Source: Bacteroidales bacterium
GTDB taxonomy: Bacteria > Bacteroidota > Bacteroidia > Bacteroidales > F082
Length of the DNA: 36,090 nt
Assembly (NCBI GenBank): GCA_024709145.1
Contig: JANJXG010000132.1
Span: forward strand, 1-36,090
Reading direction: 5' to 3'
Made by a program: the position numbers and the translations under genes. Below, in pieces: positions 1 through 36,090 of this stretch (position 1 is the stretch's first letter; each line of letters starts with the position of its first letter). A model generated the notes under the pieces. It saw only the letters and a list, made by a program, of their open reading frames with translations. It was not told where the DNA came from and searched no databases.

Positions 1-1591
1 GTCTCCATGCCTCCTTTTTAAATACATTTTTTAAGGAAAAGTTATTGAACGAAAGTCCCAGCGTCCCGATAACCCTGCCATAACCCCAGCCTCCCGACAA
101 TTCGATCTGATCGGCAGAGGTTTCCTCCACGCTGTAATCAATGTCAACAGTGCCATCCGACATATTGGGCTTGATATCAGGTGCTATGGTTTCAGCATTG
201 AAATAGCGTAAATTGGCCAATTCCCGGGTTGTACGGATAACCAATTCTCTGCTAAACATCTGTCCTGGTCGTGTCCTTAACTCACGAATCACCACATGAT
301 CATTTGTTTTGGTATTTCCTTTCACCCCTACATTGCTGATGCGGGCTTGTTTTCCTTCCCTAATCCTAATTTCCAAATCGATAGAGTCATTTTCAACCAG
401 TACTTCAACAGGCTCTGCACTAAAAAAAAGATATCCGTCATCCATGTAAACCGAACTGACATCAAAACCATTTGGATTGTATGAAAGGTTTGTTTCAAGT
501 AATTCCTTGTTGTATACATCCCCTTTCTGAATACCCAAAACTGCCGAAAGGGCTTTATCCTCATACTTCGTATTTCCTACCCAGTCAATGTTTCGGTAAT
601 AATACTTATTTCCTTCATAGACTTTAACTTTCAACCCAACATTGGCGCCATCGATTTTGTACACTGAATCAGAGATAACCTGAGCATCTCTGTAACCCTT
701 TTCATTGTATTTTTTAACAATATTGGTAAGATCTTCTTCAAATTTTGCTTCGAGAAACTTGGACGATTTGAAAATCCGTAGTCGGTAATTATCTGTAAAA
801 TAGCTCTCTATCCTCTGAAGGGCTTTGTAAGGCTTCAGGGTTATAACGTCCTTTCCGACATCAACAACCAATGGACCCAATGGACTCAGCGGATTGAAAA
901 TCCCGCGTTCCTTTGTTTCTTTCATTGCAGCTTTCACCTGATCGTCAGAAAGTTCCTCATTGCCTTCAATTGAAATCTCACGGATTTTAACTTTACTGTT
1001 TTTATTCACTTTGATGTTGAGATCCACGTAGTTTTCCCTGCTCGCATCGGGTAATTGCTCAATCTCAACTTCGGTATTCAGGAAGCCCTTTTCAGCAAAG
1101 TGTTTTTGAATGATGGTACGTGTTTTAACAAAGAGATGGTCATTGGCAATATCACCCCGCGAGAGATTTATTTTTGTCCGGATATCATCTGCCTCAGTTT
1201 TCCTTAAGCCTTCGAAGGAAAATTTTGACACTCTGGGACGCTCTTTCAAATCAATACTTAAAAAAATCAATCCACCCTGAATGTTACTGGCCGAAATCCC
1301 AACATCTTCAAAAAGACCCTGATCCCATAATTTGCGGATTGCCTCAGTGATTTTGTCCCCGGGAACTTTAATTTTATCACCGACGGTTAGACCGGAAAGC
1401 ATGATGATGACATTTTCGTCAAGATACTTAATTCCAGTCACTTTCACGCCACCGATTTCGTACTCTTTGGGGCGTGCATAATCGAATGGTGATAAGTCCG
1501 AACCGATTGAAATTTGCGCCAAAAGGGTGTTTTCGGAAGTCAAGAGACCTGCAATCATCAACACTACATACAACAACTTCCTGATATTCAT
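1..1591 (-). CDS. bamA: BamA outer-membrane assembly factor (3' end outside window)
   Basis: Reading the minus strand from 1591 gives about 530 residues without a stop, and the frame leaves the window at position 1. A signal peptide (MNIRKLLYVVLMIAGLL...) is followed by repeated POTRA-type segments, for example ITEAIRKLWDQGLFEDVGI, and then by the start of a barrel with the family-typical stretch GGWGYGRVIGTLGLSFNNFS. BamA is the outer-membrane insertase that folds beta-barrel proteins. An in-frame ATG at 1609 overlaps the uppS stop as ATGA and would add six residues; I prefer 1591 because it starts directly at the signal peptide's positive region, but coupling from 1609 is possible. The gene lies downstream of porG and uppS, as in other Bacteroidetes. 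The barrel C-terminus and any Skp/OmpH genes lie beyond the edge. Confidence 0.95.
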   Translation of the reverse strand, partial: MNIRKLLYVVLMIAGLLTSENTLLAQISIGSDLSPFDYARPKEYEIGGVKVTGIKYLDENVIIMLSGLTVGDKIKVPGDKITEAIRKLWDQGLFEDVGISASNIQGGLIFLSIDLKERPRVSKFSFEGLRKTEADDIRTKINLSRGDIANDHLFVKTRTIIQKHFAEKGFLNTEVEIEQLPDASRENYVDLNIKVNKNSKVKIREISIEGNEELSDDQVKAAMKETKERGIFNPLSPLGPLVVDVGKDVITLKPYKALQRIESYFTDNYRLRIFKSSKFLEAKFEEDLTNIVKKYNEKGYRDAQVISDSVYKIDGANVGLKVKVYEGNKYYYRNIDWVGNTKYEDKALSAVLGIQKGDVYNKELLETNLSYNPNGFDVSSVYMDDGYLFFSAEPVEVLVENDSIDLEIRIREGKQARISNVGVKGNTKTNDHVVIRELRTRPGQMFSRELVIRTTRELANLRYFNAETIAPDIKPNMSDGTVDIDYSVEETSADQIELSGGWGYGRVIGTLGLSFNNFSLKNVFKKEAWR

Positions 1592-1605
1592 CCTGTTTAC
1601 TTGAA

Positions 1606-2376
1606 TCATTGCTGATCGTTTACTTTTGTAATTTGTTCACTTGTTTTGCCAAACCTTCTTTCCCTGTGTTGAAAATCAACGATGGCGGCATAGAGATCTT
1701 CTTTTCTGAAATCCGGCCAAAGAGTTTGGGTAAAATATAGCTCGGCATAGGCTATTTGCCAAAGCATGAAATTACTGATCCGGAATTCACCGCTGGTGCG
1801 GATCAGTAATTCGGGATCCGGCATACCGTCGGTTGTAAGCAAGCCTTCGATGCATTGCTGGTCAACCATTTCGGGGGTACATTCACCCCGGATTATTTTA
1901 TCTGCCAATTTTTTTGCTGCCTGAACAATCTCCCATCTGCTTGAATAGCTCAATGCCAGCGTAAGTGTCATCCGGGTGTTGTTTCTGGTCGCATCAATGG
2001 CTTTCAGTAAATGTTTTCGGTTAACAGCAGGTAAACTATCCAAATCACCAATGGCGTTTAACCTGATGTTGTTTTTATTCAAGGTAGTAATTTCGTTGTT
2101 AATGGTCTGCAGTAGCAGCTGCATCAATGCATTAACCTCCATTCTGGGTCTGTTCCAGTTTTCAGTGGAAAAAGCATATAAAGTCAAATAGTCAATGCCC
2201 AATTCTGCAGCGGCTTCGGCAGATTCTCGCACAGCAGTGACGCCGTTTCGGTGACCGAACACCCGATGCTGGCCATGTTGTTTGGCCCAACGTCCATTGC
2301 CGTCCATGATGATGGCGATGTGTTTTGGTAATTGGCTTGTATTAATTTGATCTTTAAGACTCATATCGGATGGCAA
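1606..2376 (-). CDS. uppS: Undecaprenyl diphosphate synthase
   Basis: A protein of 256 residues, the normal family length. UppS is a cytoplasmic cis-prenyltransferase that condenses isopentenyl diphosphate onto farnesyl diphosphate to make the C55 lipid carrier for peptidoglycan and O-antigen. The diagnostic motif HIAIIMDGNGRWAKQHG holds the catalytic Asp (D25) and the phosphate-binding Arg. The later motifs YLTLYAFSTENWNRP and PELLIRTSGEFRISNFMLWQ, plus the final AELYFTQTLWPDF block, are all present. A second in-frame ATG at residue 5 is a possible start. The gene sits 13 bases after porG and just before bamA, so all three are probably cotranscribed. Confidence 0.97.
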   Translation of the reverse strand: MPSDMSLKDQINTSQLPKHIAIIMDGNGRWAKQHGQHRVFGHRNGVTAVRESAEAAAELGIDYLTLYAFSTENWNRPRMEVNALMQLLLQTINNEITTLNKNNIRLNAIGDLDSLPAVNRKHLLKAIDATRNNTRMTLTLALSYSSRWEIVQAAKKLADKIIRGECTPEMVDQQCIEGLLTTDGMPDPELLIRTSGEFRISNFMLWQIAYAELYFTQTLWPDFRKEDLYAAIVDFQHRERRFGKTSEQITKVNDQQ

Positions 2377-2389
2377 GATGCATTGGTTG

Positions 2390-3061
2390 TTAATCGAAAC
2401 TGGATTGTGAACTTGAGTTGCATGCCTGTCGTTTTTCCAGATTAAACTTATAAGTTAAAGTGATACCTGTAAAATTGAACCAGTCGTTGTTATTGATATC
2501 GGTTTGACCTTCAGGCAAGGCCGCATTGGAATCTAGCCCATCGGTAAAAGTTTTGTGCATCCGCCATTCAGCTGCAATACCAAGTCGCTTACCAACACTA
2601 TATTTCACGCCAAAACCAAATGGAAAGCTCAGATTATTGAAACCGAGTGATGGTCCCATGGAGTTCCCTGTCCCAAATCCACTAATTCCTGCGAAAATAT
2701 ATGGCGTGGCATAATCTTTTTGACTTCCAGTAAAGTAATCGAAGAAATTAAACTCAGCAATCAGGCTAAAGTCGCTTAGATAAACACTAAAAGAAGTGTC
2801 CGTAGCTTGACTGACTCTTGCATACTGACCGTCATAGGTTAACTTACCGGTTGTAACCGCAGCCCTGAAGGCCCATCTTGTACCTTTGGCATATCTGCCA
2901 AGTACACCATAGACAGGCTCAGGATTGTTGAAAGGAATCGCCGGATTGAGATCACCATTATAATAACTTACACCTCCAAATAATCCAAGCTCAAGATTTT
3001 GAGCTCCGGATTGCAAGGATGACATGGATACCAAAAACAAAATTACCAGTTTTTTGATCAT
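2390..3061 (-). CDS. porG: PorG-like outer-membrane protein (DUF6089 family)
   Basis: A protein of 223 residues with a cleavable signal peptide (about residues 1-20, ending SGAQ) followed by amphipathic strands typical of a small barrel: LELGLFGGVSYYNGDLNP, YATPYIFAGISGFG, FPFGFGVKYSVGKRLGIAAE and a final ITLTYKF strand. This is the pattern of the DUF6089 family, whose Porphyromonas gingivalis member PorG is a type IX secretion (T9SS) component that associates with the PorK/PorN ring. The porG-uppS-bamA order matches P. gingivalis as I recall it. The identification rests on family resemblance plus gene order. A general OmpW-like barrel is the alternative. Confidence 0.75.
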   Translation of the reverse strand: MIKKLVILFLVSMSSLQSGAQNLELGLFGGVSYYNGDLNPAIPFNNPEPVYGVLGRYAKGTRWAFRAAVTTGKLTYDGQYARVSQATDTSFSVYLSDFSLIAEFNFFDYFTGSQKDYATPYIFAGISGFGTGNSMGPSLGFNNLSFPFGFGVKYSVGKRLGIAAEWRMHKTFTDGLDSNAALPEGQTDINNNDWFNFTGITLTYKFNLEKRQACNSSSQSSFD

Positions 3062-3149
3062 TGTTAATGATTCTGAGCTTGCTGAAAAATGACAAAAACG
3101 CCTAAGTACTTCATAATCAGTATCAAATTGTTTTCGACATTTCAGTTTG

Positions 3150-3157
3150 CAAATTTA
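3150..3157 (-). promoter_or_regulatory. Putative -7 element for porG-uppS-bamA
   Basis: On the minus strand this reads TAAATTTG, matching the Bacteroidetes -7 consensus TAnnTTTG, about 90 bases before the porG ATG. No clear TTTG -33 box is seen at the usual spacing. The motif is short and the region AT-rich, so confidence is moderate. Confidence 0.4.
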
Positions 3158-3183
3158 ACCTTTTTTTTAAAACAGCTAGCAGA

Positions 3184-4062
3184 TCAATTTCTTATGTCGA
3201 GGCCCCACAGCAGTTTTTCCCGAATTGTGCCAAAGAAATCTTTTCCTTCCATACTGACAAGCCGGATTGCAAAAGGTGCTTTCTGAATTAAAACCTCCGT
3301 TTCCTGATCAACGACGACAGTTCGTGAATCCATGCTTAAGGTGTACTGCGCGTGTCGACCAACAACTTTTAACCTGATCGTACTTCTGTCGGGGATAACG
3401 ATGGGCCTGACACTTAAATTGTGTGTTGCGATAGGTGTAATCACAAAGTCCTGTGCTGAAGGCACTAAAATTGGTCCACCTGCACTCAACGAATAAGCTG
3501 TTGACCCGGTTGGTGTGGCAACAATCAGTCCGTCAGCCCAGTAAGAATTCACAAACACATCATCCACAAATACCTGTATAACGATCAGTGAAGTGGTTTC
3601 CTTTCTAAAAACAGTAACTTCATTGAGGGCATAGTTTATGTCCGGAAAAAGTTTATCAGGCTCACAAAGCTGAAGTAAACTTCTGTTTTCCAGTGTAAAA
3701 CGCTTCGAAATAATAAGATCAATCGCTTCATCCAACTCACTTTTTGACACACTTGATAAAAAACCCAAACGTCCCATATTTATTCCAAGAACAGGAATAT
3801 TTGAATCGCGAACAATCGGAAGGGCATCGAGAAGGGTCCCATCACCACCGATCGAAAACAAGACATCTGTTTGAGTATTTAAATCATTAAAATTTTGGAA
3901 AAGAGTGATCTCTTGAGGTAGCTTATAAAAAGGTTTAACTTGTTCGTAATATGGAGCATACATTGATAACTCAACCGAATTACCGGTCAGTTTATTAATC
4001 ATCTGTGAAAAGAAGGGAACGCGTTCTTCCGAGAATGTTTTACCAAATAGGGCAATTTTCAT
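3184..4062 (-). CDS. nadK: NAD kinase
   Basis: A protein of 292 residues, normal for bacterial NAD kinases. It phosphorylates NAD to NADP in the cytoplasm. The signature IGGDGTLLDALP (GGDGT at 72-76) supplies the catalytic Asp. It is followed by GINMGRLGFLSSV, the NEVTV motif, and the NAD-binding glycine-rich stretch YWADGLIVATPTGSTAYSLSAGGP. An AAGGAG sequence lies only two bases before the ATG, too close for an ordinary Shine-Dalgarno site. Gaps of about 120-130 bases on each side suggest it may be transcribed separately from the barrel gene upstream and porG downstream. Confidence 0.97.
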   Translation of the reverse strand: MKIALFGKTFSEERVPFFSQMINKLTGNSVELSMYAPYYEQVKPFYKLPQEITLFQNFNDLNTQTDVLFSIGGDGTLLDALPIVRDSNIPVLGINMGRLGFLSSVSKSELDEAIDLIISKRFTLENRSLLQLCEPDKLFPDINYALNEVTVFRKETTSLIVIQVFVDDVFVNSYWADGLIVATPTGSTAYSLSAGGPILVPSAQDFVITPIATHNLSVRPIVIPDRSTIRLKVVGRHAQYTLSMDSRTVVVDQETEVLIQKAPFAIRLVSMEGKDFFGTIREKLLWGLDIRN

Positions 4063-4190
4063 AACTCCTTATTACATCAAAGTGCAAGATTACGAATTAA
4101 GCAACATCTGCTGCAGCTTTTAACATTATTTAGTGGGAATAACCACGGATAAAGGATTAAAAAAAACATTTCGCAGGGAATAAAAACAAG

Positions 4191-5639
4191 TTAAATTGGT
4201 GCAACGAAGTGTATGAAAAATCCTCCCTTTCCAAATTGATTTACTGAATACTCGAATCGCCAAACGAGATCATAATATGTAACCAGGTCGAGTCCAACGC
4301 CAGTGCCATACAAAAGTCGGTTTTGATAAGAATTGGCAGGTATTTTATCAGGATTGCGTGCATAACCTGCATCAAATAACCAATTTAGATAAAGGGCATA
4401 ATGAATTTTACTAAACTTTTCGGATCCGATAAATGGAATTTGTCTTTTCTGAGGGTTGATAAGTGCGAATTTCAGATTTGTTTTAAACACTGCAAAATCT
4501 GTTCCATCAACGACATAAACCTCATATGACCTGACAAAATCGTTGCCATAACCCAATGCTCTTTGCATAAAGTAAGGTTGTTCGCCCGGCGCAGAAATCC
4601 TGGCAGAAAGACTTGCTGCCCAATACCACTTTCGGCTGATTTTTCGGTACATATCGACAGTTGTTTTCACTGTTGCAATCAAAGGTTCATCCTCCAGCAA
4701 TCCAAAACCAAACTGATTGAATTCCACATCTGCATAATGCCCTTCAAGCGGATAAGGTTTCGAGTCTCTGAAATCATGTTTAAAATAATAACTCAAATGA
4801 ACCATTTGAATTCTGCCCGATCTCTGCTGCATAAAGGATGGATTAATGATGAGCAGGGTGTCATCATAAATGGTTTTTTCGAAACCAAGGCTCAGGGAAT
4901 GACTGTTATGGATTCCTTTTCGGTAACTGAATTTAACTTTTGCATACCATTCTTTTCGACCATATCCATCTTCACTTCGATAAAATAATTGTTTATTATT
5001 CAGTGTGATATAAGGAACCTCGCGGCTTAAGGCATAGCCAAGCTGGATCCCCATTCCTAATGTTTGCGCTTTAGTAAGATATGGAATCTCGTATTGAAGG
5101 TAATAGTTTTGGTTATAACCTGCTCTTAGCAGCAATTTAAGCTGTTCGAGCCTGCCACGGAAATTATTGTAAGTTAAAAACACCCCGTAATTCGCTCTTC
5201 GGAAATCTTTTGTCTCCCACCATGCATTCAGGTTTCTGTCGGCAAGTTCGAATATCGGCAATGGCCAAATATACCAACGCTCTGTAACATCTACCCTGAT
5301 ATGAATCATTTCAGGTTTTTGAAGATCGTGAATTGTATCAAACTGAACAAAGTTAAAAATGGATCTGTTCAGCAAATTTTGTCTGCTTTTTACCACTTTC
5401 CCGCAAAAATCCCGACAACTGAGTGTGTCTCCACTTTGAAAAAGGATTTCCCGAAGGATGATTTTGTCTTTCGTTACCTGATTTCCCTCTAATAAAATAT
5501 TGCCTACCACAATGCTTTTGGTTTCAGACTTCGTAGCACAGCTATCGAAGCTTGTTTCAAGTCCTCCCATTGTTTCTGACTGGCTGAAACCTGGAAGCAC
5601 TGAGAAGCAAAACAAAAAGATGAGCAACCAATGCTTCAT
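4191..5639 (-). CDS. BamA/TamA-family outer-membrane protein with one POTRA domain
   Basis: A protein of 482 residues. A signal peptide (LLIFLFCFSVLPGFSQ) precedes a single POTRA-like domain at about 40-125 (IVVGNILLEGNQVTKDKIIL... IHIRVDVTERW). The rest is rich in alternating aromatic strands such as RANYGVFLTYNNFRGR, YYLQYEIPYL, HLSYYFKHDFRD, LLYGTGVGLDLVTYYD and the end strand GGFFIHFV. This is the layout of a reduced Omp85-superfamily barrel, much shorter than BamA (several POTRAs, about 800+ residues). The ATG overlaps the stop of the CBS-domain gene by four bases (ATGA), which suggests translational coupling. The exact role is unknown: lipid or protein transport at the outer membrane is inferred from the superfamily only. 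It is distinct from the bona fide bamA nearby. Confidence 0.85.
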   Translation of the reverse strand: MKHWLLIFLFCFSVLPGFSQSETMGGLETSFDSCATKSETKSIVVGNILLEGNQVTKDKIILREILFQSGDTLSCRDFCGKVVKSRQNLLNRSIFNFVQFDTIHDLQKPEMIHIRVDVTERWYIWPLPIFELADRNLNAWWETKDFRRANYGVFLTYNNFRGRLEQLKLLLRAGYNQNYYLQYEIPYLTKAQTLGMGIQLGYALSREVPYITLNNKQLFYRSEDGYGRKEWYAKVKFSYRKGIHNSHSLSLGFEKTIYDDTLLIINPSFMQQRSGRIQMVHLSYYFKHDFRDSKPYPLEGHYADVEFNQFGFGLLEDEPLIATVKTTVDMYRKISRKWYWAASLSARISAPGEQPYFMQRALGYGNDFVRSYEVYVVDGTDFAVFKTNLKFALINPQKRQIPFIGSEKFSKIHYALYLNWLFDAGYARNPDKIPANSYQNRLLYGTGVGLDLVTYYDLVWRFEYSVNQFGKGGFFIHFVAPI

Positions 5640-6298
5640 ATGCGCAGGTATGTCATCAGTGATTCGTATCTCTCCTTAAGATCGTCGAAGTCGTCTTCAG
5701 CACCAAAAGAAGCTAAAACATTGTAATTAAATCTGTTAAATGTCTGTAAAACTGAAGCGATATCGCGTTTATTCAACTTGAGTGTCAGCTGAAGCCGCGT
5801 TGAGTCTAATTCAGTTTGAACAATTAAACTCAGAATTTTCGAATCATTCGATTCGACGATACGGGCAATCTCCGATAAAACGTAATCGTGCACATTCATT
5901 CCAAGCACGATAATTCCGCCTGGTTCATTGACAGAAAGACTTAAAGCAAAATGCTCGAGCAGTGTTTGAAGTGTAATGGAGCCAAGGTACTGTTCTTCGG
6001 TGTCGACAACAGGCACAAGCGACAATCTGTGCAGTTGAACCAATTTCAGTACATCATAAATATGTTGATAATCATATACATAAGGCTTATGTAGGGAAAG
6101 TGAATGACTGCCCATTTCTTCATCAAACCGGTTAAAGGCATAAATGTCAAACTCCGAAACCAGTCCCAATAATTTTCCGTTTTCAACGAGTGGCAGGTGC
6201 AATAAGCGTAAATCTTCCATCCAACTCAAAGCAGTTTTGCCTGTATCGGAGGTTTTTAAGGGAAGAATTCCATCTGAGATTAATTCTTTAGCTATCAT
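5636..6298 (-). CDS. CBS-pair protein with C-terminal ACT-like domain
   Basis: A protein of 220 residues. The first CBS motif spans about 1-55 (LLHLPLVENGKLLGLVSEFDIYAF) and the second about 70-125 (LHRLSLVPVVDTEEQYLGSITLQTLLEHF). The last 80 residues (GGIIVLGMNVHDYVLSEIARIVESNDSKILSL...) resemble an ACT-type regulatory fold. CBS pairs usually bind adenine nucleotides, so it may be an energy or nucleotide sensor, but no effector domain is fused. It follows rsgA by 19 bases and overlaps the barrel gene downstream, so it is in one transcription unit with both. As I recall, CBS-domain genes beside nadK recur in Bacteroidetes; the function is not established. Confidence 0.85.
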   Translation of the reverse strand: MIAKELISDGILPLKTSDTGKTALSWMEDLRLLHLPLVENGKLLGLVSEFDIYAFNRFDEEMGSHSLSLHKPYVYDYQHIYDVLKLVQLHRLSLVPVVDTEEQYLGSITLQTLLEHFALSLSVNEPGGIIVLGMNVHDYVLSEIARIVESNDSKILSLIVQTELDSTRLQLTLKLNKRDIASVLQTFNRFNYNVLASFGAEDDFDDLKERYESLMTYLRI

Positions 6299-6317
6299 AG
6301 TTTCATCTTTACAAAGT

Positions 6318-7229
6318 CTATTCAGCGCTGAGCATATTTACATAGTTTTGATAGCGAAAATCAGCAATTTGTCCGTTTTCAACAGCCAATTTCACAGCAC
6401 ATCCTGGTTCCTGGAGGTGGGTGCAATTGGCAAAACGACAATCAGACATTACGGCTCTCATTTCAGGAAACCTTTGAGCAAGTGTCTCATCATCAATATC
6501 ATGCAATCCAAACTCCTTAATCCCCGGGGTATCAACAATCCAAGCGCCACAACTGAGTCTGAACATCTCGGCAAAAGTGGTGGTGTGTTTTCCCTTGTTG
6601 TGTACGTTGGAAATTTCGCCCGTTTTCAGATCCAGCTCAGGATCAAGGGCATTGATAATGGCAGATTTTCCTACACCTGAATGGCCCGAAATCAGGGTTA
6701 CTTTATCTTTTAAGTGGTCAAGAATCTTTTCGATTCCAGTCATTTCATAAACAGATGTCAGCTCAACTTTGTATCCTGCTGTGACATAAACTTCACGGTA
6801 ATAATGAACCAATTCCCAGTGAGCCGGCTGATACAAATCAATTTTATTGAATACGATGACGACAGGAATGTGGTAAGCTTCGGCAGTCGCCAAAAAACGA
6901 TCAATGAATCCGGTCGAAGTGCGAGGCTGATCGATTGTTGCGACAATCATGGCCTGGTCGATGTTGGAAGCAATGATGTGCGCTTCACGCGAAAGATTGG
7001 TAGCTTTGCGGATTATATAATTTTTTCTCGGTTCAATTTCAACTATCACAGCTGTTTCCTGATTCTCCTCAAAGCGTAAGGTGACATGGTCACCAACAGA
7101 GACCGGATTAGTTGTCCGAACACCTTTGAGTCTGTATTGACCTCTGAGCCTGCACGACACACTCCACCCTTTGTCAAGATAAACCTGATACCAGCTCCCG
7201 GTTGACCTGGTAACAACACCTCTTTCCAT
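6318..7229 (-). CDS. rsgA: Small-ribosomal-subunit GTPase RsgA
   Basis: A protein of 303 residues from the chosen start. RsgA is a circularly permuted GTPase that helps late 30S subunit maturation. An N-terminal OB fold (GVVTRSTGSWYQVYLDKG) is followed by the permuted G motifs: NKID at 128-131, P-loop GHSGVGKS at 182-189 and DTPG at 233-236. A zinc knuckle with C264, C269, H271 and C277 follows. The reading frame is open to an ATG at 7259, but a -7 promoter element covers 7257-7264, so transcripts should begin near 7250. The MERGVV start at 7229 also matches where family members begin. The gene heads the minus-strand block. Confidence 0.95.
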   Translation of the reverse strand: MERGVVTRSTGSWYQVYLDKGWSVSCRLRGQYRLKGVRTTNPVSVGDHVTLRFEENQETAVIVEIEPRKNYIIRKATNLSREAHIIASNIDQAMIVATIDQPRTSTGFIDRFLATAEAYHIPVVIVFNKIDLYQPAHWELVHYYREVYVTAGYKVELTSVYEMTGIEKILDHLKDKVTLISGHSGVGKSAIINALDPELDLKTGEISNVHNKGKHTTTFAEMFRLSCGAWIVDTPGIKEFGLHDIDDETLAQRFPEMRAVMSDCRFANCTHLQEPGCAVKLAVENGQIADFRYQNYVNMLSAE

Positions 7230-7256
7230 ATTGAGTGAATCGTTCGGCATAGGTTG

Positions 7257-7264
7257 CAAAAATA
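7257..7264 (-). promoter_or_regulatory. Putative -7 element for rsgA
   Basis: The minus strand reads TATTTTTG, a match to TAnnTTTG. A TTTG lies 23 bases upstream, somewhat longer than the usual spacing of 19-20. The expected start of transcription near 7250 rules out the longest rsgA start at 7259. Confidence 0.5.
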
Positions 7265-7445
7265 AGCGTATATGCTTTCAATGAACACAAAAGACCACTC
7301 TTTATGCAATTTGCCCTGATGACAGTCGTATTGTGGCATAAAAAACAACATCAAATTAATTTCAATACCATTTTTTAAAGTTAGCTCATCCATAAACTTG
7401 TTTATTTCTCTATAAATCTTCATCTTACTTCAATTGAAAAATAAA

Positions 7446-7453
7446 TATATTTG
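7446..7453 (+). promoter_or_regulatory. Putative -7 element for the PrsW-like gene
   Basis: The plus strand reads TATATTTG, matching TAnnTTTG, 22 bases before the ATG at 7476. The rest of the divergent region 7230-7445 shows no other recognisable element, and the overlapping reading frames there look like chance. Confidence 0.5.
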
Positions 7454-7475
7454 CCATTGAATTAAAAACAGCCTT

Positions 7476-8153
7476 ATGTCAACAATTACCTTGTCAATTC
7501 TGCAACCTGTGCTGATCGGCACAGTCCTGCTACTTTACCTTCGTTATAAATTCCATATCGAATCGTGGAAATTAATTAAACAGACCTTGGTTTTTGGGCT
7601 TTTTACCTTTGGATTTCTTTTTATTTTCGATCAAATTGCCGCTGTCAGGGGAATCGACGAATTGCGTAATCTCAAACGTACCGGATTTTACTCATTTGTT
7701 GTAGTTGGTTTTGGCTCAGAACTCGGCAAATTCATCCTGCTTCGCTATTATTTTTTACGCCAAAAATCTTTCAAAGGTCCTTTGGATGGGATCATCTACG
7801 GATTATTGATAGGAATTGCCTTTACGCTTGTAACCCTGCCCTTGTTTATGTCGGGTTGGTTTTCGAAACCAATGGATCTCACTTTTTTAATCACTTTTCC
7901 GATCGCAAACTTGTCATTTGCGATTATCATGGGTTTTTTTACCGGCATGGGCAAATACAGACACAACCGGTTTATTGATTCAATGACCGGCCTTGGTGCA
8001 GCCAGTTTTTTTCATGGATTCTATTTTTTCATTAACCTGACAGATGAATTTACCATCTTCGCACTTTATGGGGCTGGCCTGTTGATCATTGCCTTTATGT
8101 TACTGGTCAAATCAATAAACTTAAAAGAAGAAGACAAACCAATAAAATCATAA
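7476..8153 (+). CDS. PrsW-like polytopic membrane protein, probably not a protease
   Basis: A protein of 225 residues with about seven hydrophobic segments and a charged tail. Its layout recalls the PrsW intramembrane metalloprotease family: a motif-1 region GSELGKF (81-85 reading SELGK where PrsW has EExxK), the DGIIYGLLIGIAF block at 104-116, and FFHGFYFF containing H180. However, the first motif-1 Glu is Ser81, and the FxxxE of motif 2 reads FTLVT, so that Glu is Thr120. I infer a PrsW relative that has lost metal-dependent proteolysis. A different membrane family with chance similarity cannot be excluded. It is transcribed alone and ends at a terminator shared with the DUF349 gene. Confidence 0.7.
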   Translation: MSTITLSILQPVLIGTVLLLYLRYKFHIESWKLIKQTLVFGLFTFGFLFIFDQIAAVRGIDELRNLKRTGFYSFVVVGFGSELGKFILLRYYFLRQKSFKGPLDGIIYGLLIGIAFTLVTLPLFMSGWFSKPMDLTFLITFPIANLSFAIIMGFFTGMGKYRHNRFIDSMTGLGAASFFHGFYFFINLTDEFTIFALYGAGLLIIAFMLLVKSINLKEEDKPIKS

Positions 8154-8183
8154 AAAAAGCCGCTGTCAAAAGCGGCTTTTTTT
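8152..8183. terminator. Bidirectional rho-independent terminator
   Basis: Arms AAAAGCCGCT (8155-8164) and AGCGGCTTTT (8171-8180) pair perfectly around a six-base loop. They have an A run on the left and a T run on the right, so the hairpin works in both directions. It separates the converging PrsW-like and DUF349 genes. Confidence 0.9.
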
Positions 8184-8189
8184 AATTTG

Positions 8190-10394
8190 TTAATCCTTCA
8201 ACATTTTAAGTTTAGCTTCGAGTAATTTCACTTCGCTCTTTGCTTTGGAGATTTTCTTTTCATATTCGGCCCGCATGATATCGGCCTGTTTGCTACTTGA
8301 GAAAAATCCAATGTTATTTTCGAGCAACATGATTTCTTCCTTCAGCTTGGTAACTTTAGTAGCCAAAGTCATCCGTTCCCTTCTGATTTTGTCGCCTGAA
8401 TCCGGCTCATCGCGCATGTGATCAATGGAAGAACGGTAATGGGTTGTAGCCATTTCCTGCTCTGTGAGCTTCATTTTTTCAAAAAGCTTGTCGATCGCTT
8501 TGCGATAATCGGCGTAGAGCTGGTCTTTAACCTTAATCGGAACATGTCCAATTTCCATCCAGGTTCGCTGAAGTGCTTTCAGGGCATCAAGGTTGGCCGA
8601 ACGGTCGGCTTTAACCTCGAAAGCAGCAATTTGATCAATCAAATCCTTTTTCTTTTGAAGATTCTCATCTTCCCTGCCCCTGATTCCCGAGAAATGTTCT
8701 GATTTGCGACGGAAAAATTCATCACAAGCACCTCTGAATCTCTTCCAGATCTTGTCAGAATTTTTGCGCGGAACCGGGCCTATGTTTTTCCACTCTTCCT
8801 GTAAAGCTTTGAACTGATCAGTAGCTTTACGCCACTCATTGCTTTCGAGCAATGCCTCGGCCTGAACACAAAGATCAAGTTTGCGGTTATAGTTTTCGAG
8901 CTGCTGATCCTTTAATTTTCCGAAATAGTCTTTCTTAGTTTCAAAGAAATTATCCATAGCAAGTTTGAAACGATTCCAAACTTCGTCATTTTGCTTCTTC
9001 GGTGCCTGGCCAACAGACCTCCAAACTTTGAAAAGGTCGCGCATTTCGTCCGACTTTTTCATCCAGACATTGATACTGTCGTAGGCATCCGAAACAATTT
9101 CTTCAGCTTTCTCACAAAGAGCTACTTTGGCTTCATAATTATGCTGTTGTTCTTCTTGAATCTTGGAATAATGATCTCTTCTTATCGCATTGATTTTATC
9201 CGTTGCGATTTTGAAACGCTCCCAAACTTCCTCTTTCACATCCTGTGGAACCGGACCAATTTCTTTCCAGTCATCGTGATATTTCTGCAAAAGTTTGAAT
9301 GCTTTAATAACTGATTCTTCAAGTAAGAGCTCTTCAGTTTTTTCACAAATCTCAATTTTTGCCTCGAGATTCTTCTTCATGTCGAGGTCACGCAATTCTC
9401 TGTTGATCTTAACTTTATCAAAGAATTTCTCAACCAGAAAATGATAGTTGTTCCAGAGATTTGTTATTTCGCCGGCAGGGACCTGTCCTATTTCCTTCCA
9501 TTTATCTTGTAGGATTTTGAACTCATCATATGTTTTCTTCAAGGTTTCTTCGCTGGAGATAAGCGTTTTCAATTCATCCAGAATTGCCAGCTTTTGCACA
9601 AGATTTTGCTGCTTTTGTTTTTCCAGCAATTCGTTATGCTTGGATTTGTTTTCCTTATAATGGCTGAAAGCAGTTTTAAATCTGACTTCAAGCGGATCGT
9701 CGTGATGCTCGAATGATTCTTTTTCGCCTCCATCAGCGATAAACTGATCCAGTTCATGATCAATATCCTCTTTATTCAGTTTAAGGAAATAAACCTTGAT
9801 GGCAGCTACCTTGCTTTTGATCTTTGCCACATCCTGCTCTGTCACTGTTTCTTCAAGCATCTCAACGAGTTGCAGCTTGTTAAGTCCTGCAAAATCGTGT
9901 TCGCTGACAGCTTCATACTCCTCAACAGTTTCTTCGTCCAATAAATGCTCGGGCTCAACAGCCGCAATAGACTGAACCTCGGCAACAACAGTTTCACCGA
10001 GCTCAACGGCCTCAACCTCAGATGGAAACTTGCTTTCAACAACAGTTTCAGCTTCTGTTGTAGTTTCTTCAGTATTTACAACTTTTACAGCCGGAGTTTC
10101 TTCCACTGATTCAGTTTCAACGCTTTCAGATGATGCAATTTCGGAGGTTTCATCAACATCTTCAACTTCAACAAGCTCACCAGCAGTAGATTCCGGCAAC
10201 CTGTCAGATTGAATTAAATCAAGAATCAATTCCTTGTCTTCAGCATTTAATTGGTTTTTTACTTCGCTGATATGCTCAGCGGTCTGTTCAGCAGCAGTCA
10301 ATTCGTCAACCACCTCAGCGGCGTTAACTACGGCGTTCTCATTCCCGTTTTCGTTTTCTTCCGGGTCAAGATTGATCAAATCCTTGTTTTCCAT
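8190..10394 (-). CDS. DUF349 repeat protein with acidic N-terminal region
   Basis: A protein of 734 residues. Residues 1 to about 170 are a low-complexity acidic stretch rich in Glu, Val, Ala and Thr. After that I count five DUF349 repeats, each a helical unit with a core like LQDKWKEIGQVP, YHDDWKEIGPVP, FKVWRSVGQAP, LQEEWKNIGPVP and LQRTWMEIGHVP, followed by a W/Y-x-x-F/Y element (for example IWKRFRGACDEFF). A coiled coil (about 665-734) closes the protein. No signal peptide or enzymatic motif is seen, so it is probably a cytoplasmic helical scaffold. DUF349 proteins are widespread in Bacteroidetes and their role is undefined. Confidence 0.9.
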   Translation of the reverse strand: MENKDLINLDPEENENGNENAVVNAAEVVDELTAAEQTAEHISEVKNQLNAEDKELILDLIQSDRLPESTAGELVEVEDVDETSEIASSESVETESVEETPAVKVVNTEETTTEAETVVESKFPSEVEAVELGETVVAEVQSIAAVEPEHLLDEETVEEYEAVSEHDFAGLNKLQLVEMLEETVTEQDVAKIKSKVAAIKVYFLKLNKEDIDHELDQFIADGGEKESFEHHDDPLEVRFKTAFSHYKENKSKHNELLEKQKQQNLVQKLAILDELKTLISSEETLKKTYDEFKILQDKWKEIGQVPAGEITNLWNNYHFLVEKFFDKVKINRELRDLDMKKNLEAKIEICEKTEELLLEESVIKAFKLLQKYHDDWKEIGPVPQDVKEEVWERFKIATDKINAIRRDHYSKIQEEQQHNYEAKVALCEKAEEIVSDAYDSINVWMKKSDEMRDLFKVWRSVGQAPKKQNDEVWNRFKLAMDNFFETKKDYFGKLKDQQLENYNRKLDLCVQAEALLESNEWRKATDQFKALQEEWKNIGPVPRKNSDKIWKRFRGACDEFFRRKSEHFSGIRGREDENLQKKKDLIDQIAAFEVKADRSANLDALKALQRTWMEIGHVPIKVKDQLYADYRKAIDKLFEKMKLTEQEMATTHYRSSIDHMRDEPDSGDKIRRERMTLATKVTKLKEEIMLLENNIGFFSSSKQADIMRAEYEKKISKAKSEVKLLEAKLKMLKD

Positions 10395-10482
10395 TACGAT
10401 AGGTTATAAAAAGTTAAGCAATTATCCAGTCTGTCATACAATAAGCCAACATCCGGATATAGGTTCATTCAAATTAGGGGTG

Positions 10483-10490
10483 CAAAGGTA
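10483..10490 (-). promoter_or_regulatory. Putative -7 element for the DUF349 gene
   Basis: The minus strand reads TACCTTTG, matching TAnnTTTG, about 90 bases before the ATG at 10394. No good -33 TTTG is present at 19-20 bases. Confidence 0.45.
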
Positions 10491-10561
10491 ACAATTCTTT
10501 ATTAAGTTTATTTACCTGCAAATCATTTTATTAAATAAAAAAACAGTCATTCAAAGCGGTA

Positions 10562-11743
10562 TTAAACCGCTGCAAGTGCTTGGTTAAGGTCGTAAATAAT
10601 ATCTTCCACATCTTCTATTCCAACCGACAAGCGAACAAGGCCATCCGAAATACCGGCAATTCTTTTAGCTTCGGCCGAAAGTTTGGAGTGTGTCATACTT
10701 GCCGGGTGCTGAATCAATGTTTCGATTCCACCCAGAGAAACCGCCAGCAATGCCAGCTTCACATTGTTCATCATTCTTTTGCCCGCATCGAGACCACCGT
10801 GGAGGCCAAAGCTAATCATAGCACCAGGCCCTTTCATTTGTCGCTTACCTAATTCATACTGAGGATGTGACGCCAGGCCAGGATATAAAATCCATTCCAC
10901 TTTTGGGTGATTTTCGAGAAATTTGGCCACTTTAATGGCATTCTCCTGTGCCCTGTCAATTCTAATACCAAGTGTTTTTAACCCACGGCGTGTGAGCCAG
11001 GCTTGGTGAGGATCCATATTGCACCCCATATTAACCATCACCGGACGCAGACGATCGTAGATTGCTTTATCACGTGCGATAATCATTCCGGCAACAATGT
11101 CAGCATGGCCGTTGATAAATTTTGTCATCGAATGAAGCACCACATCTACGCCAAAATCAAAAGGCTGTTGCAAATAAGGGCTACAGAACGTATTGTCAAC
11201 ACAAACAGTGATGTTGTGTTTTTTAGCAATGGCAACAACTGCTTCGAGGTCGGTGATTCCCATCGTTGGATTAGCAGGTGTTTCGAGATAAATGAGACTT
11301 GTATTTGGCCGGATAGCATCAGCTACCTGTTGCGGATCGGTGGCATCCACAAAAGTTGATTCTACGCCAAAACGTACATAAAGACTTTCAACTATAGCGC
11401 GGGAGGGCCCGTACAGCGCATTGTGGGCAACAAGATGTTTACCCTGCCCCAGAAAAGTTAAGTAAACCGTATTAACTGCTGCCATACCCGAACTCACGGC
11501 AATACCACCATAGCCTTTCTCAAGTTTGGCAACTGCATGCTCAAGTTCGTTAATAGTTGGGTTACCAATACGCGTATAAATATAACCTTTTTCCTCGCCG
11601 GCAAAGCATCGGGCACCATGATCGGCATCCTCGAAACTAAAGGTTGATGTTTGGTAAATTGGTGTCACTGCACTACCGAGAGAATCGCTCAGAATGCCTG
11701 CGTGAACTGCTTTGGAATTAAATCCGATGTCATCGTGTTGCAT
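10562..11743 (-). CDS. PLP-dependent gamma-lyase (methionine gamma-lyase / cystathionine gamma-lyase family)
   Basis: A protein of 393 residues, the normal length of the Cys/Met metabolism PLP family. The Schiff-base lysine is K208 in HSMTKFINGHADIVAG. YIYTRIGNPT (55-64) and SSGMAAV (84-90) bind cofactor phosphate. The C-terminal stretch SLGGIETLIQHPASMTHS followed by GLVRLSVGIEDVEDI resembles methionine gamma-lyase most. However, the residue after Y111-G112, a Cys in well-studied methionine gamma-lyases, is Pro113 here. The likely reaction is gamma- or alpha,beta-elimination of sulfur amino acids, releasing a thiol or H2S, ammonia and a keto acid, but substrate preference cannot be read reliably. 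A terminator-like hairpin ends about 12 bases before its start. Confidence 0.85.
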   Translation of the reverse strand: MQHDDIGFNSKAVHAGILSDSLGSAVTPIYQTSTFSFEDADHGARCFAGEEKGYIYTRIGNPTINELEHAVAKLEKGYGGIAVSSGMAAVNTVYLTFLGQGKHLVAHNALYGPSRAIVESLYVRFGVESTFVDATDPQQVADAIRPNTSLIYLETPANPTMGITDLEAVVAIAKKHNITVCVDNTFCSPYLQQPFDFGVDVVLHSMTKFINGHADIVAGMIIARDKAIYDRLRPVMVNMGCNMDPHQAWLTRRGLKTLGIRIDRAQENAIKVAKFLENHPKVEWILYPGLASHPQYELGKRQMKGPGAMISFGLHGGLDAGKRMMNNVKLALLAVSLGGIETLIQHPASMTHSKLSAEAKRIAGISDGLVRLSVGIEDVEDIIYDLNQALAAV

Positions 11744-11754
11744 GATATGCTAAA

Positions 11755-11793
11755 TCAAAAACCCCAAGATTTTTGAAGTTAAATCTCAGGGTT
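11755..11793 (-). terminator. Strong hairpin with T-run between ferritin-like gene and gamma-lyase
   Basis: On the minus strand, arms AACCCTGAGATTT (11793-11781) and AAATCTTGGGGTT (11772-11760) pair over 13 bases with two G-U pairs and an eight-base loop, followed by TTTTGATTT. It terminates the rubrerythrin-like gene. Because only about a dozen bases remain before the gamma-lyase ATG at 11743, it could also act as an attenuator for that gene. Confidence 0.75.
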
Positions 11794-11827
11794 GGGTTTA
11801 TGTTAAAATTTGGATTGGCATGGAAAG

Positions 11828-12334
11828 TTAAAAAGGCCAGAAATTGTTATCGTTCCAGATTTGTTCTTTCAGATCTTCATTTAACTTGTGAAGCAGGTGA
11901 TGATGTCCTTTTTCCCAATCGGCAAGCATCTGATACATAGACTTTTCATTCGGGTCAGTAGCTTCATCGGCTCGCTGAGAGTATACGGCAATGGCCCTGT
12001 TCTCAAAATCAATGGCAGCCGAAATGGCAGCTGCCTCAAAACTAGCAGCTGAAATCTCTTTTTTAATTTCTTCTGACAAAATCGTTACCACATCTGAATC
12101 ATCCACATCCTGATGTTCTTCAGCCCTGAGAAACTCATGTGTTTTCTCATAATGAACATATTGTCTTGATAAGAAGTCGATGTGTGCATCTTCTTCTTCT
12201 GCCATCATCTCGAAAATACGTTTGGCAGATTTACTCTCTGATTGCCTGGCTACCTGGGTGTAAAATGCCTTTCCTCTGCGCTCGAGTAAAATGGCTGTTT
12301 TTAAGATATTGATGGCTTGTGGTGATGATTCCAT
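11828..12334 (-). CDS. Rubrerythrin-like ferritin-family protein
   Basis: A protein of 168 residues from the start MESSPQAINIL at 12334. The frame is open 19 codons further, but a promoter element at 12366-12373 argues for the shorter form. The four-helix diiron pattern is visible: E18 in LLERRGKAFY, E48-x-x-H51 in EEEDAH, Glu in FENRAIAVY, and EKGHHH near the end. There is no rubredoxin domain (no CxxC pairs), so it is an erythrin-only member. Such proteins reduce peroxide or handle iron in anaerobes, which fits the inferred lifestyle. The extended His/Glu end helix and the NNFWPF tail are typical of this group. Confidence 0.85.
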   Translation of the reverse strand: MESSPQAINILKTAILLERRGKAFYTQVARQSESKSAKRIFEMMAEEEDAHIDFLSRQYVHYEKTHEFLRAEEHQDVDDSDVVTILSEEIKKEISAASFEAAAISAAIDFENRAIAVYSQRADEATDPNEKSMYQMLADWEKGHHHLLHKLNEDLKEQIWNDNNFWPF

Positions 12335-12365
12335 GGGATAATGATTTTCCGGTTTACTTTGCTTG

Positions 12366-12373
12366 CAAAAATA
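12366..12373 (-). promoter_or_regulatory. Putative -7 element for the rubrerythrin-like gene
   Basis: The minus strand reads TATTTTTG, matching TAnnTTTG, about 32 bases before the ATG at 12334. It supports that start over the longer one at 12391. Confidence 0.45.
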
Positions 12374-12455
12374 ATGATTTTTAAAACACAAAAAAATCTG
12401 AAGTTTGGAACGAACAACCCAAAAGCACGGTAACGGCCTGAAGCATTTTTCAGCT

Positions 12456-12463
12456 TACCTTTG
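12456..12463 (+). promoter_or_regulatory. Putative -7 element for the amgK-murU operon
   Basis: The plus strand reads TACCTTTG, matching TAnnTTTG, 20 bases before the ATG at 12484. It implies a very short leader and marks the head of the four-gene operon. Confidence 0.5.
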
Positions 12464-12483
12464 CAGCAAGCTTAACACCTGAT

Positions 12484-13941
12484 ATGCAAACCGAAACGAT
12501 TCAACTACTTCTGGAATCTCTTTTTAGCGAAAAACTTGGCTTTGAAGTCTTGCGCTTTCAGCCAATCAAAAACAGCGGGTCAGAACGAATGTATTTTCGT
12601 GTTTTTACTCAAAACAATTCTTTTATTGCTTCTTACAACAACAACTTAGCCGAAAACCGGGCTTTTTTTCACATTGCTGATGCTTTTGATCAGGCAGGTA
12701 TTCCCAAACCACAGTTACTTGCAGTAAGTAATTGTGAAAAAGCCTGCATACAGGAAGATTTGGGCGACGAAAGCTTATTCGATCGCTTGATGCATCACCG
12801 ACAAGATGAAGATTTCACTGAAATTATCAGACCCTTGTTTCATCAGGCTCTCGATATCCTGGGTGAATTGCAGATTGAAGTGGATAAAACAGTTGATTAC
12901 GGGCTATGCTGGCCAACTGGATTCTTTGATCAACGAAGTATTCTGTCCGACCTTCATTACTTTTACTACTACTTTGTTAAACAACAGCCAAACCTTGAAA
13001 TAAATGAATACAAGTTACTTGCAGAACTTGAGGCATTATCTTTGCAGATTGCCACTATTCCCCTGAATTGTTTCATTTACCGGGATTTTCAGTCAAGAAA
13101 TCTGATGATAAAAAACAATCAGTTGTATTGTATTGATTTTCAGGGAGGCAGAAAAGGAAATTTTGCATATGATGTAGTTTCATTGCTTTACCAGGTTAAA
13201 GCAGGATTGCCCGGCGGATTCAAAGAAGAAATGATTGACTATTATTCACGAAAGTTAAATTCCAAAGGATTCAACACCAGCGAATTCCTCCAACATCTTT
13301 CAGCGTTTATTTATCTCCGGTTGTTTCAGGTACTAGGTGCTTACGGTTTCAGGGGTATCATTCAAAGGAAGCAACATTTTCTCGAAAGCATCCCTTTCGC
13401 ACTGCGGCAATTAGAAACCCACCTGCAAGATAACCCCTTACCTTTGGAACTTCCCGCATTGGAAAACTTGCTTCGGCAACTTGTCAGAAACAATAAATAC
13501 CAATCCGGCAAAAGAATTCCGGCAGAAAAGAAACTCAAAATTAAGATCAGAAGTTTTTCATATATTAGAGGTGGAATTCCCGTTGATGGATCAGGCAATG
13601 GCGGCGGTTTTGTATTTGATTGCCGGATTTTACCAAATCCGGGAAGGGAAGAAAAATTCAGAAATCAAACAGGACTTGATCCGGAAGTTATTGACTATCT
13701 CAAGGCGAAACCTGAAGTAACTGAGTTTCTGAGCAATGTTCAATTAATTATTAAACAAGGTGTTGAAAATTACTTGCATCGGGGTTTCACCGATTTGATG
13801 GTCAGTTTTGGTTGCACCGGTGGCCAGCATCGATCGGTTTATTGTGCCTCGATGCTCACTGAATGGCTCAAAAGCAACTTTGACGAACTCAAAATCGAAA
13901 CCGAACACATTGAGCAAGGAATAACATTCTACCATGGCTAA
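12484..13941 (+). CDS. AmgK-like amino-sugar kinase fused to RapZ C-terminal domain
   Basis: A protein of 485 residues with two domains. Residues 1 to about 330 are an aminoglycoside-phosphotransferase-type kinase: catalytic loop FIYRDFQSRNLMIKNN (D201, with the usual His replaced by Tyr) and metal-binding CIDFQGGRKG (D218) with AYDVVSLLYQ. These match AmgK, which phosphorylates MurNAc/GlcNAc at the anomeric position in cell-wall recycling. Residues about 345-485 are a RapZ C-terminal domain: FVFDCRILPNPGR, TGLD, and SFGCTGGQHRSVY (443-452). In Escherichia coli RapZ this domain binds GlcN6P. The RapZ N-terminal ATPase is absent. The next recognisable gene is MurU-like, which supports the AmgK call. 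I infer a kinase gated by an amino-sugar phosphate. Confidence 0.85.
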   Translation: MQTETIQLLLESLFSEKLGFEVLRFQPIKNSGSERMYFRVFTQNNSFIASYNNNLAENRAFFHIADAFDQAGIPKPQLLAVSNCEKACIQEDLGDESLFDRLMHHRQDEDFTEIIRPLFHQALDILGELQIEVDKTVDYGLCWPTGFFDQRSILSDLHYFYYYFVKQQPNLEINEYKLLAELEALSLQIATIPLNCFIYRDFQSRNLMIKNNQLYCIDFQGGRKGNFAYDVVSLLYQVKAGLPGGFKEEMIDYYSRKLNSKGFNTSEFLQHLSAFIYLRLFQVLGAYGFRGIIQRKQHFLESIPFALRQLETHLQDNPLPLELPALENLLRQLVRNNKYQSGKRIPAEKKLKIKIRSFSYIRGGIPVDGSGNGGGFVFDCRILPNPGREEKFRNQTGLDPEVIDYLKAKPEVTEFLSNVQLIIKQGVENYLHRGFTDLMVSFGCTGGQHRSVYCASMLTEWLKSNFDELKIETEHIEQGITFYHG

Positions 13942-14065
13942 AAAACTTTGCAAGAGTGAGAACGAAAAACAGTCGGGCAAAAAAAAATCAGCCCGGTTCA
14001 GCTGCAAAAAATGCGGATTGTCAGCAAAGCATGAAGATGAACTTTGTAAACCGGAGAAGCTATAG
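13934..14065 (+). CDS. 43-residue Cys-rich putative zinc-binding protein
   Basis: A short frame of 43 residues. It begins eight bases before the end of the kinase-RapZ gene (shared in another frame) and stops three bases before the MurU-like ATG. It is very basic at the start (MAKKLCKSENEKQSGKKK) and then reads FSCKKCGLSAKHEDELCKP. C24, C27, H33 and C38, possibly with C6, could bind one zinc. The KKCG...LCKP pattern resembles small stand-alone zinc-ribbon proteins I have seen in other bacteria, and the exact fit between two genes argues for a real gene. The function is unknown; nucleic-acid or protein binding is only a guess. Confidence 0.7.
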   Translation: MAKKLCKSENEKQSGKKKSARFSCKKCGLSAKHEDELCKPEKL

Positions 14066-14068
14066 CTA

Positions 14069-14815
14069 ATGAATACCAGCAATGAGGCCTGCGCCATGAT
14101 TTTAGCTGCCGGTCTGGGAACCCGACTCGGTGACATGACAAAAACCAAACCTAAGGCTTTGGTTGAAATCAATGGACGTCCCCTGATTGAAATTCTTCTG
14201 CAAAGCCTTAAATTCCATGGCTTTACCTCAGTTATCGTCAATACACATCATTTCGCCAATCAGCTGACAGACTATTTGAAAGCACACACATTTGGATTAA
14301 AGATATATATTTCTGATGAGCGTAACTGTTTGATGGATACTGGAGGCGCGATTGTGCAGGCAAATCGGTTTTTTTCTACGGGGTCATCGGTTCTTGTTCA
14401 CAATGTTGACATCATCAGCAACATAGATTTGAAGCATTTATATGATAATTTTCACCTTTCTGACGACGATGCCTGGTTAGTCACGCAAGACAGAATAAGT
14501 GCCCGAAAAATTCTTTCTGACTTTAACGGTCTTTTGTGCGGATGGACCAACAAAAGCACGAATGAATTTAAATGGGTTAACAACTCCAAAAAAGAAAAGT
14601 ATAATGAACTGGCTTTTAGCGGTATACATGTGTTTAAGAAAGAACTGTTTGATGGCCTGCCATTAAAGCCATCCAGTGTAATTGATCTTTACATCAAGCT
14701 TGCAGAAACAAAAAAAATCAAATGCCAGACTGCACCTTGCAGCTATTGGTTCGATCTTGGAAAAGTGAATGATCTGCCACGAATTGAAGAACATTTGAAA
14801 ACTATCAGATTATGA
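14069..14815 (+). CDS. MurU-like sugar-1-phosphate nucleotidyltransferase
   Basis: A protein of 248 residues with the nucleotidyltransferase fold. AMILAAGLGTRLGDMTKTKPKALVEINGRPLIE (about 9-41) binds the nucleotide, VNTHH is at about 58-62, the metal-binding HNVDIIS is at about 111, and ELAFSGIHVF and the WFDLGKVNDL end are typical of short pyrophosphorylases. Beside an AmgK-like kinase the likely role is MurU: joining MurNAc-1-phosphate to UTP to give UDP-MurNAc, which bypasses de novo synthesis. The general class (NDP-sugar pyrophosphorylase) is certain; the sugar is inferred from context. Its last four bases (ATGA) overlap the start of the AddB-like gene. Confidence 0.85.
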   Translation: MNTSNEACAMILAAGLGTRLGDMTKTKPKALVEINGRPLIEILLQSLKFHGFTSVIVNTHHFANQLTDYLKAHTFGLKIYISDERNCLMDTGGAIVQANRFFSTGSSVLVHNVDIISNIDLKHLYDNFHLSDDDAWLVTQDRISARKILSDFNGLLCGWTNKSTNEFKWVNNSKKEKYNELAFSGIHVFKKELFDGLPLKPSSVIDLYIKLAETKKIKCQTAPCSYWFDLGKVNDLPRIEEHLKTIRL

Positions 14816-17655
14816 TGCAGGACAGTTTTTTAGACCGCCTTTCAAAGTATATTTTAGAAAAATATGAAGGTAAGACAGATGATCTGACAATTGTTTTCCC
14901 AAATAAACGCGCTGTCATTTACCTCAAAAAATACCTTGCGAAAAATTCTGAAAAAGCTATCTGGCTTCCCGAAATTGTATCGGTTGAAGACTTGTTCAGC
15001 CAATGGCTGGGCTATCAAACAGCTGATCAAACGGCCATCCTTTTTGAGTTGATCAACCTATTTATTGAAGAGAATCAAGTTAGCGCTGAAGGACTGGATC
15101 ATTTCGCCGGATATGCCATCCAAATTGTTCGTGATTTTGAAGACATTGACCATTTTCTTGCATCGGCCTCAGATTTGTTTGCTTACCTGACAGAAGCCAA
15201 GGCCATTGAACTGTGGCATCCGGATGGCAGCGATTTAAGTAATTATGAAAAAGATTATCTGAATTTCTTTTCATCTTTGGCGGCCCGTTATCAGCAGATT
15301 CATGAAAGGATGGATCAAAATAAAACGGCAAGTCTGGGTACTATCTCCCGCAAACTAGCTGAGCTACCTGAAAGAGATTTCGAACAGCTTAACATCAAGC
15401 CCCATGTTGTTTTTGCAGGATTTAATGCATTTAGTCCTGCAGAAACGCGCATTATTGAAAAACTCGATCGTTTAGGGCGGGTTGAGGTCGTTTGGGACTT
15501 TGATACCTATTACATGGACGAAAACCAATTTGGGTTTCACGAAGCAGGTTACTTTGCCAGGAATTTTTTAAAAAAACACCCTCAACTTCATAAGTTTTGG
15601 GTTAACAATTACCTTCAAAACAATAACAAAACGATCCATCTGATTGGTGTTCCCGGCACAATAGGGCAAGCCAAAGCATTGGGAAACCAACTCACAAGAT
15701 CTCATCAAGCAGTTAAGTCACCTGAAAATACTGCTGTTGTTCTCGCGGATGAACGCTTGCTTTTTCCGGTATTGAACAGTGTTCCAGATCAAATCGGAAA
15801 GTTTAACGTAACGATGGGAATTCCTTTTCCGATAAGTCCTGTTTATTCGCTCCTGATCTTACTGGCCGAAAACGATCTCAATAGTCGAAATAAGGCTCCG
15901 GATCTCCAATTTCAGCTTTCAAGGCTTATAAAAATCCTGCATCACGACTTCATGGCTGTGATTCTTAATCAGCAAATTATCAACGATCTGCAGCGGTTAA
16001 CACAAAAAATAATCTCCGACGGGAACCCATATATTCGGGTTTCCAGAATTCGTGAACGGCTTTCAGGTGCAGACAAAAGAACCCAATTATTGGTTGACAA
16101 AATTGTTTTTCAATCTCCGGAATCAGCCTCCGATGCCATTAAAAAATACCTTGAATTGATAAGATGGCTGGCGGATCAACCTGTAAAAGGTGAAAAAACA
16201 TCCAATCAGGTTGTGCTGTTCAACCAATTATCACTGGCTGTAAGCCTTTTGAATCGCATGCAGCAATTGATGGATAAATCAGGTGAAATGCTTGATATAA
16301 AGCATCTTTTGAGATTTCTCAAACAACTTTCTCCATCATTTCAAATGAACTTTTTGGGTGAACCACTCGAAGGAATGCAAGTTATGGGTCTTCTTGAAAC
16401 CCGTAACCTTGATTTTGAAACCGTTCATCTACTTTCTGCCAACGAAGGTATTCTGCCCTCAGACAAGAATAATCAGTCACTCATCCCTTTCGACATCCGA
16501 AATACTTTTGGGTTGCCTACCTACCAAGAAAATCAAGCAATTTATGCTTACCACTTTTTTCATCTGCTGCAGCGTGCAAATGATATCTACCTGTATTACA
16601 ACACCGAGCCCGATCCGTTAGGTGGAGGTGAACCCAGCAGGTTTATTTTACAACTTAAATATGAACTGAGTAAACTGAACCACAAAATTGCCATCACTGA
16701 AGAAATAGCAAGCTTTCCTTTGCCAACCGGAGAACAGTCAAGGGAAATTTCTGTCGCAAAAACCGCCATTGTAATGGAGCAGCTGGCCGAAAAGCTTATG
16801 AGTGGTTTGTCTCCGACTAGTATTGCCCGTTACCTGACTTGTCCACTAAAGTTTTACCTGATTGATATTTTGAAAACGGAAGAAAGCCTGAGTCTAGACA
16901 CAAGTATCAAAACGAACCAATTAGGCACCGTGATTCATCAAACCCTTGAAGCATTGTATTCCCCGTTTTTGAATCAACAATTGCTAAACAATCATTATTC
17001 CTACATGTTTGAATCGATGGATAAGCTGCTAAACGATCAGTTTAAAACAGTATTTCCAGGTGTTTTGCTTGACGAAGGTCAGAATAAAGTCAGTTATATT
17101 GTTGCTAAACAATTAATTAAAAAACTACTCGAAACGGAAAGAAATGACACTGATACCCAGATAACCATTGTAGAACTTGAGAAGAAAATTTCGAAAAAAT
17201 TTAACTACTCCGGTATGTCAATCATTCTAAAAGGAACCATTGACCGTATTGACTTAGCCGATGGCCATTATCGCATTATCGATTACAAAACAGGAAGAGT
17301 TGAAAAGAAAGAGATCAAGCTTAAAGAAACCTCCGAATTATTCGAGCCTGAAAAAAGCAAAGCCCTGCAGCTTGCAATTTACACTTATCTTTTTCTGCTC
17401 GAAAATCAAACAATAAATGACTTACCCAAGGCCGGAATTTACGCCTTAAAACAAGGATCAACTGGACTTCAGCTTACTGATTTTTTGATGAATGACGATA
17501 AGGATGTTTTCATGGAATTCATGCAACACAACCTTTCTCAACTTTTTGAAAAAATGCTGGATACATCTATACCTTTTAGGCAAACCGCCGAAATCAGTCA
17601 CTGCCGTAATTGCAATTTCAGGAGGACCTGCAAACGGCCTAAAATCCTACATTGA
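14812..17655 (+). CDS. AddB-like Fe-S PD-(D/E)XK nuclease
   Basis: A protein of 947 residues. The N-terminal two thirds resemble the inactivated helicase of AddB (LTIVFPNKRAVIYLKKYL, WLPEIVSVEDLF, VHLLSANEGILP), but I see no GxxGxGKT Walker A motif. The C-terminal nuclease has IARYLTCPLKFYL (C677), LGTVIHQTLEALY, GTIDRID (G808-D811), IIDYKTGR (D824, K826), QLAIYTYL, and a terminal HCRNCNFRRTCKRP (C931, C934, C940). The four cysteines would hold a 4Fe-4S cluster as in AddB. Such proteins process double-strand DNA ends with an AddA helicase, but no AddA gene is in the window. The start overlaps the MurU-like stop (ATGATG). Confidence 0.88.
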   Translation: MMQDSFLDRLSKYILEKYEGKTDDLTIVFPNKRAVIYLKKYLAKNSEKAIWLPEIVSVEDLFSQWLGYQTADQTAILFELINLFIEENQVSAEGLDHFAGYAIQIVRDFEDIDHFLASASDLFAYLTEAKAIELWHPDGSDLSNYEKDYLNFFSSLAARYQQIHERMDQNKTASLGTISRKLAELPERDFEQLNIKPHVVFAGFNAFSPAETRIIEKLDRLGRVEVVWDFDTYYMDENQFGFHEAGYFARNFLKKHPQLHKFWVNNYLQNNNKTIHLIGVPGTIGQAKALGNQLTRSHQAVKSPENTAVVLADERLLFPVLNSVPDQIGKFNVTMGIPFPISPVYSLLILLAENDLNSRNKAPDLQFQLSRLIKILHHDFMAVILNQQIINDLQRLTQKIISDGNPYIRVSRIRERLSGADKRTQLLVDKIVFQSPESASDAIKKYLELIRWLADQPVKGEKTSNQVVLFNQLSLAVSLLNRMQQLMDKSGEMLDIKHLLRFLKQLSPSFQMNFLGEPLEGMQVMGLLETRNLDFETVHLLSANEGILPSDKNNQSLIPFDIRNTFGLPTYQENQAIYAYHFFHLLQRANDIYLYYNTEPDPLGGGEPSRFILQLKYELSKLNHKIAITEEIASFPLPTGEQSREISVAKTAIVMEQLAEKLMSGLSPTSIARYLTCPLKFYLIDILKTEESLSLDTSIKTNQLGTVIHQTLEALYSPFLNQQLLNNHYSYMFESMDKLLNDQFKTVFPGVLLDEGQNKVSYIVAKQLIKKLLETERNDTDTQITIVELEKKISKKFNYSGMSIILKGTIDRIDLADGHYRIIDYKTGRVEKKEIKLKETSELFEPEKSKALQLAIYTYLFLLENQTINDLPKAGIYALKQGSTGLQLTDFLMNDDKDVFMEFMQHNLSQLFEKMLDTSIPFRQTAEISHCRNCNFRRTCKRPKILH

Positions 17656-17663
17656 TACTTTTG

Positions 17664-17694
17664 TTTGAAATCGAACAGACATATCGTATCTTTG
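17664..17694 (+). promoter_or_regulatory. Bacteroidetes-type promoter (TTTG-N19-TATCTTTG)
   Basis: TTTG at 17664-17667 is followed after exactly 19 bases by TATCTTTG at 17687-17694, a full match to both the -33 and -7 boxes of the phylum's primary promoter. It drives the hybrid kinase at 17724, with transcription expected near 17700. It is the best promoter in the window. Confidence 0.75.
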
Positions 17695-17723
17695 CTTTTG
17701 AAATGAATTGAAATCACTGTTTT

Positions 17724-19751
17724 ATGAATCAACAACCAAAATTCAATATCCTGATTGTGGACGACCGTCCTGAAAATCTGCTGACCCTTGAGGGGATTCT
17801 TGAAAATGATGAACTCAACATTTTGAAGGCTCATTCTGGCAATGAGGCGTTAAGCATCATGCTTGAACACAATGTGGCTCTGGTTCTGATGGATGTTCAA
17901 ATGCCAGGAATGGACGGTTTTGAAGTGGCCGAAATCATGCGAAGTACCGAAAGGACAAAATATATTCCCATCATTTTTGTGACTGCAATCAGCAAACAGC
18001 GACAACATATTTTTAAAGGTTATGAATCTGGTGCTGTAGATTATTTATACAAACCACTTGATTTAGAAATACTTCAAAGCAAAATTAAGGCATTTATTGA
18101 TTTTTTTCAACATAAGAACAAATTAGAAGAAACCACTCGTAAGCTTGAAAAAACCATTAACGAACTGAATCAGTCCCGCATCATTGCCGAAGAAGCAACC
18201 ATGGCAAAAAGTGCTTTTCTTGCCACAATGAGCCATGAAATCAGAACACCCCTTAATGGCATTATCGGATTGGCTGATCTGGGCCTGATGGATGACAGCA
18301 TGAGCACAACACAGCGTGAAAGGCTCCTCGATATTAAAACTTCAGGAGAATCTCTGCTTGAGATTATCAACGAAATCCTGGATATTTCCAAAATAGAAGC
18401 TGATAAACTCGAACTCGAAGAAATAGAGTTCAGCATCAGAGAGGTGATTGAAAAAATTATAAACCTTCTGTCAGTGAAAGTGTTTCAGGAAAAACTTGAG
18501 TTCGTCTGTGAGATATCACCCGATCTTCCGGATATCTTAATCGGTGATCCTTTGCGAATCAGGCAAATATTAATCAATTTGCTCAGCAACGCTATCAAAT
18601 TTACTGAAGAAGGCACCGTTGGGATTCATGTAAAAATGCTTGACCACATTGAGGAACAAATCAGCATTGAATTTTCTGTCGAAGATACCGGGATTGGGAT
18701 CCCTAAAGACAAAATAAACCGGCTCTTTCAATCCTATCAACAAGTTGATACTTCAACAACCCGCACCCATGGAGGAACAGGTCTTGGTTTAACCATTTCA
18801 CAAAAGCTAGTGAATCTGATGGGCGGAGTCATCAAAGTTGAAAGCAACCTAGGAGAAGGAAGTAAATTTTACTTCCGGCTCAATATGATGACCGGTGACC
18901 AACGAGAGTCCCCCTGGGAGCTCACTTTGAACAAACCCAACAATGAATACAATTTGCTTATTATTGATGATCATCAGAAATCGACACACATAATTTCCGA
19001 GATGTTGCATAAATGGGGCATAAAACACTCATTTACATATGATTGCCCTTCATGTTTCAACCTCCTTGAAAAAGAAAATTTTGATTTGATCCTGATTGAT
19101 TATTATCTGACTTCGATGAATGGATTTGAAGTTGCCGAAAAGATTAAGTCTAAATTTAAACCAGGTCAACAACCAGAGATTGTGCTCCTGTCACCCAGTA
19201 AAGCCAGCATCGAAATTTTGAAAGTTAAAAATACTGGTATGCAGGAATTTCTTACAAAACCTCTGCTACAATCTAACCTGAAAAAGCTGCTAATCAATAA
19301 ATTTGGAAAAAAAGACAAGGGTAAAGAAATACCTGCAGAACCAAAGGGAACTGAAGACGCTGGCGGACGCAAATTGAACATCCTCGTTGCTGAAGATCAA
19401 ATTATTAATCGAAAAATCGTTATTCAGCTACTTGAGAAGAAAGGATGGATTGTAAAAGCTGTCGAAAACGGCAAAATTGCATTTGAGGTTGCAACAACAC
19501 AACGCTTTGATTTGATTTTAATGGACGTTCAAATGCCTGAAATGGATGGTTTTGACGCCACCCGAAACATAAGAATTGCAGAAAAAGATAAGTCTTATCA
19601 CACCCCCATCGTGGCCATGACAGCCCATGCAATGATTGGAGACCGTGAAAAATGTTTGGCTGCCGGTATGGATTACTACATCACAAAACCTGTTAATCCT
19701 GCTGAACTTTATGAGACAATTGAAAAATTTACTTTATTGCAGCAAAAGTAA
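17724..19751 (+). CDS. Soluble hybrid histidine kinase (REC-HisKA-HATPase-REC-REC)
   Basis: A protein of 675 residues with no membrane segment or signal peptide. Domain order: receiver with D57 (VLMDVQMPGMDG) and K110; short coiled coil (about 132-165); HisKA with phospho-accepting H171 (MSHEIRTPLNG); HATPase with the N box NLLSNAIKF, DTGIGIP and GGTGLGL; a second receiver with D459 (LILIDYYLTSMNG); and a third with D601 (LILMDVQMPEMDG) and K (YITKPV). The N-terminal receiver suggests it takes phosphate from another kinase rather than sensing a ligand itself. The terminal receivers would pass phosphate to an Hpt protein, and one is encoded at 31187. There is no DNA-binding output domain. It precedes the membrane-bound kinase by 165 bases with its own promoter. 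Confidence 0.93.
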   Translation: MNQQPKFNILIVDDRPENLLTLEGILENDELNILKAHSGNEALSIMLEHNVALVLMDVQMPGMDGFEVAEIMRSTERTKYIPIIFVTAISKQRQHIFKGYESGAVDYLYKPLDLEILQSKIKAFIDFFQHKNKLEETTRKLEKTINELNQSRIIAEEATMAKSAFLATMSHEIRTPLNGIIGLADLGLMDDSMSTTQRERLLDIKTSGESLLEIINEILDISKIEADKLELEEIEFSIREVIEKIINLLSVKVFQEKLEFVCEISPDLPDILIGDPLRIRQILINLLSNAIKFTEEGTVGIHVKMLDHIEEQISIEFSVEDTGIGIPKDKINRLFQSYQQVDTSTTRTHGGTGLGLTISQKLVNLMGGVIKVESNLGEGSKFYFRLNMMTGDQRESPWELTLNKPNNEYNLLIIDDHQKSTHIISEMLHKWGIKHSFTYDCPSCFNLLEKENFDLILIDYYLTSMNGFEVAEKIKSKFKPGQQPEIVLLSPSKASIEILKVKNTGMQEFLTKPLLQSNLKKLLINKFGKKDKGKEIPAEPKGTEDAGGRKLNILVAEDQIINRKIVIQLLEKKGWIVKAVENGKIAFEVATTQRFDLILMDVQMPEMDGFDATRNIRIAEKDKSYHTPIVAMTAHAMIGDREKCLAAGMDYYITKPVNPAELYETIEKFTLLQQK

Positions 19752-19823
19752 GTTCGTTGAGACCATAAAAGCCGTATGACTGAAAAAAACCATCCTGTAC
19801 CCCGCTATTTCTTGTTTCAAAGT

Positions 19824-19831
19824 TATATTTG
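19824..19831 (+). promoter_or_regulatory. Putative -7 element for the kinase-cheR-cheB operon
   Basis: TATATTTG matches TAnnTTTG, 85 bases before the ATG at 19917. No clear -33 TTTG is seen. The gap 19752-19916 also holds no obvious terminator, so some readthrough from the first kinase is possible. Confidence 0.4.
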
Positions 19832-19916
19832 CCGCCAATTACGTGGGTAAGATGTTCATTTAACAACATTAACGAACTGTGGAGGTTTAACATTTTCAAT
19901 AACCTGAATTTTTTAC

Positions 19917-22900
19917 ATGGAAAATCTGGACTACAATAAAGCCACAACCTGGGAAAAATTAAAATTCTCATTCAGGTCGTGGCGTTACATCGGTGTCGGC
20001 AAATCACTGTTAATCTGGTTCCTGACCATTTCTATCGTACCATTGGCCAGCATCAGTTTTATCAACTTTCTGAATGCTTACCATGGCTTAACAATTGTTG
20101 CGGAGAAATCGCTTCAAACAACCTCGCAACTTCGTGAAGAATATATCAACACATTTTTTAATGAAATAACCGATTTTCTTAAGTTTAACAGCAGCCAAAA
20201 GGCAGATGTAAATTTCATTAAAGATTTAACCAAAGGTCTTGAAAACAATGGTGGAGATTTTACCAAATTTTATAAATCACCTGAATATCAAAGCTTAACG
20301 GCTGAGCATAAAGATGAATACAAAAACCTTACCGACCGACAGGGCTTCTATGATATCTATTACATAGGCCGTGACGGAACGATACTTTTCAGTCTGAAAC
20401 AAGAAAGCGATCTGGGTTCAAACCTTTTAACAGGGAATCTGAAACTTACCAGATTTGCTGCTACCGTGCGTGAAGTGCTGGACCATGAGAAAATTCGTTT
20501 TTCCGATCTGGAGTTTTATGAGCCTTCGTATAACAAACTGACCGGCTTTTTTGCAATCTCGGTTAAAGATGAATCAGGACAGGTGATTGGTGTCATTGCC
20601 TTGCAGATTACAATGGAACGCATCAATCAGATTATTAGTCAGGAAGCAGGTTATGGTGAAACAGGACAAGCATACATTGTTGCAGATGACCGATTGCTCC
20701 GTTCGGCGTTGCGGTTCAAAGGTAATCATGAGATCTTAACAAAAGAAGTTGATAATCAAAAGGTTAAAGATTGGTTATTTAGCCAGCAAAATAAATCGAA
20801 TTTGGCGATACTCGAAGAAAAGGAACTCGATCGCGAAAAAGTTTCTACTTACGACAGTGACCTGGAAGGTAAATATGTGCTTGGAATTTACCGACACCTC
20901 GACCTGCTCGAAAAACTTGGTGTTAGGTGGGCTTTAATTGAAGAAATTGAGCACAGTGAAGCTTTTGCCTATGCCAGAAAGCTTTCCGATATTGTAAAAA
21001 TCACCTTTATTATAACTATAATCCTTGTTTTTTTTATCTCTATTCTCGTCACACGGTGGTTCGTAAACCCTATCAAGCAATTATCTTCATGGGCAAAGGA
21101 AGTTGCTGAAGGGCAGCTTGATAACAAATATATAAAAGCCCCTTCCAATGAAATTGGGGAAATGGTTGGAACTTTTAACCGACTTGTTAATGCTTTACAA
21201 AAATACGCCAATGTTGCGCGGTTGATGGCAATTGGTGATTACAGCGAAAAGGTTGAAATCAGAAGTGAGAAAGATGTTTTGGGCACTTCGATGAACGAAA
21301 TGGTTGGAAGTTTCAGGCAGGTTGTTTCGCAAGCTAACAGGATAGCAGCCGGCGATTACAGTGTTAATGTAGTTCCACGCAGCGAAAAAGACACCTTAAA
21401 TATTGCCTTGTTCGACATGACCCGGACACTTCAAGCCAATGCCATTGCCAACGCCAACCAGGATTGGCTTAAAACCGGCATCAATCTGTTGGATACTGAG
21501 TTAAGCGGTGTTTCATCAGTAGATATATTGGTTGAGAAGGTAATCACTTTTCTTGGTAGTTACACAGGAGCAGTTGCAGGCTTCGTTTATGTAACCGATG
21601 ACCGGGAACGTAGCCTCGAGCTTAGGTCTACATTTGGTGCTCCGCTTTTCAACCCCTCCCAACCTGTAAAAATCACAGAAGGAGATGGAATAATCGGGCA
21701 GGTAGCCAAAGATCGTAAAATCACTTATATTGAGTCAGACGATCAGAACCTGAAGATCCATTTGGGTAATCATACCCTCGAAGTCAAAGATTGTATCGTT
21801 TTTCCCTTAATTCACGAAGGACAGCTCACAGGAGTCATCGAACTGCTTTCAACAAGCGGATTCAACGAGTTAAAAAAGAGTTTTCTCGAAATGGCATCAG
21901 TAAACATTGCTATTGCCATCCGCACCGCCAAGGCTACAGAAACAGTTCGTGAACTGCTGCGTCAGACGCAGGAACAAGCCAACGAGTTAGCTGTACAGCA
22001 AGAAGAACTCAGGCAAGCAAATGAAGAGCTTCAGGAACAAACAGCAGCGCTGCGGGTTTCAGAAGAGAATCTTCAGGCACAGCAAGAAGAACTTAAAGTA
22101 ACCAATGAAGAACTTGAAGAACGAACAAAAGCACTTGAGGCACAAAGAGATGCAATAAGAGAAAAAAACATCGAACTCGAAGCAGCCCGCAAAGAAATCG
22201 AAACGAAAGCACAGGACATTGAAATGGCTTCGAAATACAAATCGGAGTTTTTGGCTAATATGTCGCATGAGCTCCGAACTCCGCTTAACAGCATTTTGGT
22301 CCTCTCACAGCTTTTGGCTGAAAATAAAAAGCAACATCTTGATTTAAAGGAACTTGAATATGCCCGAACCATCAATAGCTCAGGTTCGGATTTACTTGAG
22401 TTGATCAATGAAATACTTGATCTGAGTAAAGTGGAATCAGGAAAAATTGATCTCTTTGTTGAACCTGTTTACCTTGATGATATTGCTGCTTTCGTAAAAA
22501 AATCGTTTGGACCGCTTGCCGAAAAGAAAGGTTTGGAATTATTTATTCATATCAGCAAGAACCTTCCGGAGACAATTAAAACCGATAGTCAGCGTGTATT
22601 TCAGATTCTTAAAAATCTTTTCTCCAACGCGCTGAAATTCACCCATAAAGGAAGTGTTACCCTCAGCATATACAAGCCTAAACAGGTCAATCAGGATCAT
22701 ACTGAAAAAAAGTGGGTTGCTTTATCAGTAAAAGACACAGGTATCGGTATAGCTCCCGGAAAACTTGAACTCATTTTCAATGCCTTTACACAGGCTGACG
22801 GTACAACCAGCAGAAAATATGGAGGCACGGGTCTAGGGCTAAGTATTTCAAAAGCATTTACGGAACTTCTTGGAGGATCGATTGAAGTGGAAAGCATTGA

Positions 22901-24275
22901 AGGTGAAGGAACTACCTTTACTTTATACCTGCCATTGGAAGGTAATCAATCCTACGGTGAGTCCGAAAAAATAGATAGCAATACCCCTAAGACAATTCAA
23001 GCTCCCCAAAAACAGGAAACTGGGATTACAGTGCAAACTGAATCACCCCCTGCTCCCCTACCCTTCGATGAAAGCCGCGATGACAGGCATCTACTCAACG
23101 AAGGTGACAAAGTATTGCTGGTTATTGAAGACGACCCGAGTTTTGCTGGTTTGATAAAAGATATGGCCAACGAGCATCATTTCAAGTGTTTAATTGCTCA
23201 TGACGGAGAGGCAGGATTGCATTATGCTGATTTCTACCTCCCTAGTGCCATAATACTCGACATTGGTTTGCCTGGCATCGATGGTTATGAAGTAATGGAC
23301 AGATTGAAAAAAAATAGCCGTACACGACACATTCCAGTGCATTTTGTCTCGGCAGCTGACCGCACACTTGATACCCTAAAGCAAGGTGCGATCGGTTATT
23401 TGCGCAAACCTGTCACCAAAGAAACACTCGAATCTGCTCTCGATAGAATCGAATTGGCTGTTGCCAGCCATTCACGCAAGCTTCTCATCGTTGAAGATGA
23501 TGAAATTACGCGAAAAAGCATCACAAACCTGATGTCAGCCGAGGATGTGATCATCAAAGCAGTGAGCTCAGGTGAAGCTGCCTGGGAGGTGTTAAAAAAT
23601 GAACCGTTCGATTGCCTGATTCTCGACCTTGGTTTACAAGGAATGAGTGGATTTGAGCTCCTCGAAAACATTAAAAAAGATGATGCGATCAAGCTACTTC
23701 CAGTCATTGTCTATACAGCTCACGAAATGAGTCAGGACGAAAATTTGCAACTTCAGCAATATGCTGATAGCATTATACTTAAAGGTGCCAGATCATTCGA
23801 AAGACTCCTGTCGGAGTCCACCTTATTTTTGCATCAGGTTGAGTCGAAGCTACCGGCAAAAAAACAGGAAATGCTGAAGAAAGTTCTTCCCAGAGAAGAT
23901 GTACTTGAGGGCAAAACCCTTCTGATCGTGGATGATGATATGCGCAATGTTTTTGCATTGACAAGCTTCCTTGATCAGTTTAACATGAAACTTATTATTG
24001 CAAAAAACGGAAGAGAAGGCATCGAAAAACTTCAGGCCAATCCTCAAACCGACCTCGTCTTAATGGATATCATGATGCCTGAAATGGATGGCTATGAAGC
24101 CATGCGTGAGATCAGAAAAGATGCACGATTTACAAGGCTGCCAATCATTGCCCTTACCGCCAAAGCAATGAAAGACGACAGAGATAAATGTCTTGCTGCC
24201 GGCGCCAATGAATACCTTACAAAACCTTTTGACACTGGCAAACTACTTTCACTTCTAAGAGTTTGGCTTTACTGA
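19917..24275 (+). CDS. Membrane hybrid histidine kinase with Cache-like sensor, HAMPs, GAF and three receivers
   Basis: A protein of 1452 residues. TM1 lies at about 30-52 and TM2 at about 361-381, enclosing a roughly 300-residue periplasmic region with a Cache-like pattern (FYDIYYIGRDGTILFSL, GFFAISVKDESGQVIGVIALQI). A HAMP (WFVNPIKQLSSWAKEVAEGQ) and a second HAMP-like repeat (two GDYS segments) follow, then a GAF domain (about 535-670) and a long Gln/Glu-rich coiled coil (about 680-775). HisKA has H784 (MSHELRTPLN), with HATPase boxes NLFSNALKF, DTGIGIAP and GGTGLGL. Receivers have D1115, D1237 and D1384; the middle one is divergent (ILKGARS around its Lys). CheR and CheB follow directly, suggesting this receptor-like kinase is the methylated target. 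The ligand is unknown. Confidence 0.93.
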   Translation: MENLDYNKATTWEKLKFSFRSWRYIGVGKSLLIWFLTISIVPLASISFINFLNAYHGLTIVAEKSLQTTSQLREEYINTFFNEITDFLKFNSSQKADVNFIKDLTKGLENNGGDFTKFYKSPEYQSLTAEHKDEYKNLTDRQGFYDIYYIGRDGTILFSLKQESDLGSNLLTGNLKLTRFAATVREVLDHEKIRFSDLEFYEPSYNKLTGFFAISVKDESGQVIGVIALQITMERINQIISQEAGYGETGQAYIVADDRLLRSALRFKGNHEILTKEVDNQKVKDWLFSQQNKSNLAILEEKELDREKVSTYDSDLEGKYVLGIYRHLDLLEKLGVRWALIEEIEHSEAFAYARKLSDIVKITFIITIILVFFISILVTRWFVNPIKQLSSWAKEVAEGQLDNKYIKAPSNEIGEMVGTFNRLVNALQKYANVARLMAIGDYSEKVEIRSEKDVLGTSMNEMVGSFRQVVSQANRIAAGDYSVNVVPRSEKDTLNIALFDMTRTLQANAIANANQDWLKTGINLLDTELSGVSSVDILVEKVITFLGSYTGAVAGFVYVTDDRERSLELRSTFGAPLFNPSQPVKITEGDGIIGQVAKDRKITYIESDDQNLKIHLGNHTLEVKDCIVFPLIHEGQLTGVIELLSTSGFNELKKSFLEMASVNIAIAIRTAKATETVRELLRQTQEQANELAVQQEELRQANEELQEQTAALRVSEENLQAQQEELKVTNEELEERTKALEAQRDAIREKNIELEAARKEIETKAQDIEMASKYKSEFLANMSHELRTPLNSILVLSQLLAENKKQHLDLKELEYARTINSSGSDLLELINEILDLSKVESGKIDLFVEPVYLDDIAAFVKKSFGPLAEKKGLELFIHISKNLPETIKTDSQRVFQILKNLFSNALKFTHKGSVTLSIYKPKQVNQDHTEKKWVALSVKDTGIGIAPGKLELIFNAFTQADGTTSRKYGGTGLGLSISKAFTELLGGSIEVESIEGEGTTFTLYLPLEGNQSYGESEKIDSNTPKTIQAPQKQETGITVQTESPPAPLPFDESRDDRHLLNEGDKVLLVIEDDPSFAGLIKDMANEHHFKCLIAHDGEAGLHYADFYLPSAIILDIGLPGIDGYEVMDRLKKNSRTRHIPVHFVSAADRTLDTLKQGAIGYLRKPVTKETLESALDRIELAVASHSRKLLIVEDDEITRKSITNLMSAEDVIIKAVSSGEAAWEVLKNEPFDCLILDLGLQGMSGFELLENIKKDDAIKLLPVIVYTAHEMSQDENLQLQQYADSIILKGARSFERLLSESTLFLHQVESKLPAKKQEMLKKVLPREDVLEGKTLLIVDDDMRNVFALTSFLDQFNMKLIIAKNGREGIEKLQANPQTDLVLMDIMMPEMDGYEAMREIRKDARFTRLPIIALTAKAMKDDRDKCLAAGANEYLTKPFDTGKLLSLLRVWLY

Positions 24276-24283
24276 AACAAACC

Positions 24284-25153
24284 ATGACTGAAACCGACCC
24301 CCTTCTGCTACAAATTGTTACGCAAGACATTGAAATTGACTTGCTGCTCGAGGGCGTTTTTCGGAAATTTGGATATGATTTCAGAAACTATAACAAAGCC
24401 CATGTGAAAAGAAGGTTGATTCACCGTCAACAGGCGCTTGGCTTGAACAGCATCAGTGAGTTGCAACATAAAGCATTGCATGAGCCTGACTTTATTCAAC
24501 TTATACTTAAAGATTTATCAATTAACGTAACGGAAATGTACCGAGATCCAGGCTTTTATAAATCGGTTAGGAACGAAGTATTTCCAATTTTGAGAACTTA
24601 TCCGTACATCAAAATTTGGCATGCAGGATGTGCGACTGGTGAAGAGGTCTATTCCTTTGCCATTATGCTCAAAGAGGAAGGATTATATAACAGGGCTCAA
24701 ATCTATGCTACTGATTTCAACCCTGCTGTGCTGGAAACAGCGAAAAAAGGCATTTATCCCATCTCCAAGATAAAAGATTTTACCCTTAATTATCAGCAAG
24801 CAGGTGGAAAACAATCGTTCTCTGACTATTATATTGCAAAGTATGATTCAGCAATTCTTGACCCCCACCTCAAACAAAACGTAGTGTTTGCCGAACACAA
24901 CCTTGTTACCGATAGTGTTTTCGCTGAGGTTCACCTGATTATTTGCCGGAACGTTTTGATCTACTTCAACAAAAATCTTCAAAATACCGTTGTCAAACTG
25001 TTTTCAGACAGCCTTGTTAAAGGCGGATTCCTCGGCCTGGGTTCAAAAGAAAATTTGATGTTTACGGAGGTATACAGCCACTTTGAAGTGGTTGATGCAA
25101 AGGAAAAAATTTACAAGAAAAGGATACACTTACCTTCAGTTATCACTCATTGA
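24284..25153 (+). CDS. cheR: CheR-type protein-glutamate methyltransferase
   Basis: A protein of 289 residues from the ATG at 24284, eight bases after the kinase stop; a TTG seven codons earlier is also in frame but would overlap the kinase. The N-terminal helical domain (VKRRLIHRQQALGLNSISEL) precedes the SAM-binding core: LSINVTEMYRDPGFY, the glycine motif IWHAGCATGEEVYSFAIML, IYATDFNPAVLETAKKGIYP, FAEHNLV and LIICRNVLIYFN. CheR uses S-adenosylmethionine to methylate receptor glutamates. The gene is followed with a four-base overlap (TTGA) by cheB. No chemoreceptor, CheA or CheW is nearby, so its substrate is probably not a classical chemoreceptor; the upstream kinase is the natural candidate. 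Confidence 0.93.
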   Translation: MTETDPLLLQIVTQDIEIDLLLEGVFRKFGYDFRNYNKAHVKRRLIHRQQALGLNSISELQHKALHEPDFIQLILKDLSINVTEMYRDPGFYKSVRNEVFPILRTYPYIKIWHAGCATGEEVYSFAIMLKEEGLYNRAQIYATDFNPAVLETAKKGIYPISKIKDFTLNYQQAGGKQSFSDYYIAKYDSAILDPHLKQNVVFAEHNLVTDSVFAEVHLIICRNVLIYFNKNLQNTVVKLFSDSLVKGGFLGLGSKENLMFTEVYSHFEVVDAKEKIYKKRIHLPSVITH

Positions 25154-25755
25154 AGCCTTGCAAAACATACAAAGCCCTCGTTATTGGCACGTCTGCGGGT
25201 GGACTTAAAGCCTTAAAAAGCTTGATTTCAGCATTGCCAACGCAATTTTGCTTACCTGTTATTGTAGTGCAACATCTTAATCCACAATCAGATGGATTTA
25301 TGGCGCAATACCTGAACCAACATTCCCATCTAAATGTTAAAGAAGCTGATTCCGGCGAGCCTATTCGTCCACGCCATGTTTATATCGCTCCAGCTAATTA
25401 TCATTTGTTGATTGAAAAGGATGAAACCTTAAGTTTGAGTGTTTCTGAAAAGGTAAATTATGCCAGACCTTCGATCGACGTACTTTTTGAAAGTGCTGCC
25501 GAAGTCTACCTCGAATGCCTGATCGGACTAGTTCTCACAGGTGCCAATGATGACGGTTCGAAAGGTATTAAAAAAATTCACTCACTTGGAGGATTCACAA
25601 TAGCCCAAAGTCCCGAATCTGCTGAAGTACCTGTAATGCCACAGTCGGCTATCAATACAGGTTGCATAGACATGGTGGTAGATCTGAATGAAATTCCTGA
25701 TTTACTTGGAAGTCTTTGCAACGAAAAAAATCAAGGAAGACATAAGTCAATATAA
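25150..25755 (+). CDS. cheB: Stand-alone CheB methylesterase domain
   Basis: A protein of 201 residues with only the catalytic domain and no receiver. The Ser-His-Asp triad is visible: S15 in VIGTSAGGLKAL, H42 in VVQHLNPQSDGF and D135 in LTGANDDGSKGI. It hydrolyses glutamyl methyl esters (or deamidates glutamine) on receptors. The start is a TTG whose bases overlap the cheR stop; no nearer ATG exists, since the first internal Met lies after the catalytic residues, so the TTG is needed for an intact enzyme. Without a receiver it cannot be switched by phosphorylation in the usual way, so control may come through partner proteins. The 3' end overlaps the opposing nuclease-like gene by 25 bases. 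Confidence 0.92.
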   Translation: MKPCKTYKALVIGTSAGGLKALKSLISALPTQFCLPVIVVQHLNPQSDGFMAQYLNQHSHLNVKEADSGEPIRPRHVYIAPANYHLLIEKDETLSLSVSEKVNYARPSIDVLFESAAEVYLECLIGLVLTGANDDGSKGIKKIHSLGGFTIAQSPESAEVPVMPQSAINTGCIDMVVDLNEIPDLLGSLCNEKNQGRHKSI

Positions 25756-26801
25756 ACTGGTAAATGATCGCTAAACCCTCCGATGTAAGTTGGACCGGTA
25801 TAGGTTCTGAAAAGCTTCAGACCAAGATAGCGTTCGTCTACAGTCAGTAAAAAAGAAGGCGCAAAAATAGCAGCGCTCCCTTTGCAATAGTGCAAACGAG
25901 GTTGAATAGGGTCATGGTGATAAAGGGAAGGGGAAACGATCATTTGATCAAAAATCTGCCAGTCGTGTCCATGTTTAAGCGTGCCTTCATGGCCTAGTTT
26001 TTCTTTAGGATGAAACAATTGTATTAAATCTCCGGCTGCCGAAATACTATCCACCGGGTAGGCGCGAAGACCTTTAAGCAAGCTCTCATCAACAGGCGTA
26101 TCATTAAAATCACCCATCATGATTACCTTGGCTAACGGGTTGGTCAACAGCAAAGAGTCGTAATGTCGCCGCAGTGTTGTGGCTGCTAGTATACGTTTTG
26201 AAACTGATTCAAGCTGCCCACCGTATCTTGAAGGCCAATGGTTGATATAAACGAAAAGTGTGTCACCTGAAGACAACTCAAAACCTGCAAAAAGAATGTC
26301 TCTTGTTAAAAATCCCGGATCCTGAGGATCTTTCACCGAAATAGGTTCGCTTACAAGTAATCGGAAAATATCGGAGCAATAAATCAAGCCCACATCAATC
26401 CCTCGTCTATCGGGTGATTCATAATGCACAACTTTATACGATTCCTGCCGGAGAGGAGTGTTGCGGATAAGCTCATTAAATACGTTTTCATTTTCCATTT
26501 CACAAAACCCGACAAGAGCAGGTGTCTTTCCGGCTCCGAGGGCCACAAGTGTTTTGAAAAGGTTGTTTCGTTTTCGCAGATACCGGTTTAGGTTCCAATG
26601 TTGCTCCCCATCAGGCGTAAAAGCATTGTAATCACGAGTGGAATCATGCTCAAGATCAAAAAAATTCTCTGCATTATAGAAAGCAATCCTTATTGGCTGG
26701 GTGTTTTGAGCAACCAAATTAGTGTTAAACTGTATATTATTGATTATCATTATGATAAATAATACAATTGTATATTTTAGTAGAAAAGGTGAAGCGATCA
26801 T
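25731..26801 (-). CDS. Secreted endonuclease/exonuclease/phosphatase-family protein
   Basis: A protein of 356 residues with an N-terminal hydrophobic export signal (about 9-32). The core shows the family motifs: IRIAFYNAENFFD, VGFCEMENENVF with the metal-binding Glu, GIDVGLIY, LFVYINHWPSRYGGQ with catalytic His, MMGDFNDTP, and GGFSDHLPVYIDL with the end Asp-His pair. Enzymes of this fold cleave phosphodiester bonds in nucleic acids, inositol phosphates or lipids; export makes extracellular or periplasmic DNA or phosphate scavenging plausible, but the substrate cannot be read from motifs. Its 3' end runs into cheB from the opposite side (25 shared bases), with no room for a terminator between them. 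Confidence 0.88.
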   Translation of the reverse strand: MIASPFLLKYTIVLFIIMIINNIQFNTNLVAQNTQPIRIAFYNAENFFDLEHDSTRDYNAFTPDGEQHWNLNRYLRKRNNLFKTLVALGAGKTPALVGFCEMENENVFNELIRNTPLRQESYKVVHYESPDRRGIDVGLIYCSDIFRLLVSEPISVKDPQDPGFLTRDILFAGFELSSGDTLFVYINHWPSRYGGQLESVSKRILAATTLRRHYDSLLLTNPLAKVIMMGDFNDTPVDESLLKGLRAYPVDSISAAGDLIQLFHPKEKLGHEGTLKHGHDWQIFDQMIVSPSLYHHDPIQPRLHYCKGSAAIFAPSFLLTVDERYLGLKLFRTYTGPTYIGGFSDHLPVYIDLCLP

Positions 26802-26995
26802 TGATTGAAGTTCGTGTTATTTATAAATTTGAACCAAATTTAACAAATTAGGCTTTCATTTTTACTAAGTTTGCTACTTGACAACATATTGTGATAAAGG
26901 TCATTCTTTTTTTTGTATACTAAATATATTGATTATCAGTTAATTAATTTTTTTTTGAAAAAAAGTTGAAAAAAGTGATGCGTTTTTAGTTTTAA
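26802..26995. promoter_or_regulatory. AT-rich divergent promoter region (nuclease-like gene / sigma factor)
   Basis: This 194-base gap holds candidate -7 elements in both directions: TAAATTTG on the minus strand (26842 to 26835) towards the secreted nuclease-like gene, and TAAGTTTG on the plus strand (26866-26873) towards the sigma factor. A long T-rich stretch precedes the sigma-factor ATG. In such AT-rich sequence these matches may be partly by chance. Confidence 0.4.
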
Positions 26996-27613
26996 ATGGT
27001 ACTAATGTTTGAAAAAAGTAAAAATTTCAGCAATGAGGAGATAATCCGGGGTATTCAAGAGCAAGATTTGGAAATTCTTCGGCATATTTATCAGGAGTAT
27101 TTTCCCTTGGTCGAGAAAATGATTAAAAAATATCATGGCCGCCCCGAAGAAGCCTGGGATTTGTTTCAGGACTCCTTGAATGTTTTGGTCGATCTCATTG
27201 AAAGAAAAAATGGACAATTGCTGATTGAACATACTTTTAAATCGTTCTTTCTGGGAATGTGTAAAAATGTTTGGTTTAAAAAACTTCGTCTGAATCAGAA
27301 GTACCTGGAAGCGAGAAATCAATTCGCTTACGAGTCTATGATCGGAAAAGATTTTGATGAGGAATTTTTTGAAAACAGTTTGTTTCGTATTTATTTGAGG
27401 AATTTGAATAAAATGAAGCCTGATTGCATCAAAATGATCAAAATGTTGACCGAAGAACTTCCGGGCAAAGAAATGGCCGAACTTATGAATTTACAATCTT
27501 CTCAGGCACTATACAATAAAAAACGCGCATGTCTTAAGAAGTTGATAAATTTAATTAATGATGATCCTGAATACAAAAATTTGACAGAACATGGAAAACC
27601 TAAGAAAAATTGA
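26996..27613 (+). CDS. ECF-like sigma-70 family factor
   Basis: A protein of 205 residues (an ATG three codons in is an equally good start). Region 2 is seen at about 15-90 (EEIIRGIQEQDLEILRHIYQEY... EEAWDLFQDSLNVLVDLI), corresponding to the core-binding and -10 recognition helices. Region 4 is at about 135-195 (KPDCIKMIKMLTEELPGKEMAELMNLQSSQALYNKKRACLKKLINLI), a helix-turn-helix for -35 recognition. The layout is that of group 4 (extracytoplasmic function) sigma factors, somewhat divergent. The last 23 bases overlap a TPR membrane protein that looks like its anti-sigma partner. It would direct RNA polymerase to a small stress- or envelope-related regulon; the target promoters are unknown. 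Confidence 0.85.
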   Translation: MVLMFEKSKNFSNEEIIRGIQEQDLEILRHIYQEYFPLVEKMIKKYHGRPEEAWDLFQDSLNVLVDLIERKNGQLLIEHTFKSFFLGMCKNVWFKKLRLNQKYLEARNQFAYESMIGKDFDEEFFENSLFRIYLRNLNKMKPDCIKMIKMLTEELPGKEMAELMNLQSSQALYNKKRACLKKLINLINDDPEYKNLTEHGKPKKN

Positions 27614-28316
27614 AATGTACCTCAAGGGCGAGCTTGAAGAAGATGATCTCTGGGAATTTAAGAGAGCACTTGAAACCGATCCGCAGCTTGCTCATGACTT
27701 GCATGCATACATCGAATTAAAACGGGTGATGGTACAAACCAAAAAAATTGACCTGATGCAAAAACTTGATGACATTCGAAAAAGCGAAACCAAGAAAACA
27801 AGATTTCTGGGCTTACCTGTCTACAGTGCCGTTGCTGCAGCCTTACTCCTGCTTGCGACTATCGGAGGCGGTATCCTGCTCAATTATTCGGGCAATCAAC
27901 ATCAGCAGCTGTTTGAACAATATTATGCAGCCGAAAGTGGTTCGTTTGGTCTGCGATCCGACAATTCAACCATTGAACAAACTGTTGCACAAGGTCTTAA
28001 GTCATACGAAGAAGGCGACTTCAAGAATGCCATTGACGCTTTCAACAAGGCACCCGACAACCTGATGGGAAAGCTATACAGAGGCCTCTCGATGATCGAA
28101 CTTGGCAAGTATGATTTGGCCATCGGGGATTTTGAATCCATCATCAACCACAATGATAATTTGTTTGTAGATCAGGCTCATTGGTATCTTGCACTTACCT
28201 ACTTAAAACTTGATCAGACAGATAAGGCAGAGGAACAGTTTTCGCTTATAGCAGCCGACAGAAGCGTTTATCGTACCAAAGCACAAAAAATCCTCCAGGA
28301 TCTGAAAAACAAATGA
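27591..28316 (+). CDS. Membrane-anchored TPR protein, putative anti-sigma factor
   Basis: A protein of 241 residues. The cytoplasmic N-terminus (1-70; ENLRKIEMYLKGELEEDDLW) resembles the zinc-free anti-sigma domains of Bacteroidetes, where an acidic helical segment of this type holds the sigma factor. One membrane helix follows at about 76-97 (VYSAVAAALLLLATIGGGILL). Residues about 130-240 form TPR-like helices (AQGLKSYEEGDFKNAIDAF, YRGLSMIELGKYDLAIGDFESI, WYLALTYLKLDQTDKAEEQF) that should face the periplasm. Overlap with the sigma gene implies coupled, near-equal synthesis. The anti-sigma role is inferred from position and layout, with no Cys/His zinc motif to confirm it. A terminator follows. 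Confidence 0.75.
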   Translation: MENLRKIEMYLKGELEEDDLWEFKRALETDPQLAHDLHAYIELKRVMVQTKKIDLMQKLDDIRKSETKKTRFLGLPVYSAVAAALLLLATIGGGILLNYSGNQHQQLFEQYYAAESGSFGLRSDNSTIEQTVAQGLKSYEEGDFKNAIDAFNKAPDNLMGKLYRGLSMIELGKYDLAIGDFESIINHNDNLFVDQAHWYLALTYLKLDQTDKAEEQFSLIAADRSVYRTKAQKILQDLKNK

Positions 28317-28388
28317 TTATATGAGAATTGCCTTGTAATCACCTTTATATTAATGTAGTTACACTTTAGTCCAGGCTATTCTTCCTTT

Positions 28389-28430
28389 AAGCAGCTCTCA
28401 CCCTTTGGTGAAAGCTGCTTGTTTTTTTTT
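28389..28430 (+). terminator. Rho-independent terminator after the sigma/TPR pair
   Basis: Arms 28389-28402 (AAGCAGCTCTCACC) and 28407-28420 (GGTGAAAGCTGCTT) pair over 14 positions with one mismatch and a four-base loop, followed by G and nine T. It closes the sigma/TPR operon and insulates feoAB. Confidence 0.92.
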
Positions 28431-28443
28431 CGACTCTTATCGA

Positions 28444-28461
28444 ATACCTACATTTAGGTAT
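28444..28461. promoter_or_regulatory. Palindromic operator candidate upstream of feoAB
   Basis: ATACCTA (28444-28450), a four-base spacer, then TAGGTAT (28455-28461) form a perfect 7+7 inverted repeat. It ends 22 bases before the -7 element, so it covers or abuts the -33 region, where a repressor would block polymerase. The TAGGT/ACCTA half-sites resemble those bound by metal-dependent DtxR/MntR-family regulators, which would fit an iron-uptake gene. The regulator is not in the window. Confidence 0.6.
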
Positions 28462-28483
28462 AGTATGACATCTTCAGGCTATC

Positions 28484-28491
28484 TACTTTTG
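28484..28491 (+). promoter_or_regulatory. Putative -7 element for feoAB
   Basis: TACTTTTG matches TAnnTTTG, 76 bases before the ATG at 28568. Its position right after the palindrome supports both being functional. Confidence 0.5.
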
Positions 28492-28567
28492 TACGTTGGG
28501 CTGCCTTTTTCAGTCCTGTGTATAAAACTTTTCCAAGATATTTTTCAGTCTGTCTAAAATTCATATA

Positions 28568-31093
28568 ATGAAGCTATTATCCGATTTAAAAGTTGGAGAT
28601 CAGGGTATAATTACCAAAGTCAAAGGCAGAGGTGCTTTCAGAAAACGAATCATTGAAATGGGATTTGTTCCCGGAAAGCAAGTTATAGTAGTCAAACATG
28701 CCCCGTTGCGCGATCCGATTGAATACAACATTATGGGCTATGAAGTTTCATTGCGAAAAAGTGAAGCATCATTAATAGAAGTGCTTGACAAACAAGATTT
28801 TATAGAAGAGAATAGCACGGGTTTTTATGGTGTTCAGACAATCGAGCAAGCATTACAACTTCGGCCTGTAGTCAAAACCAGGGAAATCTCCGTGGCTCTG
28901 GTTGGCAATCCTAATTCAGGGAAAACAACCATTTTTAATTTCGCATCCAATTCAAGAGAGCATGTCGCAAATTATAGCGGGGTCACTGTAGAATCCAAAA
29001 CAGCCATATTTAATCACGGCGGTTACAGCTTCAGTCTAACCGACTTACCCGGCACCTATAGTATCAGCAGTTATACACCTGAAGAGCTTTTTGTAAGAAA
29101 TTTTATTTTTGATCAAATACCCGACATTGTTTTAAACGTGGTTGATAGCTCCAACCTCGAAAGAAACCTTTACCTAACAACCCAATTGATCGACATGGAC
29201 ATCAAAGTTGTGATGGCCCTCAATATGTTTGATGAGATGCAGGAAAAAGGTGGCAAATTTGATTATGAAAGCCTGGGAAAACTTATCGGGATTCCAATCG
29301 TTCCAACTATCGGCTCCAAAGGCAAAGGCATCGAAGAACTTTTCAACAGAATTATAGCCGTTTATGAAGATAAAGATCCTCATTTGAGGCATGTTCACAT
29401 TCACTACGCGCCTGAGATCGAAGAATCAATAAAAAAAATCCAAAATCTTATTAATAGTCAGGGCAATGAATCACTTACTCACATTATCTCACCAAGATAC
29501 CTGGCAATTAAGCTTTTGGAAGGAGATAAAGAAGAAAGCAAACGCATAGAAAACTGCTCCAATGAAAAAGCAATCCGAAGAGCAGTCAGGAAAGAAATTG
29601 TCAATATTGAAAGTGTTTTAAAAGACGAGACTGAAACAGTTATTACAGATGCTAAATATGGATTTATCGAAGGTGCACTCAAGGAAACCTACACTGAGGT
29701 CATCAGAAAGCATAAAACAAAAAGCAGGAAAATCGACAACATATTAACGAGCAAATACTTAAGCTATCCAATTTTTTTAACTGTTATGTGGGCCATGTTT
29801 CAGGCAACCTTTATTCTTGGTGACTACCCAATGCAATGGATAGAACTCCTGATGACATGGCTTGGAGGTGAATTGCATGACCATCTGCCTGAAGGGATGA
29901 TACGCGACCTTGTCGTGGATGGCATCATAGGCGGTGTTGGCGGTGTTATTGTTTTCCTGCCCAATATCCTGATCCTGTTTTTCTTTCTCAGCTTACTCGA
30001 AACAACCGGTTATATGGCAAGGGTTGCATTTATCGTTGATAAGTTGATGCACAGGGTTGGACTACATGGCAGGTCGTTTATTCCTTTGCTAATGGGATTT
30101 GGCTGCAATGTACCAGCAATTATGGCTACACGGACGATTGAAAACAAAAGCGACAGGCTCATCACGATGATGATCATTCCATTTATGTCGTGCAGCGCCC
30201 GGTATCCCGTTTATATATTGATAATCAGTGCATTTTTTACAGATTTCAGAGGCACTTTGCTTTTTGGAATTTATTTGCTCGGTATCGCATTTGCTGCATT
30301 ACTCGCCTGGGTTTTCAAAAAAGTACTTTTCAAAACAGAAGAAATGCCTTTTGTGATGGAACTCCCACCCTACCGGATGCCTACTATAAAAGCGATTTAC
30401 AGGCAAACCTGGTTTAAAGGCGCCCAATACCTGAAGAAAATGGGAACGATCATCCTTACTGCTTCAGTTGTTATATGGGCATTGGGGTATTTCCCGATGG
30501 GCAAACATATTGATGAATCAATTGATAGTCAAATAGTCAGTTTGAATCAGCATTATACCGGAAGTCAGGAACCGACTGATGAAGCACTAAACATTCTGGT
30601 CGATGGAAATCAGGAATATGCTTTTGCTTTGCATCAACTTGAATTGAGCAGACAACAGCAAAAACAGGAAAACTCACTCATAGGAAGAATTGGTCACTTT
30701 ATTGAGCCTGCCATCCAACCACTTGGCTTTGATTGGAAAATGGGTGTTAGTCTATTGGCCGGTTCGGCAGCCAAAGAAATTGTAATTTCAACAATGGGGG
30801 TTTTATATCGGGCTGAACCTGATGAAGATAACATCACCGGGTTGGCTGACAAACTGAAAGAACAACGTTATGAATCAGGCCCCAAAGCCGGTGAGCCTGT
30901 TATGCGACCCCTTGTTGCACTTTCATTTATGATCTTTGTTTTAATCTATTTCCCATGTATTGCTGTGTTTGCTGCCCTTAAAAAAGAATCAGGAAGGTGG
31001 AGATGGCCTTTGTTTACAAGTGTATATACAACAGCGTTGGCCTGGCTGGCAGCTTTTGCTGTTTATCAGGTCGGCAGTATTCTTGGATTTTAA
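28568..31093 (+). CDS. feoAB: Fused FeoA-FeoB ferrous iron transporter
   Basis: A protein of 841 residues. Residues 1-75 are a FeoA (SH3-like) domain (LSDLKVGDQGIITKVKGRG... RIIEMGFVPGKQV). After a linker comes the FeoB G domain: G1 GNPNSGKT (113-120), the GVTVE switch, DLPG (159-162), NMFDE (219-223) and a G5-like GSKGKG. The membrane half (about 395-841) has Gate motifs with conserved cysteines (MGFGCNVPAIMATRTI and MIIPFMSCSARYPVYILI) and several hydrophobic helices. FeoB moves Fe(II) across the inner membrane under low-oxygen conditions. The FeoA-FeoB fusion is common in Bacteroidetes. A palindrome and promoter lie upstream, and the gene appears to be transcribed alone. Confidence 0.96.
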   Translation: MKLLSDLKVGDQGIITKVKGRGAFRKRIIEMGFVPGKQVIVVKHAPLRDPIEYNIMGYEVSLRKSEASLIEVLDKQDFIEENSTGFYGVQTIEQALQLRPVVKTREISVALVGNPNSGKTTIFNFASNSREHVANYSGVTVESKTAIFNHGGYSFSLTDLPGTYSISSYTPEELFVRNFIFDQIPDIVLNVVDSSNLERNLYLTTQLIDMDIKVVMALNMFDEMQEKGGKFDYESLGKLIGIPIVPTIGSKGKGIEELFNRIIAVYEDKDPHLRHVHIHYAPEIEESIKKIQNLINSQGNESLTHIISPRYLAIKLLEGDKEESKRIENCSNEKAIRRAVRKEIVNIESVLKDETETVITDAKYGFIEGALKETYTEVIRKHKTKSRKIDNILTSKYLSYPIFLTVMWAMFQATFILGDYPMQWIELLMTWLGGELHDHLPEGMIRDLVVDGIIGGVGGVIVFLPNILILFFFLSLLETTGYMARVAFIVDKLMHRVGLHGRSFIPLLMGFGCNVPAIMATRTIENKSDRLITMMIIPFMSCSARYPVYILIISAFFTDFRGTLLFGIYLLGIAFAALLAWVFKKVLFKTEEMPFVMELPPYRMPTIKAIYRQTWFKGAQYLKKMGTIILTASVVIWALGYFPMGKHIDESIDSQIVSLNQHYTGSQEPTDEALNILVDGNQEYAFALHQLELSRQQQKQENSLIGRIGHFIEPAIQPLGFDWKMGVSLLAGSAAKEIVISTMGVLYRAEPDEDNITGLADKLKEQRYESGPKAGEPVMRPLVALSFMIFVLIYFPCIAVFAALKKESGRWRWPLFTSVYTTALAWLAAFAVYQVGSILGF

Positions 31094-31127
31094 GTTTTCT
31101 TTGAGCTGAAAGGATTCGATTGTCAAA

Positions 31128-31135
31128 TATATTTG
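31128..31135 (+). promoter_or_regulatory. Putative -7 element for the Hpt gene
   Basis: TATATTTG matches TAnnTTTG, 51 bases before the ATG at 31187. A TTTG at 31100-31103 is 24 bases upstream, longer than usual. Confidence 0.4.
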
Positions 31136-31186
31136 CCTATTTTTACCGATAATTAAGTTTGGCGATTAAACAACAAAGCAACAAGC

Positions 31187-31537
31187 ATGAAAGTTATTGA
31201 CGAAAAGGCCTTTTCAGAAACATTTCAATATTTTGATAAAGGTATTGTACTGGAAATCATTGATATATTTATCCAAGAGCACCCTGCACGCATTGAATCA
31301 ATCCGAAGCAGTATAGCAAACAGGGATTTCACCAAATTAAAATTTGATGCACACAGCATGAAAGGCGTTATAGCGAATTTTTTTGCGGCCACTCCTCAAA
31401 ATTTTGCAAAAGAGCTCGAAACCAAAGGAACCAATATGGATGATACAAACCTGGAACTTTTATTTGATCAACTTGAAGCTTCAACGCATGAACTCGTTGA
31501 GGATCTCAATGAAATGAAAATAAGGTTTGCAGAGTAA
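31187..31537 (+). CDS. Stand-alone Hpt phosphotransfer protein
   Basis: A protein of 116 residues forming a single Hpt helical bundle. The phospho-accepting His is H56 in FDAHSMKGVIANFFA, matching the AHxLKG pattern of the family, with the N-terminal EIIDIFIQEHPARIESI helix also typical. Such proteins carry phosphate between receivers in multistep relays. The window has two hybrid kinases with five C-terminal receivers but no fused Hpt domain, so this protein is a reasonable shared shuttle, although it sits 7 kb away behind its own promoter. The DUF2750 gene converges on it with three bases between the two stops. Confidence 0.88.
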   Translation: MKVIDEKAFSETFQYFDKGIVLEIIDIFIQEHPARIESIRSSIANRDFTKLKFDAHSMKGVIANFFAATPQNFAKELETKGTNMDDTNLELLFDQLEASTHELVEDLNEMKIRFAE

Positions 31538-31540
31538 ATT

Positions 31541-31891
31541 CTATAATTGTTGCTTTTTTGCTTCAACTAAAATTCTCAGCAGGTCAGCTGCATCAATTGG
31601 GATAAGTTTCCCATTTTCGTCGGAAGCTATTCCAATCCATGCATCATCTTCCTGCATTTCATTCAACCACTGAATCCATTCTTTTAAATCCATTGAAACG
31701 AGGCTGTATTCAGCCCATTCGTCGGAAATTGCCTTTTCAGCGTCTTCTTTCAAATCCCAAACTGCGAGAAACGAGGTGCGATCAGCCGATTCCGTCATAG
31801 CAAACATGCCGTCAACAGCCTGGAGAAGCCATACTTCATTATTTTTTATTGTCAGCTCGACAAATCTTTCAAAAATTTCTGCTTCATTCAT
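31541..31891 (-). CDS. DUF2750 family protein
   Basis: A small acidic cytoplasmic protein of 116 residues without signal peptide or membrane segment. Features seen are an N-terminal helix (EAEIFERFVELTIKNNEVWLLQ), a conserved WDLKEDAEKAISDEWAEY core, and the WIQWLNEMQEDDAWIGIASDENGKLIPI stretch. These match the DUF2750 family as I remember it, whose function is unknown. It follows the ABC-F gene by 20 bases in the same direction and is likely cotranscribed with it. Confidence 0.75.
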   Translation of the reverse strand: MNEAEIFERFVELTIKNNEVWLLQAVDGMFAMTESADRTSFLAVWDLKEDAEKAISDEWAEYSLVSMDLKEWIQWLNEMQEDDAWIGIASDENGKLIPIDAADLLRILVEAKKQQL

Positions 31892-31911
31892 TTCAAAAAT
31901 ATTTTACTTGT

Positions 31912-33807
31912 TTAAGACTCTATCTCATCCAACTCCATCCAACGCAACATCTTTAATTCGATCATCTCGTCCAGTTGACTGATTCGTGCTGTAATTTCAG
32001 TTAATTTTAGATAATCATTGTCTTCGTCGCTCAGCTGGGCAATGAGTAACAACTTTTCCGATTCATGCTCCTGAAGATCGCGTTCAAGCAACTCGTATTC
32101 ATTCTGTTGCTTAAATGTACGTTTATTCTTCCTATTTTGACCTACTGATTGGGCTGAGGCTAACGACGAGGATTTTAACTGTTTTTCAACTGCCTTTTCT
32201 TCTTTTAATTTGGTTTCAGTCAGATTACGGTAATCAGAATAATTCCCAGTAAAGCCGCGGACTTTTCCATTGCCCTCAAACACAAATAACTGGTCAACAA
32301 CCTGATCCATAAAGTACCTATCGTGCGAAACGATCAACAAACACCCCTGGTAGTCGTTGATAAAATCTTCGAGAGACTGTAACGTTAGCAGGTCGAGATC
32401 GTTGGTTGGTTCGTCGAGAATTAAGAAATTCGGATTTTTGATCAGGATTGTCAGTAGGTATAACCTTCGTTTTTCACCACCACTGAGCAGATAAACCGGT
32501 TGATTTTGCATTAATGGGGGAAACATAAAACGGGTGAGCCATTGCGAAGCTGTTGCGGTGGAGCCTGTACCGGATGGTAAGATTTCAGCAATTTCCTTGA
32601 CAATATCAATCACTTTTTTTGACTCGTCAAATGCGATCCCTTTTTGAGTATAATAACCATAAACGATGGTATCGCCACTGATAACTCTTCCCTTATCAGG
32701 TTGTTCGGTTCCGGTGATCAGATTCAAAAAGGTTGTTTTACCCACACCATTATCACCTACCACACCAATCCGGTCACCTTTGGTAAACATAAAATCGAAC
32801 CCACTGAGAATATTAATCTCACCAAATGATTTATGTACATTTCTCATTTCAAGCACCTTACTTCCGATTCGCTGAGATTTCACATCGATTTGCAGTTGCT
32901 GTTGAACCCTGCGCTGCGAGGCCTTTTCCTGCAACTCGTAGAAAGCTTCGATGCGGCTTTTAGATTTTGTGGTCCGGGCCTGTGGCATTCTGCGCATCCA
33001 TTCAGTTTCGGTTTTCAGCAGCTGACCGGCCTTTTCGATTTCAACAGCGATTGCTTTTTCGCGTTCAGTGCTTTTTTCAACATAATAGCTGAAATTCCCT
33101 TTGTGATGATAAAGCTTTTTCAGAAACAACTCAAGGATGTTATTACAAACCCTGTCGAGAAAATAGCGGTCGTGGGTAACCATCAGCAAGGTGATATTCG
33201 ATTGCCGGAGATACTTTTCCAACCATTCAATCATCGGGATGTCCAGGTGATTGGTTGGTTCATCAAGTAACAACAAGTCAGGCTCATCCACGAGTAACAA
33301 AGCCAACGAAAGGCGCTTAATCTGACCGCCCGACAAGCTGCCTATTACTTGTCTGAGATCAGAAAAGCCAAATTTTGTAAGCATTTCTTTCAAGCGCCTG
33401 TCATAATCCCAGGCGTGAAAAGCATCCATTCGGGCTGATGCCTCGGTAAGTCGTTTAGCGTGTTCGTTGTTGCCATTTTCGTGATGCTCTGATGCAATTT
33501 TTTCGTAAGCACGAATCACTTGCAGAACCTCGTTGTGCTCACCCTGAATAAGAGATTCAATGGTTAGAGAAGGTTCAAAATCAGGATGTTGCTCGAGAAA
33601 ACCGACACGTATGCCTTCAGCATATGTTATACTACCACTGTCGGGCTCTTCCTTGCGCATGAGCATGCGCATCAAAGTGGTTTTGCCTGCCCCGTTTACA
33701 GCAATTAAGGCTGTTTTGTCACCTTTGCTGATACCAAAACTCAGGCCTTCAAACAATTCTTTATCTCCAAAGCTTTTGGATAAATTCTCTACTGACAGGT
33801 AATTCAT
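31912..33807 (-). CDS. ABC-F family ATPase (Uup-like)
   Basis: A protein of 631 residues starting MNYLSVENLSKSFGDKELF. The frame opens 11 codons earlier, but a -7 element at 33838-33845 makes that start unlikely. Two soluble ABC domains are present: Walker A NGAGKTTLMR, signature LSGGQIKRLSLALLL, Walker B LLLLDEPTNHLD; then NGVGKTTFLN, LSGGEKRRLYLLTIL, FLILDEPTNDLD. The interdomain linker carries a helical arm (ATKSKSRIEAF region, RTTKSKSR), and the end (about 535-631) is a charged coiled coil as in Uup. There are no membrane segments. ABC-F proteins act on the ribosome to relieve stalling or antibiotic binding. The C-terminal coiled coil favours a Uup-type housekeeping role over resistance. 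Confidence 0.92.
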   Translation of the reverse strand: MNYLSVENLSKSFGDKELFEGLSFGISKGDKTALIAVNGAGKTTLMRMLMRKEEPDSGSITYAEGIRVGFLEQHPDFEPSLTIESLIQGEHNEVLQVIRAYEKIASEHHENGNNEHAKRLTEASARMDAFHAWDYDRRLKEMLTKFGFSDLRQVIGSLSGGQIKRLSLALLLVDEPDLLLLDEPTNHLDIPMIEWLEKYLRQSNITLLMVTHDRYFLDRVCNNILELFLKKLYHHKGNFSYYVEKSTEREKAIAVEIEKAGQLLKTETEWMRRMPQARTTKSKSRIEAFYELQEKASQRRVQQQLQIDVKSQRIGSKVLEMRNVHKSFGEINILSGFDFMFTKGDRIGVVGDNGVGKTTFLNLITGTEQPDKGRVISGDTIVYGYYTQKGIAFDESKKVIDIVKEIAEILPSGTGSTATASQWLTRFMFPPLMQNQPVYLLSGGEKRRLYLLTILIKNPNFLILDEPTNDLDLLTLQSLEDFINDYQGCLLIVSHDRYFMDQVVDQLFVFEGNGKVRGFTGNYSDYRNLTETKLKEEKAVEKQLKSSSLASAQSVGQNRKNKRTFKQQNEYELLERDLQEHESEKLLLIAQLSDEDNDYLKLTEITARISQLDEMIELKMLRWMELDEIES

Positions 33808-33837
33808 GCAACGATTGAAATGAGGCAAAATGATTGG

Positions 33838-33845
33838 CAAACTTA
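33838..33845 (-). promoter_or_regulatory. Putative -7 element for the ABC-F gene
   Basis: The minus strand reads TAAGTTTG, matching TAnnTTTG, 30 bases before the ATG at 33807. It overlaps the alternative upstream start and so argues for the shorter protein. Confidence 0.5.
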
Positions 33846-33955
33846 CGCCAAAAAATCCATACTACCTTTACCGATTCTATTCCTGCGGCCCTAGATGATG
33901 ATTGAAGATTGCTATTTCCGATTGTATATTGTACTAAACAATATACTTATATAAG

Positions 33956-33983
33956 AAATCCTGCTTATTGCTAGGCAGGATTT
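33956..33983 (-). terminator. Hairpin after the hydrogenase-linked operon
   Basis: Perfect nine-base arms AAATCCTGC (33956-33964) and GCAGGATTT (33975-33983) surround a ten-base loop. On the minus strand it is followed by CTTATAT, a weak T-run. It lies 32 bases after the stop of the dihydroorotate-dehydrogenase-like gene. Confidence 0.6.
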
Positions 33984-34015
33984 CGCTTTAATCTGGTTGG
34001 GCCTTTCGGCAAAAA

Positions 34016-34993
34016 TCAATCAAAATTCTTCTTCATATACTGAAGTCGTTCGAAACCAGCCGTATTCTCCGGGGTTTTATTTACTAATCCCCTGAAATCA
34101 GCAATTTCCTTGTATCCTTTCTTTTTCATCCATTCGGCCAAACCCTGAGTGATCTCATAAATGTAGGGGATGCCATTTTGATAAAGAGTGGTGCAAATTT
34201 GAGCTACAGTTGCCCCTGCTAAAAGTTGCTTGGCAACACCAATTGAATAATGAATCCCGGTTGAAGCCGCCAAATCACAGGTTATCCCATTTGCACTAAG
34301 TAAAGCGATCCAGCGCATCGAAACCGATTTTTCGTCGGGACTGGAATACACATTATCAGTGACAACTTTTACTGTAGCAATATCAACATCAGGATTATAA
34401 AACCGGTTGAACAGTACGAGTCCATCTGCACCTGCCTCAGCCAACCTGAATCCCATAGCCATCGTATTGGTAAAAAACGGACCAATTTTTACAGCAACAG
34501 GGATTGTTACTTCTTTTTTGACTGCCTTCAGAATGTCAACGTAAGCATCCTCAATCTGTTGAGAACTTAAATCCTTGCTATTCGGGAAAATAGCAATATT
34601 CAATTCCAGACCATCAGCTCCTGCATCTTGAATTTTGGCAGCAAACTTTGGCCATTCGAGTGGACTAACGCAGTTTACACTTGCGATTACAGGAATTTTC
34701 ACAGTTTTTTTTGCCTCGACAATCAGCTTAAGATACTCATCAGCACCGGCACCTTTTGAGATATCCTGAATGTAAGCTGAAGCCTCAGGATACCAAAAAT
34801 ACATGTCATTCTTGCGAAGTTTGGTTTCCACCCTCGCTGTTATTTGCTCTTCAAACAAGGACTTAAGAACGACGGCTCCGGCACCTGCTTTAGCACAGGC
34901 TTTAACATTTTCGATGTTGCCTGTAAGTTTTGAGCTACTGACTACCACCGGATTATCCAGGGTCAATCCGAGATAAGTTGTTGAAAGGTTCAT
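34016..34993 (-). CDS. Dihydroorotate-dehydrogenase-like flavoprotein, probably not PyrD
   Basis: A protein of 325 residues with the FMN-binding TIM-barrel pattern of class 1 dihydroorotate dehydrogenases: LDNPVVVSSSKLTGN, VVLKSLFEE (K44), PVIASVNCVSP, DAGADGLELNIAIFPN (117-138), VAVKIGPFF and GADGLVLFNRF. The class 1A catalytic Cys lies in ELNLSCPN; here the matching stretch is ELNIAIFPN, one residue longer and with Phe136 before Pro, so the catalytic base is missing. I therefore infer a different redox substrate. It lies 32 bases downstream of a hydrogenase maturation protease, which hints at electron transfer linked to hydrogen or ferredoxin/NAD(P)H metabolism, but that is context only. 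Confidence 0.85.
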   Translation of the reverse strand: MNLSTTYLGLTLDNPVVVSSSKLTGNIENVKACAKAGAGAVVLKSLFEEQITARVETKLRKNDMYFWYPEASAYIQDISKGAGADEYLKLIVEAKKTVKIPVIASVNCVSPLEWPKFAAKIQDAGADGLELNIAIFPNSKDLSSQQIEDAYVDILKAVKKEVTIPVAVKIGPFFTNTMAMGFRLAEAGADGLVLFNRFYNPDVDIATVKVVTDNVYSSPDEKSVSMRWIALLSANGITCDLAASTGIHYSIGVAKQLLAGATVAQICTTLYQNGIPYIYEITQGLAEWMKKKGYKEIADFRGLVNKTPENTAGFERLQYMKKNFD

Positions 34994-35025
34994 TATGCAA
35001 TAATTTTAATTTCTTTAATATAACA

Positions 35026-35496
35026 CTAAAAACACAGATGACTTTCCAGAAATCCGATCAAAAAACTGAAAGCTGCTTCCAGGCTTTTTTTTGCGTTCTC
35101 GGAGAGTTCTTCTTTAAAATCCCATTCATAGCCTTTAATATGCAGCAACCAGGCTTCCGGAGAAGTTTGATATAATTTCTGGCATAAGTCAATCACGAAG
35201 GAAGGAGAGACGGCATGCATGCTGAATTCAACTCTGGCATCTGAAGGAGAAACACTTGTAAAAGTATACTGCTCAATATCTTCTATTGAAGCATCTACAA
35301 AAACTACCATTTTATAGTTGGAAATATTGGCAGCATCCTCAATGTTGAGCTGGTAATTGGTATCAGTTGTAACCTGATCAATATTATTGTCAAATAGCCA
35401 TGAATCAAGCATACGGATAAGCTCGCTTCCCAGGCCATCATCCTGACGGCCCGGGTTGCCATAGCCATAAACCAATATCTTGTCTCCGCTATCCAT
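35026..35496 (-). CDS. [NiFe]-hydrogenase maturation protease
   Basis: A protein of 156 residues of the HyaD/HybD/HycI family. The N-terminus YGYGNPGRQDDGLGSELI carries the nickel-sensing acidic residue (D20). VVFVDAS gives D68 and SMHAVSPS gives H94, corresponding to the E16, D62 and H93 metal ligands of Escherichia coli HybD. It removes the C-terminal peptide of the hydrogenase large subunit after nickel insertion. Its ATG overlaps the large-subunit stop by one base (TAATG), so enzyme and substrate are translationally coupled. Length is normal for the family. Confidence 0.93.
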   Translation of the reverse strand: MDSGDKILVYGYGNPGRQDDGLGSELIRMLDSWLFDNNIDQVTTDTNYQLNIEDAANISNYKMVVFVDASIEDIEQYTFTSVSPSDARVEFSMHAVSPSFVIDLCQKLYQTSPEAWLLHIKGYEWDFKEELSENAKKSLEAAFSFLIGFLESHLCF

Positions 35497-36090
35497 TAGT
35501 CGTTAGACCGTTTTCGATCGATAATTTGATCATTTTTATCCACAAGTGTAAGTTCAAGCGGCATTTTGCCCAAAGCATGAGTTGCACAACTCAAGCATGG
35601 ATCATAAGCTCTGATTGCGACTTCAACGGCGTTCATCATTCCTTCGGTAATGACTTCTTTTCCGGTCATAACCGATTTGGCAACATGATTCACCGAACGA
35701 TTCATGGGTTCATTGTTGTTCGTTGTGGACACGATGAGGTTAGCCATTTCAATTTGGTCGTGGTCGTTTATTCTGTAATGATGGAATAATGTCCCACGAG
35801 GTGCTTCGATCAGTCCAACACCTTCTTTTTGCTTGACACCTTTTGTAACAAGATCACCTTCAAGTAGATCCGGATCATTTAGTAATTCTCTGATCATTTC
35901 AGCGGCATGCAGGGTTTCGATCAGGCGAGCGTAATGCATGTGCATGCAATGGTTATTTGGTTTACCATTTGTCAATGCTTTATAAATCTCAAACTCATGC
36001 TGAGCGATGGGTGTAGGGATAAAATCAGCAGTATTGAGTCGTGCGAGTGGACCTACTCTGTACCAACCTTTTTCCTTTCCATATTGCTTG
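35496..36090 (-). CDS. [NiFe]-hydrogenase large subunit, group 3-like (5' end outside window)
   Basis: About 197 C-terminal residues; the frame is open to the right edge with no start reached, so the true gene is longer than the first internal Met would suggest. It reads YRVGPLARLN, then GVGLIEAPRGTLFHHYRIND and ends with the second cysteine pair AYDPCLSCATHALGK, the C-terminal Ni-Fe ligand motif DPCxxCxxH. About 27 residues follow the His, the peptide expected to be cut by the maturation protease encoded next. The VGPLARLN and IEAPRGTL forms resemble cytoplasmic group 3 (NAD(P)- or ferredoxin-linked, sulfhydrogenase-type) enzymes; the subgroup needs the rest of the operon. Confidence 0.93.
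   Translation of the reverse strand, partial: KQYGKEKGWYRVGPLARLNTADFIPTPIAQHEFEIYKALTNGKPNNHCMHMHYARLIETLHAAEMIRELLNDPDLLEGDLVTKGVKQKEGVGLIEAPRGTLFHHYRINDHDQIEMANLIVSTTNNNEPMNRSVNHVAKSVMTGKEVITEGMMNAVEVAIRAYDPCLSCATHALGKMPLELTLVDKNDQIIDRKRSND

Follow-up and report, generated by a model that had tools for sequence, protein, structure and literature searches.

Introduction

The described systems nearest to the locus studied here are cfcABCDE of Pseudomonas putida KT2440 and RsbK/RsbM of Bacillus cereus. The cfc cluster contains the hybrid kinase CfcA, the CheB/CheR genes cfcB and cfcC, and the REC-bearing CfcD, and for the CheB/CheR pair a role in chemotaxis is stated to be excluded (PMC4951495). 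The kinase CfcA belongs to the CHASE3/GAF type (PMC6849547). Mutants of the cluster other than cfcA are reported, as unpublished results, not to be hampered in the scored phenotype (PMC4951495), an observation that counts against methylation-tuned adaptation of the type considered below for kinase K2.

RsbK of B. cereus has a CHASE3-HAMP-GAF-S-helix-HK-REC layout, and its operon also encodes a methyltransferase resembling CheR (PMC4574943, PMC12848376). In vitro, RsbM methylates RsbK with labelled SAM, a result that the authors take from their earlier work and that concerns the S-helix; they propose that the methylated coil favours REC binding, holding the kinase off (PMC4574943). RsbM acts without a cognate methylesterase, and RsbK regulation works anyway (PMC4574943), which counts against a reading of CheR/CheB as adaptation enzymes.

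For the ‘Tree 19/Tree 9’ multi-REC kinases, CheR/CheB lie directly downstream in nearly all non-Beggiatoaceae cases listed, with exceptions named, and one Beggiatoaceae cluster also contains a REC-HK-REC-REC kinase (PMC5108060). With this MacGregor-type analysis, the synteny of a multi-REC kinase with CheR/CheB is already in print; it reports the neighbourhood, whereas the parts covered give no methylation mechanism of the kind proposed here.

A CheR/CheB-linked hybrid-kinase system is thus of a kind already described in other bacteria. The arrangement of the genes had been published before, as had methylation of a kinase by an enzyme of CheR type, and the novelty implied by a first-pass annotation of this DNA finds no support. 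De Been et al. 2011 reportedly found an association of RsbK with CheR; Garcia-Fontana et al. 2013 is also cited in this literature. Among the literature matches listed, mostly from outside the subscription journals, there was no study of CheR and CheB acting together on a hybrid kinase.

Architecture of the locus

The window, which is the whole analysed stretch of 36,090 nucleotides from a Bacteroidales bacterium, carries genes for two hybrid kinases, K1 and K2, followed by cheR and cheB (Table 1). The first-pass annotation had described kinases with these REC layouts and a receiver-less cheB at 17724–25755, and the open reading frames and Pfam matches agree: K1 holds three REC domains, HisKA and HATPase; K2 holds dCache_1, HAMP, GAF, HisKA, HATPase and three REC domains; CheB matches CheB_methylest only, with REC absent.

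Table 1. Features of the kinase–cheR–cheB locus in window coordinates
Feature	Position	Strand	Basis
K1, soluble REC-HisKA-HATPase-REC-REC hybrid kinase, 675 aa	17724..19751	+	ORF, Pfam
K2, dCache-HAMP-GAF-coil-HisKA-HATPase-REC-REC-REC hybrid kinase, 1452 aa	19917..24275	+	ORF, Pfam, CheR-linked homologues
K2 polar coil, first repeat (residues 694–705), QQEELRQANEEL	21996..22031	+	Column conservation
K2 polar coil, second repeat (residues 722–733), QQEELKVTNEEL	22080..22115	+	Column conservation
HisKA of K2, with His784	22239..22442	+	Pfam, kinase alignment
CheR methyltransferase (CheR_N + CheR), 296 aa from TTG	24263..25153	+	ORF, Pfam, AlphaFold2
CheB methylesterase domain, receiver-less, 201 aa	25150..25755	+	ORF, Pfam, motifs

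The genes are closely packed. K2 starts 165 bases after the end of K1 and overlaps cheR by 13 bases if CheR starts at the TTG (an in-frame ATG at 24284 is the alternative start), and cheR overlaps cheB by 4 bases. The kinases K1 and K2 contain the H-boxes SHEIRTPLN and SHELRTPLN. The motifs GTSAGG/QHL/GANDDG of CheB and AGCATGEE/TDFN/CRNVLIYF of CheR, which we take to be catalytic, align with those of solved CheB and CheR. The AlphaFold2 model of CheR has a mean pLDDT of 93.1, with B. subtilis CheR (5ftw) as its top PDB match.

The window resembles the cfcABCDE cluster (PMC4951495): in each, a hybrid kinase leads the genes and is accompanied by a CheB/CheR pair and a protein that carries REC. 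It has the cfcABC-type layout of a GAF-coil-HisKA-HATPase kinase with three C-terminal REC domains and adjoining cheR and cheB on one strand, and K1 takes the place of the REC-HK partner. Several differences stand out in the portions of the cfc literature covered: CfcA has CHASE3/GAF where K2 has dCache; K1 lies upstream and has two further REC domains; and the diguanylate cyclase regulator CfcR depends on CfcA, whereas no output-domain regulator was found in the window cluster. With RsbK/RsbM, as far as described there, the window shares a coil-bearing hybrid kinase in an operon with a CheR-type enzyme. In contrast to the single REC, missing cognate CheB and PP2C regulator RsbY of that system, it has three REC domains and a cheB, and a Pfam scan of eight proteins of the window gave no PP2C domain. 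CheB and CheR are separate genes here, unlike in CheB-CheR fusion proteins.

Search for chemotaxis genes in the genome

The genome, which is 99.35% complete, gave 0 matches to the MCP signalling domain (PF00015) and 0 to CheW (PF01584) in a profile search, while each model gave matches in 7 of 14 control genomes. The lack of MCP and CheW machinery noted by the first-pass annotation therefore extends to the genome, and MCP plus CheW/CheA as a chemosensory pathway was not found there. With both counts at 0, the refuting case named by the first-pass annotation, MCP and CheA genes elsewhere that are the proven substrates of this CheR/CheB pair, did not arise. The wider class fits this picture: CheW is present in only 11 of 295 genomes of the class and absent from 37 of the 39 with a kinase-linked CheR.

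The window shares the CheR and CheB enzyme domains and the CheR fold with Che chemosensory pathways, and the Pfam and NCBIfam names of both proteins are chemotaxis names, although the NCBIfam scores fall below cut-off. That CheR/CheB serve a cryptic chemotaxis system is nevertheless hardly conceivable, given the zero counts from models that work in the controls; the receiver-less CheB is a further difference from such pathways. An assembly gap could in principle hide chemotaxis genes; a hidden system was rejected on the absence of both matches. Having no MCP matches, the genome offers a clean background, because no chemoreceptor competes as substrate.

Conservation of the gene set

We counted a kinase as linked when a HisKA protein of more than 600 aa, with REC as its last and not its first domain (GAF optional), lay within 8 kb of cheR on the same strand. 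Such a hybrid kinase accompanies 70 of 80 named CheR relatives from seven phyla and 42 of 80 CheR regions of the window's class; none was found in the other 38 class regions. These counts indicate that the gene order is not due to chance, and the gene set is widespread rather than unusual. A REC-HK gene within 8 kb is frequent but not universal (38/42 class and 40/70 named kinase-linked loci). K1 is a probable partner of K2. Phosphate may flow between the two, as the first-pass annotation suggested, a reading based on this synteny. A kinase of P. putida strain 31303 is 41% identical to K2 over K2 residues 440–1451, and its locus runs in the order kinase, CheR, CheB, REC-HK. In the CheR tree, which used half of the named hybrid-kinase rows, the window CheR falls in a supported group of 51 rows, none of them labelled as MCP-cluster or Sia-linked.

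Among the named loci, all 12 single-REC kinases belong to Bacillota and have no CheB nearby, while 48 of the 58 two- or three-REC kinases do. This division suits a reading in which CheR represses the kinase through methylation, in the way proposed for RsbM, and CheB is an on-switch and not an adaptation enzyme. RsbM is described as a negative regulator that strengthens the REC/S-helix interaction (PMC4574943, in the parts covered). We regard the repressor role as possible but somewhat doubtful. It is a variant of a methylation-tuned kinase module and compatible with it.

Coil repeats of K2 and the presumed substrate of CheR/CheB

Between GAF and HisKA, the K2 coil contains two QQEELxxxNEEL repeats spaced 28 residues apart, which are kept in an alignment of 95 linked kinases (94 of 102 linked rows that passed a coil-length filter, plus the window). 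Where a row has a letter, conservation is 100% for Q694, 97% for E697 and 92% for E704 in the first repeat, and 99% for Q722, 96% for E725 and 99% for N730 in the second. K2 itself carries E at 697, 704, 725 and 732. The first repeat lies on a predicted helix (K2 651–733); the second is predicted helical, with low confidence there. The double repeat is a feature derived in this analysis and does not come from a literature source; Glu697 and Glu725 are the best candidate methyl acceptors, followed by Glu704 and Glu732.

The 100 residues before the K2 H-box hold 14 [EQ][EQ] pairs, against at most 5 in the 19 other frames parsed from the same genome, and K2 has 3 heptad-spaced E/Q pairs where those frames have 0 or 1 (a CheB-CheR-coil-PAS fusion on contig C82 lies outside this count). 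A rival reading is that CheR/CheB act in trans, the linkage to K2 reflecting co-regulation only. The C82 fusion, with its EE-rich coil, would be one such substrate, and another CheR gene (C71) stands beside a HAMP-GAF frame. A C-terminal CheR-binding pentapeptide on K2 was considered from the end of its sequence and then set aside. We consider action in trans unlikely, since cheR overlaps K2, the linkage to a hybrid kinase recurs across seven phyla, and the heptad-spaced pairs set K2 apart from the frames counted. On reading of its translation, a further match to the CheR model, C45 (partial match, 112–173 of 195), was judged to be an ordinary SAM methyltransferase and discarded.

All four candidate sites are E/Q in 88 of 115 linked kinases (at least one is missing in the other 27) and in 1 of 25 classed as unlinked, a contrast that is phylogenetically non-independent and partly circular, the sites having been chosen from linked kinases. 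Of the unlinked rows, 12 (L123–L134) are of one coil type and some others are not K2-like, while the linked rows include nearby kinases that differ in type (L040_13, L043_8), and L038 and the window were assigned to them by hand. Mann-Whitney and Fisher values for the two sets ignore relatedness and are not probabilities. In a quickly built tree with 140 kinases, independent pairs for coil against cheR linkage numbered 2 on supported branches and 6 on all, with no significant result. We notice that the kinases of L117, L120, L121 and L122 have many paired E/Q though their fetched flanks lack cheR; in L122, a cheR lies about 20 kb off on the same contig. The L119 contig is 3.5 kb long, with neighbours out of view, and other flanks also end at contig ends.

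Proposed mechanism

The four genes probably form a methylation-tuned hybrid-kinase module, in which K2 is the presumed substrate and CheR/CheB most likely methylate and demethylate its GAF-HisKA coil. The first-pass annotation had suggested that the target of the pair is a histidine kinase and not a chemoreceptor; the absence of MCP and CheW matches, the conserved linkage, the conserved polar coil, a CheR tree set free of the included MCP-cluster CheRs and the RsbM/RsbK precedent support this indirectly. The ‘adaptation’ role is tentative. The methylation itself, where it occurs and the sign of its effect are inferred here, as are its removal by CheB, phosphotransfer from K2 to K1, and the output.

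The dCache domain, extracytoplasmic by family, would sense a signal that may run via HAMP and GAF into the long, presumably dimeric coil ending in HisKA. CheR would esterify coil glutamates, Glu697 and Glu725 first and then Glu704 and Glu732, and thereby shift K2 kinase activity, and the receiver-less CheB would strip the methyl groups. Since this CheB lacks a receiver, its own phosphorylation could not carry the feedback, which would hinge on the coil state or another partner. K1, the probable companion, would take phosphate on its N-terminal REC.

Whether K2 and its relatives across several phyla act as methyl-accepting histidine kinases whose CheR/CheB adaptation loop is complete and reversible, with a two-repeat coil cassette that is written and erased, is close to evenly balanced, leaning slightly to the negative. 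If CheR/CheB do write and erase kinase methyl groups, two-component signalling in several phyla would gain sensory adaptation of the chemotaxis type, giving a two-component system with memory and gain control in organisms without a chemoreceptor. The conserved repeats point to specific residues for testing.

Bacillota loci of RsbK layout also occur among the relatives of the window's CheR, and their kinases have the same coil repeats. Among 13 Bacillota kinases, 6 have the counterpart of K2 Glu725 at 383–389 residues before the REC aspartate (range 365–526 over all 13). Methylation of RsbK is reportedly at Glu439 and Glu446, and the spacing is near 827 minus 439; the match is weak, since in single kinases other columns are also near this value.

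Gene set and the chemoreceptor question

Open reading frames and domains confirm the gene set claimed in the first-pass annotation, a REC-HK-REC-REC kinase (K1) and a three-receiver kinase (K2) followed by cheR and a receiver-less cheB. With the starts as listed, K2 overlaps cheR and cheR overlaps cheB, and 165 bases separate the end of K1 from K2. Alignment and motif reading revealed the characteristic motifs in K1, K2, CheR and CheB. The predicted CheR model (mean pLDDT 93.1) has Bacillus subtilis CheR (5ftw) as its top match, with a TM of 0.78 by query and 0.90 by target. Among the best 80 of at least 584 relatives, the closest named CheR belongs to a Bacteroidales MAG (L194, 64-65% identity). 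With a weak match to a Bacteroidetes sigma factor, this suggests a genome of Bacteroidota, probably Bacteroidia.

Genes of the kinase-CheR-CheB cluster
Gene	Position	Strand	Basis
K1, REC-HK-REC-REC	17724-19751	+	ORF and domain scan
K2, dCache-HAMP-GAF-coil-HK-REC-REC-REC	19917-24275	+	ORF and domain scan
cheR	24263-25153	+	ORF and domain scan
cheB, receiver-less	25150-25755	+	ORF and domain scan

The same annotation proposed that the pair works without chemotaxis machinery, modifying a histidine kinase instead of a chemoreceptor; the rival substrates would be encoded by MCP and CheA genes elsewhere. The genome (148 contigs, 99.35% complete) gave no match to the MCP signalling domain and none to the CheW domain, which is found in CheW and CheA, so this alternative finds no genes there; each model gives matches in 7 of 14 control genomes. 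The absence of such machinery is thus borne out, and the main idea, that CheR and CheB act on a kinase, is probably right. If CheB makes the modification reversible, such kinases would be adapting sensors.

Two other CheR-type genes occur in the genome. On contig C82 (region L001, 631-3558), a CheB-CheR fusion frame is followed by an EE-rich coil and then by a region that looks like PAS. The second, on contig C71 (19241-22801), has the SAM domain and lacks a CheR_N match; on one side of it is a triple-PAS frame, on the other a 4HB_MCP-HAMP-GAF frame whose position suggests that it continues into a HisKA frame. Contig C71 gave no CheB match.

Spread of the cheR-kinase linkage

Of 295 genomes from the window's class, at least 104 contain a match to the window CheR at E <= 1e-20, and 11 contain CheW. 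We sampled 80 regions around stand-alone CheRs from among the matches listed: 42 carry a HisKA hybrid kinase on the same strand within 8 kb, and 38 have none such. The 42 regions include cheB in 32 and a REC-HK gene in 38, and come from 39 genomes, 37 of them without CheW. The two with CheW (G075 and G277) both have an MCP over cut-off; G100 and G133 have sub-threshold MCP matches only.

A scan of named genomes that started from 34 aligned CheRs yielded at least 584 relatives; the best 80 of these, a sample of near relatives, gave 80 loci. A kinase was called in 70, within 300 bases in 62, with cheB in 48 and a REC-HK gene in 40; five of the ten other loci lie at contig ends. The 70 loci belong to Pseudomonadota (32), Bacillota (18), Bacteroidota (14), Thermodesulfobacteriota (2), Verrucomicrobiota (2), Gemmatimonadota (1) and Myxococcota (1). 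In this sample, all 12 single-REC kinases are from Bacillota and have no cheB nearby, and cheB accompanies 48 of the 58 kinases with two or three RECs.

A quick tree built from 141 CheRs, with long branches on several rows, places the window row in a supported set of 51, comprising 40 hybrid-kinase-linked rows, 9 unclassified and 2 labelled fusion by frame length. All nine MCP-cluster rows (from CheW-bearing loci) and all 20 Sia-linked rows lie outside it.

A conserved coil before the kinase core

Near-invariant polar residues are common to the GAF-HisKA coil of 95 kinases linked to cheR, including K2, and form two copies of QQEELxxxNEEL spaced 28 residues (four heptads) apart. Over rows with a letter at the given column, conservation is Q694 100%, E697 97%, N702 90% and E704 92% in the first repeat, and Q722 99%, E725 96%, N730 99% and E732 65% E plus 25% Q in the second (K2 numbering). 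The coil leucines are also kept, and their spacing would place the Glu pairs outside the coil core. A structure predicted for the GAF-coil-HK part of K2 (mean pLDDT 83.7, pTM 0.48) has both repeats on one helix (K2 651-733); over the length of the second repeat, confidence declines from about 84 to 54, and the helix breaks after it. Counted over the 100 residues that precede the H-box, [EQ][EQ] pairs number 14 in K2 and at most five in each of 19 other frames of its genome (30 of 64 HisKA loci were covered and gave 21 parsed frames, including two from the window).

For comparison, we took 20 regions around K2-like kinases away from CheR matches. All four candidate sites (Glu697, Glu704, Glu725, Glu732) are E or Q in 88 of 115 linked kinases, against 1 of 25 unlinked ones. 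This contrast supports a link between coil and cheR, but it is weak as proof because the sites were chosen from linked sequences, one coil type dominates the unlinked rows, which also include other kinase types, gaps may stem from the alignment, and too few pairs were available for the independent-pairs test. In 12 of the 20 regions (L123-L134) the coil is shortened, with one repeat-like stretch; L117-L120 and L122 retain a long coil, with changes at one or two candidate sites (the neighbours of L119 are unseen). The twelve kinases of L123-L134 are presumably multi-HAMP, and ten of them are 1886-2287 aa long. No stand-alone cheR was found in the fetched flanks of these twelve; L127 has a CheB-CheR fusion nearby.

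Relation to described systems

The window system is of a kind already described. In PMC4574943, the CheR-like RsbM methylates the hybrid kinase RsbK, at the S-helix according to the authors, represses sigma-B and is without a cognate methylesterase; the RsbK-CheR association is credited to de Been and colleagues in PMC12848376. Pseudomonas putida cfcABCDE, as outlined in PMC4951495, is headed by the kinase CfcA, and cfcB and cfcC form a CheB/CheR pair said to have no chemotaxis role. There, CfcR activity requires CfcA His496, and unpublished results reported there describe mutants in the other cfc genes as unimpaired in the phenotype. Synteny of CheR/CheB with multi-REC kinases was already noted in PMC5108060. 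K2 is 41% identical to a P. putida kinase (L181) over K2 residues 440-1451.

Outputs and neighbouring genes

Output domains among 14 REC proteins chosen from related loci include GGDEF, GGDEF-EAL, PilZ, HWE kinase and PP2C; this variety suggests that the module serves as a front end to different outputs. None of these outputs was found in the window cluster.

A second CheR/CheB set occurs without a HisKA kinase, as at L072 (G158:C13, 3202-9791) and similar class loci. A SpoIIE-type PP2C protein with DUF6272 (which we take to be SiaB-like) or SiaC genes is present in 19 of the 38 kinase-less class regions, 18 of the 19 with cheB; the genome of one (L116) has CheW and MCPs. Sia genes are found in none of 112 kinase-linked loci. 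CheB-REC-PP2C fusions (608 aa) adjoin cheR at L068 (7191-9017), assigned by Pfam, and at L069, L073 and L082, assigned by similarity.

In the window, a gene for a sigma-70-like protein, with a below-cut-off match to TIGR02985 (Bacteroidetes sigma factor), overlaps a TPR protein gene (26996-28316). At 12484-14815, a protein that combines an AmgK-like region with one resembling the RapZ C-terminus adjoins a MurU-like nucleotidyltransferase, all three assignments being under NCBIfam cut-offs.
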